Positions 1-64,000 of a stretch of DNA of 64,000 nt are shown one piece after another. The DNA is from Gammaproteobacteria bacterium (GTDB lineage Bacteria > Pseudomonadota > Gammaproteobacteria > DSM-16500): positions 310,001-374,000 of the forward strand of contig JACDDU010000002.1 of NCBI GenBank assembly GCA_013816845.1, in the 5' to 3' direction. Each line of letters starts with the position of its first letter. Position 1 is the stretch's first letter. The translations under genes and the position numbers were made by a program. The notes under the pieces were generated by a model, which saw nothing but the letters and a program-made list of their open reading frames with translations, was not told where the DNA came from and ran no database searches.

Positions 1-93
1 TGAAAGAATTGGTCAACTATAATGCATATTAAATTGATCCAATTTCATTTACATCTTTTACCATCATTATTTTTAAGTAAGGACTTGATCAGA

Positions 94-612
94 ATGCAAG
101 CAAGACAATACACAATTGAAGAGCTATATAATGAAGTAAAAAAACTCGGTGAATTGCTCGCAACTACTTACCGGTTTGATAAATCAGAACGCCAACAGGA
201 TTTTGAACTCTTGCATGGAAAGCGTCTTAATCAAGCCACATTGAATTTTTATTCTGAAAACGATCAACCTAAAAATTTAGATAAAATCGACGAGTGTTTT
301 GCACAATCAAAAGCTCGTAAAATCACTGAAGCAATTATGAATATCGCTTATCATGCTTATTTTTCCATCGATGAACATCGCGCCCAAATGTTATTAACAA
401 TGGCTCTCAACAGTCCATTGGCCGATAAAAAGTTTGATCATATTCCTCATGGTCATAAGCATAATGGTTTTTATCATAAAAATTATTTACATTCTGCGAC
501 TTGTGGCGATAAATTTTATGCATTAAAGTTTAATTTTGATGCATTTAAAAAATATGAACAAGATGGAGACGCTTTACAAGAACATCAACAATTTATGCGT
601 CAGTTTCGATAA
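94..612 (+). CDS. Hypothetical protein, 172 aa
   Basis: Unknown soluble protein. I place the start at 94 because TAAGGA lies about ten bases upstream; the open frame runs back to 22, but the extra 24 residues have no ribosome-binding site and look non-coding. The protein is charged and helical in its first half. The second half contains a histidine-rich stretch (HIPHGHKHNGFYHKNYLH, about residues 117-134) followed by a lone Cys, which might bind metal, though no family metal motif is recognised. No signal peptide or membrane segment is seen. It ends just before a strong hairpin. It could be a lineage-specific or effector-type protein; no function is assigned. Confidence 0.6.
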   Translation: MQARQYTIEELYNEVKKLGELLATTYRFDKSERQQDFELLHGKRLNQATLNFYSENDQPKNLDKIDECFAQSKARKITEAIMNIAYHAYFSIDEHRAQMLLTMALNSPLADKKFDHIPHGHKHNGFYHKNYLHSATCGDKFYALKFNFDAFKKYEQDGDALQEHQQFMRQFR

Positions 613-636
613 ATATCTCTATTATTGATTTTTAAG

Positions 637-670
637 GAATAAGTTAACTAATAATTTAGTTAACTTATTC
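637..670. terminator. Perfect inverted repeat, likely transcription terminator
   Basis: GAATAAGTTAACTA (637-650) is repeated as its exact complement at 657-670 around a six-base loop, giving a 14-bp stem. It lies 25 bases after the stop of the first gene. The stem is AT-rich and no long T-run follows, so termination is inferred from position and symmetry; it could also be a protein-binding site. Confidence 0.5.
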
Positions 671-1035
671 TATGAATTTCTTATCAATTAATAAAAATTT
701 TTTTAATAATAGATTAGGATGATTAAATACCGCAGCATAGAAAGCTTTAAATTATTTTGTTGAGGGGACAAATCAGCAACCGTTTATTGAAGTTATAAAA
801 AAATTCCGTTTTAGAAAACTTGCGAGACAATCCTTTTTTTAAACATATGTTTTCCTGGTCACTGTCATATTGTTTGCCAACATCATTATCTAAAGCAGGT
901 GGCGCAGGACTTGGTGGATGTGGATTAGTTAAAATAAGTTGAATGAATTTTTGAATAAAAAAAATTTAAAAATCCATAAAAACATGATTACAATCATCCA
1001 ATAACTACATATTATGAAATCAATTTTACAAATTA
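671..1035. other. Intergenic stretch, possible gene remnant
   Basis: No convincing gene is seen in this gap. A short open frame around 841-945 on the plus strand encodes a Gly/Ala/Cys-rich string (KAGGAGLGGCGLVKIS) ending in a stop, but it has no start context and may be a decayed fragment. The promoter of the following gene must lie here, but no clear -35/-10 pair stands out. Confidence 0.3.
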
Positions 1036-1947
1036 ATGAGAATGAGTATGCGTGATATTATTGGCTATAGTACATTCCCGCCAACAACAAGATGGCCACA
1101 AGACAGCAAAATAGCTATCAATTTTGTTGTAAATTATGAAGAAGGTTCAGAAGCTAATGTTTTAGACGGTGATGAGGCCTCTGAAACCTATCTTGCTGAA
1201 ATTGCAGGATTAACTTCATCGATCGGAACAAGAAATTTTTTTACGGAATCAATTTTTGAATATGGTAGTCGTGCTGGTATCTGGCGTTTACTCAATATAT
1301 TTACTGATTTCGATCTACCCATCAGCATTTTTGCTACCGGTTTAGCATTAGAGCGAAATCCAGATTTGGCTAACGTTCTTGCACAGAAAAAACATGAAAT
1401 CGTTGGTCACGGTTATCGATGGGTTAATTACGCCAATGTAAGCAAGGAAGCTGAACGTCAAGATATTCTTCGAACCCTTAACAGTATTGAGGCTTGTACA
1501 GGTAAACGACCTATTGGTTGGTATACTGGAAGATGTAGCAAAAACACGCGTTCCCTTGTGGTTGAAGCTGGTCTTCTATATGACTCTGATAATTACTCAG
1601 ATGATTTACCTTTCTGGACACTTGTAGAGGAAAAGCCACATTTAGTCGTTCCTTATACATTTGATAATAATGATGCTAAATTTTCTATGAATCCGGGATG
1701 GATGTCAGGGGATGATTTTTTCCATTATCTATGTGCAGGATTTGATTGCTTGTATCGTGAGGGAGAACGTTATCCCAAAATGATGACTATCGCGATGCAT
1801 GGTCGTCTATGTGGTCGACCTGGACGTGCGGAATCAATTAGACGTTTTATTGAATACATACAAAAGTATCAAAACGTTTGGATTTGTACCCGAGGTGAGA
1901 TTGCAGAATATTGGCTGAAAAACCATCCGTATAAGAAGAAGACTTAA
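1036..1947 (+). CDS. PuuE-type polysaccharide deacetylase family protein
   Basis: Belongs to the NodB/polysaccharide-deacetylase fold and is closest in pattern to the PuuE allantoinase / putative urate-catabolism group. The N-terminus RDIIGYSTFPPTTRWPQ followed by INFVVNYEEGSE is the hallmark of that group; later come ISIFATG, HEIVGHGYRW and a C-terminal MTIAMHGRLCGRPGRA that supplies a conserved His. About 300 residues is the usual length. PuuE members hydrolyse allantoin to allantoate, but no other purine-breakdown gene is nearby, so the substrate is uncertain; related members deacetylate sugars. ATG codons at 1036, 1042 and 1048 are all possible starts, and none has a clear Shine-Dalgarno. 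It stands alone between two gene-free stretches. Confidence 0.8.
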   Translation: MRMSMRDIIGYSTFPPTTRWPQDSKIAINFVVNYEEGSEANVLDGDEASETYLAEIAGLTSSIGTRNFFTESIFEYGSRAGIWRLLNIFTDFDLPISIFATGLALERNPDLANVLAQKKHEIVGHGYRWVNYANVSKEAERQDILRTLNSIEACTGKRPIGWYTGRCSKNTRSLVVEAGLLYDSDNYSDDLPFWTLVEEKPHLVVPYTFDNNDAKFSMNPGWMSGDDFFHYLCAGFDCLYREGERYPKMMTIAMHGRLCGRPGRAESIRRFIEYIQKYQNVWICTRGEIAEYWLKNHPYKKKT

Positions 1948-2360
1948 TTCAAACTACAGGGGGAAAGTTATGCGTAAAAATTGGCAATGATTAAATCAAT
2001 AGGTTAAATATTAAAAACTTGCACTTCGACTCAGTTTCTCAAATAGATTTGAAATTATCAAATTGTGAATGAACTTTCAGTTTATTCAGCTTGAGCGATT
2101 TTGCTATGCAAAATTGTGAAAAAGTTTTTCGCAAGACTAACACTCTAATTTATTTGTTCTTGAATACCGTTTAAATTGTAATTCATGAACTCGCTCTGCT
2201 GATCACCTTTGCTGCTTATAATGAGTGATCAATTAAGATGCCTCATTAATAATTTAATGTGACCCTTTATCAGATTTGTTATTGAGAAGAGGTATTGGCA
2301 GGACGAATCCCAAGTTCTACTGAACCTCCTTTAGATGTTAAAAATAACCTTATTTCATAT
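1948..2360. other. Gene-free stretch with an orphan ribosome-binding site
   Basis: No gene is recognised. At 1959-1990 a good Shine-Dalgarno (GGGGGAAAG) precedes an ATG at 1970 that encodes only MRKNWQ before a stop, which looks like the surviving start of a decayed gene. The rest is AT-rich without long open frames. Confidence 0.35.
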
Positions 2361-2398
2361 AACTAAGAATTTAGTTGATAAAAACTAAAATTTTAGTT
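2361..2398 (+). promoter_or_regulatory. Tandem BlaI-type operator dyads
   Basis: Two 16-base dyads lie upstream of the BlaI-family gene: AACTAAGAATTTAGTT (2361-2376, one imperfect pair near the centre) and the perfect palindrome AACTAAAATTTTAGTT (2383-2398). They start 22 bases apart, about two helical turns, so two repressor dimers would sit on the same face. BlaI/MecI repressors classically bind such dyads over their own promoter. The core differs from the classical TACA/TGTA sites, so the binding protein is inferred from position. Confidence 0.65.
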
Positions 2399-2436
2399 AT
2401 AAAGATGTCTCGAGATTAATTTTAAAGGTGCCGCCC

Positions 2437-2823
2437 ATGCATGAAAAATATTATTTAACACCTGTTGAACTTGAGATTATGGAAATCTTGTGGAAGTTAG
2501 GCGAGGGGACGGTGCATGATGTTATTGCCAATTTACCTGGAGATCGCGACCTTGCTTATACATCAGTATCAACTATGCTCCGCATTTTGCAGCAGAAAAA
2601 GGTCCTTGGTATAAAGAAAGTTAGTCGTCAACATATCTACCAACCTCTGCTAGGCCAAGAGACATATGCGACGCATTCAATCAAAAAGATTGTGCAACAT
2701 GCTTTTTCTGGAAATTCAGCGCAACTTGTAGCTCATCTTGTTGATAAAAATCGATTATCAATTGATGAAATTAATACTTTGCAGCAATTACTAGATTCCA
2801 AAAAAAAGGCGTTATCAAAGTGA
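2437..2823 (+). CDS. BlaI/MecI/CopY family transcriptional repressor
   Basis: A 128-residue winged-helix repressor. The N-terminal LTPVELEIMEILWKLGEGTVHDV and LAYTSVSTMLRILQQKKVL segments are the family's DNA-binding helices. The C-terminal third is the helical dimerisation tail that the partner protease cleaves in the classical Bla/Mec systems. I choose the ATG at 2437 (AAAGG eight bases upstream) over an in-frame GTG at 2428, which overlaps the Shine-Dalgarno itself. The stop overlaps the start of the next gene by four bases (GTGA), so the two are translationally coupled. Two operator-like dyads just upstream suggest autorepression of the pair. Confidence 0.92.
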   Translation: MHEKYYLTPVELEIMEILWKLGEGTVHDVIANLPGDRDLAYTSVSTMLRILQQKKVLGIKKVSRQHIYQPLLGQETYATHSIKKIVQHAFSGNSAQLVAHLVDKNRLSIDEINTLQQLLDSKKKALSK

Positions 2824-4418
2824 GTAGTCTAATTAGTTTACATACTTATTTAATGATAAATGTCGCAATAGGTCTTAGTTATTTGACTATCCGACTCATT
2901 TTAAAGTCGTCATTTATCAGTACAGCGCTTACCCAATTGCAGCAATTACGACTTGCCCGAAAAGCGCTCATTATAACTCTTGTAATTTTTTTTCTTACAC
3001 CTTTCATCCTTGCCAGATTGCCGGTTTTCGAAACAACTCATTTTCAGTTCGCACCCATTTTAAAGCATGCCTCGGTGAAATTTTTGGAGAAACATTCTGT
3101 ACTTAGTTCTCAGATCGAAGTGATCCAATCACCGTCCATCCTACCGTCTATCAATATTCTATTGATTATATTTTTTTTAATTGGGTTTTCCATTTCTCTC
3201 ACTCAATACCTTGCCAATATCCTGAATTTAAAAAAAATATCAAAAAGAGCGCATCACCATCGTCAGATTAACAATATTTCTATTTTATTTTCTGAAACTG
3301 CTGCCATTCCTTTTTGTTGGTCATTTCTAAACTCGCATTTTGTCATCCTTCCGCACTCGTTTCTTCAAAAAAGTGACGACCTAAAGTTTGCAATCCGGCA
3401 TGAATTGCAGCATTTACGCCAAAAGGATACCTATTGGTTGCATTTACTTGCAGTCATGAATTTTTTCTGCTTTTGGAACCCGTTGTTTAAATCATGGTGT
3501 AAATGGTTTAAGGAAAGACAGGAATTTGCTTGTGATGAATCGCTTATATTACATAAAAACACTTCATGCACCGACTATGCACAATGTCTAATTAATACAG
3601 CTTCAACAATGGCGGAGTTAGCATTACCTCGCGGTGTTTTGGGAATAATAGGATCGTCCAAAAAAGAGTATTTACTATTAAATAGGAGAGTTACCATGTT
3701 GTTTGATTATAAAAAATTACAAAATAAAAAAGTCGCGTTAATTTGTGCGTACGTGACATGCTTTTTTTTCACAGGCACCTTAGCTTATGCTCTAACTAGC
3801 CATGGTGCAAAGCAACCCCTTACTACTTTGGAACTTACGAAAATAGTAAAAAATTCAAATCTTAACACGGTGATAACACCTGAAGTACTTAGCGAAATAA
3901 ATAATATAAGAGGTAACGAACAAGCCCGAGATTATATAATTTCATCTTTAGAGCGCATGAAAAAATATAAGCTTTATATCGAAACGCAATTAAAGAATAA
4001 TGACATTCCCAATAATTTGCTAGCTCTGCCGTTGATTGAGTCAGGTTACAACGTTCAAGCTAAAAGCCCAATGAATGCCGCTGGGATTTGGCAGTTCATA
4101 CCTAGTACCGCTAAACATTTTCATTTAAAAGTAAATGCTAAACAAGATGATCGATTGAATACACAATTATCTACGCAAGCGGCAATTAATTACTTAAAAT
4201 TATTATATGCTCAATTTAATGATTGGCGATTAGCTGTTATTGCTTATGAAATCGGTGAGGATGATACAGAAGAACTCATTAAAGATACGGGATCTCGTGA
4301 TCCATGGGCCTTAGTTCGATCACCCGCTGCGCCGAAAGAATTAAAGAAATTTCTTGCGATGTTTGATGCGGCCGTCATTATATTAAACAATCCAGATTTA
4401 ATTACAATTCGTGGATAA
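2820..4418 (+). CDS. BlaR1-like M56 metallopeptidase fused to a lytic-transglycosylase domain
   Basis: A membrane sensor-protease of 532 residues starting at a GTG that overlaps the repressor stop. Hydrophobic segments lie near residues 10-28, 48-66, 110-130 and 305-325. Between the third and fourth sits the cytoplasmic zinc protease, with HELQH at 194-198 and downstream ERQEFACDE, as in BlaR1/MecR1 (peptidase family M56). In BlaR1 the part after the last membrane segment is a penicillin-binding sensor; here it is an SLT/MltD-like domain: LPLIESGYN with the expected catalytic Glu407, then SPMNAAGIWQFIPSTAKHF. The usual AYNAGEG motif has become AYEIGEDD, so lytic activity may be lost and the domain may only bind peptidoglycan. 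Inference: it senses wall fragments and cleaves the BlaI-type partner. The target regulon is not visible. Confidence 0.88.
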   Translation: MSSLISLHTYLMINVAIGLSYLTIRLILKSSFISTALTQLQQLRLARKALIITLVIFFLTPFILARLPVFETTHFQFAPILKHASVKFLEKHSVLSSQIEVIQSPSILPSINILLIIFFLIGFSISLTQYLANILNLKKISKRAHHHRQINNISILFSETAAIPFCWSFLNSHFVILPHSFLQKSDDLKFAIRHELQHLRQKDTYWLHLLAVMNFFCFWNPLFKSWCKWFKERQEFACDESLILHKNTSCTDYAQCLINTASTMAELALPRGVLGIIGSSKKEYLLLNRRVTMLFDYKKLQNKKVALICAYVTCFFFTGTLAYALTSHGAKQPLTTLELTKIVKNSNLNTVITPEVLSEINNIRGNEQARDYIISSLERMKKYKLYIETQLKNNDIPNNLLALPLIESGYNVQAKSPMNAAGIWQFIPSTAKHFHLKVNAKQDDRLNTQLSTQAAINYLKLLYAQFNDWRLAVIAYEIGEDDTEELIKDTGSRDPWALVRSPAAPKELKKFLAMFDAAVIILNNPDLITIRG

Positions 4419-4461
4419 TTTTTTAAGTTTTATCGTTTAAACTAATTAGTCCATACGCACT

Positions 4462-4492
4462 AAGTCCATTTAAATTGTAATTAAATGGACTT
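4462..4492 (+). terminator. Hairpin terminator after the blaI-blaR-like pair
   Basis: AAGTCCATTTAA (4462-4473) pairs exactly with TTAAATGGACTT (4481-4492) across a seven-base loop, 44 bases after the stop. TGTGTTTTG follows, only a weak T-run. Confidence 0.55.
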
Positions 4493-4625
4493 GTGTTTTG
4501 CGGAACGAGTTATAACTTATCGTGCAAAAATTTACTTAAATAATAAACAGGCAGACGCTCTCAGCACATGATCATGCAGAACTAGATTAACACCAATTAA
4601 TATTTCTCAAACTTAACCATCTTTA

Positions 4626-4961
4626 CTAGCGGTGGTTCAGGTTGAGACTTACTTCAGAAGCAGGCGTAGCTACCTTAGGAATAGTATTCGGCGGAAAGAG
4701 TCCCGTTTTACTCACCTTACTTACTGATTCTAATCTTTTGGGTAAACTAATTTCATTTGTTGCCTCTATTTGCAAAGTAGGTTGGGTCAACAAGAAGTCA
4801 ATTCGTCTCTCGCTGCTTTTACTAATAGAAAAATCCATGGTCAATGCTTTGCGAGGTTCTTTATTTAAGAAACGCGCAACTTCATCACACTCTGCAACAA
4901 AAATTTCATTCTTATTATCATTTCCAATCAAGCTTCGCGTTTTTTCAAAAACTTTTGCCAT
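4626..4961 (-). CDS. Hypothetical protein, 111 aa, doubtful
   Basis: The minus-strand frame gives a plausible hydrophilic protein beginning MAKVFEKTRS and containing EIFVAECDEVARFLNKEP, with a Ser/Pro-rich tail. The start at 4961 lacks a good ribosome-binding site; a TTG at 4997 would add 12 residues. The plus strand is also open across this stretch (4642-5208), but its translation there is Leu/Ser/Lys-rich and looks like an antisense shadow, whereas the part after about 5000 looks more protein-like. The region may hold remnants of two genes. No family is recognised. Confidence 0.35.
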   Translation of the reverse strand: MAKVFEKTRSLIGNDNKNEIFVAECDEVARFLNKEPRKALTMDFSISKSSERRIDFLLTQPTLQIEATNEISLPKRLESVSKVSKTGLFPPNTIPKVATPASEVSLNLNHR

Positions 4962-4999
4962 TAAAGAAAGACCGACCTGTAGTGATGATCCAATCAATC

Positions 5000-5208
5000 A
5001 ATCTCGGTATGATGGGTTCTATTCAAAGTACGGTACTTACGGCATATTTGAGTTAGAAGGAGGTGGTGTATGCCGGGATCATTATTTAGGACAGATTGAA
5101 AAATTATTTTCGAAGTTTGAAATCAAATGGTTTTCCGACCAAAATATCTCAACTATTTGCGGGGGGCACACGCACCCTTTTCAAATGATTGCAAACCTCA
5201 CCCGCTGA
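5000..5208 (+). pseudogene. Possible gene remnant on the plus strand
   Basis: The last 70 codons of a plus-strand open frame encode an aromatic-rich, protein-like stretch (for example YSKYGTYGIFELEGGGVCRD and STICGGHTHPF) that ends at 5208, directly before the convergent acetyltransferase. It has no start with a ribosome-binding site in this frame. A very good GGAGGTGGTGT at 5060-5070 leads instead to an out-of-frame nine-codon peptide. I read it as a remnant with low certainty. Confidence 0.25.
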
Positions 5209-5212
5209 AACT

Positions 5213-5746
5213 TTAAAGGCGTTTTAGCTCCATGAGATAGGCTGGTCCATCTGGGGTCAGGATTTTTTTAACAAATTGAAAGCCAGCTTTTTCATAACAG
5301 CGAATAGCGCGAACATTGTTTGGATTAACATCAAGGATGATTTTTTTTATATGAGCATTACTAAACATTTTCTGCGCAAAAGCTGCTATCATTTGTTGTC
5401 CATAGCCTTGGTTAATTAACTCGTTCACACCAATAAATTGGTCTATCCCAATGGTGCCTTCTTTCTCGTCCGGCCACCAGCCGCCACCTACCTTGTTGGC
5501 AAGATAATATTGAATAAAGCCAATTGGTTGATTATTCAAATACACGATAAAAGGGACAATGATCTTGTCGCCAATTCTTTTCCGATATTTTTCCTTTATC
5601 GCCTCATGGGTTAGCGCATCGTTCCACCATGCTTTCACGTGCGGATTATCAAGCCATCTACAAAGTAAATCTAAATCCGACTCTTGTAATGATTTAAAGT
5701 TGAAACTATGAATGGGTTGTTCCATATCATGATCAGCCTTCGACAT
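5213..5746 (-). CDS. AAC(6')-Ib-like GNAT N-acetyltransferase
   Basis: A GNAT-fold acetyl-CoA transferase of 177 residues, or 170 if translation starts at the internal ATG at 5725, which has GAAGG upstream. The pattern follows the aminoglycoside 6'-N-acetyltransferase AAC(6')-Ib group closely: RWLDNPHVKAWW near the N-terminus, PIGFIQYY, GGWWPDEKEGTIGIDQFIG, GYGQQM (acetyl-CoA loop), NPNNVRAIRCYEKAGF, and a closing LTPDGPAYLM. Members acetylate the 6'-amine of kanamycin/tobramycin-type aminoglycosides, but many chromosomal relatives have other or unknown substrates, so resistance is not proven. It is convergent with the doubtful plus-strand remnant and has no mobile element next to it. Confidence 0.82.
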   Translation of the reverse strand: MSKADHDMEQPIHSFNFKSLQESDLDLLCRWLDNPHVKAWWNDALTHEAIKEKYRKRIGDKIIVPFIVYLNNQPIGFIQYYLANKVGGGWWPDEKEGTIGIDQFIGVNELINQGYGQQMIAAFAQKMFSNAHIKKIILDVNPNNVRAIRCYEKAGFQFVKKILTPDGPAYLMELKRL

Positions 5747-6034
5747 TATTCAATAGGATGATAAGACAAAACGACAAGTTAATCCTACCTAATTTTAGTT
5801 GCAGGTGACGAACTCAGAATGCACGCAAATCCTTGAAAATACAGTCGATAACACCTTTTCAAGTAGTAATTTCAAAATAATCAAGGACCTAAGTGATTAG
5901 TTCGAATAATCATGATTGAAATAAATCTAATATTGTGTGTAACCATCTCCATTCCCCGATTGATTAAGGTTTACACTTGTTAATTTGCCAGTAAAATATA
6001 GTCAATTAAAATAACAATAAAACGACAAATAACA

Positions 6035-6874
6035 ATGATCGATTTCGAAGTCACTTGTATATCTGAACTTGGCAAAAAATCTGAATATGACGCCGTTTAT
6101 AATCCGGATAGGCTTTTACCGCTGCCAAGAAAAAATAAACGCAATGAAATTGGTGTGCCCAATCCATTGCCATTCTCGGGTTTTGATTTATGGAATCATT
6201 ATGAAGTGTCATGGCTTAATGAAAAAGGCAAACCCATTGTTGCATTAGCCCAAATTATTTATGGTTGTAATACACCTAATATCATTGAATCAAAGTCGAT
6301 GAAGCTTTATTTTAATTCCTTCAACTATTCAAAGTTTAAAGATGTAGAGGCGATAAAGACAACCATTGAAAATGATATTTCAAAGCGTGTTGGTGGGGCT
6401 GTCAATGTGGGTATTTTTCCACTCCCCTTAGCGGGAAATGAAATACTCTATTCAGGGTTTGAAGGCATTTGCATTGATGATTTAGATATCGAGGTTTCAT
6501 CTTACACGGTGAACACTCATTCTCTAACGGTCGAAACAGTGCTTGTAGAAGAGTCTCTCTATTCTAATTTATTAAAATCAAATTGCTTGGTAACCAATCA
6601 ACCTGACTGGGGTAGTGTATTAATCACTTATAAAGGACGAAAAATTAATCGTGAAGGGTTATTACGTTATTTAATTTCATTTAGAAACCACAATGAATTT
6701 CACGAACAATGCATCGAACGCATCTTTATGGATATCTTACGTCTTTGTCAGCCTAAGGAATTAACGGTTTATTGTCGTTATACAAGAAGAGGGGGCCTAG
6801 ATATTAACCCTTACCGTAGCACAAAACACGTGGATTTTAAAAAGATGAAAAATGATAGGCTATCTCGACAATAA
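6035..6874 (+). CDS. queF: NADPH-dependent 7-cyano-7-deazaguanine reductase QueF
   Basis: Reduces the nitrile preQ0 to the amine preQ1 in queuosine biosynthesis, in the cytosol. At 279 residues it is the long two-domain (unimodular, E. coli-type) form. The ESKSMKLYFNSF motif (about residues 86-97) is the family's NADPH/substrate signature; LLKSNCLVTNQPDWGS carries the nucleophile Cys184 and Asp191, with the same seven-residue spacing as in E. coli, and RNHNEFHEQCIERIF supplies the conserved His and Glu. The gene stands alone with its own promoter region. queC, which makes the preQ0 it uses, is also in this window, at 22750-23421 on the other strand. Confidence 0.97.
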   Translation: MIDFEVTCISELGKKSEYDAVYNPDRLLPLPRKNKRNEIGVPNPLPFSGFDLWNHYEVSWLNEKGKPIVALAQIIYGCNTPNIIESKSMKLYFNSFNYSKFKDVEAIKTTIENDISKRVGGAVNVGIFPLPLAGNEILYSGFEGICIDDLDIEVSSYTVNTHSLTVETVLVEESLYSNLLKSNCLVTNQPDWGSVLITYKGRKINREGLLRYLISFRNHNEFHEQCIERIFMDILRLCQPKELTVYCRYTRRGGLDINPYRSTKHVDFKKMKNDRLSRQ

Positions 6875-6971
6875 AAGATTAGATTAAATGAAGCGCAAAA
6901 AATAAACCTACTGATACATCAAATTTAATATAACTTTATATACTTTTATAATCATACAAAAAGGGAAAAGC

Positions 6972-7754
6972 ATGTCTAGGAATAAAGAATTCAAACTAAC
7001 AAATGAAAAACTTGATCATTGTACGGATGAGCAAATGTTGCAAGCCATGAGAGCAGGAGATCCTAAAGAAATAGATAAATTAAATTACGCCTGGGATTAT
7101 TTTAATCAAATCATGAAAATATCTCCGAATAATACAGATGCACGCTTTTTACATGAGGCTATCTACGATAGTCCAGCTATTGTGGAATATCTGCTGGCAA
7201 AGGGAGCAAACCCAAATAGTAAGGATTATGATAATGCTACACCATTACATTATGTACTTAAAAAAGACGACCGTAATGAGGAAGAGATATTAAGGCGTCT
7301 ACAAATTGTAGAACTTTTATTAAAAAATGGTGCAAATATTAATGCTCAAACTAAAGAATATGGAGATACCCCATTACATATTGCAGTACAGAATAGCTAT
7401 TGTACGGAAAAATTTATTAAACTATTACTGCTATATGGTGCTAATCCTCATACTAAAAATAAAGCTGGTCGAACTTCATTAGACAATTGTCTATATTTTC
7501 GCAAAGATATTTTAGAAGAGCATGAATTGCAAATACGAAAAGCCCCATTACAAATCAATGCTCTAGAAATTAAATGTCATGATTTAGAACGTTCTAATGC
7601 AGAGCTACAGGAGGAACAAAAAAAATTACTTTCACAAGTCAATATCATGCAAAATCAATTTCAGGATTTTAAAACTAAATTAAATTTTCAATCAACAATT
7701 GAAAATACTGAACAAAAGACAAGCTCTATCAAGAGATTTGGGACAGTGTATTAA
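6972..7754 (+). CDS. Ankyrin-repeat protein with C-terminal coiled coil
   Basis: A 260-residue protein with at least three ankyrin repeats between about residues 55 and 170. Their consensus pieces are visible: IVEYLLAKGANPNSKD, ATPLHYVLKK, IVELLLKNGANINAQ, DTPLHIAVQNS, FIKLLLLYGANPHTKN and AGRTSLD. Residues 185-235 form a Lys/Glu/Gln-rich heptad stretch predicted to be coiled coil. The start is supported by AAGGG upstream. There is no signal peptide. In Legionellales such proteins are often translocated into the host cell, where the ankyrin repeats bind host proteins; that role is inference here. Confidence 0.85.
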   Translation: MSRNKEFKLTNEKLDHCTDEQMLQAMRAGDPKEIDKLNYAWDYFNQIMKISPNNTDARFLHEAIYDSPAIVEYLLAKGANPNSKDYDNATPLHYVLKKDDRNEEEILRRLQIVELLLKNGANINAQTKEYGDTPLHIAVQNSYCTEKFIKLLLLYGANPHTKNKAGRTSLDNCLYFRKDILEEHELQIRKAPLQINALEIKCHDLERSNAELQEEQKKLLSQVNIMQNQFQDFKTKLNFQSTIENTEQKTSSIKRFGTVY

Positions 7755-8109
7755 GTAAGGAAGCAATTGAATGAATTATTCGTTCGGCATAGTGGTTGGC
7801 TTTGCAGAACTCAATCAATGAATAAATAGCAGTGTATTTTGGTGTAGATTTTCCATTCGGTAAATGAGCTCGGTGGCTTAAATAATAAAAACGTTGCCGC
7901 ATTACTCCCATAAATGAAATCTTTCAGGTCAGCATTATCTCCTGATTCCACATGATGGGTGCCTACACCAGCTTAACTGCTGATGCTTAGATTATTTAAG
8001 CCCTGCTAAAACTATGATCTTAAGATTTTTTTAATTAAAAACAATGAAATACATCAGCCCGTTTTTTATTATAATAGTAAGAGGGTTAGCGTGAAAATGA
8101 GGTGAATGT
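7755..8109. other. Intergenic stretch with a short minus-strand open frame
   Basis: A 60-codon minus-strand frame (7729-7911) reads like protein (MRQRFYYLSHRAHLPNGK, then YTAIYSLIEFCKANHYAERI) but overlaps the end of the ankyrin gene and has no good ribosome-binding site. It may be a remnant of a longer gene. Otherwise the gap holds only the promoter of the next gene. Confidence 0.25.
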
Positions 8110-9699
8110 ATGAATGGTGATAGAGGTAAGGAGGATAAAAATAAAGCGGCTAAAGTATCTAGCACGGTAAAAATACAGGATGGTTTATCTATTCAAACAT
8201 CCGATGTCGAAGTTAATTTAATTAACCAGTCTGACCATTCAAAACATTCAAACGTTATTACAAATCAACATTCAAACGCTGAGCATGCAAAACACAATTC
8301 ATTAATACTTCTGGATTCAATTGAAATTCCTGTTAAGCTCCAAAACAACGGTATGATCAAAATCAATGTTTATCCGATAGAAGATAACGCTGAAAAATCT
8401 ATTCCAAGTCACGTCTCTATAGAAATTATTTACTTCCCAGAAAAAAATTTAGTTGAAGAGGGACCGCTTTATCTTAGCTATAGAGATGACAAAGGTTTTG
8501 GCAATATCATAGAAATGAAACCATTGGAGAAGGGGAATTGGGTCGCAACTAGACAAATGCTTCCAAATGAGAGTAGCGAACTTGGAATACATAGAGTAGA
8601 CCCGAGAAACTTAAGTGCCCCGCCAGACTTTACTGGCCCCGACCATTTTAAAACACAAATTCCGCTCATTGAGGGCGAGATCGTTGCTGAAGTCTTCGCT
8701 AACCCAACACTTTCAAAAAAAGAAAAAACTGGCTCCTTACAACGACGAATATACAGAAGAGATAATGTGTTAAGTGATCCACTCGGTGAAGATGAAAATC
8801 CGAAACTTTCTGAAGGCGAAGAAATAGTACATATCTATCTTCCTCATGAATATGATAAGAGTACAACTGCGAGACATCAATATCCAGTAATTGTTATGTT
8901 AGATGGTGATATGCATATAGGAACTGATGCATATGGCAATAGCCTGGCCACTCCGAATATATTGGATAACTTAATCGCAAAGGGAAAAATGGAGCCATCC
9001 CTCGTCATATTCTCTGCACCTACACCACCAACTGATCAAGGTACACCGAGACTTAGAGAGTATGGTTGTAATGCAGAAACTGCATTACGCTTAGCTAAAT
9101 TGCCGCATGCGGTAGGACAGGCAGGATTATCTGTTATGGACAAAGGAGCCGGTATCAGTGGTGCCAGCATGGGTGGAATTCAAGCAATCTACACAGCGCG
9201 CATGTATCCCGAAGTATTTGACAAAGTTATCGCTCAATCCCCTGCATTGTGGTGGGAGCCTCCAGTCACATTATCAGGCGACAAATACCATGTTAAATAT
9301 GATCATGCTGACACGTGGCGAAAAGATCCAAATGAAAAGTTTCATATTGATTTTAATTCATTGTCAAATGAACAAAAAATGAAAATGGAAGCAGAAAGTT
9401 ATGAAGGTTTTATCTACGACATGTTTGCCACGCAAAAAGATTATCGCACTGGAGAAAGTGTTCCAAAGGGTAATATCGAAATTTTACTCCAAGTAGGCCG
9501 CAATGAAACCGGCACGATTCATCCAATCGTAGGCAAAGAACCATTAACCCAAGCAACAAAAACACTAGCAAAAGATTTCAACATCCCGTTGAAAATTCTT
9601 GATGGTCCGCATAGCCCTAATATTTGGGCGAGTGGTCTTTGCATAGCCTTGCCCCAAATTTATCCCTGTGTTGGAATGAGGCAGAGATTTAGTTATTAA
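8110..9699 (+). CDS. Enterochelin-esterase-like (esterase D family) alpha/beta hydrolase
   Basis: A 529-residue cytoplasmic hydrolase. Residues 1-200 form an N-terminal region with an early-set-like beta domain (SHVSIEIIYFP, YLSYRDDKGFGN) as in Fes/IroD-type esterases. The catalytic domain begins around 235 (EIVHIYLPHEYD, YPVIVMLDGDMH). Ser353 sits in the nucleophile elbow SGASMGGIQ and His501 in DGPHSPNIW, where Fes has its catalytic His. The start has GAGGTG nine bases upstream. There is no signal peptide and no siderophore gene nearby, so iron-siderophore release is only one possible role. The last ten residues (CVGMRQRFSY) extend past the usual family end. Confidence 0.8.
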   Translation: MNGDRGKEDKNKAAKVSSTVKIQDGLSIQTSDVEVNLINQSDHSKHSNVITNQHSNAEHAKHNSLILLDSIEIPVKLQNNGMIKINVYPIEDNAEKSIPSHVSIEIIYFPEKNLVEEGPLYLSYRDDKGFGNIIEMKPLEKGNWVATRQMLPNESSELGIHRVDPRNLSAPPDFTGPDHFKTQIPLIEGEIVAEVFANPTLSKKEKTGSLQRRIYRRDNVLSDPLGEDENPKLSEGEEIVHIYLPHEYDKSTTARHQYPVIVMLDGDMHIGTDAYGNSLATPNILDNLIAKGKMEPSLVIFSAPTPPTDQGTPRLREYGCNAETALRLAKLPHAVGQAGLSVMDKGAGISGASMGGIQAIYTARMYPEVFDKVIAQSPALWWEPPVTLSGDKYHVKYDHADTWRKDPNEKFHIDFNSLSNEQKMKMEAESYEGFIYDMFATQKDYRTGESVPKGNIEILLQVGRNETGTIHPIVGKEPLTQATKTLAKDFNIPLKILDGPHSPNIWASGLCIALPQIYPCVGMRQRFSY

Positions 9700-9969
9700 A
9701 TATCTTTTGATCCTTATTTAAATTAAATTTTGTGCACGTGGAAGATACTTTGTTAATAAAATAAATATTATAAATTTTAAACAGATAATATAAATCATTG
9801 TTGTATGAGTAAACGTTAGTAGCTTAACTGAAAAATATTTTGATCGTTTAAGCGGAATTAAGCGATATTGGTTGAATACCGCTTCTTTTTCACAATTTCT
9901 AGACTAAGCCGCCTGAATAAAAAAATAAATAATTCTGTCGTTATAGTTTATATATATACACATTTTGGA
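9700..9969. other. AT-rich convergent intergenic stretch
   Basis: Very AT-rich spacer between two convergent genes, with no open frame of note. GATCGTTTAAGCGGAATTAAGCGA around 9842-9865 is the only local symmetry. It marks the edge of a distinctly AT-richer block that runs to about 15.7 kb. Confidence 0.3.
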
Positions 9970-10395
9970 CTAAGGTGCAGAATGAATTATTCTAGCAGCA
10001 ATAGATTGATAAAGTTCGCCACGTATGGTTCTGTGTAAATCTATAATACGTTGTAAGAAGATGGCAGATGGTTGTGTATTGCAACCGATAATAATATCTG
10101 TAATCACTTCCTCGGGTGTATTAGTATAAACTGCTATTCCCATTAAGTTATAATGCGTAGAAGCAAGAATGTCATTAATGATTAAGCAAATATGAAAATG
10201 ACTCAACATAGATTCCTCTTTTTCTGGGATTGTTTTCATTACGTAAAGATATTCTTTATATTCATTTTTAAAAAATAAGTTAATCTCTTTACAGATATTG
10301 ATAAAAATTTCAGCTTCCAATATAAAAATTTCAATGCGATTAAATTTTCTGTAAGTATCTTTAAAGAGGGTATAGAAAGGTTGAGTTGCAGACAT
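9970..10395 (-). CDS. Hypothetical protein with degenerate HTH-like segment, paralogue of 40507-40905
   Basis: Unknown 141-residue soluble protein with a strong AAAGGAG eight bases before the start. It aligns end to end with the minus-strand protein at 40507-40905. The best-conserved part is the C-terminal half: TPEEVITDIIIGCNTQPS here against YPQDVIYDLAAGVNSEPT there, then RIIDLHRTIRGELYQ against KIIELHSIARREVYN. The segment resembles a Cro/CI-type helix-turn-helix in rhythm (recognition helix, Gly turn, xxP), so a DNA-binding role is possible but unproven. It is divergent from the S24-like regulator operon, sharing its upstream region, which suggests linked regulation. Confidence 0.7.
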   Translation of the reverse strand: MSATQPFYTLFKDTYRKFNRIEIFILEAEIFINICKEINLFFKNEYKEYLYVMKTIPEKEESMLSHFHICLIINDILASTHYNLMGIAVYTNTPEEVITDIIIGCNTQPSAIFLQRIIDLHRTIRGELYQSIAARIIHSAP

Positions 10396-10798
10396 TTAGA
10401 CTCCTTTAAATGTAGTGAATTTGAATTGTAAGCTCTACAAAATAATTATTTTATGAGAGTGGAAGAAAAAATAGGTATTGAAGATTTCATATGGTAACGA
10501 ATATATAGTGAAGTATTAAAAGAAGTGTTTTTAATATAAAAAATTATTATTTGCTGACGAAGCTTTTTTTGCATGCCCATTGCAGAACTCTCCTCAAATC
10601 ATTCCTTAGTAATTTTGGGAAATATGTCATTATATTGATTTTTTGTCAATAAAATGTCGAAAGAAAGATTGATAAAAAGTTAATGTGTATATTTTATCCC
10701 TTATGATAAGTAAATATAACTAATTGACTACATATCGACAATTTATAGACATGAAAGTGATAACGAGCTAAGATTCCATGAATTTTTAAGGACAGCCT
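10396..10798. promoter_or_regulatory. Divergent regulatory region with an inverted pair of 17-bp sites
   Basis: A 400-bp gap between two divergent genes. TTGTCAATAAAATGTCG (10643-10659) and CGACAATTTATAGACAT (10736-10752) match in 14 of 17 positions when one is read on the opposite strand. Each contains two TGTC half-sites about one helical turn apart. They flank the likely promoter of the S24-like regulator, the second ending 46 bases before its start. Binding by that regulator is inference. Confidence 0.5.
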
Positions 10799-11434
10799 AT
10801 GTTCGAAAAGTTAAGTGACAACTTAAACATCTTAATGGCTAAAGCTAGGGTTAACGCTAGCGAATTAGCACGTAGAACAGGTCTGCCGGCGAGTACTATC
10901 AAAAAAATACGAAACAGTGATAATCCAAATCCAACCCTTAGTACGCTTCTACCTTTAGCTGCTTTTTTTTCAATCACGGTTAGTCAATTGATTGGAGATA
11001 ATGACTTGAATATTTCATATAAAAGTAGAAGTGACTCATTATTGCCAAAAAGAGAATTACCTAAGTTAACATGGCAACAAATAATTAATTGGAAAAGCGA
11101 TCTTCTTTTTAATGCACCTTTAATTCCAATTTACCATCATTATAGTGATCAAGCTTATGCTCTTTGTATAGAAGACGTTAGTTGGAGCGGATTTGCTAAA
11201 GATTCTATATTAATTGTCGACCCAACTATTGCTATTTCACATAAAGATTATGTAATTGTTTATAAGTGCGGACAAGAAGAGGCTACATTAAGACAAATAT
11301 TTTATGAAGATGATCATATTTATTTGAAGCATATGAATGAAGGATACCGAATTATTCCAGCTTCCGCCCAACATACATTTTTGGGTGTGGTAATGGAAGT
11401 GAGAAAACAATTTAAAATAATAAATAATAAATAA
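10799..11434 (+). CDS. XRE-family regulator with S24/LexA-like C-terminal domain
   Basis: A 211-residue phage-repressor-like protein. Residues 5-65 form a Cro/CI helix-turn-helix (NASELARRTGLPASTIKKIR, then PTLSTLLPLAAFFSITVSQL). Residues 110-205 follow the S24 (LexA/P22 C2) fold: IEDVSWSGFAKDSILIVDP, DYVIVYKCGQEEATLRQIFY, then LGVVMEVRKQF. In active S24 proteins the nucleophile is in a GDSM motif and the general base is a Lys; here the first is replaced by EDVSW and the second position is Arg (ATLRQ), so self-cleavage is probably lost and release of DNA would need another signal. It is the first gene of a five-gene operon, 31-40 bases before the receiver gene, and likely controls it. Confidence 0.88.
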   Translation: MFEKLSDNLNILMAKARVNASELARRTGLPASTIKKIRNSDNPNPTLSTLLPLAAFFSITVSQLIGDNDLNISYKSRSDSLLPKRELPKLTWQQIINWKSDLLFNAPLIPIYHHYSDQAYALCIEDVSWSGFAKDSILIVDPTIAISHKDYVIVYKCGQEEATLRQIFYEDDHIYLKHMNEGYRIIPASAQHTFLGVVMEVRKQFKIINNK

Positions 11435-11474
11435 CAAAATTATAAATTTGTTATATTAATTAAGAGTGCAGTCG

Positions 11475-12416
11475 ATGTTAACTATGCCAGTTTTTTTCTT
11501 TCCCTCAACTATTATAACAATTGATGATGACCTATTGTTTTTAAAATCATTAAATCTATTGCTTCCGCAATTTACTCTTCAACAATTTTGCAAACCTAAA
11601 GAAGTGCTAAATTTTTTTAATAATTATCATTCTCCCTTGACTCGGATTAATTTTTTGAAAAGTTACACAGATTATGATTTTTATTCCACATCTAAACACA
11701 TGTTAGTAGACTTTGATCTGCCCTGTTTGTATGAATTGAGCAAACATCGAGAAATTGAAAATGAGATTAGCGTTATAATTGTTGACTATCATATGCAGGA
11801 AATGAATGGAATTCAATTGTGTCAAACTTTACGACATCTACCAATTAAAAAAATCTTATTAACTGGCCAAGCTGATCATAGCCAAGCTATTACAGCTTTT
11901 AATGATAATGTTATAGATTGTTTTATTCAAAAAGATAGTCCTAACTTAGCCCAAGAGATTCAATTTTATACACGTAAAATGGCTGAGAAATTTTATTATG
12001 ATTTTACCCAACCTATGTTATCTCATATTTCAGTTGATACTGAATCTCCTCTTACTGATCCTGTTTTTATAAAATTTTTTAATGCATTAATAGTTCAATA
12101 TCAAATTAAAAGTTATTCCCTTATTGATAAAAGTGGAAGTTTAATTATTGTTAATGATCAAAACGAATACTTTTGTTTGATAGTACATACAAATCATTCA
12201 CTTAATTTATTTATTGAGATTAATGATGATGTGCCGGAAGTTAAAGAATACTTGTTTCATGTAGATCAAAAAAGCCTTATACCATTCTTCGGAATTGGCG
12301 AAGAATGTTGGAAATTTGAGCCTAGAGAGTGGTTTAAGTTCTTCTTTAAGCCACAGCTGTTAGAAGGGCGTGAATGTTATTACTGGGCAATTTTAAAATT
12401 AGAAGGTAACTTATGA
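11475..12416 (+). CDS. Receiver-domain (response regulator-like) protein
   Basis: A 313-residue protein with an N-terminal receiver domain carrying an unusual internal insertion. The acidic pocket is ITIDDDLLF (residues 14-22), the phospho-acceptor is Asp104 in VIIVDYHMQEMNG, the Thr is in KILLTGQAD and the Lys in CFIQKD. About 45 extra residues between the first and third beta strands make the domain longer than usual. The C-terminal 160 residues match no output domain I recognise; the stretch NEYFCLIVHTNHSLNLFIEI could be a PAS- or ligand-binding-like fold. I prefer the ATG at 11475 (AAGAG upstream) to the GTG at 11466. Its likely partner is the histidine kinase at the end of the operon. 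It resembles LqsR of Legionella only in general layout. Confidence 0.82.
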   Translation: MLTMPVFFFPSTIITIDDDLLFLKSLNLLLPQFTLQQFCKPKEVLNFFNNYHSPLTRINFLKSYTDYDFYSTSKHMLVDFDLPCLYELSKHREIENEISVIIVDYHMQEMNGIQLCQTLRHLPIKKILLTGQADHSQAITAFNDNVIDCFIQKDSPNLAQEIQFYTRKMAEKFYYDFTQPMLSHISVDTESPLTDPVFIKFFNALIVQYQIKSYSLIDKSGSLIIVNDQNEYFCLIVHTNHSLNLFIEINDDVPEVKEYLFHVDQKSLIPFFGIGEECWKFEPREWFKFFFKPQLLEGRECYYWAILKLEGNL

Positions 12417-13111
12417 ATCCACTGCCAAAATATGCTCTTATTACAGGTGCAAATCAAGGATTAGGAAAAGTAATGTGTGATGAATTCATTAACTGTGGAG
12501 TAAATGTTATAGCTACTTCAAGGACTTACTCTCGTGTAGATATTAATTTTAATAATGAAAGTCTCGTTAAACATCATTTAGATGTTACTGATGAAGAGTC
12601 TGTAATTCAATTATTTGAGTGGGTAAAAAAAAATAAAATTAAATTATCTATATTAATTAATAATTCTGGTATTGGTATTTTTAAGCCCATTACAAAGATT
12701 TCATTATCTGAATGGGAATTAGTAATTAGCACAAATTTAAATGGGGCTTTTCTTTGTTCTCGTGAGGCTTATAGTTTAATGAAAGATGATGGTGGAGGAA
12801 GAATAATAAATATTGGATCGGTGGCAAATAAAATACCTTTATCCAATAATGGTGCTTATGGCGCTTCCAAATGGGGATTAAGAGGACTATCGGGTGTCAT
12901 AAATGAAGAAGGAAAATTTGATAAAATTAGATGTACACACGTTACGCTAGGTGCTGTGGCTACAGAAATATGGGATGAACGCCCTGAATTTTCTAAGTCA
13001 GAAATGTTAGATGCTAATATTGTCGCAAAGCATATCATTAACATTGCCTTGTTGCCTCTTGATATAAGGCTAGACTCCGTGGAAATTTACCCTGAAAAAG
13101 GTGTTCTATAA
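12413..13111 (+). CDS. Short-chain dehydrogenase/reductase
   Basis: A 232-residue classical SDR using NAD(P)H. It shows TGANQGLG (cofactor glycines), LDVTDEES (adenine-binding Asp), LINNSGIGI in place of the usual NNAG, and the catalytic AYGASKWG (Tyr-x3-Lys) preceded by IINIGSV with the Ser. It overlaps the receiver gene by four bases (ATGA) with AGAAGG upstream, so it is co-translated with it. A dehydrogenase inserted between a receiver and a histidine kinase suggests that the operon makes or modifies a small molecule that it also senses; the substrate is unknown. Confidence 0.92.
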   Translation: MNPLPKYALITGANQGLGKVMCDEFINCGVNVIATSRTYSRVDINFNNESLVKHHLDVTDEESVIQLFEWVKKNKIKLSILINNSGIGIFKPITKISLSEWELVISTNLNGAFLCSREAYSLMKDDGGGRIINIGSVANKIPLSNNGAYGASKWGLRGLSGVINEEGKFDKIRCTHVTLGAVATEIWDERPEFSKSEMLDANIVAKHIINIALLPLDIRLDSVEIYPEKGVL

Positions 13112-13116
13112 ATTTT

Positions 13117-13875
13117 ATGAGAAATAATATTCAACGTATAGGCCTTGTCACAGGAGCTGCAAGAGGTATTGGCTCTGCTATTGCTAGGAAAATAATAGCT
13201 CATGTAGATCGTCTTATTTTGATCGATCTAGATAGAAAACTTATGACAGAATTAAAAATAAGTTTAATGTCTTCTAAACCTATCATTATTAAACAATGTG
13301 ATATTGGTTCAAGTAGACAAGTAAATAAAATGTTAGAAGCTGTAATCGAAAAGTTCGGAATTCCTAATATTTTAATAAATAATGCAGGAATTGGTGGACC
13401 CTTTCATCGTGTCGATCAAGTAACTGACAAAGAATGGATTAAAATTATCAATACAAATCTAAAAGGATTATTTAACTTATGTAGATTTTTGCTTCCCTTA
13501 ATGAAGGAAATGCATTATGGAAGAATTGTTAATATTGCCTCGACTCAAGGCTATCTAGGCGCAGCGTTATCCTCGACCTACGTGGCTAGTAAACATGGTG
13601 TTGTTGGATATACCAGAGCTATTGCTGCTGAATGGGGAGCATATGGAATAACATGTAATGCAGTATGTCCAGGATACGTCGATACTTCAATGGGAGTGCA
13701 AAATAGTATTTCCGATCATGAGAAAAAAATTATTGCAAAAACTCCACTTGCCAGAATAGCCCTACCTGACGAAATAGCAGATTTAGTAATTCATCTGATT
13801 AAAGATGAGTCTGCTTTTATTAATGGCTCAATTATCCCTATTGATGGTGGATTAACCTGCCACGTTGGTATCTAA
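13117..13875 (+). CDS. FabG-like short-chain dehydrogenase/reductase
   Basis: A 252-residue classical SDR, close in pattern to 3-oxoacyl-ACP or acetoacetyl-CoA reductases (FabG/PhaB). It shows TGAARGIGSAIA, CDIGSS, LINNAGIGG, VNIASTQG with the Ser, and TYVASKHGVVG (Tyr-x3-Lys), then CNAVCPGYVDTSM and a C-terminal NGSIIPIDGG typical of FabG tetramers. It follows the previous SDR after five bases and abuts the histidine kinase. It is not in a fatty-acid-synthesis context, so a role in making a specialised acyl or keto compound for this operon is plausible but inferred. Confidence 0.92.
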   Translation: MRNNIQRIGLVTGAARGIGSAIARKIIAHVDRLILIDLDRKLMTELKISLMSSKPIIIKQCDIGSSRQVNKMLEAVIEKFGIPNILINNAGIGGPFHRVDQVTDKEWIKIINTNLKGLFNLCRFLLPLMKEMHYGRIVNIASTQGYLGAALSSTYVASKHGVVGYTRAIAAEWGAYGITCNAVCPGYVDTSMGVQNSISDHEKKIIAKTPLARIALPDEIADLVIHLIKDESAFINGSIIPIDGGLTCHVGI

Positions 13876-15635
13876 ATGAATTTTTCTACCAAAATTTTCT
13901 CTGCAATATTTTTACTTTCTGTAATTGCATGTGCGGGAATTAGTCTAGAGGTATTTTCTTTTTTTAAAAATGAAATTGAAACAGAATTTTTTAGTAAATA
14001 TAAATCATATGGAGAAACAATAGGAAGTATTTTCCATCAATTAGAAGTGGCGACTGATCTTATTAATAAAAATGCTGTACTGTTACTTTCAAAAATCGAA
14101 GAAACAAATGGAATCCCTAATGATGATGCATTAGGTGTATTGGCTAAAGAACTTGGTATAAGTGGATTTTACGTAATAGATAAGAAAGGAAAGTTTATTC
14201 GATCTTCAGACCTTTCCATTCATTTACAGAAAAACTCACTTTTCTCGTATAACAATGATTATCGTTTATTACTTGAAGGGAACAGCAAAATTGCTAAAAC
14301 CCCAATAATTCCAAGCTATCCTTACGATATACCTGCCAAACTTACAATGATACCTAACTATAATAAAACGTTGATTTTAGAATCCAGCATTCATTTAGAA
14401 TATATAAGCAAAATTCTACATCAAATGATAGCTAATGATAAAAATATTTTATCGTTAGGACTTTACACTCCCACCGGCTATGAATTAGGTTCTTTAACCT
14501 CTTCTGGACAATTTTCCCAAGGGAGACGAAATATCATTAAAAATTTATCACCTAGTTATTGCTCAGAAAATAAAATGATATTTAATCATAAAATTCCGAC
14601 AATGGTGGAAGACTGTCCAGAGTGTATTCAGAAAGGCGTCTCTAAAGATGGAAAGTATTTTTACAATTTTATTATAGAAGTTTCTTTGACTAATCTTTTG
14701 TCTAAAGTTCAAGAAATTAAGTACACAATGCTTACAATATTCATTTTCACAATGCTGATGAACTTTATTGTAGCTAATTTTTTAGCTAGAAAGATGGTCG
14801 CGCGTTTAAATCGGATTAACACTATTGCTAATAATATCATTCAATCTAACAATTTAGAATTGCAGGTAAACATTTCAGGGGGAGATGAAATTTATAAGCT
14901 CGCGACCACTTTTAATTCTATGATTAAAAGTTTAAATCGAGCTCAGAAGGAATTAATCACTATTGAAAGGATCAAATCAAAAATTGATTTAGCTGCTCAA
15001 GTTGCGCATGATATTAGATCCCCCTTAGCAGTTATGGAGATTGCCTTAGCATCCTGTGCTCTAAATATTCCTAAAGAGGAAGGTATGCTTTTAAAGGAAT
15101 CCATACATAATGTGCGGGATATTGCTAGAAAACTGTTAGATAAATATAAAAATCCCCATGCGTTAGCTATACCTCCTCGCCAATCAAATGAGATAAAGCA
15201 TTTATTTTTACCTACTATAATTATATCTGTCGTTGAGCAGAAAAAGTTAGAGTGGTGGAGAAATCCTTGTAAAATTAAAGTTATTGTTAATCAGAAAAAT
15301 AACCAAAGTTATATTAAAGCTTCAGAGATTGACATTAAAAGGATGTTGTCTAATTTGCTAAATAATGCATATGAAGCTTTAAATAACAAACGTAATATCA
15401 GTATCAAGTTATCCTCTTTTAATAAAGAGTTAAGACTTTATATCAGGGATTGCGGGGTGGTATTCCCGCAGACAAAATTGAAAAGGTGCTTCGGGGCGCT
15501 AGTTATAAAACACTAGGTAGTGGTATTGGTTTATCCCAGGCGAAACAATACATGGAGCAGTTAAATGGCAAGCTTAGTTTGGAAACAAAATTAAAGAAAG
15601 GAACTACTATTATCTTAACCTTTCCAGTAGTTTAA
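13876..15635 (+). pseudogene. Membrane sensor histidine kinase, interrupted by a one-base frameshift
   Basis: Architecture: a membrane segment at about residues 5-25, a periplasmic sensor of roughly 250 residues (containing GISGFYVIDKKGKFIRSSD, a Cache/PAS-like hint), a second membrane segment near 283-300, HAMP, then HisKA with His378 in AAQVAHDIRSPLAVME and the N-box LSNLLNNAYEAL. The frame breaks at the G-run 15454-15457: as read, LYIRDCG continues into VVFPQTK and stops at 15516. Adding one G restores DCGGGIPADKIEKV, the G1 box, followed by GSGIGLSQAK and a normal end at 15635. So the kinase is complete except for one base in a homopolymer. It starts directly after the SDR stop and is the likely partner of the operon's receiver protein. 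Confidence 0.85.
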
Positions 15636-15727
15636 GTTGCATTCAAATTTATCATTTTATTCCTGGTATAAAAAACCATATATATTATGATCACCTTAGT
15701 CTACTGATAACAATAAATAGGAAAAAT

Positions 15728-16451
15728 ATGTCTTCACCTAGAATATTTAAAAAATTAAGTTCACATGATTCTGAGAACCCGAGTTATGAAACACCTTGGT
15801 AATTGGTATATAGAAGATAAAGAAGCAAACAAATTAGCCGATTTTTTGGGGTTGAATAAAATTTATAATCCCGAAGAAAATAATAATTGGAAGGAATATG
15901 TAGCACAATATCAACCTCGTAGCAATGTTGCACCACAGTTTATTATATCTCAGGAAGACATTGGGTATCTCAAGAATGTTGCTAGTGTAGATGATGATCT
16001 TTTTAAATTAGAAAATGAATTAAGGCAAAAATTGGAGAAATTGCAAGAACATCGCGCCGGCTTAAATGAAAGTGCTTTAAATCGCATTATCTTTAAAGAC
16101 AATGAGCTAGAAGATGTATTATTTAAAAAATTGCATCAAATGGTTAGAAATAACATTAACTGTGTGATTAATAAACTTAGTAATAAGGTGGAAATTTCCT
16201 TAAAATTTGTTGCGCAAAATAAAGATAAGCTGCTTGAAAGATATAAAAATGAAATTATTCAAAGTTTAAAAATAGACGATAATGAAATCTATACCCATGT
16301 TGAATTGTCTCCAGATCAATATAATGATTGCATTGGCAAATGTTACGATGGTTTTTTTAGTTTAAGGTTGCAGTATCGAGATGCTTTAATTGATAAAGCT
16401 GTATGCACAGAAATGCATGAATCTGAAGAGGAAAAAACTTATCGTCCTTAA
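15728..16451 (+). CDS. Hypothetical protein, probably with a frameshift near its start
   Basis: Unknown helical, charged, cytoplasmic-looking protein. The best start is the ATG at 15728 with AGGA upstream, giving MSSPRIFKKLSSHDSEN and running into a stop at 15800-15802 right after PSYETPW. Dropping the T at 15800 joins it in frame to NWYIEDKEANKLADFLG and on to 16451, a 240-residue protein. The alternative is a shorter 222-residue protein from the ATG at 15786 (MKHLGNWYIEDKEAN), which has weak start context. No family is recognised; residues 80-110 and 130-175 are Lys/Glu-rich helices. It follows the frameshifted kinase and is followed by another unknown gene. Confidence 0.6.
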
Positions 16452-16575
16452 GCAAGATTTATGCCATTTGTAGCAATGCTGTACACCCTAAGCAGCTTGC
16501 CGCAAAGGCATTTTGATTACCCAATTTTTTTATGTTTTAATACCCTTAAATTTATTAACTGTTAGGAACATAACT

Positions 16576-17310
16576 GTGGGAAATTTAAATAATAACAATA
16601 GTGTTAGCGAGCTTTCGCAAGAACAAATCGATCAACAATGGAATGAGCAAATAAAAGCCATTGCGGATTTAAAAAAGAAGTTAAAGGATAGTGATTTAAA
16701 CCCACCTTTAGCCGTTTATTTTGATGATTATAATCAAATCAAACAAACCCTCATCGATTTAAAAGTAATTTCTGCTGATGATATTGCACTGATGGAAAAA
16801 GATGTTAATTCAACCTATGGCTTGACCCATCTTTTTTATCCCCCTTTGCAACAAAGGTATAACATTGAAGTTAAATGCGAGCAGCAAAGGATACTGGAAC
16901 AGTGTCAAATTAATCATGACAGTTATGTCAGTCGAGTAGGCAGTTATATTTGTATAGATTTGGTTCTGGCATCTTCCACTTTGATTTTTGGCATTAGCCC
17001 TATTTTTCTTGCCGCCAGCGTCATGGTTAGCGCACTTGACAGTTTATTAACTCAACTATGTTCGCTCGTTTTAGATCATCAGTTCAGATCAGCGCCAGAG
17101 AAAGTTAAAGAAAAAATTAATGAGCAAGTTGTTAATGATAGAAACAAAAACATTCATCAGAAATTCTTTGAATTAACCAAAGATAAAGTTAATGCCATGC
17201 GATTTTTTCATCCGGTGAGTACGACTCCGGGTCAATCTCAAGTCGAAGACCAAAATATTCAAGCCTCTACAGAAATACCACCACCGTCACTTTATCCATC
17301 CTTAAAATAA
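16576..17310 (+). CDS. Hypothetical protein with a hydrophobic hairpin, 244 aa
   Basis: Unknown protein. I place the start at the GTG at 16576 with TAGGAA upstream; the open frame reaches back to 16513, but that leader lacks a ribosome-binding site. Residues 1-125 are hydrophilic and helical (LSQEQIDQQWNEQIKAI, then LKKKLKDSDLNPP). Two adjacent hydrophobic stretches lie at about 130-180 (ICIDLVLASSTLIFGISP and IFLAASVMVSALDSLL), enough for a membrane hairpin. The tail is charged and ends in a Pro/Ser-rich segment. The combination of a hairpin and soluble flanks is common among translocated proteins of intracellular bacteria, but nothing proves that role here. Confidence 0.6.
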   Translation: MGNLNNNNSVSELSQEQIDQQWNEQIKAIADLKKKLKDSDLNPPLAVYFDDYNQIKQTLIDLKVISADDIALMEKDVNSTYGLTHLFYPPLQQRYNIEVKCEQQRILEQCQINHDSYVSRVGSYICIDLVLASSTLIFGISPIFLAASVMVSALDSLLTQLCSLVLDHQFRSAPEKVKEKINEQVVNDRNKNIHQKFFELTKDKVNAMRFFHPVSTTPGQSQVEDQNIQASTEIPPPSLYPSLK

Positions 17311-17321
17311 ATAACTTTAAA

Positions 17322-17346
17322 AGGTGGCCATGTAATTTGGCCATCT
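17322..17346 (+). terminator. Hairpin terminator
   Basis: AGGTGGCCA (17322-17330) pairs with TGGCCATCT (17338-17346), one G-T wobble, around a seven-base loop. It starts 11 bases after the stop of the preceding gene. The downstream T content is weak. Confidence 0.55.
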
Positions 17347-17622
17347 ATCCTTTAATCCAAGTAGAGTGCCTCTGGTTTGAAAGTTCATTTAAGACAAGAT
17401 TTTACCCATCAAAAATACTGGTTGATTTGTTAGGGGGTTAGGGTTCTAAGTAATCTTCATTCTTTTTTATTCGCCTTTCATTTCAAGTTAGGAATCTTAC
17501 TTAATGCTAAACATCACTCTTATTTATAATTTTCGGTGTATCAAATAAAGGTAAGTAGAGGAGGTGTCTCCTTCACTCGCATCATCGCAACAAGGTAATA
17601 ATGCGAGTTAACAATTAACGAA
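17347..17622. other. Convergent spacer, no gene seen
   Basis: AT-rich spacer between two convergent genes. GAGGAGGTGTCTCCTTCACT around 17559-17578 contains a short GGAGnnnnnCTCC symmetry. No open frame of note. Confidence 0.3.
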
Positions 17623-18489
17623 TTAGCTTAATGCACTGTCACTTAAAGCTTTCTCGTTCATTTCAATGAAGTTTAGTAAATCTTTATTAACGCGATCTTT
17701 GAGGGTCGCGGTTAAGCCGTGCGGCGCACCTTCATAAATTTTAAGTTGGGCATTCTTAATAAGTTTTGATGAAAGTAGGGCAGATGCTTCTATAGGAACA
17801 ATCTGATCATCATCGCCGTGAATGATTAGTGTTGGTACGTTAAACTTTTTTAAATCTTCAGTGAGGTCAGTTTCAGAAAATGCTTTTATGCATTCGTAAG
17901 TTGCAGGCATGCTAGCAAGCATTGCTTGCAACCAAAAAAAGTCACGTAAACCTTGAGAGACTTTGGCGCCGGTTCTATTTGCACCATAGAAAGGTTCGCT
18001 AAGATCTTTCATAAATTGAGAACGATCAGCAAGCACATTTGCGCGTAATTTATCAAATACTTCGAGCGGCAAGCCTTTTGGGTTGGAAACCGTCTTCAAC
18101 ATAAGTGGCGCAATTGCACCGATTAAAACAGCGCCTCCTACACGTGTTGTTCCATGACGGCCAATGTAACGTGCCACTTCCCCACCACCTGTTGAATGAC
18201 CGACATGGATCACATTTTTTAAATCAAGCTCTATCACGAGTTTGGCTAAATCATCGGCATAGGTATCTAAATTATTTCCCTCTCTTGTTTGACTTGAGCG
18301 GCCATGCCCACGGCGATCATGTGCAATACATCGATAGCCTTTGGATGACAAGAAAAGCATTTGATCTTCCCAAGCATCCGCGTTTAATGGCCACCCATGG
18401 CTAAAAACAATCGGTTGTCCTTTGCCCCAGTCTTTATAGTACAGCGTGATATTTTCGAAATTTTCTTTTCCAACCGTTACGTAACTCAT
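17623..18489 (-). CDS. Alpha/beta hydrolase, non-haem chloroperoxidase/arylesterase-like
   Basis: A 288-residue cytoplasmic hydrolase. Oxyanion region [16 protein letters not shown], then [12 protein letters not shown], nucleophile Ser99 in [12 protein letters not shown], acid Asp228 in HGDDDQIVP and base His257 in GAPHGLTAT: the full triad of the cofactor-free chloroperoxidase / aryl esterase family. Members hydrolyse esters and can form peracids; the natural substrate is not predictable. AAGGA sits just upstream of the start. It stands alone, followed on the same strand by a secreted small protein gene after about 190 bases of promoter-sized spacer. Confidence 0.92.
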
Positions 18490-18686
18490 CGCAAAATCCT
18501 TTTGTTAGTCACTACACAGGGAATTCATTTTCGATCATTCAATCGTCACTTGTCAAACAAGTAAGGTTTTATTCATCTTATAAATTAAAATACTACTTAC
18601 CTTAAAACAAATTTGCGGTATTTGTTAGCATCATTATTGAATCTACAGCGTTGCACAATTAAGTGACTTAAGTAACTTATCCAAAT

Positions 18687-19076
18687 TTAATTTTGTTGGT
18701 TGACTTGGATGGTGGAGCCGCTGCCAGTAACTAAATAGTGTTTTCTGTCCAAATTGCGAATCGATGTAATGTGTTTTTTCGTATTAATTTTTACAATCGC
18801 AATTTTTTTATTACAATGATTTGTTGCAAAAATATGAGCTTCACAGGCAAAAACTTTACAAAACATATTAAGAAGAGAATCGGGTACTTTAAGTGATTGA
18901 TGCGGGTTAGCGATACCACCCTTGCCTAGCGATGATGAGCAAGGACTTGTTTTGAGACGATTTCGAATAAAAGCTGTGCCATAAGCATTGGTGTTGTTGG
19001 AAATAAGAATATCAGCAAGTACGGGTGTGGCTGAAATAAATAAAGCGATTGTGATTGCCCAAGGTGATGTCTTCAT
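18687..19076 (-). CDS. Small secreted protein, 129 aa
   Basis: Unknown exported protein. Residues 1-21 are a standard signal peptide (MKTSPW, a hydrophobic core, then cleavage after PVLA). The mature part has four Cys residues (in SPCSSS, MFCKVFACEAH and NHCNKK) that could form two disulphides in the periplasm, and starts with a beta-like DILISNNTNAYGTAFI. It is small, basic and without a known family. Its stop is separated from the next minus-strand start by a promoter-sized spacer, so it is probably its own transcription unit. Confidence 0.65.
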   Translation of the reverse strand: MKTSPWAITIALFISATPVLADILISNNTNAYGTAFIRNRLKTSPCSSSLGKGGIANPHQSLKVPDSLLNMFCKVFACEAHIFATNHCNKKIAIVKINTKKHITSIRNLDRKHYLVTGSGSTIQVNQQN

Positions 19077-19455
19077 AATTCTCCTGAAAAAGACGGTAGT
19101 TATGTATGCATATCAAATTTAGATACAACGCAAAGCGTGTTTCACGCAGCAACTTTAAAAGGATTGCCTTAGTTTTTCAATTTCTAAGTGATTTTTATAA
19201 TTTAAACTTATAAGTGAAAGCATTTTTTGAAAATTTCTTCTTTATGATGACTCAAAGACCCCTTGATAGCGCAGTATTTAAAAGCCTTTCCGCCTGAAGG
19301 GAAGTGAAAATCAGTTAAAAATGTCATGTTGAGACGCAGCCTGTGTCGTTATACTATGCTGCGTTGTCGAAAGAGCGGCCTAAAGCTCTAGATATGATAA
19401 AACTTGATCAATTATCTGCTCATAATTTGTTAAGCTCAATAAGAAGAGGAATTTC
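19077..19455. promoter_or_regulatory. Divergent promoter region
   Basis: Separates the divergent secreted-protein gene and pepP. It contains ACGCAAAGCGTGT (19128-19140), the same 13 bases that appear in a hairpin element at 25598-25610, and a longer-loop stem ACGCAGC/GCTGCGT (about 19333-19366) enclosing a TTATACTAT that could be a -10 box. No gene is seen. Confidence 0.35.
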
Positions 19456-20925
19456 ATGTTAAGAAATCAACCAAACGAAACTGTTGCACCTAGTCAAGAC
19501 CCGGCTGTTTTCGCCCAACGACGTACAAAATTAATTCAAGAAATTGGTCCTCATAGTTTAGTAATTATTCCGGGCGCATCATTACAAAACCGAAATCGTG
19601 ATAATGAATATTCTTTTCGTCAAGAAAGCAGCTTTTATTATTTAACGGGGATTGAAGAAGATGATGCGATAGCTGTTTTTATTCCAGGACGGAGAGAGGG
19701 TGAATATATTTTATTTAATAAAAAACCGGATCCTATTTCCGAAGCATTTTTGGGTGAATTTATCGGTCAAGAGAATGCCGTGAAAATTTATGGTGCAAAC
19801 GAATCTTATCCGCGTGAAGATTTCGATACGCAATTACCAAATTTATTTGATGGCATTACGAAAATCTATTACCCGATAGCGCAAAACAAATCGCTTGAGC
19901 TGGATAAGAAAATTCTAAAAATTTTAGGCAGTCAACGGGATGAATTTGATTATGGCGTTAGAGAATCGATTAAGATTTTAGATTCAAATCCAATAATTCA
20001 TTCAATGCGATCAATCAAAGATCCCAATGAATTGGCTTTGATTAAGCATGCCATCGAAATTTCTGAGCAAGCTCATTTAAAGGCGATGCAAATTTGCAAA
20101 CCCGGTATAAACGAAATGAAACTCTCACGTAAAATTATCGATGTCTTCATGGATCATGGAAGTCAGGAAGTTGCTTACCCCAATGTAGTTGGTGCTGGGG
20201 CTAATAGTTGTACGCTACATTATGGGAAAAATGCTTCACAAGTAAAAGAGGGTGACTTGGTATTAATTGATGCTGGTGTTGAATATAAAAATTATTCCTC
20301 TGATATTACACGGACTTTTCCTGCAAATGGAAAATATTCTCTTGAGCAACGCACAATTTACGATATCGTTTTAAAAGCTCAGGAAGCGGTTATTAAATTA
20401 ATCAAGCCTGGCGTAACTTGGAAGGAAATGAATACCTTAGCAGCTAAAGAAATTACGCTGGGTTTAATCAATATTGGATTGCTCAAAGGTGAGCTCGATG
20501 AATTAGTTGAAAAGAAAGCTTATCGTTCCTTTTACATGCATGGTATAGGCCATGCACTAGGATTAGATGTGCATGATGTGGGCTCACATGCAACGCCACT
20601 TGAAGCAGGCATGACGCTTACTGTAGAGCCGGGTATCTATATTAATGACAAACACACAGATGTTGATCCACGATGGCATAACATTGGTATCCGTATTGAA
20701 GATAATGTCTTGGTAACCCCTGAAGGATGCGAAGTTCTCAGCAAACATTTGCCCAAAAAAGCTGAAGAAATTGAAAAAGTTATGACGGGATTTGTTCCGG
20801 AAGAAATGATTAAAATTGGTTATCAGAATAAAATTCGTCTCTTTAATCTTCCGACAACTGTTAACGAATCAACGTTGAATGAAAACACGAATCGTTCGAT
20901 TGTAAGTTCAGGGAACCGGGCCTAA
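19456..20925 (+). CDS. pepP: Xaa-Pro aminopeptidase
   Basis: Removes N-terminal residues that precede proline; a cytosolic di-metal M24B peptidase. The N-terminal domain (1-185) has the PepP signature NEYSFRQESSFYYLTGIEE. The C-terminal pita-bread domain shows the metal ligands Asp272 (VLIDAGVEY), Asp283 (SSDITRTFP), His366 (HGIGHALGLDVHD), Glu391 (LTVEPGIYI) and Glu415 (IRIEDNVLV). At 489 residues it is about 45 longer than E. coli PepP; the extra part is a C-terminal tail rich in Asn/Ser after the usual end. AGAGGA precedes the start. It is monocistronic and followed by a hairpin. Confidence 0.96.
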   Translation: MLRNQPNETVAPSQDPAVFAQRRTKLIQEIGPHSLVIIPGASLQNRNRDNEYSFRQESSFYYLTGIEEDDAIAVFIPGRREGEYILFNKKPDPISEAFLGEFIGQENAVKIYGANESYPREDFDTQLPNLFDGITKIYYPIAQNKSLELDKKILKILGSQRDEFDYGVRESIKILDSNPIIHSMRSIKDPNELALIKHAIEISEQAHLKAMQICKPGINEMKLSRKIIDVFMDHGSQEVAYPNVVGAGANSCTLHYGKNASQVKEGDLVLIDAGVEYKNYSSDITRTFPANGKYSLEQRTIYDIVLKAQEAVIKLIKPGVTWKEMNTLAAKEITLGLINIGLLKGELDELVEKKAYRSFYMHGIGHALGLDVHDVGSHATPLEAGMTLTVEPGIYINDKHTDVDPRWHNIGIRIEDNVLVTPEGCEVLSKHLPKKAEEIEKVMTGFVPEEMIKIGYQNKIRLFNLPTTVNESTLNENTNRSIVSSGNRA

Positions 20926-20939
20926 TTGTTAAAAGATTT

Positions 20940-20977
20940 CGGTTATACTGCGTAATCCTTTGGATGCAGTGTAACCG
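20940..20977 (+). terminator. Hairpin terminator after pepP
   Basis: CGGTTATACTGC (20940-20951) pairs with GCAGTGTAACCG (20966-20977), 11 of 12 canonical plus one wobble, 15 bases after the stop. Confidence 0.6.
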
Positions 20978-21268
20978 ATCTTAGAAATTTATGCTTTGTC
21001 TTCGTAAAATAGCGCAACCCTTGAAAGTGATAGGAAGCTAAATCAAATAGGTCGAGGAGATATTCTGAATCTCGATAAGTTATTCATTCAAAAAAAATGC
21101 TAATAAATTTTTAAGTGAAATGAATAAAATAAAAGATGATAAAATGGAAATAACATCAGCGATAATGAATGTTAGAAGGGTAAAATAGATTATAAAATTT
21201 TAGGAAAAGGTTTATCCGTTGCAACCATCAGCCCCGCTCTGCGGGGCGATGTGTAATGTCTTGTATTT
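20978..21268. other. Convergent spacer with a GC-rich hairpin
   Basis: Between the convergent pepP and outer-membrane-protein genes. GCCCCGC/GCGGGGC (21231-21237 with 21241-21247, three-base loop) lies 21 bases past the end of the minus-strand gene and probably terminates it, although no T-run follows on either strand. No open frame of note. Confidence 0.45.
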
Positions 21269-22459
21269 TTAGCAAGTTGCGCCAACGATCAAATAAGCAC
21301 CTTGTAACCCTGCATTGGTTGGACTGTTATAAACTGTGTCACGCGTAATGCCAAAGAATTGCGTAATTTGATAACCTAATTTTAAATTAATATTCGCATT
21401 CTTATAAGGCGTGCTAAACATTAAACCTAATTTTGAACTGAGTACGGGAACGACTAAGTTTTCATTGGGTGCGCTTGCAGCGACTGTCACCCCATTAAAA
21501 CTAACGCTAACATTATTAGTCATCGTTCCATACAACATGGTGGGTTCAAAGCTACCATAGAGACTAAAGCCGGGCATGGTATCAAAGGGACTGTAATATC
21601 CATCAAGACCCAAAGTGGGTCCTACACCGCGATACGAAGTTTTCATCTGGCCATTCAAGAAAATGATTGATGAAATATTTCCATTAAGCGTGATATTTTT
21701 TCTAAATTCGGTAAAGTTTACGCCCCCATAAAAATTCAATTTAAATTTATCAGTAAGGTTAGTTTTTTGGCCTAAGGTCAGAGCGAGGGAATCGTAAGTA
21801 TAGCCTATCGTACTTTGCCCAAAATCAATCAAACCAGGTGCGCCGGGGAATAAGCTTAGCGCAGATGAATTGATGTTTCTAGAATCGTTGGCGCGCAGAT
21901 TGGTATAAATTAAATTAATGTCGGCATCATTTTGTTTAATTTTATAGCCCAGGCCAACTTGGTAGCCAGTATGATAATTAGTATGGGTTGTGATGCTTGA
22001 ATTATCGGTAAACTGCTGGTAAACCGCACCTGCAAAGCCATGCAAGCCACCCGCACTTCGATAAGTGGGAGTGTAAATCATGGTTGGTTGTACAGGTTGT
22101 ACCGTAATGGGTTGCGCTTGTCTTGGCGGGCTATAAGATTTCTGTGCTTGGCATCGCATTTCACAATGGCGCAAATTTTTTAATGCTCTTTCTCTTTTAT
22201 ATTTTAATGCAGTGATTTGTTCTCGCATTTGTTTGGCTTGTGCGGAGTGCTTTGGTGTATTACTTCGGTCATAATCCGCTATTGCAGTCCAAAGTTGCTC
22301 CGCCTGGACTTGATAAGCCCGTTCAGTCGGAATGCATGTTGAGCAAGTTGAATGGGAAGCTGCAAGAAGAGGGAAGGGAAGCAGCATGATGGTTCCCGAA
22401 ATCAATAGTTTTGCAGATAGCTGCACACGTGAAAATTTATTTATCATTTCTATATTCAT
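21269..22459 (-). CDS. Legionella-type major outer membrane protein (MOMP family)
   Basis: A 396-residue exported beta-barrel. A signal peptide ends near residue 33 (LLPFPLLAAS). Residues 34-110 form a charged helical segment with two Cys pairs (HSTCSTCIP and HCEMRCQAQK), as in the Legionella MOMP/Lpg1974-type porins, where disulphides cross-link the protein on the surface. The rest alternates amphipathic strands (GFAGAVYQQFTD, YHTGYQVGLGYKIK, GYTYDSLALTLGQK, KFKLNFYGGVNFTEF) and ends in GAYLIVGATC, a barrel-like C-terminus with a terminal Cys. ATG codons at 22459 and 22447 are both near an AAGGA. It probably acts as a porin and surface antigen. Confidence 0.85.
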   Translation of the reverse strand: MNIEMINKFSRVQLSAKLLISGTIMLLPFPLLAASHSTCSTCIPTERAYQVQAEQLWTAIADYDRSNTPKHSAQAKQMREQITALKYKRERALKNLRHCEMRCQAQKSYSPPRQAQPITVQPVQPTMIYTPTYRSAGGLHGFAGAVYQQFTDNSSITTHTNYHTGYQVGLGYKIKQNDADINLIYTNLRANDSRNINSSALSLFPGAPGLIDFGQSTIGYTYDSLALTLGQKTNLTDKFKLNFYGGVNFTEFRKNITLNGNISSIIFLNGQMKTSYRGVGPTLGLDGYYSPFDTMPGFSLYGSFEPTMLYGTMTNNVSVSFNGVTVAASAPNENLVVPVLSSKLGLMFSTPYKNANINLKLGYQITQFFGITRDTVYNSPTNAGLQGAYLIVGATC

Positions 22460-22749
22460 CCTTAATTAAAGCGTTGGTATCCTTGACTTCTTTTTCGTAA
22501 CCCTGGTGAATAAGGAGGTTAAAATTTCACCATAATGGTATGGGTAAACAGGTTTGTCAATGTTAGAACATCGTGCGGTAGAATTATAAACGGTCGTCGA
22601 GATGCGGGTGGTAACTATAGCGAAGTTGAAGAAGATGCGGTTTATATTTGTTGAGGTTTCTCAGCTGGGCTGTGTGGTATTGGTCTATTATCGCGTAATC
22701 GACCATCTAGAAATACTGCTAAACTTATTTTTTAAACCTCAGGAGCCAT

Positions 22750-23421
22750 TTACACATAACATGTGAGATCGCTGACTTGTGCTTCTCTAAATCCTTTCAT
22801 TCTTAACACACAGCTATCACATTTTCCGCAAGCTCGACCGTCATCGGTTGCTTGGTAACAGGAAATTGTCATTTGATAGTCAATGCCTAGCGATAAGCCA
22901 AGCTTAATCGTGTCGGCTTTCGATAGGTAAATGAGAGGGGCATGCAGTCTGACTTCTCCTTCTTCTACGCCGATTTTAGTGGCAAGGTTGGCGAGCGTTT
23001 GAAAAGTTTGGATGTATTCCGGTCGGCAATCTGGGTAACTGGAATAATCTATGGCGCTGACACCAATAAAAATATCCTTAGCTTTCAGTACTTCAGCCCA
23101 TCCTAAGGCAAATGATAAGAAAATTGTATTTCTAGCAGGTACGTATGTTACAGGGATTTGCTGACCCCCTTTAAAATCTGGAACCTCTATCTTCACATCT
23201 GTTAAAGCAGACCCACCCATTTGGGATAGCGGTAAAGGAATGATGATGTGTTGTACACCCATATGAGTGCAAATTCGTTTGGCTGCATTTAATTCGGCAG
23301 CATGGCGTTGACCATAATTGAAGCTTAAGGCATAACAGTTAAAACCTTGCGACTTTGCATAAGCTAAACAGGTTGTAGAATCCAACCCTCCTGAAAATAG
23401 AATAATGGCCTTTTTCATCAT
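22750..23421 (-). CDS. queC: 7-cyano-7-deazaguanine (preQ0) synthase QueC
   Basis: Converts 7-carboxy-7-deazaguanine, ATP and ammonia into preQ0 in queuosine biosynthesis. The PP-loop ATPase motif FSGGLDSTT lies at residues 9-17, with [11 protein letters not shown] and [17 protein letters not shown] typical of QueC, and the C-terminal zinc site is complete: Cys188, Cys198, Cys201 and Cys204 ([13 protein letters not shown]). The length of 223 residues is normal. QueF, the next enzyme, is at 6035-6874; queD and queE are not in the window. It is monocistronic. Confidence 0.97.
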
Positions 23422-23573
23422 TTACACCGTAAGCTCTTAATTATTATTATAAAATTACAATTGCGCCAGTAAGTTACATTCTGGTGGAGATGAGCTGAGC
23501 GTATATTAAGCTAACTAGCAATAAGTTTAAACTAGACCGGTATGAAGAGGGTGCCGAAAAGCTAGTGGTTACT

Positions 23574-24287
23574 TTAATCAACACTTTCATTAATTATTTT
23601 TAGATCAAATAACAATAATTCTGAATCGGTCAAAGCTTCAATTTCTATCATATTTTCATCAAAAACAGTTGCGCCGTCCCCGGCTGATAAGGATTGTCCG
23701 TTTAAAATAAGATCCCCTTTAACAAGTTGAATCCACACCCCACGTTTTTTCTTTATTTCGTAGTCAATACGATGAGGGGGAGAAAGATAGGCAACATATA
23801 GAGCTATGTCTTGGTTGATCGTCATTGATCCATTTTGTGCATGACGCGAACCAATTAGAATTAATTTATTATTTTCTTTAGGAATAGTAATTTGTTCATA
23901 ACTTGGTTTTAATCCTTGCTTCTCTGGAATAATCCAAATTTGTAAAAAATGTAATGCATTTGATTTGGAATGATTAAATTCACTATGTTCAACACCAGTC
24001 CCCGCTGACATCCGTTGAATTTCGCCGGGCTTGATAACAGAACCTGTTCCCATGCTATCTTGATGTTCTAAAGCACCTTCAATAACATATGAAATAATTT
24101 CCATATTATTGTGCGGATGTTTACCAAACCCCATGCTCGGTTTAACTGTATCTTCATTGATGACACGTAAACTTCCGAAACCCATAAAACTTTCATCGTA
24201 GTATTCACCAAAAGAAAAAGTATGAAAACTATCAAGCCAAGTTAATTGGCTTCTGCCACGCGCATTACTTTTACGAATGTAAATCAT
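23574..24287 (-). CDS. Pirin family protein (YhaK-like)
   Basis: A 237-residue bicupin of the pirin family. It opens with IYIRKSNARGRSQLTWLDSFHTFSFGEYYD (quoted in part: LDSFHTFSFGEYYD), then FGKHPHNNMEIISYVIEGAL and GTGVEHSEFN, which provide the His/His/His/Glu metal site of the N-terminal cupin. The shorter C-terminal cupin (GSMTINQDIALYVAYL) is typical of the YhaK type. Some pirins oxidise quercetin; others bind regulators; the role here is open. The next minus-strand gene upstream (SIMPL protein) ends 29 bases before it, so the two may be co-transcribed. Confidence 0.92.
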   Translation of the reverse strand: MIYIRKSNARGRSQLTWLDSFHTFSFGEYYDESFMGFGSLRVINEDTVKPSMGFGKHPHNNMEIISYVIEGALEHQDSMGTGSVIKPGEIQRMSAGTGVEHSEFNHSKSNALHFLQIWIIPEKQGLKPSYEQITIPKENNKLILIGSRHAQNGSMTINQDIALYVAYLSPPHRIDYEIKKKRGVWIQLVKGDLILNGQSLSAGDGATVFDENMIEIEALTDSELLLFDLKIINESVD

Positions 24288-24316
24288 GTCGGGAATTTTC
24301 CAATGGTGTTTCTCTA

Positions 24317-25057
24317 TTAATAGACTTCAAAAATTAAAGTTATATTATCTGTTACTTCTTTATTCCCCGGTTCAATATTTGCTATGTTTGAACCAGTCCG
24401 TGCACTCATTGCAACAGCGCTATAGGGGGCAGGAGAAAACTCATTAGATGATTCAACCACATTTAAAATTCGTCCTAATTTAAGACCCGCTTCACTCGTT
24501 AATTGAAGCGCTTTTTCTTTTGCTTTTGCGATGGCTTGTTTTCTCGCTAATATTTTCAATTTATCAACATCTGCAAAACTAAAATAAATTCCGCGAATTT
24601 CATTTGCGCCATTATTGACAGAACTATCGAGAATTTTTTCTAATCTTTCTTGGGACTTATCAATATTATAAACCTGTATAGTGATAGTTTGATCGACTTG
24701 ATATCCCGTTATTGTATTTTGACCGTTAATCGTATTATAGGTAGGAGAAGCATAAAATCCGCTAGTTTTAATATATTGAGGATCAATGCCTTGTTGCTTA
24801 ATTAACGCGATTATTTTATTTATTTTTTCACTATTTTGATTTTTAATGTCAATTGAATTAACGCCTTGAGAAACCACACCCAACGTTACTGTTGCCAAGT
24901 CAGGGATAGACATTATTTTGCCTTCAGCCGAAACGCGCATGATTTGAGCGGCCGGACCGAGTTGCTTAATTTGATTAAGACAAAAAAGTGTAAGCAAAAT
25001 AATTAATAAAATGCCAAAAGTTAGCCTCATCCAAATGGGTATGATTCTATGTTTCAT
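24317..25057 (-). CDS. SIMPL-domain (DUF541/YggE-like) protein
   Basis: A 246-residue envelope protein. I start at the ATG at 25057, which has GAGGAA seven bases upstream; a TTG at 25075 would merely include that Shine-Dalgarno. A membrane anchor or uncleaved signal lies at residues 10-27 (MRLTFGILLIILLTLF). The SIMPL domain follows: IMRVSAEGKIMSIPDLATVT with the Gly-x-Gly region, NKIIALIKQQGIDPQYIKTS, YNTINGQNTITGYQVDQTI, and a C-terminal NITLIFEVY. E. coli YggE is linked to oxidative stress tolerance; the molecular function of the family is not settled. It precedes the pirin gene closely. Confidence 0.9.
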   Translation of the reverse strand: MKHRIIPIWMRLTFGILLIILLTLFCLNQIKQLGPAAQIMRVSAEGKIMSIPDLATVTLGVVSQGVNSIDIKNQNSEKINKIIALIKQQGIDPQYIKTSGFYASPTYNTINGQNTITGYQVDQTITIQVYNIDKSQERLEKILDSSVNNGANEIRGIYFSFADVDKLKILARKQAIAKAKEKALQLTSEAGLKLGRILNVVESSNEFSPAPYSAVAMSARTGSNIANIEPGNKEVTDNITLIFEVY

Positions 25058-25266
25058 TGTAATTTCCTCATCCAAGAAATGTCTCGACTGGTTAATAAAT
25101 TAATGGGGTAAATTGTTTTTATAATACCCATATTCAGTAGCTAATGCCAAATATTGGAAAATTTATTAACTTGTCACATGAGCGTATGATTAGGGGTAAT
25201 TCCTAAGATTTAAATCTATAAAAATACGATAAAATACAGAATAAAATCATTTCAGGAGAATGAGTG

Positions 25267-25446
25267 ATGCCTCGTGGAGATAAATCATCTTATAGTTCGA
25301 AACAAAAGCGTCAAGCCAAACATATCGAAGATTCTGAGAAAAAAGAAGGTAGATCAAGCAAAACCGCAAAGCGAATTGCGTGGGCAACTGTAAACAAGCA
25401 AACCGGTGGTGGTGCAAAAAAGAAAAAAACAAGTAAAAGTAAATAA
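25267..25446 (+). CDS. Small basic protein, plasmid-stabilisation-like
   Basis: A 59-residue Lys/Ser-rich protein starting at the ATG at 25267, with AGGAG twelve bases upstream (a GTG just before it is less likely). MPRGDKSSYSSKQKRQAKHI, then a WATVNKQTGGG segment and a lysine-rich tail, match a small family widespread in proteobacteria that is often annotated as plasmid stabilisation protein. No biochemical role is established; the strong positive charge suggests nucleic-acid binding. Confidence 0.8.
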   Translation: MPRGDKSSYSSKQKRQAKHIEDSEKKEGRSSKTAKRIAWATVNKQTGGGAKKKKTSKSK

Positions 25447-25937
25447 AACAATTTAAAAATTTGCAAGACTAATGGTTAAAAAAATTTATCTCATTCCACC
25501 TACTCAATCATAAGCCTTAGCAGAGTAAGCTGTTGTTCCCACTTAACACGCTCCACATTGTCGGTAGCAGTCTGTGTGGAGCGGTACCCAGGGTGGAACG
25601 CAAAGCGTGTAACCCAGGAAAAGATATACATTCCCCCTTTGGTCACTTAACCTCCACCTTCTTATCTACTACCAAGTAAGCTGCCTAAAAAGCAGACCCA
25701 ATTTCTACACTAATATTGATGGCTTTACATTACCTCATTGTCATGCGAAGGAAGGAGGCTATCAATAAAATTGGGAATGGAGAAGTTAATCGTTGGATAC
25801 CCTGGGACTTGACTTTAGTCGATATTAACTTACTTTAGATACGCAATTAAGATAGTGTAGTTCATCGTAAAAATTAAATTAATTAAAATATTATTCTCTC
25901 ACTAACTTAGTCGAAAAATTATTTATTTAACAAAGGA
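25447..25937. other. Intergenic stretch with two hairpin elements
   Basis: No gene is seen in this 490-bp gap. CGCTCCACA (25549-25557) pairs exactly with TGTGGAGCG (25575-25583). Directly next to it, ACCCAGGGTGGAACGC and GCGTGTAACCCAGG (25586-25618) form a second, imperfect hairpin around AAA. Paired GC-rich hairpins of this kind resemble REP-type intergenic repeats. The promoter of the next gene must lie after about 25800. Confidence 0.45.
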
Positions 25938-25943
25938 ATGACA

Positions 25944-26513
25944 ATGCCAAGACAAGCTGATGACTTGAAGGAAAAGTTCATGGCAGTCTGCCACATCCCT
26001 TCCTATGATGAATTTAAAAAATTGTTTGAAACCGGTTTTAAAAACATAGCGCGTTGGACAGTAGGAGAGGTATACCAGTCCATTTCTGAATTTGATGCAA
26101 GCTCACCATGGTTAAGTCGGGGTCGCATCGCATTTAGTTTTATGCATTTAGTTACAGCAGGAATTATTGGTGGAACTGTTGCATTGATCGGCCTTACAGT
26201 TGCTGCAATGATTATGTTACCCATTTCAAAAGTAAAAGATCAAGTTGAAGCATATCAAGGCAGGCATGCGTTAGAGCGTGTCTTAGCAAAATACAATTTT
26301 AGTGATCCTATGTTTGCGAGCTCAACTAAAGAAATTTTTGCTGTCATCACTCCATCCAATGTGTCAACACAACAATCTGTGGTAAATAAAAATGTCAACG
26401 TAAGTGTACTACGCTGGAAACAATTTTTTAATAGGAAGCAAGATCGACATTCCCATACAAATCAGCAACATCACTCGGATGAATATTGTGTCAATAAAAA
26501 AGGCATGCGATAA
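25944..26513 (+). CDS. Hypothetical membrane protein, 189 aa
   Basis: Unknown protein. Of two close ATGs the one at 25944 is better spaced from AAAGGA. Residues 1-65 are soluble (ADDLKEKFMAVCHIPSYDEF). Residues 66-98 form one long or two short membrane segments (IAFSFMHLVTAGIIGGTVAL, then IGLTVAAMIMLPIS). The rest is basic and ends in a His-rich tail (KQDRHSHTNQQHHSDEYC). The layout resembles that of 16576-17310 in being a soluble part plus a hydrophobic hairpin, but I see no sequence similarity. It could be an effector or an inner membrane protein. Confidence 0.6.
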   Translation: MPRQADDLKEKFMAVCHIPSYDEFKKLFETGFKNIARWTVGEVYQSISEFDASSPWLSRGRIAFSFMHLVTAGIIGGTVALIGLTVAAMIMLPISKVKDQVEAYQGRHALERVLAKYNFSDPMFASSTKEIFAVITPSNVSTQQSVVNKNVNVSVLRWKQFFNRKQDRHSHTNQQHHSDEYCVNKKGMR

Positions 26514-26579
26514 AAATATTAAGAATGTCTTTACTGAATAATTGCTCAAAAGTGTAAATATTAGGAGACTACAGAAATT

Positions 26580-27467
26580 ATGGTGCTTCCCCCTGTAACT
26601 GAATTAACTTATTTTTATGAAGTAGCAAAAGTTGCTAATTTCTCTCGTGCTGCAATCAAACTTCATACGAGTCAGCCCTCTTTAAGTATGGCTATCAAAC
26701 GCTTAGAAACTACCCTCAACACCACATTATTTTATCGACGAAAGCAGGGCTTAATCCTTACCCGAGCTGGTATTGAATTATTCCAATATGTAAAAGATTT
26801 ACTACATAAGTGGGAAGATATTAGATCCCATGTCGTTTCTTCTCATCAGGAAATTAAAGGTAGCGTTACGATTGGTTGTAACGCAACTCTCATTCCATTT
26901 GTTGGAACAATTTTTTCAAATTTATTACGCCAATTTCCTGCTCTTGAAGTTCACATGCAAAATGAAAGATCGCAAAAAATTACAGAGTGGGTGACTGATG
27001 CAACTGTTGATATTGGTATTGTCTTAAATCCTGTTGCACAGCCTGATTTAATTATTCGTAAAATTAGTACAACAGACTTGTCTTTCTGGTCAAGTACAAA
27101 CACGTCCAATCAGCAAAATCTATTATCAGGGCAAGCCGTGATTATCTGCGATCCAACTATCTTACAAACTAAAGCTTTGTTAAAAAAATTAGAAAAAGAT
27201 TATCATGGCTATGCCCATGTAAGTCATTCAAATAGCTTAGAAGCGATTGCCCATTTTGTAATGAATGGCTACGGTGTCGGTATCTTACCTTCGTGTTTTG
27301 CGCAAGCATTCTATGCGGAAAGTTTGCAACGAATAAACGATGCACCTTTTTATGGTAATGATTTATGTTTAATTTATCGTCATGAAGATAAAGAGGTTGC
27401 AGCCATTCAAGCTGTCCTTTCGGGAATCAAAGAATTTATTGCATTAAATTCGGGCGTTAAAAAATAA
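26580..27467 (+). CDS. LysR family transcriptional regulator
   Basis: A 295-residue LysR-type regulator. The HTH spans residues 6-65 (ELTYFYEVAKVANFSRAAIK, then TSQPSLSMAIKRLETTLNTT and LFYRR). The effector domain has the usual two lobes, with GSVTIGCNATLIPF at its start, VDIGIVLNP in the first lobe, and GYGVGILPSCFAQ in the second. TAGGAG precedes the start. LysR proteins usually control a divergent neighbour; here the upstream neighbour is the unknown membrane protein on the same strand, so no target is obvious. Confidence 0.94.
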   Translation: MVLPPVTELTYFYEVAKVANFSRAAIKLHTSQPSLSMAIKRLETTLNTTLFYRRKQGLILTRAGIELFQYVKDLLHKWEDIRSHVVSSHQEIKGSVTIGCNATLIPFVGTIFSNLLRQFPALEVHMQNERSQKITEWVTDATVDIGIVLNPVAQPDLIIRKISTTDLSFWSSTNTSNQQNLLSGQAVIICDPTILQTKALLKKLEKDYHGYAHVSHSNSLEAIAHFVMNGYGVGILPSCFAQAFYAESLQRINDAPFYGNDLCLIYRHEDKEVAAIQAVLSGIKEFIALNSGVKK

Positions 27468-27492
27468 AAAAAAACTTATCGATAAGAAGAAA

Positions 27493-28422
27493 TCAATATT
27501 CATAAATGGGTTGATGAAGACACGCTTCTGTAATATTTTCGCAGACGGTTTGCGTGGATTGTAAAGTATAGTAAGCCGCTACTTCACCAAATCGACAGGC
27601 TTGGCTCATGCTAAAGTTGCGCTGTAAACCAAATAAAATGCCTGCCATAAAGGCATCTCCAGCACCGCTTACATCCTTAATTCGCTTTGGCAATTGAATG
27701 CTATAATGGATTTGTACTTCTTCATTAACAAGGATGTAACCTAAGTGACCTAAGGTAATAACCACATTCATAGCGCCGCGTCTAAGCAATAATTTCCCTG
27801 CTTTAATCGCATCTTCTGGCGTTTCAATCAGTATGCCAGAAAGTTCACTTGCCTCATCTTGGTTTGGTTTAATGAGAAAAATATTTTTGAAAGAGTTGGG
27901 CAATCTAGTTGTTTTAGCAACGGATACGGGATCGATGCATAACAAAGCGCCTGTATTTTGACACTTTGTTAGAGCAAATTCGATGACTTCAGAAGGCATA
28001 TTGGTATCGATAAAAACAAGCGTATGAGCATCCCACTGTGTCCAGTGTTTCGCCAATAATGATACGGATAGATGAGAAAAAATATCCATGTCAGCAAGAG
28101 CAATATGCAAATGTCCATTGGGATTTAAAATCGCATAGTAGCGAGCAGTACTAGTATTTTCGAGGATTATAGAGCTTTCGATATTGGCTCCTAATTTGCT
28201 CATTAATGCGAAAAGTTGATGGCCTTCTAAATCATTTCCCACAGCACACTGGAGATAAACATGTTGACTAAAGCGAGCAAGATTTTCGGCTACATTTCGT
28301 GCAACGCCGCCAAACGTGGCGTAGGACTTGACGGGGTTTGAAGTCGACGCAACAAGATCATTCTTTGATTGCAATTTGTAATCGATTGTCGCCCCCCCTA
28401 TGCAAAAAACCGGTTTTAACAT
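27493..28422 (-). CDS. PfkB-family sugar kinase, pseudouridine-kinase-like
   Basis: A ribokinase-fold kinase of 309 residues when started at the ATG at 28422 (MLKPVFCIGGATIDYKLQS), the usual family beginning; an ATG at 28464 would add 14 unusual residues. GGVARNVAENLARF and AVGNDLEGHQLF form the substrate side, NPNGHLHIALADMDI and LCIDPVSVAK are close to pseudouridine kinase PsuK (YeiC), and GAGDAFMAGI contains the catalytic Asp256. PsuK phosphorylates pseudouridine to the 5'-phosphate; the usual partner PsuG (glycosidase) is not nearby, so other nucleosides or sugars are possible. It is convergent with the LysR gene. Confidence 0.85.
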   Translation of the reverse strand: MLKPVFCIGGATIDYKLQSKNDLVASTSNPVKSYATFGGVARNVAENLARFSQHVYLQCAVGNDLEGHQLFALMSKLGANIESSIILENTSTARYYAILNPNGHLHIALADMDIFSHLSVSLLAKHWTQWDAHTLVFIDTNMPSEVIEFALTKCQNTGALLCIDPVSVAKTTRLPNSFKNIFLIKPNQDEASELSGILIETPEDAIKAGKLLLRRGAMNVVITLGHLGYILVNEEVQIHYSIQLPKRIKDVSGAGDAFMAGILFGLQRNFSMSQACRFGEVAAYYTLQSTQTVCENITEACLHQPIYEY

Positions 28423-28679
28423 AAAAGTCTTTACCAAAAATAATTGAAGGGACAAATAATACATTATTTTACGCTTATTACTTAGTCTGGATAACCTTTT
28501 TAAAAATTTAAAAAGCTGCGGAAAGCTTAGCTACATCTTTATTAGATGTTCATTGACTCAAACGTTATAGTAGTTAGAAAATACTTAAAAATATAAAAGT
28601 GTGAACTGGATAAGCTGATTAATCGCTATTCAATTTCATCTTATGCCTGTGCTGTAAAATTAAAACCAGGAGTATTCGA

Positions 28680-31442
28680 ATGCTGCAATTTAATGTGCCC
28701 CTTGATGAATGGAAGATCGCTCACCGTTATTTAGACCATCGCCCAGATGGAAGTAAATTACCCTATTCATTTTATCAAGATAAAAATAACAGCCTAACCG
28801 CTAGAATGGAGTCAATACCTTCTACTTCGTACCAAACAACGCATTCTTTTATTAAAATAAACGGCACTATTTATGCCCTAGCGCAGGGGAGTGATTCAAC
28901 CATCCATTTTGGTAGCATTGGAAAAGTTAAGTATGCAAAAAGTGAAGATAACACATCTTTAATTATCAAAGTGGGTAAGCGGGAAAGCGAGGATCGGGTC
29001 GAAGCAGAAATATTAAATGATTTATATCTTTCTGCAGGCGCGAATAAGCGAATATATAATTTGTCTTCAACCGGTGGGGACAATAACTCACTATTTGATT
29101 CGAAATTTTACACAACTATTGAATATTTAGGCTCGAATATTAATCAATTTATTAATATTCATCCATACAATTTAACTGCTGAACGACGATTAGAAATAGC
29201 CATTCAAATCTGTTGGCAACTTTATCGATTACATACGGGACTTGCCTCTGTAACGCATACGCCTTATGCGCATTTGGATTTAAAGTTAGATAATGTAACG
29301 ATTGATGAAGCAGGTCATGTTCATCTCATTGACTTTGGATTCTCTAAGAAATTTCCCAAAAAATTAGGGAAAAGTGCAACGGGTGCGACGGCCTACGTGG
29401 CAAATGAAATAAGTGGTCATCCCTTAACTTTAGAGCAGTACGATATCATTGCCCTAAAGCGTATATTATACATGCCAGAAGCATTTTATTGTAAAAGTGG
29501 TTTTATACGTTTACCTGCAATTTTAAGGCCAGCAAGTATCTTGACTGAAGCGCAATTAATCAAGACAAAACTCGATCCCTACATTAATACCTATGCCATT
29601 CTTAATTCACCACCAGACTCAAGCACGGATGAAACTAATGCGGTCATGCTTTGTGCCTTATTAATTGCAGCGAAACTTAATCTTAGTATGTCATATGAGC
29701 AAATACGAAATGACAAAGAAATAACACTTGCAATCACCGCTTTGTATTTTGCCGGACGACAAAAGGAGATAGAAAAATATTTGCGCGACACTAACGCCAT
29801 TAAATTAATAGCAGCCCTTAATACGACAAACAAAATTTTCTTGTTGGATGCTTATAAAGATGATGAAGCGCTTAAGGCAGTTATTAAAGTAGCTTCTACA
29901 CATGAGATGGTGTGTGCCATGCTCTATCTGAAAGATTTACATTTAGAACAATATTACCAAAGGGTCATTAAAGATCCTTCTTTAGCGAAAGCAATTACCA
30001 TATTTGGCGCACAGAATTTAAATGAATACATCCTGTCGTTACTTGATGATAAAAATGAAAGTCTCGTTAAAATGACTTTACTTTTAGAAAGCAATTATAT
30101 AGAAAACTATTACTTGTCGCTTATCATGAACCCCATCTTATGTTCTGCGCTTGCTACCATCCAGAATCAAGATACACTTAAAACGCTGATTGACTTGGTG
30201 CGGTCAAATACATATTCCTACCATGATTTGCTGAAAGTCTGTGAAAGTAAAAAACTGGTTGAAGCAGTTACTATTATTTCAACATTATCAATTTTATATA
30301 ATAATTTATCTTATAAGATTCTCATCGATTATCCCGATAGTGCAGATGCAATTATTAACTGTTATCACATCAATATGGATGATTTTAAATTAGCCGAGAT
30401 AATTGCCTCCCCTGTTTTATGTAAGGCGATTAATATTTTGCTTAAAGCAGGCGTCAATCATAAAAAGGAATTAGGTAAAATTATATTTAATGCTGAGATG
30501 CGTGATATCATTTTGCAATTACATTCACTGAAAATGGAAAAATTTTATACCCAAATTTTATCAAATAATATTTTCTTTTATCAACTGTCACAAATCATGA
30601 ATTATAAATTTAAGGATGGACTTACTGAAGAAATGCTGGCTGACGACACGCTTAGAGCTGTGTTATATGCGCTTGGTAATAATCAACAACGCTTTCAAGG
30701 CTTTATCATTTTATATGAAAACGGACGGCTCGATAAGCAAGCCTATGCATCATTTAACGATTCATATTATTTTTATCAAACTATTGCTTTGCTTAAAGAG
30801 AAAAATCTTACGCATTGGTTTGAAGTTTTAATTAACAATCCTGCTTTGGCGACGCCCTTTTATGATCTGGTTTCACATAAGGATATGGACACTGCTTCAG
30901 GATGCTACGTCTCTTACGTTCTTACTCAGTTACCCCCGAAAGACCGGTTTTTATTTATTACCGATATATTGAATGAAAGGCAATTAAAAGAATTGCGAAG
31001 TAATTATTCTGCTTATTGGCGAACCATTAAGTCGCAATTAAACAGTGACGAAAGAGTAGCGTTAGAAAAGTTAATATTCACTCCAGATGACCTTGCAGCA
31101 AAAGGCGCTTTAAGAAATATTAAAGATGCAATCAAAAAAACACAGTGGTCATTTGGCTTGTTTGAAAGCCGTGTTAACATGAAGTTAGGCTCAGAAGTGT
31201 TTTTCGTTCCGCAAGGTGTATCGAAACAAATTCATGAGATTTTTGAGGTTTCTGACAAAACCAAATCACATACTGAAGCACTTAACCAAATTAAAAAAAT
31301 CGGTCAACAGGAAAGTGAAAAGTTAAAAGGCATCACTGCTAATTTAAAATATTTTTCCATTAATAAAACGTCTACCGAAAAATATTTTGATAAGTTTGCA
31401 AGTGATGAATCTTTCAAACAAGCTTTTGTTTTAAATAAATAA
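28680..31442 (+). CDS. Eukaryotic-type protein kinase domain protein, 920 aa (effector candidate)
   Basis: Residues about 70-250 form a degenerate protein kinase domain: IHFGSIGKVKYAKS (glycine loop), LIIKVGKRESEDRVEAEIL (VAIK Lys and the C-helix Glu), YTTIEYLGSNINQFI (hinge), AHLDLKLDNVTIDEAG with His198 and Asp200 (HRD replaced by HLD), and HLIDFGFSKKF with Asp218 (DFG). Residues 320-900 are long helical repeats without a recognised family; HLEQYYQRVIKDPSLAKAI-like units (xxYY..LI.NP.L..A) recur with diverged spacing. AGGAG precedes the start. No signal peptide or membrane segment. Large kinases with helical tails are typical translocated effectors in Legionellales; secretion is inference. 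Confidence 0.82.
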   Translation: MLQFNVPLDEWKIAHRYLDHRPDGSKLPYSFYQDKNNSLTARMESIPSTSYQTTHSFIKINGTIYALAQGSDSTIHFGSIGKVKYAKSEDNTSLIIKVGKRESEDRVEAEILNDLYLSAGANKRIYNLSSTGGDNNSLFDSKFYTTIEYLGSNINQFINIHPYNLTAERRLEIAIQICWQLYRLHTGLASVTHTPYAHLDLKLDNVTIDEAGHVHLIDFGFSKKFPKKLGKSATGATAYVANEISGHPLTLEQYDIIALKRILYMPEAFYCKSGFIRLPAILRPASILTEAQLIKTKLDPYINTYAILNSPPDSSTDETNAVMLCALLIAAKLNLSMSYEQIRNDKEITLAITALYFAGRQKEIEKYLRDTNAIKLIAALNTTNKIFLLDAYKDDEALKAVIKVASTHEMVCAMLYLKDLHLEQYYQRVIKDPSLAKAITIFGAQNLNEYILSLLDDKNESLVKMTLLLESNYIENYYLSLIMNPILCSALATIQNQDTLKTLIDLVRSNTYSYHDLLKVCESKKLVEAVTIISTLSILYNNLSYKILIDYPDSADAIINCYHINMDDFKLAEIIASPVLCKAINILLKAGVNHKKELGKIIFNAEMRDIILQLHSLKMEKFYTQILSNNIFFYQLSQIMNYKFKDGLTEEMLADDTLRAVLYALGNNQQRFQGFIILYENGRLDKQAYASFNDSYYFYQTIALLKEKNLTHWFEVLINNPALATPFYDLVSHKDMDTASGCYVSYVLTQLPPKDRFLFITDILNERQLKELRSNYSAYWRTIKSQLNSDERVALEKLIFTPDDLAAKGALRNIKDAIKKTQWSFGLFESRVNMKLGSEVFFVPQGVSKQIHEIFEVSDKTKSHTEALNQIKKIGQQESEKLKGITANLKYFSINKTSTEKYFDKFASDESFKQAFVLNK

Positions 31443-31464
31443 GGTTCACATAAGGAAGTGAACC
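31443..31464 (+). terminator. Hairpin terminator
   Basis: GGTTCAC (31443-31449) pairs with GTGAACC (31458-31464) right after the stop codon of the kinase gene, followed by GTTTAG. Confidence 0.6.
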
Positions 31465-31641
31465 GTTTAGGCGCATAGTGAGGGTTAATGAAGGTGATCC
31501 TCACTCAATAACATTAACCGCTTCCATAAACAGTGAGGCCCTATTTGTCCGGTCGCTATTCTCTGTTTAATTATGTTAAAATTTACACTACTTAGGCTCC
31601 GGAAGAGCTGCTTTATTGAATACCAGAAATAGGGATAAGTC

Positions 31642-33771
31642 ATGAAGAAAAAATCACAATCAGCTAAATCCAGAGTCTTAACCAAACCAACAAAAAATAA
31701 TAAAACACTTCAATTTGTGGATCAAGTCGTTCAGGTTGGGGAAGGAGATGAAACCCATCAAATTGTTCAATCTGGCATTCCTACACTCACGACACAACAA
31801 GGTGTGCCGGTTTCCGATGATCAAAATACCCTTAAAATCGGTTCCCGAGGTCCAAGCACATTAGAAGATTTTCATTTCCGCGAAAAAATATTTCACTTTG
31901 ATCATGAGCGTATTCCTGAACGTGTCGTCCATGCGCGGGGGTATGGTGCGCATGGATATTTTCAAACGTATGATTCCCTTACTGATATTACAGCCGCTGA
32001 TCTCTTCCAAAGAAAAAATGAAAAAACACCAGTATTCGTGCGTTTCTCAACTGTAGCTGGCAATAAAGGATCGCCTGATCTTGCGCGCGATGTCCGTGGT
32101 TTTGCCGTAAAATTTTATACCAAAGAAGGAAATTGGGATTTAGTTGGAAACAATATACCTGTTTTTTTCATCCAAGATGCGATGAAATTTCCTGATCTCA
32201 TCCATGCAGCAAAAGCAGAGCCTGATTCTGATTTTCCACAAGCTCAAACTGCGCATGATAATTTTTGGGATTTCATTTCATTGATGCCTGAAAGCATGAA
32301 TATGGTGATGTGGATTATGTCTGACCGTGCTATTCCTCGTTCTTTTCGATTCATGGAAGGCTTTGGAGTGCACACTTTTCGCTTTGTTAATCAAAATGGT
32401 AAATCGACTTTCGTCAAATTCCATTGGAAACCACTTTTAGGTATGCAATCTGTTTTATGGAATGAAGCGGTAAAAATCAATGGTGCTGATCCTGATTTTC
32501 ATCGTCGTGATCTTTGGGATGCCATTGCTAAAGGGGAATTTCCCGAATGGGAACTTGGCTTACAATTATTTGATGAGTCTTTTACGAAACGATTTGCTTT
32601 TGATGTCTTAGATGCGACGAAATTCATTCCTGAAGAAGAAGTGCCCATTCGTAAAGTTGGGCGTTTAGTTTTAAATCGCCGTGTTGATAATTTTTTTGCA
32701 GAAACCGAGCAAGTTGCTTTTTGTACCCAAAATATTGTTCCTGGTATTGATTTTACTAACGATCCACTCTTGCAGGGACGTAACTTTTCTTACCTTGATA
32801 CGCAATTAAAACGATTGGGAAGCCCCAATTTTACCCATATTCCCATTAATGCACCCAAATGTCCTATGCACCTTTTTCAGCAAGATGGGCATATGGCAAT
32901 GACAAACCCTAAAGGTCGAGCAAACTATGAACCTAATTCTTGGGGTAAAGAAGGCGGACCGCGTGAAAATCCTCTGCGAGGTTTCCATTCTTATCCAGCC
33001 GAAGAGCAGGGTGAAAAGCAACGCATTCGTTCTGAAACATTTGCCGATCACTACAGTCAAGCTCGTCAATTTTTCATTAGCCAAACGACACGGGAACAAC
33101 AACACATTATCAATGCACTGGTGTTCGAATTAAGTAAAGTTGAAAGACCGATCATTCGCGAGCGCATGGTGTCTCACTTAATGAATATAGATAATGAGCT
33201 TGCTACAGCAGTTGCACAAAATTTAGGGTTAGCAAAGTTGCCGAAACCTGCACAAAGCTTAAGGGTTACTAACACCCAATTGAAAAAGTCACCTGCGCTT
33301 AGCATACTTGCAAATGCCCCTCATACCTTTACAGGAAGAAAATTAGGCATTCTTGTGTCAGAAGGAGCGGATATCAAGGTTTTAACTGATATTAAAAAAG
33401 TCCTTAAAAAAATTAAAGCTTCATTTGAAGTGATTGCCCCAAAAATTAGTGGCATACGAGCAAGTGATGGTACTGAAATTGAAGTCAATCAACAAATTAA
33501 TGGTGGACCATCTGTATTGTATGATGCAGTGGTTTTAATTGTTGCAAAGAAAGGCATCGATGCACTTTTACAATTTCCTTCAACACGCGATTTTATCGTA
33601 GATGCATTCTATCATCACAAGTTTATTGGTTACGTCGCATCATCACTCCCTTTATTTCAGCAAGCCGGCCTTATAGATCTACTTGACCAAGGTTGTATTC
33701 TTTTAGAAAAAGCGAATGCTGATCGATTTATAAAACAATGTACAGCGTTACGATATTGGGATAGAGGATGA
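31642..33771 (+). CDS. katE: Large-subunit (clade 2) catalase HPII
   Basis: Decomposes hydrogen peroxide with a haem cofactor; 709 residues, the length of the large-subunit HPII class. Distal His97 is in [27 protein letters not shown] and [14 protein letters not shown] give the Ser and distal Asn, and the proximal haem ligand is Tyr384 in [18 protein letters not shown]. Residues 560-709 form the flavodoxin/DJ-1-like C-terminal domain of HPII ([15 protein letters not shown]). AGGGA precedes the start. Next on the same strand, about 75 bases downstream, is an ATP-grasp protein. Protection against host or environmental peroxide is the expected role. Confidence 0.97.
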
Positions 33772-33847
33772 AATTAATTTTTGCCAGGATATATTGAGAT
33801 TAGGTTTAGTTGAAAATATTACGATGTATAACATGAAGGTCTTTGTG

Positions 33848-35263
33848 ATGAAATATGTTTTTATTACTTATAGTGGACTCAGCTTACCGATAGCTTACCG
33901 ATTGCAACAAGAAGGGAATGAAGTCATTGTAGGACAAATCGAAGACATTAAAGAATATGTCATGGAAGAAGAGGTAAAGCGCGCAACAGAAAGTGATGTA
34001 TTGCGCGACAGACGCCTTAAACTTTTTAAAAACATGGTCAAGTTGCAACCTGCCAATCGTGTTATTGAACAACTACGACAAGTCAAGAATCCTCAGGAAT
34101 ATTTTCTTTTTTTTGAAGAAAATAATTTGTATCGTTGGGCTGATAAAGTACGCGATCTTGATTTTCATGGAAATTTTCCTACCAAGGAAGATTATCTATT
34201 TGAAATCGATCGCGAACATGCAAAAGAATTTGTTAAAACACATTATCAAAAATTAAATACTCCCTTAGTTAAAGAATTTTCAAAAGTTGCTGAAGCTATC
34301 GCTTTTTTAAAAGAAACTAATGAAATTTGGGTGCTTAAAGGTAAAAGTGATCATGCAAAAACGTTTGTTCCAACCATGAAAGATGCGGTTTTCGCCAAGG
34401 GGCAAATTATAGAAATGTTAAATAATTTCCCTCAAAAATATGAGCGTATGGGTTTTATTTTAGAACTATTTATTCCCTCCATTATAGAATTAACGCCGGA
34501 AAAAATTTATTACGATGGCGTTCCCCTAGCCACCACGATGAATTTTGAAAATAAATCCTTTGGCAGTGGTAATATTTCCATTCAAACGGGCTGTTCAGAA
34601 GATTTAATTTTTCCAACTGAACTTGATGATCGCATTAACCGAATTTGCTTTCCACCCATTGTCGATGCCATGGCCCGCCAACATAAAGGATTATTCATTT
34701 GGGATGCTTCGGTTTTAATTAATCGTCGCGATGGAAAAATGTATTTTGGTGAATTTTGTTCAAATCGTCCAGGATATAATTCAATTTTCACTGAATTAGC
34801 CTTAACCGGTTCTGCAACTAAATTTTTTGAAAAAATTGTTAGAAAAGAATCCCCTTTCACTTTAGGGACGGTAGCAACATCTGTGCGTTTATTTAATTTA
34901 AGCCGTGATGAAGATACTGAACAAGTATCAGCCGATATTGCCATCGACTATCGTCCGGATATTGAGAAAGATTTGTGGCTTTGGGATGTTCGCCGCAATC
35001 AACGCGGTAAATTAGTAACCGTAGGCGTTGATTGGAATTTAGCGGTCATCACAGGTGCTGGAAGATCCATTGAAGAAGCAGTAGGTAAAATGTATCGAAA
35101 CGTCGATGGATTTGCATATGTGGGCGCTTATTACCGCTCGAAAGATGATTACTTGTCACTCGATTATCCGACTTCTATTATTAATCGGTTAAATTATGGT
35201 ATGGATCGTGGGTTATATCGCTTACCTTTTGATGTCAAAGTGGGTGAAATTCAAATGCGTTAA
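33848..35263 (+). CDS. ATP-grasp protein, GARS-like, function unknown
   Basis: I place the start at the ATG at 33848 (MKYVFITYSGLSLPIAYRLQ), preceded by AAGG; the frame is open to 33794. Residues 1-30 look like a nucleotide- or substrate-binding Rossmann start. The central part (HAKEFVKTHYQKLNTPLVKE, VLKGKSDHAKTFVP, FILELFIPSIIELTPE) and the later YFGEFCSNRPGYNS follow the ATP-grasp fold in the style of phosphoribosylamine-glycine ligase, where E...N binds magnesium. It is not PurD itself, since the characteristic PurD motifs are missing. The reaction would be an ATP-dependent carboxylate-amine ligation; the substrate is unknown. It follows catalase and may be co-transcribed. Confidence 0.7.
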   Translation: MKYVFITYSGLSLPIAYRLQQEGNEVIVGQIEDIKEYVMEEEVKRATESDVLRDRRLKLFKNMVKLQPANRVIEQLRQVKNPQEYFLFFEENNLYRWADKVRDLDFHGNFPTKEDYLFEIDREHAKEFVKTHYQKLNTPLVKEFSKVAEAIAFLKETNEIWVLKGKSDHAKTFVPTMKDAVFAKGQIIEMLNNFPQKYERMGFILELFIPSIIELTPEKIYYDGVPLATTMNFENKSFGSGNISIQTGCSEDLIFPTELDDRINRICFPPIVDAMARQHKGLFIWDASVLINRRDGKMYFGEFCSNRPGYNSIFTELALTGSATKFFEKIVRKESPFTLGTVATSVRLFNLSRDEDTEQVSADIAIDYRPDIEKDLWLWDVRRNQRGKLVTVGVDWNLAVITGAGRSIEEAVGKMYRNVDGFAYVGAYYRSKDDYLSLDYPTSIINRLNYGMDRGLYRLPFDVKVGEIQMR

Positions 35264-35273
35264 TATTCGTCAA

Positions 35274-36458
35274 TTACGTTGTCAATGACATTCGCGTGGA
35301 GTGATTGAATTGATCTGCGGCATGAATAACTTTCTGACACATTTCAAATACGCGAGCATGATGGGCACTTTTATGATCAATCATCTTTTGTATTTCCATA
35401 CATAACATCAAAGGCGTGCTATCCATTCGGTCCGTATCACGATCCAGACATTCAAGTTGCGGATTGGCTCCCTTCGCTAAAAGATATTCAATAAATTTGA
35501 TTTGCTGGTCTGCATCATTCCTCATGGTTTCTAAGGCTAGATGTAAGGGGGAAGGGTATAAAGAATTGAATGTATTGTAGAGAGGGTTTTTACTTTGCAT
35601 TTTAGAAGTTATCTTAACATCAACTAAGTTTACATCGGCACCCATCTCAATTAAATTTTTGGCTTTTTCGTATTGTCCATTTTCAATTGCAATATGTAAC
35701 AAGGAGCAGCCATCCTTTTTTGCCAATTTTACTTGCGCAAGCGCAGGCTGTTTGTGCAAGATTAAATTAAAAAAATCATTATTGATAATGCTACACATCG
35801 ATGCCAGCAGGGATAAAATAGCTTGAGCAAGCAGGTTATATTTTTTGGGCTCAAAATCAATATTATCACCGATAAGTTCTTTAAAGCGATCTATTGTGAT
35901 TGGATCCAAAGGTAGCTTATGAGAGCCCATCACAAAACCTAAACGTTTATGTGAACTGATAAAAGTGAGTAAATCAATTGCGTCCTGCGTTAACGTACCA
36001 GGCAATAGGGAGAGTACACTCGATAAAGCTATCTGAAAACAATGATTTAAAGCATCCAAGTTATTATTTAAATTATAAGTTGTAGCAATTTTTTGTAAAA
36101 CACTGTAGTCAGGTTCAGGGCTATATTCTCCAACTTCATTTTTTATTCTTTCTAAAACCTCATCGCGATTTGAAGTTAGTTTAAATATTTTATTGAGGAG
36201 GGCATGCTCAAGCCATTTGTTAAGCAAATATTTTTTTGCTGCGGTGAGTTTAGCAAAATAGTTTCTTGCACTTTCATCTAAAGGGGGATTCGATAAAAAT
36301 TGTTTCTGCAAAATGGGTTGCCATAGCGTCGGTTTCTTTGCGAGATTTTGAAACTTTTTGTTAACCCTTTCTAGCAAGACTAAGTTATGGATCGGAAGAA
36401 GAGAAAAAATTGTCATGTAAATGTCATTTGGTAATAGATCAAAAGGAGACTGCGGCAT
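35274..36458 (-). CDS. F-box and ankyrin-repeat protein (AnkB-like effector candidate)
   Basis: A 394-residue protein with two eukaryotic domains. Residues 4-45 form an F-box (FDLLPNDIYMTIFSLLPIHN, then LLERVNKKFQNLAKKPTLW with the closing Trp), the motif by which F-box proteins bind Skp1 in SCF ubiquitin ligases. Residues 245-370 carry ankyrin repeats: GCSLLHIAIENGQYEKAKNL, IEMGADVNLVD, PSPLHLALETMRND, FIEYLLAKGANPQLEC and DSTPLMLCMEI. This is the layout of Legionella AnkB, which recruits host ubiquitination. No CaaX box is present at the end (RMSLTT). Host targeting is inference from the domains. It is convergent with the ATP-grasp gene. Confidence 0.87.
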   Translation of the reverse strand: MPQSPFDLLPNDIYMTIFSLLPIHNLVLLERVNKKFQNLAKKPTLWQPILQKQFLSNPPLDESARNYFAKLTAAKKYLLNKWLEHALLNKIFKLTSNRDEVLERIKNEVGEYSPEPDYSVLQKIATTYNLNNNLDALNHCFQIALSSVLSLLPGTLTQDAIDLLTFISSHKRLGFVMGSHKLPLDPITIDRFKELIGDNIDFEPKKYNLLAQAILSLLASMCSIINNDFFNLILHKQPALAQVKLAKKDGCSLLHIAIENGQYEKAKNLIEMGADVNLVDVKITSKMQSKNPLYNTFNSLYPSPLHLALETMRNDADQQIKFIEYLLAKGANPQLECLDRDTDRMDSTPLMLCMEIQKMIDHKSAHHARVFEMCQKVIHAADQFNHSTRMSLTT

Positions 36459-36612
36459 AATTTGATATACGCTTATAATGATTTTGGAATGAAATAATAG
36501 TCCTTGGTAATAGGTATTTCAAGTTAATTGGCGACAGGTTGTCTCTTGATACATGCTAACAAAGTAAATTACAATTCTTTGGAGTTAAGCGTGCTTATTA
36601 AAAAAGGAATTC

Positions 36613-36903
36613 ATGATGGATTTTTTTTCCAAATCATCTCACAAAACCATGACGCAAATAATCAGTCAACTTTCTAATCAGGAAAGAACTCGATTTTCTA
36701 ACTTCATACAAAGAAAATTTTTATTATCGACAGATGATGTTTATAATGCCCCCTATAGTTTGAATTTAATTAAGCAAATACAAAGTTATCGTATAGAGAA
36801 AAATGCTTTGTCTTTAAACCCTCAACAAGAACAACTTTTGATTAGTTTATTTAAAGAGTTTAAAGAGCCGGTATTAACTTCACGACGTTCTCAACTTAAA
36901 TGA
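36613..36903 (+). CDS. Hypothetical small protein, 96 aa
   Basis: Unknown helical, basic protein starting with AAAAAAGGA seven bases upstream. Content includes KTMTQIISQLSNQERTRFSN and a Gln/Glu-rich later half (LNPQQEQLLISLFKEFKEP). No signal peptide, membrane segment or family. It sits alone between the divergent F-box/ankyrin gene and the DMT transporter. Confidence 0.55.
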   Translation: MMDFFSKSSHKTMTQIISQLSNQERTRFSNFIQRKFLLSTDDVYNAPYSLNLIKQIQSYRIEKNALSLNPQQEQLLISLFKEFKEPVLTSRRSQLK

Positions 36904-37137
36904 AAGCTATAATGAGTTGATTTCATTCTCAGTCGCATGAATCTTGATTTACTCGTCAGGGATCTCGATGAAAATAACCACTATAATCAATAATCTATGC
37001 TTACCTTGTGGTTTAGATTATAACTTACAGTGCTTGTACAACGAAAAAAGAAGAGGTAAAAAAATAATCAGGTTGGTCAAGTCTTATACCCTATGCTAAA
37101 ATCCTTTTTTATCTTATAACTTATACTTAAAATCATC

Positions 37138-38028
37138 ATGCCTATTACTCATGTTTTATTAGTTTTACTTGTTGTTATTATTTGGGGTGTTAATTTTCTT
37201 TTTGTTAAATTGAGTCTTGACGAGATTTCTCCCTTACTACTTTGCGCTACTCGTTTTTTCTTAGCAAGCGTGCCAGCTATTTTTTTTATTAAACTACCAG
37301 CCGGCCAATTTAGAATCGTTGCTTTGTATGGATTAGTCATGTTTGCCATGCAATTTTTATTTTTATTCATCGGTATGCGTGCAGGAATGACCCCAGGCAT
37401 GGCATCATTAATTATGCAAGTCCAAGTATTTTTTAGTATGTTTTTCGCAGCCCTTTTGCTAAACGAAATGCCGCGAATTTGGCAGGTTATAGGCGCATGT
37501 ATTTCCTTTCTCGGTATTGGCGTTGTAGCAATGCATTTTGATAGTCATGTTTCATTAACAGGATTTATTTTTATTTTAGCTGCTGCGGCATCGTGGGGGA
37601 TTGGTAACCTTATAACTAAACGAGCTGATAATATGAATATGTTTGTTTTAGTTATCTGGGGAAGTTTCGTTGCGTGTTTTCCGACTTTATTCTTATCATT
37701 TATTATTGAAGGTCCAAAAAATATATTAACGACTTACCAACATGTAACATGGCTTGGGTTAACTTCATTATTTTATATCGTTTTTGCATCAACTTGGATT
37801 GGATATGGTATATGGAATTGGCTGTTAAGCCGTCATCGAGTTGGGTTAATCGTACCTTTTACTTTGCTGGTCCCTATTGTAGGTGTTTTAACTTCAGTTT
37901 TAATATTAGATGAACCGTTACAAACTTGGAAATTAACGGCAGGATTTTTAGTTATTGCAGGCTTAGTAATCAATCTAGGTTTGTTTCGCTCAAGATCTAT
38001 AATAAGCCCTGCAAGTCTTAACGAATAG
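37138..38028 (+). CDS. EamA/DMT-family transporter
   Basis: A 296-residue inner membrane protein with ten predicted membrane segments in two EamA halves. The first opens with HVLLVLLVVIIWGVNFLFVK and contains GMRAGMTPGMASLIMQ and AALLLNEMPRIWQ; the second contains AAASWGIGNLITKRAD, YGIWNWLLSRHRVG and VLILDEPLQTWKL. The pattern is close to E. coli EamA (cysteine/O-acetylserine exporter), but substrates in this family vary. No Shine-Dalgarno is obvious. It is convergent with a GNAT gene. Confidence 0.9.
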   Translation: MPITHVLLVLLVVIIWGVNFLFVKLSLDEISPLLLCATRFFLASVPAIFFIKLPAGQFRIVALYGLVMFAMQFLFLFIGMRAGMTPGMASLIMQVQVFFSMFFAALLLNEMPRIWQVIGACISFLGIGVVAMHFDSHVSLTGFIFILAAAASWGIGNLITKRADNMNMFVLVIWGSFVACFPTLFLSFIIEGPKNILTTYQHVTWLGLTSLFYIVFASTWIGYGIWNWLLSRHRVGLIVPFTLLVPIVGVLTSVLILDEPLQTWKLTAGFLVIAGLVINLGLFRSRSIISPASLNE

Positions 38029-38054
38029 ATTTCATTAAGTAGCGAGATGCTTAG

Positions 38055-38699
38055 TTAAGCACTCAGCCTGGTAGGTTGAAAATCTTTTTCCGCACTTATA
38101 GTAGGTTTAACAAGATCTGCTGTTTTCATCGAGAAAAAGAAATGTGGATACCCGTATTTATTTTTCTCAGCGACTTTTTTTAAACCAACACCTTCTAATA
38201 TTTTGACGGAAGCCACATTATCTGTATGCGCATCTGCCGTCAAAACTGAAAGCGGTTCGCCCCCTATTTGATAATTATGTTTGATTATTTCAGGGACGTA
38301 TTCTTTGACTAGGGCTGATACTGCTTCAGTGCCATAACGTTGTCCCCAGGCAGATTTATTAAAAAGATATCCCACATCTGCTTCACCTGGATAAGGCGTA
38401 TGAACTAGACCGACTATGCCAATAAATTCTTTCCCACCATCATTTTTTGAAACAGCAAAATCACTTAAAGGATTATTTCTATTCCATTGGGCGGCCCAGT
38501 ATACAACCATGTGTTTTGTATCCTCAATAGACCAGGGAAGTCCATCAGCATTTTTCATCATTACAACCGGGTCATTACACAGTTTAACAATATCATCACA
38601 ATAAGTTGTGTTAATTGATTCTAAATGTAACCGGGCTGTATCGATGGTAACATCTAATCTTCCTGTTTTTTCATCAACGGTAAATTTAATTTCACTCAC
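38055..38699 (-). CDS. GNAT family N-acetyltransferase
   Basis: A GNAT acetyltransferase of the RimJ/RimL type (Acetyltransf_3). DTARLHLESINTTYCDDIVKL is the start of the fold; EFIGIVGLVHTPYPGEADVGYLFNKSAWGQRYGTEA is the core with the acetyl-CoA loop (GQRYGT), followed by HTDNVASVKILEGVGLKKV, the classical C-terminal motif. I prefer the GTG at 38699, which has AAGGA eight bases upstream, to the ATG at 38723. The substrate, probably an amino group of a protein or small molecule, is unknown. Confidence 0.85.
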   Translation of the reverse strand: MSEIKFTVDEKTGRLDVTIDTARLHLESINTTYCDDIVKLCNDPVVMMKNADGLPWSIEDTKHMVVYWAAQWNRNNPLSDFAVSKNDGGKEFIGIVGLVHTPYPGEADVGYLFNKSAWGQRYGTEAVSALVKEYVPEIIKHNYQIGGEPLSVLTADAHTDNVASVKILEGVGLKKVAEKNKYGYPHFFFSMKTADLVKPTISAEKDFQPTRLSA

Positions 38700-39153
38700 G
38701 TGTATATTCCTTAATATTCCCATGGTAGGTGAGCGTTAATTTAATGTGAATGTGATTAACTTTCAAGCTAAATAAACCGTTAGACAGTAAATCAGTACGC
38801 TTTGCTTTGTGATAACTAACTTGGATTTATTTATAGAAAAAAAGAAGAAGGAAGATTAATCGTTTAATGATGGTGCAACTTTGAGGGGTCACTTAAGGTG
38901 ATCTTATATGAATAAAATTATATCTAGCTGTGAACAATGTGGATGATAAGTCGTTTTACGTGGATAAACGTTCAGCCAAAATGATCTGAACGTTTATGTT
39001 GTAATGATGAACTTGACTGTGCCTGATATAAAAATATTTCAAATGTATTTCATGCTATGACACGTGATAGGTTCATTAATTCTTGCGCGCCTATCATATC
39101 TTCAACACTTCCAGACATCTTTGAACCCGTGATGTTTAATTTGTATTGAGTCA
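38700..39153. promoter_or_regulatory. Intergenic region with DnaA-box-like sites and a 12-bp inverted repeat
   Basis: No gene is seen. TGTGGATGA (38939-38947) and CGTGGATAA (38960-38968) each differ by one base from the DnaA box TGTGGATAA. The second runs into ATAAACGTTCAG (38964-38975), which is repeated as an exact complement at 38986-38997 around a ten-base loop. The function is unknown; it is not accompanied by the clustered boxes and AT-rich unwinding region of a replication origin. Confidence 0.4.
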
Positions 39154-40242
39154 TTAAGACTTAGTAAGGTAACGGTTTGGTTGGGGTTCGCAACTTAATA
39201 CATCAGTATTTTTTCCTTGCTCATTAAATGCTGTAAGATGTTGATTGAGGCGTGACTGTACATTAATGGCATCTTTTTTAAAACGATGAAATAAAGAATT
39301 ATTAGCTAAAATTGATAGTGGAGCTGCAATTTTAGCTGTATCACTGTGTTGGATAGGGTAAACGCGAGGTCCTTCCTTAATATTATTTACCGTAAAACCT
39401 TGTTTTTTTAAAAGTTCAATAACGCGTGTCAAATGACATGCACCTATTGCAATAAAAGAATTACCTGACTGAAAATATTCAGTAATTTTATCTGCATAAA
39501 TCAAATCGCGATCATTAGAAATGCTATTCAATATTTGTTTGGTAATTTCAGAATGACTCTTCTCAATATCATGAAAAAGTAATTCATTAATCCCTTGAAG
39601 GTCACCTTCTTGATAAAATTGGCTTAATTTATTTGCTTTAGCTTTCATCACAGCTTCACTCACCAGCACGGCTTTAATTTGATCCATAAAAACTTCTAGT
39701 TGCTGCTGATAATTAAATTCTAAACCAAAAATATTACTTAATTCACTTTCAAGCGAATTTAGATAGATAATAGGTTTTTTCAATTTGTTGGCTTGGTTTA
39801 ACAATAGAAGTTCTAAATGAGGACCGTCTGTTAATCCAAGATTTTTTTGTCTTAATATTAAACAAGCTTGCCAAAGAAGGCTAAAGGGCGGGGTGGTACT
39901 TTTCATCTTATCAAAAATAGCTGATAGTTTTTCTTTGCTACACTTTGCTTTGTAAGCAAATAATTCAATCATCTTGTCACGATATTCATCCTCAATTTCA
40001 AAAGGAATGATTTCTTTTTTATGATCGTTAAACCACTCTTTAATTAAACTATCATATACACTAGTTATTTCATCATGGTCACTGCTGCATTCAAAACCCA
40101 CACGATCAGCATGTTCAAATGCATGCTTTGCGACACTAGATAAAGCAATGCTATCCGCATCTCGGCAAGGTATCGTGCCTAAGAGATAATTTATCTTATT
40201 GTCTTTTACTATTCTATAAAAAATATTTTCCCGGGTTTGCAT
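39154..40242 (-). CDS. TraB/GumN (TIKI-like) family protein
   Basis: A 362-residue protein; the start at 40242 has AAGGGA upstream, while the frame continues to 40302 without support. Family pattern: ENIFYRIVKDNKINYLLGTI at the N-terminus, HADRVGFECSS, LGLTDGPHLELLLLNQANKL (usual GxD..l...A), LSQFYQEGDLQGINELL (W/Y-x-x-GD), and the C-terminal SFIAIGACHLTRVIELLKK with the conserved GA-x-H-L. In TIKI-type metalloproteases the first motif is GTxH; here it is GTIP, so one metal ligand is missing and activity is doubtful. No signal peptide is seen, unlike GumN. The tail after residue 310 is not part of the family. Confidence 0.75.
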   Translation of the reverse strand: MQTRENIFYRIVKDNKINYLLGTIPCRDADSIALSSVAKHAFEHADRVGFECSSDHDEITSVYDSLIKEWFNDHKKEIIPFEIEDEYRDKMIELFAYKAKCSKEKLSAIFDKMKSTTPPFSLLWQACLILRQKNLGLTDGPHLELLLLNQANKLKKPIIYLNSLESELSNIFGLEFNYQQQLEVFMDQIKAVLVSEAVMKAKANKLSQFYQEGDLQGINELLFHDIEKSHSEITKQILNSISNDRDLIYADKITEYFQSGNSFIAIGACHLTRVIELLKKQGFTVNNIKEGPRVYPIQHSDTAKIAAPLSILANNSLFHRFKKDAINVQSRLNQHLTAFNEQGKNTDVLSCEPQPNRYLTKS

Positions 40243-40506
40243 TATTTTTTCCCTTAAAATGTAAATTGAATTCTCAGACCTATACACACAAAGATTAAGC
40301 ATAATAAGATTATTTAGCCCCTGATGGAATATTTAGATTAAAAATTTCTTAACTTTACCACTTCTACTTCTTGTAAATATTCTTATTATGTTAATTGATT
40401 TCCTCAAATTAATTGCATGGTTCTTTCATTTATACATTTAGTTTTTCTGAAGATTTAAAAGTCAAAAACCACGCAATCGTTTATTTGCTAAATTAAAATC
40501 AAATTT

Positions 40507-40905
40507 TTAAGTGTTGATAAATTTGGTAAGTGCCTTATGAACTAAATCATTATAAACTTCTCGCCGCGCAATTGAATGAAGCTCAATAATTTTTGCTGAC
40601 AAAACTAGTGTAGGCTCAGAATTTACACCCGCAGCTAAATCATAGATAACATCCTGGGGGTATCCCGTGTAACTCGCTAAACCCTCAAGCGAGTATTCGT
40701 TGTTAATTAAAAGATCGTTTACTAACTTACTAATTGTTAAACTACTTATCATAGAATTCTCCACTGAACCATGCTCATGGCACCATACTGTTAACTCTTG
40801 ATAGAGGTAAATAAAAAAAACTAGCTCCAGCAAAAGGATTTCCTTTTTTGATAAATTAATAATGTAAGGCCTAAATAAACTTAATAATAGATCCGTTGAT
40901 GCCAT
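40507..40905 (-). CDS. Hypothetical protein, paralogue of 9970-10395
   Basis: Unknown 132-residue protein starting at the ATG at 40905, with AAAGGA upstream; the open frame continues to 41088 without support, and only the shorter form aligns with the paralogue. Shared positions include MASTDLLLSLFRPY against MSATQPFYTLFKDTY at the start, KLVNDLLINNEYSLEGLASYTG against LIINDILASTHYNLMGIAVY, and the HTH-like YPQDVIYDLAAGVNSEPT against TPEEVITDIIIGCNTQPS. It is divergent from 41157-42530 and two genes away from the borosin-like locus. A regulatory role is possible on the basis of the HTH-like rhythm. Confidence 0.7.
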   Translation of the reverse strand: MASTDLLLSLFRPYIINLSKKEILLLELVFFIYLYQELTVWCHEHGSVENSMISSLTISKLVNDLLINNEYSLEGLASYTGYPQDVIYDLAAGVNSEPTLVLSAKIIELHSIARREVYNDLVHKALTKFINT

Positions 40906-41156
40906 ATATGTTCCTTTTTTGGTTAAAATCCACCGATATTTACTTTGAAATAATTTGATCTTTCTTAGCGTGCTGTTCATAACTTGTTGCATAATTCTAG
41001 ATACGGCAACGTAAGTGAGTATAAAACCATTGATATCATTTATTTTATACCTGATAATTCTTTGCATTTTTTTATCAGTATTTTTCATCGTAAATTTTTT
41101 AGCAAAAAAAATACTATAAAATTATTAACTACAATCTTTAGATCAAAAGGAAAATA
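40906..41156. promoter_or_regulatory. Divergent promoter region
   Basis: A 250-bp AT-rich region between two divergent genes. It holds an open extension of the minus-strand frame that I regard as non-coding. TATAAAATTATTAACT at 41113-41128 is a possible -10 region for the plus-strand gene. Confidence 0.35.
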
Positions 41157-42530
41157 ATGACTACCGATACTAATTATGAGACGGGTCTAGTCAAGGTTTA
41201 TTGGGAAAATATACGACACAGAGTCGCGAAGGTTGAGCCATTCCTTGCCAAGCTGATAGATGAATTAACTCCTGATTCAAGCTTACCATTATATTTAGCA
41301 TATTATCCCTATGGGGCGAATGATGCTGATACTCAAAGTTCACTTTTTCCAATGGATAAAGGTTTTTATCGGATAACGGATGTTTGTGCGCCCAAGGATA
41401 TTGTTAAAAATCTTGGATATAGTATTAATAGTACGCCTTTAGGAATGGTTCTTGATAAAGAATTAGAGTGTTATATTGACTTAAAAGATCAGGGTATTAC
41501 TTTGCCTTGGCTAATTTACACACCTGGGAAAGTATTTCCTTTCTCGAGAATTTTAAATCAAAAAAGCCAACGTATTTATGAACCCAATGGTTTACTTTCC
41601 TCAACAGCTGGTGCTAGATCTGTTTTTATGTTGCCTAATATTGGTTCCGCAATTAATCATTCTAATTTACAGCGCGATTTTAATCTTAAATGCCATTCTC
41701 CCAAGTCCTTGTATGAACACTGGCATGTATTTAAAGAAATTGTAAATAGCAAAGTTGTTAATTCCGATTGGCGTTGCTGCGTAATGTATTTTGCTGAAAA
41801 ATGGGTTACTAAAATTCATAATGATAAATCGTGGTCACGGCTCAAGCAGTATTTACATGAGTTAGCTTGGCATCAATATCAGTATGAACGAAATCGTATT
41901 TATTATGATATTACTTTCTCTATGATTCAAAAAAAACGCAACTTAAAGCCTAACCCATATTTAGCTGATACCGCACGTCATCTATTTGCAACCGCTCTAG
42001 GGGCAGCACCTGGATATGTACCTGCAATAAATAATGAATCTTTACCTTATCAATTATTACAGAACATATTCGTTTCCTCATATGGACTTAAAAAATATTT
42101 TCCTACGATAATGAAGCCGTCTCATTATTGTTTTGAAACTGATAATTTTCCCATTTATTATTCGTTACAAAACCCCTCTACACATGTGTTTTCCCCGAAG
42201 TCAAGAGAGGTCTCCAGTACTTTGTCTGAAATGCGTGAATTACAGCATATTATGCGTATTTTTTTGGATGAATTATCTCAAAACGATAGCGTGTGTCGAG
42301 ATACAATTATTGGAAAAGTTGCTCAAGAAGTACAATTTCAATACTTTCATAATAAAGTTGACCGTCATGGTGTTATCAATTCGTCAGAGCAACTGGAAAA
42401 AATTGATCGCAGATTTAATAAAAACCACCATAAGTTTAAAAATAGTGGTGCAAAATTTGCTAGTGACGCCCCTTTTGTAAGAGGGTGTATAAGTATTAGT
42501 AGAATTAGAAAAAAAAATAATAATAATTAA
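41157..42530 (+). CDS. Hypothetical protein, 457 aa, next to the borosin-like locus
   Basis: Not recognised. AAAGGA precedes the start. The protein is soluble and basic, rich in aromatic residues. Conserved-looking blocks are LYLAYYPYGANDADTQSSLF, RSVFMLPNIGSAINHSNLQ, LKQYLHELAWHQYQYER, ATALGAAPGYVPAINNESLP, YGLKKYFPTIMKPSHYCF, and FPIYYSLQNPSTHVFSPKSR. The last three read like a compact enzymatic or nucleic-acid-related domain, but I cannot name it. The gene runs towards the methyltransferase and their stops touch (42530 and 42527 overlap by four bases), an arrangement that tends to be kept when genes travel together. It could be part of the cluster or an unrelated neighbour. Confidence 0.6.
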   Translation: MTTDTNYETGLVKVYWENIRHRVAKVEPFLAKLIDELTPDSSLPLYLAYYPYGANDADTQSSLFPMDKGFYRITDVCAPKDIVKNLGYSINSTPLGMVLDKELECYIDLKDQGITLPWLIYTPGKVFPFSRILNQKSQRIYEPNGLLSSTAGARSVFMLPNIGSAINHSNLQRDFNLKCHSPKSLYEHWHVFKEIVNSKVVNSDWRCCVMYFAEKWVTKIHNDKSWSRLKQYLHELAWHQYQYERNRIYYDITFSMIQKKRNLKPNPYLADTARHLFATALGAAPGYVPAINNESLPYQLLQNIFVSSYGLKKYFPTIMKPSHYCFETDNFPIYYSLQNPSTHVFSPKSREVSSTLSEMRELQHIMRIFLDELSQNDSVCRDTIIGKVAQEVQFQYFHNKVDRHGVINSSEQLEKIDRRFNKNHHKFKNSGAKFASDAPFVRGCISISRIRKKNNNN

Positions 42531-43303
42531 ATTAAATTCAATGCTTTAGCTATTGGATAATCATAGGGTGTTTTAGGTAATGGTGGAAAATACAGGGTTG
42601 AAATACTTGTGAGTTTAATTTTAGCTAATTCCCGCAATGTATAAGTTTCTATTTTTGGGGCAAATCCTGGATATTGTGCTGCTTCGTATAATATAATTTT
42701 ATGCGCTGATTCGTAATATGTCCTCAAATAATTGTATAATAGTTTAATTCCGATCTCGTTATTAAAATATTCAGGATTATTTACTGCGCCTATCACATCT
42801 GCTTGCCACAAAATAAGATGGCTACATGGATCAAATTTTCGACGATAAATAAGAAAATCAGTGGCTTCAAAAGATTGCTTTCCACATGAGCTAGGGTCAA
42901 TTAATAGATCGGCAAAAAGACAATCTTCTGTAGAGACTCCTGGTAAAATCCTTACATCATAACCTTCTTTTTTTGCCAAACATGCAGCATCTAATCCAGG
43001 CTTAGCAAAAACTGTAGGATGGCCATAAAATACAACACAAACATGACTACCTTTTCGCACTTTTTCTAAAATAAAATTGGTGATAGCTTCATAACATTCA
43101 ATTCGAAGCTGAAACTTTTTATATAAATCATCTAGTGATTCTGAATTAAAATTAGTTTTTTGAATCCATTCTTTCATAAGAGGCTCATTCACTAGATAAA
43201 GAACATGATCTGCCTGTTTAATATAAGCTTTTGTCTCCATTGTCATGTGCGACAAAAATTTAATACCTGAGCCAACCAATACTAAGGAGTTTTTCTTATT
43301 CAT
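42527..43303 (-). CDS. Borosin-type peptide backbone alpha-N-methyltransferase (split, SonM/OphMA-like)
   Basis: A 258-residue SAM-dependent enzyme of the tetrapyrrole-methylase fold. It opens with SLVLVGSGIKFLSHMTMETK. The features are those of borosin enzymes, not of cobalamin methylases: SLDDLYKKFQLRIECYEAI provides Tyr61, Arg67 and Tyr71, matching the catalytic Tyr66-Arg72-Tyr76 of OphMA; VVFYGHPTVFAKP (Tyr93) and GYDVRILPGVSTEDCLFADL plus LLIDPSSCGKQSFEATDFL follow OphMA almost position for position. Known members methylate backbone amides of a peptide; in split systems the peptide is a separate protein. The 62-codon gene 26 bases upstream is the likely substrate. GGTGAAG precedes the start. 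No precursor domain is fused at the C-terminus, consistent with a trans-acting enzyme. Confidence 0.92.
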   Translation of the reverse strand: MNKKNSLVLVGSGIKFLSHMTMETKAYIKQADHVLYLVNEPLMKEWIQKTNFNSESLDDLYKKFQLRIECYEAITNFILEKVRKGSHVCVVFYGHPTVFAKPGLDAACLAKKEGYDVRILPGVSTEDCLFADLLIDPSSCGKQSFEATDFLIYRRKFDPCSHLILWQADVIGAVNNPEYFNNEIGIKLLYNYLRTYYESAHKIILYEAAQYPGFAPKIETYTLRELAKIKLTSISTLYFPPLPKTPYDYPIAKALNLI

Positions 43304-43329
43304 ACTTCACCCAAATACTAAATATGCGT

Positions 43330-43518
43330 TTATATTTGAAAAATAGTAGATCGGTCCGCCAATGGCCCCTTTTGATTTAGTAGTTTTTTTAAGCTATTAC
43401 TATCATTCGTTAAGAAGGATATTTGAATTTCTTTAGGTTGAGTTTTAATTAGATCTAGTAATTCAATACGATAATGAGCATTGACTGCCAAATATTCGAG
43501 CAATTTTATAGTATCCAT
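43330..43518 (-). CDS. Putative split-borosin precursor peptide, 62 aa
   Basis: A short protein directly upstream of, and on the same strand as, the borosin-type methyltransferase (26-base gap), with AGAAGG before its ATG. Residues 3-50 look like the helical borosin-binding domain of precursors such as SonA: TIKLLEYLAVNAHYRIELLD, LIKTQPKEI, then NDSNSLKKLLNQ, i.e. LLxxLA followed by a Leu-rich pair of helices and an acidic turn. The last dozen residues (GPLADRSTIFQI) would hold the core, with STIFQI giving small, beta-branched and aromatic side chains as in known cores. Assignment rests on context and pattern; no protease site is visible. Confidence 0.78.
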   Translation of the reverse strand: MDTIKLLEYLAVNAHYRIELLDLIKTQPKEIQISFLTNDSNSLKKLLNQKGPLADRSTIFQI

Positions 43519-43608
43519 AGAACCTTCTATCGCACAAATTGAGTTTAATATCTTATAATTAAATTTAATTCAAATCTACTTTGTAAAATTTATTAATATT
43601 TAATAAAT

Positions 43609-44868
43609 TCAAAACTTAGTTGATGTGACCGTTAAGCACTTAGAAGAGTTAACACTGATTTTTTGGTAAATTATACAAATGATAAAACATATACTTCCAA
43701 GTGTGCCACAAAAATACCATAAGATATTTCCACCCCAAACCTGGTAAATTAAGCTTCCCAATGAGGGAGCTATGACTCGACTACTTGCATAAACTGCCCT
43801 GTAAAGACCCATTGCTTTCCCTTTTTTATTTGCCTCGCCTGCTTGGTAACAAATAAGTTGGGAAAGTGAGCAAAAAAGCATCTCGCCTACGGTGTAAATG
43901 ATACAAGAAAGAATAGTAATCCAAAATAGATGGGAAAAATTTAATACAACCATCCCAACCCCAATGAAAAAAGCTCCCATACCCATGAGCAATATATTGT
44001 TGAATTTAGCGAGCCATCCCACTAGCGGTGTTTGTAAAAAAACGACCATTAAACAATTAATGGTAAATAGGATGCTTAAAGCTTGGAGTCCGAAATTCGG
44101 GAAGGTATCTTGCAGATATTGAGAGTAGGTGGTATTGGTTTGAAAAATAATGAAACCCATTAGAAATGAACAAAGCAACGCTAATAGAATAATTATAGGA
44201 ATGTTGTTACCATGTAGATTATTACCTTTGGTTGTAAACTTCATATTTTTTGTCCGGGAAGTATTAATCTTATCCTCTTGAATGATTGCAAAGTAAATAG
44301 CCGATAAAAATATAAAAATACTGCCCACAATAAATATTATTTGAAAGTGATAGCCCACTAAAAAACCCATTATGATGGCTGAAATAGCCAATCCCATATT
44401 TGATGCGACATTTAAAATATTGAGGGCTCTTAATTTTTGTTTTTGATCTGAACCACATTTTTCTAAAACCCATAAGTGGTTTGCAGTTAGAAATGTGTAA
44501 GAAAAAAAACCCATCAGCAACATCTCTAATGATAGCAAATAAGAAGATTTTATTTTTACTAATAACAAGAATACAATTGCTTGTAATAATAAGCTAAAAA
44601 TACAAATCTTAGTCGAGGTGAATATGTCTGATAGCTTTCCTCCTATAAATCCACCAGCAATTGTTCCAAAGCCATAAAATGAAATGATAAAACCCGCGGA
44701 TATGAGGTTGAATTTGAGTTCTTGAATAAAGTAAATGGGTAGAAAATAGTAAATACCGATAAAGATAGACTCAATAAAACTTAAAAAAATTCCATGCCAA
44801 GCTAGCTTTTGTAATCCTGTATAATTGGCCCAATAGGTTTTGGTTATTTGTAGTACATATGTGTTCAT
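43609..44868 (-). CDS. MFS transporter, candidate exporter of the borosin-like product
   Basis: A 419-residue inner membrane protein with twelve predicted membrane segments. The loop GGFIGGKLSDIFTSTKICIF (GxLsDrxGrr-like motif A between segments 2 and 3) and the central cytoplasmic loop near residues 200-220 are typical of DHA1-type drug/metabolite exporters; GWLAKFNNILLMGMGAFFIG is the second-half counterpart. It is on the same strand as the precursor gene and ends 90 bases before it, so the order is transporter, precursor, methyltransferase. Export of the methylated peptide is plausible from position alone. No Shine-Dalgarno is obvious. Confidence 0.85.
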   Translation of the reverse strand: MNTYVLQITKTYWANYTGLQKLAWHGIFLSFIESIFIGIYYFLPIYFIQELKFNLISAGFIISFYGFGTIAGGFIGGKLSDIFTSTKICIFSLLLQAIVFLLLVKIKSSYLLSLEMLLMGFFSYTFLTANHLWVLEKCGSDQKQKLRALNILNVASNMGLAISAIIMGFLVGYHFQIIFIVGSIFIFLSAIYFAIIQEDKINTSRTKNMKFTTKGNNLHGNNIPIIILLALLCSFLMGFIIFQTNTTYSQYLQDTFPNFGLQALSILFTINCLMVVFLQTPLVGWLAKFNNILLMGMGAFFIGVGMVVLNFSHLFWITILSCIIYTVGEMLFCSLSQLICYQAGEANKKGKAMGLYRAVYASSRVIAPSLGSLIYQVWGGNILWYFCGTLGSICFIICIIYQKISVNSSKCLTVTSTKF

Positions 44869-45241
44869 AAAAGGTTTACTTATAAAGTAATAAGATATTT
44901 TTTCGGAAGCACCTAAAATTATCTAAGCGAGTGGCAATAGGTTGGGTAGATGGTAGCCAAATCGTATTCGGTTTTCTATTTAAATGTCTATGTAAATAGA
45001 TGCTGATGTATAAGTCACCCATTCAGGAAGTCTTTTCTTACTTCATAAGCCATATGTATGTCATTTTCCAAATCCGCTACCTAAAGACTTTGCTGCCTAA
45101 GATTGGGGCGGATGAATACTGATTTGTAAGCAGGATAAATTATAAAGAATAAACTAAGGTAAAATAATTTATTTCTAATTACGGTAACGCTTCTTTAGAA
45201 TCAAATGTATTGCGATGTATATCGGTTGGAGGGAAAGTCTC
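44869..45241. other. Divergent intergenic stretch, no gene seen
   Basis: About 370 bases between the divergent MFS gene and the NTF2-like gene. No recognised element apart from the Shine-Dalgarno GGAGGG at 45228-45233 of the next gene. The promoter of the borosin-like locus should lie in the 44869-45000 part. Confidence 0.35.
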
Positions 45242-45625
45242 ATGTTGAAGCTTGAGCAGAATAAGCAAAATGTAATAGCGTTTTATCATCTCATGTTTAA
45301 TGAAAATCAACCTGAAGAAGCTTACGAGAAATATGTCGGAGATACTTACATTCAACATAATCCCCATGTTAGTGATGGCAAAGAAGGCTTTATTGCCTAC
45401 TTTACAAAAATGGCAAAGTTATATCCGCAAAAAAAGGTTTATTTTAAACGCGTTATTGCTGAAGATAATTATGTAGTTCTTCATTGTTTACAAGTTTGGC
45501 CGGGAGATCATGATTGGGCGGGAATTGATATTTTCCGACTCGATGGCGCAGGAAAAATTGTTGAGCATTGGGACGTTTTGCAAATTGTGCCTAACAAATC
45601 AGAAAATAAAAATACAATGTTTTAG
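45242..45625 (+). CDS. SnoaL/NTF2-like protein
   Basis: A 127-residue member of the SnoaL-like part of the NTF2 fold, with GGAGG upstream of the ATG at 45242. LEQNKQNVIAFYHLMFNENQ, YIQHNPHVSDGKEGFIAYF, FKRVIAEDNYVVLHCL and DIFRLDGAGKIVEHWDVLQ are the four signature blocks; the YIQHNP and EHWDVLQ motifs line the cavity in this widespread subfamily. Members include polyketide cyclases, but this subfamily is mostly uncharacterised. No partner gene is obvious. Confidence 0.9.
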   Translation: MLKLEQNKQNVIAFYHLMFNENQPEEAYEKYVGDTYIQHNPHVSDGKEGFIAYFTKMAKLYPQKKVYFKRVIAEDNYVVLHCLQVWPGDHDWAGIDIFRLDGAGKIVEHWDVLQIVPNKSENKNTMF

Positions 45626-45864
45626 GCAAGTAGGGTGGATGCGAAGGGATAGCATATTATCATTTCATTTTATTGGAAGGGTAGATGATGAGATTGGATA
45701 GGGGCGTTGTTTCTGGGTTGCGCGCTCCTCCAGACTACTGCTCCCAGGTACTATTAATCATGATTATTTTTTATAGGTGAAATCCATAAAAATTGGCCTG
45801 CGTTTTTAAAAATGCTATCTTAATCAATGGGAATAATGATTTTGGCTCAAGGAAGAAGTGGGAA

Positions 45865-46212
45865 ATGAAAACTAAGCATAAGCTAATGCATCCTATTCAT
45901 AAACTTATACTTCATATGTTGATCAGTACAACTTCAGGATTCCTTTTAATCTTAATTTCTTTGTATATTGGCATGCTTGGTTATCATGAGTACGAACAAA
46001 TGAATTGGATTGATTCTTTTGCCAATGCCTCAATGATTTTATCTGGAATGGGACCTTTACAGCCTCTACATACCGATGCAGGGAGAATTTTTGCCGGATT
46101 TTATGCATTATTTAGTGGGCTTTTATTTATTCTCATCGTGGGCATCATTTTTGCTCCCGTCGCGCATTGGTTTTTTCGCAAAATTCATCTCGATACCCCT
46201 AATGTAAAATAA
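45865..46212 (+). CDS. Small two-segment membrane protein
   Basis: A 115-residue membrane protein. The start at 45865 has AAGAAGTGGG upstream; the frame is open to 45793 without support. Two membrane segments lie at about residues 18-40 (MLISTTSGFLLILISLYIGM) and 72-97 (FYALFSGLLFILIVGIIFAP), with a conserved-looking loop FANASMILSGMGPLQPLHT between them that has the position of a pore loop but no TVGYG filter. Homologous small proteins occur in many proteobacteria with no known role. Confidence 0.75.
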   Translation: MKTKHKLMHPIHKLILHMLISTTSGFLLILISLYIGMLGYHEYEQMNWIDSFANASMILSGMGPLQPLHTDAGRIFAGFYALFSGLLFILIVGIIFAPVAHWFFRKIHLDTPNVK

Positions 46213-46310
46213 AATATTACTTCATTATATCTAAACATTAAACTATCTCTTCTTAATTTTCGAATATTGTTTATTTTTCGCATTTAATTATACTATTAAA
46301 AAATAACCTA

Positions 46311-47159
46311 ATGAAGAAAAGCATGCCACGATTAAAATCCAAAGTTGCACTCATTACAGGTGGGACTCAATCCATTGGTGTATCCATTGCAGCATTGTTT
46401 GCAGCGCAGGGTTCCCATGTGATTATTTCTGGAAGTCGCTCAACAGAGGAAGGTAATAAAATTGCTAAAAGCATTCATACTGATGTCCAGTATTTACAAT
46501 TGGATGTGACAAAGGAGGGAGCGTGGCAAGACGCTATGGATTTGATTAAAGAAAAGTATGGTAAGTTAGATATCCTCGTTAATAATGCCGGCATTGAATA
46601 CCCGCTTGATGCAATTAATCCTCAAAATCCTGAGCATTGTTCGCTAGAGGATTGGTCCGCTGTGCATAAAGTTAATTTAGATGGTGTATTTCTCGGGTGC
46701 AAATTTGCTATTGGACTGATGAAAAATAATGTTAATTGCGCCATTGTTAACATTGGCTCGCGATCCGGGCTAGTAGGAATCCCATCGTCTGCTGCTTACT
46801 CTTCAAGTAAAGCGGCTATTCGTAATTATACTAAAACGGTTGCGATGTATTGTGCCGGACAAAATTATTCAATTCGTTGCAACGTAATTCACCCTGGGGC
46901 TATTCTCAGTAAAATGTGGGATAAAGAATTGGGTAATGATGAATGGCGTGAACATCGGATTGCTGAATTCAGCCGCCACATTCCCCTTAAGCGCATGGGT
47001 AATCCAATTGATATTGCTTATGCAGCTTTATATTTAGCATCTGACGAATCATTGTTTATGACAGGCAGTGAACTCGTCATCGATGGCGGCATTATGGCAG
47101 GAACAGTCGCTTCTGCTAATGAAACAGTGATTGATATAGTTAAAAATGAAATTAAATAA
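46311..47159 (+). CDS. Short-chain dehydrogenase/reductase
   Basis: A 282-residue classical SDR. TGGTQSIGVSIA (cofactor loop, with Gln-Ser in place of the usual Arg/Gly), LDVTKEGAW, LVNNAGIEYP, VNIGSRSG with the catalytic Ser, and AYSSSKAAI (Tyr-x3-Lys) are all present, followed by HPGAILSKMW and TGSELVIDGG. Pattern is that of 3-alpha/7-alpha-hydroxysteroid or cyclohexanol dehydrogenases; substrate unknown. ATGs at 46311 and 46323 are both possible. Its 3' end overlaps the next gene by 14 bases, so the two form an operon. Confidence 0.92.
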   Translation: MKKSMPRLKSKVALITGGTQSIGVSIAALFAAQGSHVIISGSRSTEEGNKIAKSIHTDVQYLQLDVTKEGAWQDAMDLIKEKYGKLDILVNNAGIEYPLDAINPQNPEHCSLEDWSAVHKVNLDGVFLGCKFAIGLMKNNVNCAIVNIGSRSGLVGIPSSAAYSSSKAAIRNYTKTVAMYCAGQNYSIRCNVIHPGAILSKMWDKELGNDEWREHRIAEFSRHIPLKRMGNPIDIAYAALYLASDESLFMTGSELVIDGGIMAGTVASANETVIDIVKNEIK

Positions 47160-48033
47160 ATATACCTTGTTGGGCATTGCCATCACACTTGTTGGTTCGC
47201 TATGTTATGTTCTTATGAGTGCGGTATCAAAAATAACTGGCCAACATCTTTCTATCAATTACATTATTTTTTTACAAAGTCTATCTGGGTTGCTTTGTTC
47301 TGGAATTTTTTTAAAGATTAGCGGGTATCGGTGGAAGCAGTTATGGCGTTCAAAGCAAACATTTTATTTGCCACGTATTGTTCTGAGTTTAGCGTCGATT
47401 TATTCACTCATTTATGGATTGAAGTACGTCAGTGTGTTTAATGCTTTGGTTATTTTAAACTCTGCTCCACTTATCATTCCTTTGCTTCGTTTTATTATAC
47501 TTAAAAAGAAAATAAATTCTTGGATTTTTCCAGGCGTTTTATTCGCCTTTTTTGGGATGCTATTAATATTGGCACCAGATCAACATATTATTGAGCCTGC
47601 AATATTGGTCATTATTTTTAGTATGCTATGCATGGCGCTTTCATTATTATGTTTAGAAAATTACCGAACTGCAGATCCAAAGTTAGCGATTTTTTATTAT
47701 TTTTTACTGAGCAGCATCATTGTCGCTTCATTATTAATGACGCAACCTGAGTTTTTTAATTTTTCTATTCGCTATATATCATTAGGAATTATAATTGGGA
47801 TTTTATTCTTTTTTGTCCAACTCAGTGTAGTTTATGCTTCGCGTTATATCTCTTCGCAATTAATCTCGATTCTTTTTTATTCTGAAATTATGATGGCTTT
47901 ATTAGCTTCGATGATATTTGAAAACTTACAGCCAAACTTTTACCGATTGCTAGGTTCAGGTTTAGTTATTTTGGGCGGATTGTTAGTGGTGTTAATAGAA
48001 AATAAAGAAAACGTGCTGAAATTCAAAGTGTAG
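47146..48033 (+). CDS. EamA/DMT-family transporter
   Basis: A 295-residue inner membrane protein with ten predicted membrane segments in two EamA halves: LLGIAITLVGSLCYVLMSAV and LSLASIYSLIYGLKYVSVFN in the first; IIFSMLCMALSLLCLENYRT, SVVYASRYISSQLISIL and MASMIFENLQPNF-like closing segments in the second. The start lies inside the end of the SDR gene (14-base overlap), so both are co-translated. The SDR product could be the cargo; that is inference. It resembles S-adenosylmethionine/drug-metabolite exporters of the family more than EamA itself. Confidence 0.88.
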   Translation: MKLNKYTLLGIAITLVGSLCYVLMSAVSKITGQHLSINYIIFLQSLSGLLCSGIFLKISGYRWKQLWRSKQTFYLPRIVLSLASIYSLIYGLKYVSVFNALVILNSAPLIIPLLRFIILKKKINSWIFPGVLFAFFGMLLILAPDQHIIEPAILVIIFSMLCMALSLLCLENYRTADPKLAIFYYFLLSSIIVASLLMTQPEFFNFSIRYISLGIIIGILFFFVQLSVVYASRYISSQLISILFYSEIMMALLASMIFENLQPNFYRLLGSGLVILGGLLVVLIENKENVLKFKV

Positions 48034-48045
48034 TTTGTAAGAAAA

Positions 48046-48076
48046 ATTTAGTGGGCACGTAAGGTGCCCACTAAAT
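48046..48076. terminator. Bidirectional hairpin terminator
   Basis: ATTTAGTGGGCAC (48046-48058) pairs exactly with GTGCCCACTAAAT (48064-48076) around GTAAG. It sits between the convergent DMT and FadL-like genes, 12 bases after one and 6 bases after the other; AAAAATTT precedes it, giving a T-run for minus-strand transcripts. Confidence 0.85.
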
Positions 48077-48081
48077 GTCCG

Positions 48082-49329
48082 TTAGATATTATAATTAAAT
48101 TGAATACCTACCGCATCGGCTGAAAGTTTTGCTTTACCGACTGTCGTTGTCCCGTTATTTGGACTCACATTATTAAGAGGCGAGGTTTTAACTGTGAATA
48201 CGTGCGCGTAATGCAATTCAGCGGAGACTGCTTTATTGAATTTATATCCTGGCGCAACAGCTAAAACGACTCGGTTAACCTCGGGTAAGGCTAAAGTCCG
48301 ATCGGTATTATTTGTTGGCGATTGATCGTAAGCAAGGAAACCACCCAAGTAAAATTGAGAATTAAAGTTATACTTTGTGCTCAATTCGGCTTCCCACGTA
48401 TTGTGATAATTAAGCAGCAAGATACCCGAGGAGTTAGGGCCAGATAAACCATTGAGAATGACTTGTCGTAAACGACGCCATTGGGTTAAACGAACTTGAC
48501 CGCGTACAAACCAGTCTTGACTAAAAAACTGAGTTACTGAAAGTGACGTGGTAGCGGGTAACTTAAGTCGTGCATTCAATTGGTTTGAATCAGCAAAACC
48601 AGTAAACGAGCTTATTCCTTGTAGGTTTGATGTGCTCGCTGAGAAGTAACTAAGACCTACGAAGGTTCCTTTTAAAGCATGATAGAAAGCCCCTGCATGC
48701 CAGCCATAAGCCCAGCCGGAACCATGGTTTCGAATGGTATTGTCAGGTCCTGCACCAAAAGGAAAGGTTAGTGAGGGGTACATTTGATCTAAAGCCGCCC
48801 ACACTTCCATGACATCCAAACCAATACCGACCGAGAGTTTATCTAACCATCCTGCAAATTGATAAGACACGCTGGGTGAATAATTTGTACTTTGCACCGA
48901 AGTATTAACTGTCGCATAGCGAGCATTAGAAGAGGGAGAATATTTGATAACACTTTTAAAAGGGGGGGTTATATCGAGCCCAACGACCCATTGTGGGTTA
49001 ATTCGTTTCGCAAATCGACCATAGGGAAGATCAAAGTTAGAATTGTTTGAAGCTTTTCCTGTCGTCACGACACTTGGGCCGCCTAAAGGACTAGGGACGG
49101 TGATGGTGCCATTCCAACGAACTTCAGGAATAATGTAGTCATAACCTAAGATAAAGGAAGCGTCTTGAACTAAAATAGATAACTCAGCGGGATTGGTGTA
49201 ATTGATCCCGGCAAAATTTTGAAAATTACTAGCTGAACTGATGCTTGCTGCGGATAAAGCAAAGCATGCAAGCGAAATTTTGACATACTTCTTTAATTTT
49301 AATCTAGGACTATGCCTACTTGTATCCAT
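48082..49329 (-). CDS. OmpP1/FadL/TodX family outer membrane protein
   Basis: A 415-residue outer membrane beta-barrel for hydrophobic substrates (long-chain fatty acids or aromatic compounds). The start at 49329 has GGAGAAA upstream. A signal peptide ends around residue 33 (CFALSAASISSASN). The mature N-terminus NFAGINYTNPAELSIL is the FadL plug signature, then GGLDITPPFKS-type text (VVGLDITPPFKSVIKYS), YSPSVSYQFAGWLDKLSVGI, KLPATTSLSVTQFFSQDWFV, and a barrel C-terminus AVGIQFNYNI. A monocistronic unit ending at a bidirectional terminator. Confidence 0.9.
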   Translation of the reverse strand: MDTSRHSPRLKLKKYVKISLACFALSAASISSASNFQNFAGINYTNPAELSILVQDASFILGYDYIIPEVRWNGTITVPSPLGGPSVVTTGKASNNSNFDLPYGRFAKRINPQWVVGLDITPPFKSVIKYSPSSNARYATVNTSVQSTNYSPSVSYQFAGWLDKLSVGIGLDVMEVWAALDQMYPSLTFPFGAGPDNTIRNHGSGWAYGWHAGAFYHALKGTFVGLSYFSASTSNLQGISSFTGFADSNQLNARLKLPATTSLSVTQFFSQDWFVRGQVRLTQWRRLRQVILNGLSGPNSSGILLLNYHNTWEAELSTKYNFNSQFYLGGFLAYDQSPTNNTDRTLALPEVNRVVLAVAPGYKFNKAVSAELHYAHVFTVKTSPLNNVSPNNGTTTVGKAKLSADAVGIQFNYNI

Positions 49330-49572
49330 ACTGACTTTCTCCTTTAAACCCAAATATAAGAACTTATCGTGACCTATATTCTAAAAGCCAAATCTAACGC
49401 AAGCAATAATAAAATGATATTTAGGTCTAAAGGTAGAGAATAAACATCTAAAAAAGACAAAATTTTCTTTAAAAACGCAACTTCAACCCATTGGCTGAGG
49501 TCCGCATCTCTATTTCTTGCTGAAAAAAGTTGAAAAAAGGACGATTCAAAACATGCTGAATGCGAGTCTGAG

Positions 49573-51965
49573 CTAAATCTCTTTAATTGGCATTTTGTTA
49601 TGGGTCAAAGAAGCAATAATATTTTTTAACAATTCATGAGGAGAAGCTTTGGATTTTAACAATGTTTTGACGACAAACTGATTATAATCAGGCGGTAAAT
49701 CATAGGCTGAAAAAACGATGACGGGGATTTGCTTTTTACTAATGATGGGTAACATTTCAATGCCAGAACCGTCTGGCAACATTAAATCTAAAATAACCAG
49801 ATCAAAATGCGAAGATTGAAGTTCCTCACGTGCTTGAGCTAAGGTCGTGACACCCAACACACTTGCTTCAGTTTGCAATAATTTGGCAATGATTTGAATA
49901 AGATCTTGATCATCTTCGATGTGCAAGATTTTAGGGGTTTTAATTTCAATTTGCACTTTCATTAGTTTGATTGCTGCAAGCAAGCGGCCGAGTTCGATGG
50001 GTTTTTCAATCCAGTCTAAAACTGAAATAGCATTGCCATTCATTTTCTTTGCGCCATCTGGCTCTACGGTAATAACTGTTATAGGCAAGTCAGTGATACT
50101 GAAACGTTTACGTAAATCTTTGATTAGAGAAATGCCATCTTGATTAGGAAGCGTTAAGTCAAGCAATAAAGCATCCACATGCTGCTCATCTATAATATTT
50201 CTAGCTTCAGTGGCAGTTTGTGCAGTCATGACATTAAAATCCTGTTCTTCCAAGACGGTTTTTAAATAATTTAAGGCTGCTTTATCATTATCACAAATTA
50301 AAATACTTTTAATTTTTTCAAATGATTTTTTAGTTACGAATGATTTATCGTAAATCGGTAATTCTATCCAAAAACGTGTTTCCTTATCAATTTCCGATTC
50401 AAAATCAATCGTTCCGCCTAATTTTTCTATAATTTCTTTACTAATACTTAATCCTAATCCTGTTCCTGATTGACTTCTTGAAGTCGTCGGATTAGCTTGC
50501 GCAAATTTTTCAAAAATTCGGGGGCGGAAAGTTTCCGGAACACCGGCGCCGTGATTACTTACTGAGACAATGGCGTTATTTTCTTTTTTCTCAACGCATA
50601 TCGTAACTTCCTTACCGGGAGTAGAAAATTTAATCCCATTTGAAATTAAATTAACCAACACTTGTAGCAATCGATCACGATCCACATTAACGGTGGTGAC
50701 TGTTTTTTGGATTAATTTCAAATTGATATTGAATTTTTTACTAAAGGATTCATTAGCAAGCATAGCTTCTCTAACAATCAAATCTAAATGCAAAGGTTCA
50801 AATTTAAATTCCATCTTGCCCGATTCAATTTTTTCTACATCTAATATATCGTTAATCAAACGAATTAATCTTTCACTATTTTGTTTGCCTATTTGCAATA
50901 ATTTCATTGCGGCATCGGGTAATTGACCTGCAGTACCTGAAACTAATAAGGAAAGGAACCTTGAATGGATGTTAATGGTGTTCTTAGCTCATGACTAACA
51001 ATAGAAATAAATTCATTCTTCATACGTGTTATTTTTTTAAACTCAGCAATGTCACGGGCAATACTGCAAGCAGCAATAACATTATTATTTTCATCTTTTA
51101 TCGATGAAATAGTTAAAGATACTGAAAGAAGGTGGCCATTTTTATGAACTTGTTCTGTTTCTAATTGCCAGGATTTATCATTTATAATATGTTTAAACAC
51201 TTCAGTATATTCTTGTAAGCGTTCAAGAGGGTATAAAATCCTTAAATTCTTCCCCAAAACTTCACTTTCTTCATAGCCATATAATTTTTCTGCGCCTTTA
51301 TTCCAACTTTTGATCGTCCCATCTGGCAAAAGCCCAATGACTGCATCACTGGTTGCCTCGACAATTGCAGCGAGGTTGGATTTTACAATTTGATGCTTAG
51401 AAATTTCCTCTAATGAGGTGTGTAATTTTTTATTAGCGAGTTGTATTTCCTGAGCGCGATCATAAATTTCTTTTTCATTACGTCCTAGTTCAGTTTTAAG
51501 TTTAGCAATAGAGTCAACTTGTTCTTGTTGGGTTTTTTTCATGTTAACAAATTTAGTAACATCTTCAGAACGATTCAGAATGTAAATTAAATTATTGTCT
51601 TCATCTAAAATAGGGGAGTTAATAACGCTCCAATATCTTTCTTCAAACTCTCCGCCCTTGCTCTGAGATGTGCGGATATCATATTTAATAATGCCTACCG
51701 TATCTGGAGCTTTATTTTCAATGACATTTTTAAATGACGCTCTAATTTTTTTTTCTCCATCGGCTTTTTCATCATTGGGATTATCAGGAAATATTTCAAA
51801 AACATTTTTCCCCGTGATTTGCTCACGCGTAACCATTGTCGTCTTTAAAAAAACTTCACTAGCATCAACAATGATGAGTTCGGGTGTTAGCAAAAGGTAA
51901 ATATCGGGCGTGCTGCGTAAGTGAGCTTTAAAGTCGGCGGATAATGGATTAATAACTTTGCTCAT
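49573..51965 (-). pseudogene. Hybrid histidine kinase (PAS-PAS-HisKA-HATPase-REC-REC), split by a one-base frameshift
   Basis: Two frames join into one hybrid kinase. The first (51965-50943, 340 codons) holds a PAS domain at 10-135, a coiled coil at 140-195, a second PAS at 200-315 (DGTIKSWNKGAEKLYGYEES) and HisKA with His325 in SIVSHELRTPLTSIQG, then stops after SFPY. The second (ending 49573) begins at the same spot in another frame: without one missing base the text would read GSLSLLVSGTAGQLPDAAMK, the normal HisKA continuation, and runs on through LIRLINDILDVEKIESGKME, the HATPase boxes (LVNLISNGIKFS, GTGLGLSISKEI) and two receivers (LLLDLTLPNQDG and LVILDLMLPDGSG). The break is at about 50950-50960. 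Apart from it, every motif is intact. It is soluble, with no membrane segment. Confidence 0.88.
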
Positions 51966-52404
51966 TCCTTGCTCCTAAGAGTCACGCTCCCTATGGTCCA
52001 TTTTATCATGTTTATATGGGTAATTATTAATCATAAATGTTTGATATTGAAGGACTTCCATGATTTCACTTCTCCACGCCTTGGGCCGCGGTTTCGTTAT
52101 AATATCATGAAATAAAAGACTTTTTTTAGGACATGATGACAGGCCTGGCGCTTTGTTTTCCTCTAGCGCCCAAGCCCCTTCTTGATGGGGAGGGGAGAGG
52201 ATGATGCTCGAAAAGAAGTAAGGTGGCGAATGAAGCTCTGATGTATTTTTGATCAAAAAAAAATATTGCGTATAAAATTTGCATTATGTAAAATGAGCCA
52301 GGCCAAAACTTATACCAATTTTCGCCGGTTCTAATATTAACTCTAAGGGATTAAAAGCGTTCTAGTCTGTTTGCTCACAATAATAAAAACAAGAGGCAAA
52401 TATC
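51966..52404. other. Intergenic stretch with two short hairpins
   Basis: No gene is accepted here. GGCGCT (52147-52152) pairs with AGCGCC (52165-52170) and is followed by CCCC/GGGG (52175-52178 with 52187-52190), GC-rich hairpins in an AT-rich background that look like an intergenic repeat unit. A 93-codon minus-strand frame over them (51975-52256) has no plausible start or protein character. Confidence 0.35.
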
Positions 52405-53775
52405 ATGTTTCCTAGAGAGTCCCTAATAAAGAATATGGGTTGGATCAAAATTGGCGATTTTACTCAATTGAGCCAGGGCCCTTTAAAGAGAATGGTCACC
52501 TATCGCGCTACGGATGTTAGTAAGGTGCAGGAAATTTCTCTTATAAGTCATGCCGATCATGATGTAGCCATTCTCATTAAATCAATCCCCCCTTATCAAC
52601 CGGAATTAATTGAAATTTATAAAAAACGTCAATTTCCAACATCTTTTATCAACTCAGAATTATATAAATTAAGTTTACCCAACGTTGGTTTTTTAAATCG
52701 TTTTTTAGAGGCCCTCTTAGAAATTTTTCCAAATGTTAAACATATTATGGAAGAAATTGTTACAACGTTTGAACCTTTTTCAAAAGAAGTGTCTTCAGAC
52801 TCAGGGTGGGTAAAATCCGGTAACTTCGATGAATTATGTAAAGTTGGTGATTCTGAAAGAAATGTTCAATACAAAAGTTGCAATCCACAAAAAATTAGTG
52901 AAATCGGCTTGCGTGGATATCGCAATAATACTTTAGCGCTATGTATGACGATAACAGAGCTACATATTCAGCCTGTCATTAATACGTTAGTGGCAGAGGG
53001 TTTCATACCATCTGATTTGAAGAAAACTTATGATGATAGTCTTCGTTTGTTTATTCCAAACACTGAGTTTTTTGTTTTATTTTTAGAGAAACTCATAGCA
53101 CTCGATGTCTCTTTGGCACCCATCGCTGAAGAACTCATTCGCAACGTTAAAAAATATTCTCAAGAAGAGCCAACTATACCTGGGTGGAGCAAAGTAGACT
53201 CAATAAAAATTCCCTTTGCAAATGCATCAGTTAACCGTAGCGAATCCTATGTTAATCTTCTTACCGATCCTGCTATAACTAAGTTTACCTTGCATTGTAG
53301 TTTTGATGATAATAGCTCATTAACTATCCGAACAACTGCATCTTATTTTGAACCTTTACTGACCTTGTTGAAGGAAAAGGGATTTAATAAATTTCAGCAA
53401 GGCATTAATTCTGTAACTTTACCCTTACGGAATGTAGCAGCGTTACAAATGCTTTTTGATCTGCTGGATCAAGAAATTGATCCATCTGTTAAAAATGTAA
53501 AAGCTTTTATCTTGGACAGCTATAAACACATTAATGATTTCACACCCCAAAAAAATAAAGACTTTGAGGCAATATCTTCTCATCAAGCATCATTCTTTAA
53601 TAACTTTATGAGTGAGCTAAAAAAACCTTCTACTCGTCAAGCACTTAAAGACATCAGAGTTTTGTCTCAATCGGTACTTGTTTCTATGCACGGTAAAGCA
53701 CCTGAGGATGAAAAATTTATTTCAGATGAAGAAATGGCGAGAAGTGCTTTCGGAACAGGATCCACAAGAAAGTAG
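52405..53775 (+). CDS. Protein with three tandem ~120-residue repeats, function unknown
   Basis: A 456-residue soluble protein; AGAGG precedes the start. It consists of three diverged copies of one domain, each starting with a Gly-Trp-x-Lys: GWIKIGDFTQLSQGPLKRMV (about 12), GWVKSGNFDELCKVGDSERN (about 138), GWSKVDSIKIPFANASVN (about 260). Each copy continues with a YRATDVSKVQEISL-like strand/helix, an L..KGF/EGF turn, a LPNVGFLNRFLEALLEIFP-like amphipathic segment (IPNTEFFVLFLEKLIALD, LPLRNVAALQMLFDLLDQEI in the other two) and a helix. No known domain fits. The C-terminal 80 residues are a polar helical tail. It may be a host-interaction or binding protein. Confidence 0.7.
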   Translation: MFPRESLIKNMGWIKIGDFTQLSQGPLKRMVTYRATDVSKVQEISLISHADHDVAILIKSIPPYQPELIEIYKKRQFPTSFINSELYKLSLPNVGFLNRFLEALLEIFPNVKHIMEEIVTTFEPFSKEVSSDSGWVKSGNFDELCKVGDSERNVQYKSCNPQKISEIGLRGYRNNTLALCMTITELHIQPVINTLVAEGFIPSDLKKTYDDSLRLFIPNTEFFVLFLEKLIALDVSLAPIAEELIRNVKKYSQEEPTIPGWSKVDSIKIPFANASVNRSESYVNLLTDPAITKFTLHCSFDDNSSLTIRTTASYFEPLLTLLKEKGFNKFQQGINSVTLPLRNVAALQMLFDLLDQEIDPSVKNVKAFILDSYKHINDFTPQKNKDFEAISSHQASFFNNFMSELKKPSTRQALKDIRVLSQSVLVSMHGKAPEDEKFISDEEMARSAFGTGSTRK

Positions 53776-53788
53776 ATTGGTATAGACA

Positions 53789-53817
53789 TTTACCCCGCTT
53801 ACCTAAGGTGGGGTAAA
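53789..53817 (+). terminator. Hairpin terminator
   Basis: TTTACCCC (53789-53796) pairs with GGGGTAAA (53810-53817) around a 13-base loop, 14 bases after the stop of the repeat protein. Confidence 0.6.
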
Positions 53818-53931
53818 GTTGAAATCATTTAAAGAAAAATTGACAAGCGTTTATTTGTTCGTAACATAAGCGGTTAAATCTAGTATAATGACTGCGTTCA
53901 ACATCAAAAAACTAGTTAAAAGGAATTATAA

Positions 53932-54159
53932 ATGAAAAAAAGTTTGTATTTTTTTATTCCCCTGCTGTTTAGTATTTCATTGGCCGGTTGTTATTCACCC
54001 ATATTCCCTTCCATTCCTGTTTCACCGCAGCACAACCAACAATGTTATTGCTGTAAAAAGCATTGTCCAAATTCCCATACTGCAAAAGTGCATAAGACAT
54101 GCAATGTGAGTAAGAGTGGAGCGCCTTGCTGTCAAGTAAAGGGATGCTGTAATAAATAA
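53932..54159 (+). CDS. Cysteine-rich small lipoprotein
   Basis: A 75-residue lipoprotein with AAGGA before its start. The signal peptide ends in a lipobox, SLAGC (acylated Cys20). The mature part of 56 residues holds nine further Cys residues in clustered pairs (QQCYCCKKHCPN, KTCNVS, APCCQVKGCC) together with His residues, which suggests metal binding (metallothionein-like) or heavy disulphide bonding in the periplasm. No family is recognised. It stands alone between two terminators. Confidence 0.75.
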   Translation: MKKSLYFFIPLLFSISLAGCYSPIFPSIPVSPQHNQQCYCCKKHCPNSHTAKVHKTCNVSKSGAPCCQVKGCCNK

Positions 54160-54166
54160 ATAGCGC

Positions 54167-54192
54167 GAATGCGGAACGCTCGTTTCGCATTC
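54167..54192. terminator. Bidirectional hairpin terminator
   Basis: GAATGCGGAAC (54167-54177) pairs with GTTTCGCATTC (54182-54192), one G-T wobble, around GCTC. It lies between two convergent genes; TTCTAAATAATACTTT follows on the plus strand. Confidence 0.7.
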
Positions 54193-54219
54193 TTCTAAAT
54201 AATACTTTACTAAAAAAAA

Positions 54220-57200
54220 TTAACGAGATTTCTTTGGGATAGCAAGAAGCGTGTTGTCGTTATTGTTCTCTTGGGAAATTTGCTTATCTTGCAAAGAAGA
54301 ATCATGCTCAATTGCTTGTTTGAACGTATCAGCTTCACTTAATAGTACAATTTTATTATTTAAGATTTTTTTAGCTTTTTTAATACAATGCACCAAAGTG
54401 GTATCTTGTTTGGCAAAATTTTTGAATAGGCTAAAATGTATATGGTGGCTAGGGGCTTTTCCATAGAATGTTAAAGACCCAGATAAAAGAGTTTGTAAAG
54501 TATCTAAACCTTTTTGAGGGTTGGGATTGTCTAAAGTAGAATGAATAAGCTTAATAAATTGTTTGCGTGCCTTTCCATCATTTGTCTCATCGTCTTTATA
54601 TTTAGCCGCATAGGAATTAAGTTCAATTTTGAATTCTTTCTCAACTAGCGCTATGGATTCTTGTAGAAGTGCAGGCCACTCTTGCCAAATTGCAGTTTCA
54701 TTATCATAGTTTTGCTTAGTACCAAATTTCTCCTCTACGTAAGAGTCTGTACTGTTTGACAGGGATTGGGTTGAAGTCATACTTTTCGTTTCGTCATATT
54801 CTTTGTTTCTGATTAAAATAACGGGTTGAGCATGTGTATTTTCAGCTGGATTTGTCTCATCTTCTGGGCTATTGATACGAGAAAAGTAAATAGGTTCGAT
54901 TTCGATGGGTTGAGTTTCGTCAGCTTCATTTTTCGTAACCGTAATCAGTATCACTTCCTCATTAGATTTCTCATCGACGGGTTTAGTTTGTTCTACATGA
55001 GGATGCGAGACTTCGGCTTCAGACGGTAAGTGTTTTAATATCTCGGCTTCTAACGTTTTTTTAGCATTTTCCATTAACGTGGAAAGCTTGTTATCGCGCT
55101 GCATCATGACATGATGTTCAATGGATTCAACAGAATCTTTAAGCTGATTAGCTCGCATATAAACAATGCTGCTTGATTCACCTTCGAGGGCTTCAATTTG
55201 GCTGATAACGCGATCTATCTTGCTTAAAATGACTGTCTTTAATTTGGCAGATTGATCTCGTTCAACTGTTTTGCTTTCGGCTAGCTTGTTGTACCAACTA
55301 ACCATCTTGGGAGAATCTTTTTCGCTCGCAACAGCTCTGTCTAATTGAACATTTTTTCTCTTAAGCATAAGGGTTAGTTGTTTTACATCATCATCATTGT
55401 TTGCTTCTTTAAGCTGTTTCTCTAATCCTGTCACTTCATCTTGCATTTGAGTTACAATTTCTTTTCTAACATTCGGAAGATTTAACGCTTCAGTTTTTTT
55501 GCGGTTAATTTCATCGTCATAATTTTGAATTTTTAATTGCAAAGTATCCCACTCGTGTAAAAATTTAGTAAGCTGGTTGCTATGAAGATTAATATTTTTT
55601 TGCACAGTCTTATTGATGATTGGTTCTGCTTTGGCCAAGACAGTATGGGGAGATACCACGTGCTTCGTTAGAATGATGTTATGGTTTACATAAATATTTT
55701 CTTGATGTAATGCTGATCTTATCTTCGCATAAGTTTGGAAAGGGACTGTATTCATACTCACTAGGATGATTTCTTTATGTTTTTCATGATTAAATTGGTT
55801 TATGAAAGCAGTTACTTTGGCTTGATCGATTTCTTGCCTATCATTCAGAAACAGGACGCAATCAATCATTAAAATGTCTTTTGGTTTTTTGGTTATCTCA
55901 TGTTGCTTTAACAATCTTTCATAAAAATTGAGAGCTTGCTCGAAAGTTGGACGAGCTTGCACATCTTCCCAATTCACTAATCGTCTACTTTCATTATTGT
56001 TATCAGAATTTGCAAAAGAATTTCTTTTTGAAAGCCTTGGTGTCATCGGTGTATTAAAGTTTTCAGAATTTGGGTCCGTTGATATCTCCTGGTTTGGAAT
56101 TGGGATTGCTTGAGTGAAGGGAGCGCTCCAGTCTAACAAAAAAAAGTTTTTTAAAATTTCTTTTCTAATTTCACTGTTTTTATCCATATGTTGAATTAAC
56201 GTTAAAAGAACTAATCCCACCGAGTAAATCTCGGTTGCTTCACTGTATTCTATGAAATCCAATTTCTTGGAATCTCTTTTCGGAACTTTTTTTTGCATGG
56301 AACTGTATCTTTGATGTGTTTTTGTTCCCTCTTTGATCCGTTCTAGCAGTCTAAGTCCTGGTATAGAAGCATGTTCTTGTTTCAAACCTGCAATAAGTCT
56401 TGGAATGGTTTGATAGGCTGCTTCAGGCGCTGAGTCGACTAAGTTGATGAATGACGAAAGCTCAATAATGCGAGCATTGACAGATTCCCAGCGAGGCGTT
56501 TCAACAGGAGGGGATGTTTTTTTTAATAATGTAGCCGCCATGATAGGAATGCTATCGGAATTTTTATTTGTATTCTGATTTTGTAATTTGCCGACTTTGT
56601 TATTTAATTTGCGATGGGCTCGGACAAGATCTTTTTCAAGAATAGCTAAATACTTTTTTTGGTATTGTTGATAACTCACTTCATCCACATTTTCTTCAGC
56701 AATATTTTGTTGGAGGGACTCGATTTCTTGGACAAGTGCATCAAACTTATTGGTTAGTGCTGCTGAATATTCGGTTAAATAAGTACTAAGTCTTTTTTGT
56801 AAATCCTGAGCCTCTTTGACTGAAGTTGGTCGGATATTTAAATCATGTTCTAGTTCCATTATCTTTGTTTGATTCATTTCTGGGTTAGTTTTGAGTTCAG
56901 CTAAATAGGAAGTTAAATTAATTTTTTGTTTTCGAATACGTTGACTTTTTAAAGCTTGGGTTGTTTTTTTTAACATTATTTCCATATCATTTTTTTCATC
57001 TTTCAATTCATCCAAATATTTTTTTAAAATACCTATTCTTTCCTGTCCCGCTTCGACTTCATTTTTAGCCAGTTGGTTTGTCAAAAGCTGTAATTCATTG
57101 ATTTCATCAAGTAACGTAATGGAATTTTCTAAAAGTTCTTCAATTAAAGTTAATTTCGCAAACGTATTAATTTCTGGTGCCATCCATCCCGGCGATCCAT

Positions 57201-58101
57201 TGACCTTGTCAAACACAATTCTAGTGTCAGGTGATAATTTAACCGCTTGGCCAAAATCGACAAGATATAAATTTTTTGCCGCTCTATCGTACATAATGTT
57301 ATCGGGTTTGATATCGCGATGAATAATGCCCTGATTATTAATTAAACCATGCATGGATTTAAGCAACGCTACCGAAATTTCTAAAATTTCTTCGTCAGCT
57401 AGCGTAGCTGTTGTTCTCGATTCAGTTTTAACTAAGCTCGATAAAGGATCACCCTGCGCGAGCTCCATGATTAAACAATTTTGATTAACATTTCTTGCTA
57501 CGTGTTTACGGTCCAACCTTGCTTTACCGGCTGCTAATTCTGTTAAAATGGTAAATTCATCATCGTAGGTGATGTTAGATTCACCGACAACAGTATTTAC
57601 CGCATCTTCTTTAGCTTCAAACGTCCCCATATTTTCAGCATCATCATCGTCTGCAATCTCTTTAGTTTCAACCATATTTGATGCAAGCTGGCCGCTTTCA
57701 ATAATTTTAATAGCTACCCATTCATTAGTTTCAAGATCGATTGCAAGTTTAACGCCACCAAAAACACCTTCGCCAATCTTACCTTCGTAAACTGCAAAGC
57801 CTCTTTCCTTCTTATCATTATCTTTCACAAATAGAGGGCTGAAATTAACGGGCATTTCTGGGTTAAGTTTCTTTGCTAAATCCTTTTTAATGACATGTTT
57901 ACTAACTTTGTCTTCTACAAAAGCTTTGCGTTTTTTCGGATAGAGATATTCGTTTTTAATCATTTCAAGTACATCAGGATGATAAACTTGGCCATTCTCA
58001 TTGACGTCTAAAATATCGACAGCGCCAGGAGGAAATTGGGCGACAAAAACATCGTCATTATTATTCTGATTATTATTATTCGGATTGCGTGGATTTGACA
58101 T
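54220..58101 (-). CDS. Large protein kinase with a coiled-coil insertion (effector candidate), 1293 aa
   Basis: A eukaryotic-type Ser/Thr kinase. Residues 100-310 hold the first part: EGKIGEGVFGGVKLAI (glycine loop), WVAIKIIESG (VAIK Lys), LIMELAQGDPLSSL (hinge), IIHRDIKPDNIMYD with His261-Arg262-Asp263, LVDFGQAV with Asp282, and GWMAPEINTF (APE Glu310). The fold then stops: residues 315-610 are a long Lys/Glu/Gln coiled coil, after which the kinase resumes at 618 (EYSEATEIYSVGLVLLTLIQ, the usual DVWSLG helix) and ends with WEDVQARPTFEQALNFYE (RPT helix). Residues 745-830 (ILMIDCVLFLNDRQEID, then EIILVSMNTVPF) look HAD-like but degenerate. More coiled coil and an acidic tail follow. All catalytic residues are present. 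Host delivery is inference. Confidence 0.87.
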   Translation of the reverse strand: MSNPRNPNNNNQNNNDDVFVAQFPPGAVDILDVNENGQVYHPDVLEMIKNEYLYPKKRKAFVEDKVSKHVIKKDLAKKLNPEMPVNFSPLFVKDNDKKERGFAVYEGKIGEGVFGGVKLAIDLETNEWVAIKIIESGQLASNMVETKEIADDDDAENMGTFEAKEDAVNTVVGESNITYDDEFTILTELAAGKARLDRKHVARNVNQNCLIMELAQGDPLSSLVKTESRTTATLADEEILEISVALLKSMHGLINNQGIIHRDIKPDNIMYDRAAKNLYLVDFGQAVKLSPDTRIVFDKVNGSPGWMAPEINTFAKLTLIEELLENSITLLDEINELQLLTNQLAKNEVEAGQERIGILKKYLDELKDEKNDMEIMLKKTTQALKSQRIRKQKINLTSYLAELKTNPEMNQTKIMELEHDLNIRPTSVKEAQDLQKRLSTYLTEYSAALTNKFDALVQEIESLQQNIAEENVDEVSYQQYQKKYLAILEKDLVRAHRKLNNKVGKLQNQNTNKNSDSIPIMAATLLKKTSPPVETPRWESVNARIIELSSFINLVDSAPEAAYQTIPRLIAGLKQEHASIPGLRLLERIKEGTKTHQRYSSMQKKVPKRDSKKLDFIEYSEATEIYSVGLVLLTLIQHMDKNSEIRKEILKNFFLLDWSAPFTQAIPIPNQEISTDPNSENFNTPMTPRLSKRNSFANSDNNNESRRLVNWEDVQARPTFEQALNFYERLLKQHEITKKPKDILMIDCVLFLNDRQEIDQAKVTAFINQFNHEKHKEIILVSMNTVPFQTYAKIRSALHQENIYVNHNIILTKHVVSPHTVLAKAEPIINKTVQKNINLHSNQLTKFLHEWDTLQLKIQNYDDEINRKKTEALNLPNVRKEIVTQMQDEVTGLEKQLKEANNDDDVKQLTLMLKRKNVQLDRAVASEKDSPKMVSWYNKLAESKTVERDQSAKLKTVILSKIDRVISQIEALEGESSSIVYMRANQLKDSVESIEHHVMMQRDNKLSTLMENAKKTLEAEILKHLPSEAEVSHPHVEQTKPVDEKSNEEVILITVTKNEADETQPIEIEPIYFSRINSPEDETNPAENTHAQPVILIRNKEYDETKSMTSTQSLSNSTDSYVEEKFGTKQNYDNETAIWQEWPALLQESIALVEKEFKIELNSYAAKYKDDETNDGKARKQFIKLIHSTLDNPNPQKGLDTLQTLLSGSLTFYGKAPSHHIHFSLFKNFAKQDTTLVHCIKKAKKILNNKIVLLSEADTFKQAIEHDSSLQDKQISQENNNDNTLLAIPKKSR

Positions 58102-58602
58102 AATAGCCCTACCTTATTGTTAGTACTTAAAGTATAGGCGAGATTTTACGAAGATTTAAAAAATCGTGATTTCTAATGAGTTGAATTTAATATGAATTTT
58201 TTTAAAAGTCGGCCTTCAAAATTAAGGAATTATTAAAGAGCCGGGTTTAAGGTTCTTAAGTATTTAAAGCAAGTCGCAGGGAAAACAAGTTAGTTCAAAG
58301 GGAGCAGCCCAAGTAAACTTGACCCTCTCTAATTACTGCAAAATACAATTAGGTTAATAACAAGATTAATTATTTCAATAAAACTTTTGTTTCAACGGGT
58401 CTTGATGATAGGTAAATATCATCATCATTAAAAGTTACCAAATATTCTTATCTAACTTTACCATTATATGAGGGGAATACGAAAAATCCTGTGCTCATTC
58501 AACGATAAACCAAAATGAATGCGGTAAAAGAAGTATAGGATTAGACAAAAAATAATCCAAAAATAATGACCAGCATGTTTTGTTTAGCAGTTCAACTGTA
58601 TA
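58102..58602. other. Gene-free stretch, promoter of the large kinase gene
   Basis: About 500 bases without a convincing open frame on either strand. The start of the minus-strand kinase gene at 58101 has AATAAGGTAGGG just upstream (58107-58118 on the complement). Nothing else is recognised. Confidence 0.35.
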
Positions 58603-58637
58603 ACCTATAGCGCTTCATTATGAAGCGCTATAGGTTT
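58603..58637. terminator. Perfect 17-bp inverted repeat
   Basis: AACCTATAGCGCTTCAT (58603-58619) is repeated as its exact complement at 58621-58637 around one central base. It starts seven bases past the end of the minus-strand gene at 58644 and is probably its terminator. The near absence of a loop means about three bases would open at the tip. Confidence 0.55.
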
Positions 58638-58643
58638 GTAAAT

Positions 58644-59159
58644 CTAGATTGTGCGCGTGCAGATAAAAGATAATGGGGTATGCGGTTTTACTTCACGTCC
58701 TTCTGGACGAAAGCTAGGGCTGTTACAGAAAATAACTTCTATTTCTTTAATTAAACCATCTGTAATGAGAAAGCGCTCAGCAATCCGTGTAGTGCTCGCA
58801 TGGATTTTCGCATAGGGAATAGAAGTATCTAATAAATAAAAAGCAATGGCTTGGTTGCCATCAATAATCCAGCGTACATCTCTGATTTGTTTTATCGTTT
58901 TAATTGCAAAATCTGTATCGATACTCATACGTAGATCGCGAGCATTGGCTGCAGTTTTAACGCCATTTTGCCAGCGTTTAACATCTTCTGCTAAAGGTAC
59001 AAAAGCTGCATCATGAGTGACTAACGCATTGAGATAAGTTTTTCCCACTGCAATCATGCATTGACGTGATGCGTCATGGCAAGGCGTAAGTGCTTGAGCG
59101 GTAGAGTGGGTTAGTATTAAAAAAAGAAAAAGGTAAAAATGTTTAACCATGTTTTTCAT
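58644..59159 (-). CDS. Secreted protein, NTF2-like (DUF8021-type)
   Basis: An exported protein of 171 residues. The ATG at 59159 has GGAG six bases upstream; one at 59171 abuts the MerR stop and lacks support. The signal peptide ends around residue 24 (LILTHSTAQA). The mature part TYLNALVTHDAAFVPLAEDV, KRWQNGVKTAANARDLRMSI, and VRWIIDGNQAIAFYLLD matches the layout of a periplasmic NTF2-like family in which a His-Asp and an Arg lie near the cavity. Three Cys residues in the mature part could pair. It is directly downstream of the MerR gene on the same strand and probably co-transcribed. Confidence 0.8.
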   Translation of the reverse strand: MKNMVKHFYLFLFLILTHSTAQALTPCHDASRQCMIAVGKTYLNALVTHDAAFVPLAEDVKRWQNGVKTAANARDLRMSIDTDFAIKTIKQIRDVRWIIDGNQAIAFYLLDTSIPYAKIHASTTRIAERFLITDGLIKEIEVIFCNSPSFRPEGREVKPHTPLSFICTRTI

Positions 59160-59171
59160 TTTAAGCTCCAT

Positions 59172-59867
59172 TTAATTTAAAGTGTAACTTCTGGATTTTG
59201 AACCATGAGTGGCGACAACGCTATGCCATCCGGCATTTGTGCTGCTGTAAATTTGTTTAAAATTGTCCCCCCGGATAAGATCGATAAGGGTAATATCACA
59301 TGCAAAAGCATTGGTTATGTAAGCCTGTTCTTGATTGGCACGTATGGCAATGTTAATCGGCACGGGGAGTGGATTCAGTGACGGCGTTGTTTTAAACGAT
59401 TGCGTTATGGCTAAAGACGCGATATCGATAATTTGTGCATTTCCACTAATCGTATTTTGCTGATTATCTAAATTTTTTGATTTTAAAATTTGAATAATAT
59501 GCGTTACCGTTTGCCAATCCGATGGCTTATCTACCTCGTGTTGTTGGATTAGATAGTTTATGAAATGCGATACCTTTTCAATGCGTAAAGACTCTTTTGC
59601 TAATGCTTGTGACTGCATTTTTAAAGATTCCAAAACGTTACACTTATTTTCCTCGAGGAAAACTCGAATTTGGGATAATGAAAAGCCTAAGAATTTGAGG
59701 GTTACGATTTGTTGTAACCGCAGTAAATCATCATCGTGATACAGGCGATGACCCGTCTTGGTATGATTGCTCGGTTTTAACAGATTTATTTCATCATAGT
59801 AATGCAACGTTCTCACGCTAACTAAAGTTAATTTGCATAACGCATTAACAGTGTAAGATTTACTCAT
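59172..59867 (-). CDS. MerR-family regulator with a C-terminal YVTN beta-propeller-like segment
   Basis: A 231-residue protein starting at the ATG at 59867, with AGGA upstream (the frame is open to 59888). Residues 3-72 are a MerR HTH and wing: YTVNALCKLTLVSVRTLHYY, DEINLLKPSNHTKTGHRLYH, then LLRLQQIVTLKFLGFSLSQI. Residues 75-130 form the dimerisation helix. From about 140 the text changes to a YVTN-type propeller blade: AQIIDIASLAITQSFKT, PVPINIAIRANQEQAYITN, then DITLIDLIRGDNF. One blade plus a fragment cannot close a propeller, so this may be a fusion or a remnant of another gene fused by deletion. The target may be the secreted NTF2-like gene downstream. Confidence 0.8.
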   Translation of the reverse strand: MSKSYTVNALCKLTLVSVRTLHYYDEINLLKPSNHTKTGHRLYHDDDLLRLQQIVTLKFLGFSLSQIRVFLEENKCNVLESLKMQSQALAKESLRIEKVSHFINYLIQQHEVDKPSDWQTVTHIIQILKSKNLDNQQNTISGNAQIIDIASLAITQSFKTTPSLNPLPVPINIAIRANQEQAYITNAFACDITLIDLIRGDNFKQIYSSTNAGWHSVVATHGSKSRSYTLN

Positions 59868-60045
59868 AGCTTCCTGCTCATTAATCAATCCGCCAGACTA
59901 TACTGCATAACGTTACGTGAGGTGCAAGTATTTTTATTAAAAAATATTTAATTACTTCGATTTTCCTAAATGGTTCTGTGTAACTGGTGTTTAAAGAAGA
60001 GCATCGTATAATACTTCCCTAAATTTAAAGACATGCGGCTTAATT

Positions 60046-61038
60046 ATGGCTAATAATCGAACGATAGATTTACCTCGCAAAAATCAGCAAGAGGATGCGC
60101 AAGACGAAATTATTGTCTCAGTCGATAACGAATTGTTTTTAGCGATTTGCTATGATAAAAAAGCGATTCATACTTATACAGTCGTTGGTATAAGAGATAA
60201 GCGAACAGATCAAAACCACATTTTAAGCTCTACAGGAAAATATCTTAACCGTCAGGTCAGAAAAATCCCTTTTTCACTCCTAGAAGCATTTTTTAGTGTT
60301 ATACCGGGGCGTTTAAAAGAAGATGAAGGCGTGTATGTCGCAAAGGATTATGCAGTCACTTATAAAGCATTTACGATTACTGAACAACTTTATCAAAATT
60401 ACCTTGAACAATTATTTTTAACGACAAGATCAAGCAACCTTGGCGCATTTCACAAAGACTTAGATCATAACGATCCGCAAACGGTGCGTTACGTTTATTC
60501 AAAATTAAATCAAACTCATCCTCAAAATGAGAATCCGCTTAATCAAAGTGCTAGCTATTTAAGTGTGAGTAATACCTGTCGCAATACGGCAAAAGTATTG
60601 CTTGATGTGGGTATCGGCGGGAAGAGTGAAGGACAAGGCGTTTCTTCGTGCTTTTTAACACAACTGCCCTTTAAAACAAAATTTAATCTCGGCAAAATGG
60701 ATAATCCTTTATTTATTTTTCCCATTTCGCCCTGTAAAGAAAAACTCTCTGCTAAGCTATTTAATATCCTCTCCGTCATTTATCAGCAACTCGAAAGTTT
60801 TTCCAAAATATATGAAAGTAACCCCCATGCTTTAGAAGAGTTTGAAAAGTTGAAAGGGTTATACAAGCAGCTTGAAGATAAGCGTAATCAAACCGTTTAT
60901 GAATTGTTTCGGACGATTGACAATTGGGAGTTTAGAAATCAGCAACTTGTCAAGAGTAAACATAAGTTTTCTTTTTTTAGTCCTTCGCCCCTGCAAACGA
61001 TGCTTGCTGAGATTAAGAAAATAGAGTTTAAACTGTAA
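60046..61038 (+). CDS. Hypothetical protein, 330 aa
   Basis: Unknown cytoplasmic-looking protein. The start has no clear Shine-Dalgarno (CTTAATT precedes it). Residues 20-60 are beta-rich (EIIVSVDNELFLAICYDKK), residues 60-150 mixed. A compact, conserved-looking block lies in the middle: SASYLSVSNTCRNTAKVLLD, VGIGGKSEGQGVSSCFLTQL, with one Cys after SNT and another before FLT; the SNTCRNT turn could be a nucleophile site, but no full catalytic set is visible. The C-terminal 100 residues are Lys/Glu-rich helix. It may be a lineage-specific effector. Confidence 0.55.
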   Translation: MANNRTIDLPRKNQQEDAQDEIIVSVDNELFLAICYDKKAIHTYTVVGIRDKRTDQNHILSSTGKYLNRQVRKIPFSLLEAFFSVIPGRLKEDEGVYVAKDYAVTYKAFTITEQLYQNYLEQLFLTTRSSNLGAFHKDLDHNDPQTVRYVYSKLNQTHPQNENPLNQSASYLSVSNTCRNTAKVLLDVGIGGKSEGQGVSSCFLTQLPFKTKFNLGKMDNPLFIFPISPCKEKLSAKLFNILSVIYQQLESFSKIYESNPHALEEFEKLKGLYKQLEDKRNQTVYELFRTIDNWEFRNQQLVKSKHKFSFFSPSPLQTMLAEIKKIEFKL

Positions 61039-61055
61039 TTTCATTCCATGATTTA

Positions 61056-62618
61056 TTATTGCAAATAATCGTTCAATAAAACCAAAAATACGCCATTTGT
61101 CCATCCAAAACCAATAACGTTTACTTTATAGCCGACTTGGACATGGGTTTTAGCTGTTTGTGATTCTACATCATATTTTTCATGAATCGTTTTATCATGA
61201 TTAAAATTTTTAACAATCATATGAATATATTTACGCGAAAGACGATGGGCAAGATCTTTAAAACCATATCGGTTTAAACCTTCTATCGTAATCAATTGAA
61301 GAGGGGCCCAACCATAAGGGGAATCCCATTGGGCACCCGTGTTGTAGGGACTAGAGACGATACCGCCTTGCCTTTCGAAATGGTGTAAATTCGCGGCAAC
61401 TTTTTTCGCTTGATGGCGCGATGCAGCACCCGTCCATAAGGGATAAAATGAAGTAGCATAAATGTAAGTGGATTGACGCTTTTGTTTAAAATTGTAATCG
61501 AAATAAAATCCCTGGGCTTCGTTCCAAAAATACTGATTGATATGACGCAGCCGTAGGGCTGCTTTTTTCTCCCAATATTTTGCCTCGTTAGTTTTCTTTA
61601 AGGTTAAAGCAATCCAGGCCAAATCTTTTTCTGCTTTATATAACAAACTGTTTAATTCTACCGGTGCAAAATCGGTCGTTGCTGCGCTAAAAATCCCAAA
61701 TCGATTGGATGTATCAAAACCAGACTCGCGCATAGCCCGATCACTTTTATAGAAGTTATGATTAAGACTGACTGTAAAAGGTGGATTTTTGGAAGGAGAA
61801 AGATAAGTCTTGCCTATTTTGGGATGCGTCTTAAAATATTGTAAAATTTTAGCGTAGTAATCCTGAGCGGAATCATCGAGTTCTGGCACAGGACCATGGC
61901 TGAAGTCATAGTATCGCGCAAGCGTTGCGTGATTGAATCGGTGCGGTTTGACAGTCCATAATTGATAATCTTTACGTGCATAGTGATAAGCTTTGGCAAG
62001 CCAAGGTAAATCAGGCAGTGCAGACTGATAAACCGCGCGTATCATGGAAGTTAAAAACGGTGGTTGGGAGCGAGATAGATAGTAAGTTCGATTGGCATTT
62101 AATATTGCTCCGTAATGATCAATTTCAAAAAAGAAATTTTCGACCATGCCCCGGGCTAATTCTAATTTCTTTGCCTTAATTAATCCGCGAATAATAAAAT
62201 AACTATCCCATCCATACATTTCATTAAACATCCCACCGGGGATGACATAAGGATTAGGTAAATACAGCAAGCCATCGGGGTAAATATTCTTTACATCGAC
62301 TTGACCCAAACGATTAATCTTTTGGGGTAATCGTTTGATAATAAGTGAGCAATGCGTTTTGAGCTTTTGAACGGCTGCAGGAATGGGAAAATCTTTTGGA
62401 AAATAAAGTAAAAAGTTTTGATGGGTTTTAGGATCGACTAAACTTTTGCATTCGTGCATCGAGCGAGTTAATTCTTTCCAACTGGCTGCAATATAATTGA
62501 GAGTTGGTCTGGTCTCTTCTTGAGTAGGATGATGCGAAGTTGCAATGGCCCAAGCAGCGGGGGTTAGCCATAGTGAGCATAGTAAGAAAAAGAACAAATG
62601 TCTGGTGTAAGTCAGCAT
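61056..62618 (-). CDS. treA: Periplasmic alpha,alpha-trehalase (GH37)
   Basis: Hydrolyses trehalose into two glucose molecules in the periplasm; 520 residues, family-typical. A signal peptide ends at residue 24 (LWLTPAAWA). The first trehalase signature PGGMFNEMYGWDSYFI and the second QWDSPYGWAPLQ are complete. Catalytic Asp302 lies in RESGFDTSNRFG and catalytic Glu480 in IHEKYDVES, as in E. coli TreA. Several extra basic residues are spread on the surface. Convergent with the preceding unknown gene and 140 bases from the divergent LuxR-type gene, so the two may share control. Confidence 0.96.
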   Translation of the reverse strand: MLTYTRHLFFFLLCSLWLTPAAWAIATSHHPTQEETRPTLNYIAASWKELTRSMHECKSLVDPKTHQNFLLYFPKDFPIPAAVQKLKTHCSLIIKRLPQKINRLGQVDVKNIYPDGLLYLPNPYVIPGGMFNEMYGWDSYFIIRGLIKAKKLELARGMVENFFFEIDHYGAILNANRTYYLSRSQPPFLTSMIRAVYQSALPDLPWLAKAYHYARKDYQLWTVKPHRFNHATLARYYDFSHGPVPELDDSAQDYYAKILQYFKTHPKIGKTYLSPSKNPPFTVSLNHNFYKSDRAMRESGFDTSNRFGIFSAATTDFAPVELNSLLYKAEKDLAWIALTLKKTNEAKYWEKKAALRLRHINQYFWNEAQGFYFDYNFKQKRQSTYIYATSFYPLWTGAASRHQAKKVAANLHHFERQGGIVSSPYNTGAQWDSPYGWAPLQLITIEGLNRYGFKDLAHRLSRKYIHMIVKNFNHDKTIHEKYDVESQTAKTHVQVGYKVNVIGFGWTNGVFLVLLNDYLQ

Positions 62619-62761
62619 TTAATGCGATACCCTAAATAGATTAGCTTCTACACTAAATAAAATACTTACAAAAAAATACCGTGAAATCACTGTATGGTAG
62701 TTTTTAAATAACTCATATAAGAACAAACTTTGCTTAATTTTTATTAATTAAGATAAAAAAA

Positions 62762-63526
62762 ATGCAACTGCAAGACAATCATTTCTTTTATACCGCATCC
62801 CCGCTGGTGCGTGAGATTTGCGCGCCCTTGGCCAAGTTAAATATTAATCATTTTTCATTCACCAAATCTTATACATCGGGTAAAAGAATTTATCTTACAA
62901 CGCATGTATCGCTGCTTCATCATTATTTTTTAGATGAATTGTATCTGATTGGCAACTGCGAAAATAATCCGAGTGGTTATCAAGAGCAAACCTTGCTGTG
63001 GTCAACCCTGCCCAAGCAACAATTGTTTCAGCATGAGCGTAATTTGGGACTTATGGATGGGATATTTGTGATACGTCCCGCGGAAAATTTTACGGAATTT
63101 TTTAATTTCTCAACTACCCTTAAAAATTGCCATGTCATTAATATTTTTATGACACATTACGATGTCTTTAAAAATTTTATTCCGTATTTTAAAGAAAAAG
63201 CAGCGAGCATTATTCGTGAAGCAGAGCGTCATCATCTTATTCTTCCCTTCCATTCAAATTCACTTAATCAAAAAAATGCAATTGTTCTACCTGAACCTGA
63301 ACTTAATGGGTTATTTATAAAAAATAAGATTCGCTTATCTCGCCAGCAATCTCAATGTGCTTTTCATTTGTTAAAAGGTAAATCCACTAAGTCCATTGCT
63401 AAAGCCCTCAATCTGTCCCCGCGTACTATTGAAACATACATTAATAATATGAAAATTAAGTTAGCGGTTAACAATAAAACTGAATTACTGATTGAACTTG
63501 CGGGTGGAACGAAATTTGGAAATTAA
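62762..63526 (+). CDS. LuxR-family transcriptional regulator
   Basis: A 254-residue regulator. Residues 185-250 form the LuxR/GerE HTH: LSRQQSQCAFHLLKGKSTKS, IAKALNLSPRTIETYINNMK, then IKLAVNNKTELLIELA; key Thr-Ile-Glu-Thr-Tyr-Ile of the recognition helix is present. The N-terminal 180 residues look like a PAS/autoinducer-type sensor (LNINHFSFTKSYTSGKRIYL, LGLMDGIFVIRPAENFTEFF), but the Trp/Tyr/Asp set that binds homoserine lactones cannot be identified, so the signal is unknown. This N-terminal type is common in Coxiella/Legionella relatives. Divergent from the trehalase gene. Confidence 0.88.
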   Translation: MQLQDNHFFYTASPLVREICAPLAKLNINHFSFTKSYTSGKRIYLTTHVSLLHHYFLDELYLIGNCENNPSGYQEQTLLWSTLPKQQLFQHERNLGLMDGIFVIRPAENFTEFFNFSTTLKNCHVINIFMTHYDVFKNFIPYFKEKAASIIREAERHHLILPFHSNSLNQKNAIVLPEPELNGLFIKNKIRLSRQQSQCAFHLLKGKSTKSIAKALNLSPRTIETYINNMKIKLAVNNKTELLIELAGGTKFGN

Positions 63527-63657
63527 GTACGCGCTCCTATAAAGAAAATAACTTCAGGCGCGAAAAATACTTATCTTTTTTTACCACTTGCGCTTCATCA
63601 ATCGTTCGGGCAGATTACTGATGGCTTTTTAAAATAATACTAAAAAGGAAATTTTTT

Positions 63658-64000
63658 ATGGATGCAAGACAAGGTCTGAGTCAAGATACAAGAAAGTATA
63701 TTTTTGAAAATGGATTAATGAAGCTTAACCCTCATTTTGGTGGGGCGCAAAATAATGTTCCTTCAACCGTAGCAGTTCCTTCCCAAGCATTAGCAATCGT
63801 ATCCTCCACGCAAGATATTCTAGCTTCAGGCATTCAAATGTCGGAGGCGACGAAGAATTCAATGGAGATTATGCAAGATCCAAGTTATGTCAACCAATTG
63901 CGAGCGACCGATGGCGGTACCATATTAGATGGTTTATCAGCGATTTTTAATCGCTATGAAGTTCCGATTGGTATGACCAATAAATTGTTAATGCTAACAG
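63658..64000 (+). CDS. Hypothetical protein, N-terminal part (cut by the window edge)
   Basis: An open frame from the ATG at 63658 (AAAAAGGA about ten bases upstream) continues off the window; 114 codons are visible. It starts MDARQGLSQDTRKYIFENGL, then a polar loop with PSTVAVPSQALAIVSSTQDI, MQDPSYVNQLRATDGGTIL and FNRYEVPIGMTNKLLML. No signal peptide or known domain is seen in this part; it looks helical and soluble. A function cannot be given from the fragment. Confidence 0.65.
   Translation, partial: MDARQGLSQDTRKYIFENGLMKLNPHFGGAQNNVPSTVAVPSQALAIVSSTQDILASGIQMSEATKNSMEIMQDPSYVNQLRATDGGTILDGLSAIFNRYEVPIGMTNKLLMLT

What the first reader, a model, noticed from the sequence alone, without database searches (positions are those of the whole stretch)
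42527..43518. Split borosin RiPP pair: backbone N-methyltransferase and separate 62-residue precursor
Seen: the 258-residue enzyme has the tetrapyrrole-methylase fold start and keeps Tyr61-Arg67-Tyr71, Tyr93 in YGHP, LPGVSTEDCLFADL and IDPSS-EATDFL. A 62-codon gene with its own ribosome-binding site lies 26 bases upstream on the same strand. Known: these motifs are those of borosin alpha-N-methyltransferases (fungal OphMA; bacterial split system SonM/SonA of Shewanella), where Tyr66/Arg72/Tyr76 act in OphMA. Inference: this is a trans-acting borosin system in a Legionellales-like genome, with no fused precursor.
Basis: partly seen in the sequence, partly recalled or inferred. Interest (0 to 1): 0.95.

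Follow-up and report, generated by a model that had tools for sequence, protein, structure and literature searches.

The report
Peptide backbone-methylation cassette from Legionella kin
Beside an enzyme of the borosin family lies a gene for a 62-residue peptide whose tail hardly changes among its closest relatives; the enzyme is predicted to add methyl groups to that tail's backbone, and in Legionella and its kin the enzyme gene usually sits with a transporter gene and a conserved gene of unknown function, distant copies of which also occur beside a second kind of peptide-modifying genes.

Summary
The 258-aa enzyme (42527-43303, -) matches solved borosin alpha-N-methyltransferases (SonM 3.7e-49, OphMA 6e-48; best other methylase 6e-4) and keeps their catalytic residues. 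The 62-aa gene 26 bases upstream is real: 12 relatives carry it in the same place, residues 54-60 (ADRSTIF) averaging 91% identity against 52% in the leader; its low-confidence model resembles SonA's binding domain (1.8 A over 46 residues). So this is very likely a split borosin; methylation is untested. The enzyme belongs to an 86-locus Legionellales-centred clade (support 100/99) in which 76 loci have an MFS or POT transporter and 75 a ~440-aa gene of unknown function (window 41157-42530, +), against 0 of 23 loci outside. Its predicted fold starts with a cyclic-nucleotide-binding-like domain. In 143 genomes of that order, 48 of 49 with the enzyme also have this gene. Distant copies lie beside YcaO/TfuA genes, so its role is probably not tied to methylation. 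Similar core motifs recur in paralogous clades, sometimes in tandem. I rate it a new variant of a known kind.

The parts
43330..43518 (-). 62-aa precursor peptide gene (with stop)
   Evidence: 12 homologs in the same place
43372..43518 (-). leader, residues 1-49, predicted four-helix borosin-binding-domain-like fold
43339..43359 (-). predicted core, residues 54-60 ADRSTIF (tail continues QI to residue 62)
   Evidence: mean pairwise identity 0.914 in 13 precursors against 0.524 in residues 1-36; window against the other 12: 0.833 and 0.352; A54, T58, I59, F60 invariant in 13 of 13
43523..43528 (-). ribosome-binding-site-like AGAAGG before the precursor
   Evidence: sequence
42527..43303 (-). 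borosin-type alpha-N-methyltransferase, 258 aa
   Evidence: PDB phmmer SonM 3.7e-49, OphMA 6e-48; PF00590 62.3 bits; 36.6% identity to SonM over 254 columns
43609..44868 (-). MFS transporter, 419 aa, candidate exporter (inferred)
   Evidence: PF07690 2.3e-32; 36-45% identical over about 400 residues to the MFS of the cassette in 16 rows listed, two of them the same place
41157..42530 (+). conserved partner, 457 aa, unknown function, predicted CNBD-like beta-roll in its first ~240 residues

Best explanation
The window encodes a likely split borosin pair: a 62-residue precursor peptide and a separate SonM/OphMA-family methyltransferase that is predicted to dock the precursor's helical leader and methylate backbone nitrogens of its C-terminal core (LADRSTIFQI). 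Shown: the enzyme family and its conserved catalytic residues, the conserved precursor gene, a core more conserved than the leader, and the recurring cassette with a transporter and a conserved partner gene. Inferred by analogy with SonM-SonA: an enzyme dimer binds two precursors through their leaders, the core enters the active site, and SAM methylates it in N-to-C order, probably at one or two hydrophobic positions around Ile59 and Phe60. Inferred: a host protease frees the core and the MFS transporter exports it. My preferred role for the partner is a cytoplasmic sensor or self-protection protein for modified peptides, because distant copies accompany YcaO/TfuA peptide-modifying genes and copies stand at some loci without the methyltransferase. 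That last step is the weakest, about 0.4.
For: Enzyme: 25 borosin sequences at E 1.2e-44 or better; catalytic residues invariant in 33 of 33; 86-row clade, support 100/99, apart from the group with SonM. Precursor; leader model like SonA; comparison with a SonA-like precursor from L059 lines up residues 28-60 including the core (E 0.039, weak), and that L059 peptide matches SonA by sequence (best 7.7e-5). Cassette: partner in 75 of 86 clade loci and 0 of 23 others; MFS or POT in 76 of 86 and 0 of 23 (some outside contigs are short). Precursor, partner and transporter distances follow the enzyme's (Mantel r 0.905-0.960, 0 of 2000 shuffles each). Genome co-occurrence: enzyme 49 of 143, partner 55 of 143, both 48 (Fisher 3e-29, kinship not corrected).
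Confidence: 0.85

Rival explanations
1. The enzyme is an ordinary tetrapyrrole (corrin or sirohaem) methylase and the small ORF is incidental.
For: Shares the PF00590 fold; weak NCBIfam hits to YabN, CobA/CysG and CbiH types.
Against: Solved borosin enzymes beat CbiF by about 45 orders of magnitude in E-value; NCBIfam scores lie far under cut-off (52.6 of 525; 29.2 of 185); the small gene is conserved with it.
Confidence: 0.03
2. The enzyme is a borosin-type methyltransferase, but the 62-aa product is a regulatory or antitoxin-like small protein and the true substrate lies elsewhere.
For: The precursor shows no sequence match to SonA; L001 has the enzyme without a recognisable precursor.
Against: Precursor and enzyme distances track each other over 85 loci (Mantel r 0.922); the most conserved part is the disordered C-terminal tail, where borosin cores lie, and by a pattern fitted to them 19 of 82 distinct precursors carry such a motif twice or more; the leader model resembles SonA.
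Confidence: 0.08
3. The partner gene is the leader peptidase or a tailoring enzyme of the borosin and not a sensor or immunity protein.
For: No protease was otherwise recognised in the cassette; Asp417 is invariant and His398 and Cys444 nearly so in 49 rows; distances track the enzyme's (r 0.925).
Against: Best structural neighbours are cyclic-nucleotide-binding domains; no methyltransferase lies in the stretch around the partner copies of L152-L155, L158 and L159, 6 of 20 loci fetched for this. Whether the conserved residues meet in space was not examined, nor the C-terminal half on its own.
Confidence: 0.3

Closest known systems
SonM/SonA split (type IV) borosin of Shewanella oneidensis (PMC8429565: abstract passage, sections 6 and 7 whole, other passages)
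   Same: Discrete methyltransferase of ~260 aa with the same catalytic residues and a separate short precursor encoded next to it; predicted helical leader followed by a short core.
   Different: 36.6% enzyme identity and a separate clade; precursor 62 aa against about 75; leader unrecognisable by sequence; side-clamp loop three residues shorter; transporter and partner genes recur around it.
OphMA, fused fungal borosin
   Different: Precursor not fused; bacterial.
Split borosins without a recognised binding domain ('class 4' in the Figure 1 legend of PMC11395268, legend read)
   Same: The paralogous 61-aa Legionella precursors (e.g. L010) are not hit by the A3 leader profile at E 0.01.
   Different: The window's own precursor has a predicted binding-domain-like leader.
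YcaO-TfuA thioamidation clusters
   Same: A distant copy of the partner gene and a POT transporter occur with them (L142).
   Different: Different chemistry; no borosin enzyme in the stretches fetched.

Membership tests
Borosin alpha-N-methyltransferases | Sequence closer to SonM/OphMA than to other PF00590 methylases | tested here: met
   E 1.2e-44 or better against 6e-4 for CbiF
Borosin alpha-N-methyltransferases | Conserved catalytic Tyr/Arg/Tyr and Tyr93 (SonM Y58, R67, Y71, Y93 in PMC8429565) | tested here: met
   aligned; invariant in 33 of 33 homologs
Split (type IV-like) borosins | Separately encoded enzyme and precursor | tested here: met
   precursor gene conserved in 12 relatives
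Split (type IV-like) borosins | Borosin binding domain as the leader | tested here: inconclusive
Split (type IV-like) borosins | Core lies C-terminal to the leader | tested here: inconclusive
   Conserved, unstructured residues 54-60 follow the last helix; that they are the core is inferred
Split (type IV-like) borosins | Two enzymes and two precursors form the active complex | not testable with these tools
   no multimer prediction available
Borosins | Backbone alpha-N-methylation of the core | not testable with these tools
   needs mass spectrometry; bench step referred
Cyclic-nucleotide-binding-domain proteins (partner gene) | CNBD beta-roll fold | tested here: inconclusive

The most novel reading that the evidence does not exclude
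Legionella and its kin run a family of parallel peptide communication systems: up to four full-length borosin loci per genome, each making a backbone-methylated peptide with a near-fixed core, moved by MFS or POT transporters and read or neutralised in the cytoplasm by a new CNBD-like receptor family that also serves YcaO/TfuA-modified peptides. This would be a receptor or immunity family shared by two RiPP chemistries and a biological role for bacterial borosins.
Probability: 0.2. Interest if true: 0.88.

Novelty: new variant of a known kind. Interest (0 to 1): 0.62.

Why it matters
[quoted passage not shown] A clade with a conserved core, several copies per genome and two recurring companion gene families gives a concrete handle on function: what selects for one fixed short tail across many species. 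If the partner recognises the product, a receptor or immunity protein is identified, and its distant copies beside YcaO/TfuA genes offer a marker for further peptide clusters in these bacteria.

Tried and rejected
Tetrapyrrole-methylase reading: rejected. Chance ORF: rejected on homology, not on presence, because the same rule finds a small ORF before 54 of 135 control starts and in 13 of 23 loci outside the clade. Fused precursor: the enzyme ends at residue 258 without extension. Precursor against PDB by sequence and by profile: no SonA among hits up to E 10. Partner: no family by sequence (weak sub-threshold Pfam matches only); the BFVD search gave nothing at E <= 0.001, the best being a phage Crp-like protein at 0.023. 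No tRNA and no Rfam match at gathering score in the window. Promoter-like sites are at the chance level (13 against a mean of 13.7) and no terminator-like site was found. The A3 search of the large protein set gave only 17 proteins, too few for core statistics. The core motif pattern was fitted to the same precursors it was counted in (62 of 82, shuffled mean 1.3), so it describes and does not test. A first genome-contig scan with the single protein found nothing. Novelty in print: 'borosin' with 'legionella' gives 0 papers in the held library; searches are the other paper searches. Two large mining papers that I recall (Imani et al. 2022; Lee et al. 2024) were not seen; one DOI tried from memory was not held. 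They may list Legionella enzymes.

Full report
What is there. On the minus strand a 62-codon gene (43330-43518) is followed after 26 bases by a 258-codon gene (42527-43303); an MFS gene (43609-44868) lies 90 bases upstream on the same strand, and a 457-codon gene (41157-42530) runs towards the pair, its 3' end overlapping the enzyme's by 4 bases.

The enzyme. It matches solved borosin methyltransferases over its whole length (SonM 3.7e-49, OphMA 5.8e-48, dbOphM 4.6e-47, MroMA1 1.2e-44); of 27 PDB sequences at E <= 0.01, 25 are borosin enzymes and 2 are cobalt-precorrin-4 methylase at 6e-4 and 9e-4. Pfam sees only the fold (PF00590) and no NCBIfam model reaches its cut-off. Tyr61, Arg67, Tyr71 and Tyr93 align with SonM residues tested by mutation in PMC8429565 (passages read) and are invariant in 33 of 33 aligned homologs. 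A search of 5.8 billion proteins gave 1828 at E <= 0.001, of which 120 are listed.

The clade. A scan of one genome per species with alignment A1 gave 61 loci, and further loci came from whole genomes, in all 111 distinct enzymes at 109 loci. The tree has 109 rows: 108 of the 111 enzymes, and SonM; L009 (510 aa) was left out, and one of two enzymes at L019 and at L058 was lost by a naming slip. The window falls in an 86-row clade (support 100/99) of Legionella, Coxiellaceae, unnamed and unclassified gammaproteobacterial loci, apart from 23 rows that include SonM; its place inside the clade is poorly resolved. L009 is counted with the 23 outside loci. In the order of G002 (G002 holds L002, titled uncultured Legionella sp.), 49 of 143 genomes have a match, some only decayed pieces; G019 has most, four full-length copies and pieces of a fifth.

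The precursor. Twelve relatives carry a 62-aa gene at the corresponding place (for L082 and L089 by choice of start). In these 13, residues 54-60 are 91.4% identical on average, residues 1-36 are 52.4%, and the linker 49-53 is 33.1%; for the window against the other 12 the figures are 83.3, 35.2 and 23.3%; A54, T58, I59 and F60 are invariant, D55 and R56 kept in 12 of 13. Pooled over pairs, synonymous divergence in codons 54-60 is 0.364 and replacement 0.046; in codons 1-53 it is 0.594 and 0.309. So the tail is under selection as protein, and it is the most conserved part. More distant members of the clade have other short tails of similar plan: SDMSHVIPYSDMSHVFP, QPDSNKIV (in many with a second, similar motif), FADMSRVV, FTDTTKVV, ACETHVV. 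A pattern fitted to them, [DHN]x[STN][KHTR][VI][VIFAT], occurs in 62 of 82 distinct precursors (85 clade loci, L001 left out), in 19 of them twice or more, against a mean of 1.3 after shuffling; it is post hoc. L001, the closest enzyme among the loci fetched, has no recognisable precursor.

The cassette. Families were called by clustering ORFs within 6 kb of the enzyme. The partner gene is in 75 of 86 clade loci, 0 of 23 others; an MFS or POT transporter in 76 of 86, 0 of 23; some outside contigs are short. Only a few transporters were scanned with profiles: the window's and L001's are MFS, L156's is POT. Of the 11 clade loci that seem to lack the partner, 4 (L089, L092, L094, L100) have it within about 3 kb in the genome search, the fetched stretch having been too short; L041 and L073 end within 1 kb of the enzyme; L116 has a fragment. 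Gene order varies: in the window the MFS is upstream, while in its nearest Legionella relatives it lies between enzyme and partner. Partner, MFS, POT and precursor distances follow the enzyme's (Mantel r 0.925, 0.905, 0.960, 0.922; 65, 42, 30, 85 loci); without an unrelated gene as control this shows joint inheritance, not function. Enzyme and partner co-occur: both in 48, enzyme only in 1, partner only in 7, neither in 87 of 143 genomes (Fisher 3e-29, not corrected for kinship; a few matches are fragments).

How it likely works. By analogy with SonM-SonA (two enzymes with two precursors, methylation N to C at L63 and I65; PMC8429565, sections 6 and 7 and passages read), the leader docks, the tail enters the active site and one or two backbone nitrogens near Ile59-Phe60 are methylated. 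PMC11285071 (passages read) says the tested borosin enzymes act primarily on hydrophobic residues. Counting on from the superposition with SonA would put the sites slightly earlier, at residues 56-58, so the exact sites are open. Release by a host protease and export by the MFS protein are inferred.

Novelty. Bacterial split borosins are known, with types IV-X defined (PMC11285071, passages; PMC11395268: abstract, introduction, results, discussion and legends read). I found no paper in the held library with both words borosin and Legionella, but the primary mining papers were not seen. In what I read I did not find the recurring transporter and partner companions or the conserved, sometimes tandem core described.

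Noticed in passing
L142:1864-10651 (look-alikes among L143-L151): YcaO, TfuA, ThiF-like, ThiS-like, ATP-grasp and POT symporter genes beside a distant partner paralog; a candidate peptide-modifying cluster, precursor not looked for.
   Followed up: partly
L070:2639-2821: Upstream small ORF of a clade member ends in an unusual repeat (AIAQPNQFAIAQPNMLAITQPNQ) unlike the other cores.
   Followed up: no
window 40507-41088 (-): 193-aa ORF next to the partner gene with a relative (32.5%, 1.5e-14) beside the cassette in L001; no family at cut-off.
   Followed up: partly
window 35274-36458 (-) and 28680-31442 (+): By eye, an F-box plus ankyrin-like protein and a 920-aa protein-kinase-like protein, of the sort seen in host-associated Legionellales; not scanned.
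   Followed up: no
G028, G066, G071, G145 (places): Only partial or decayed matches to the borosin methyltransferase, suggesting gain and loss.
   Followed up: no
L057, 813-2017 bases after the enzyme start: The MFS gene appears as two ORFs (199 and 200 aa), a possible broken copy.
   Followed up: no
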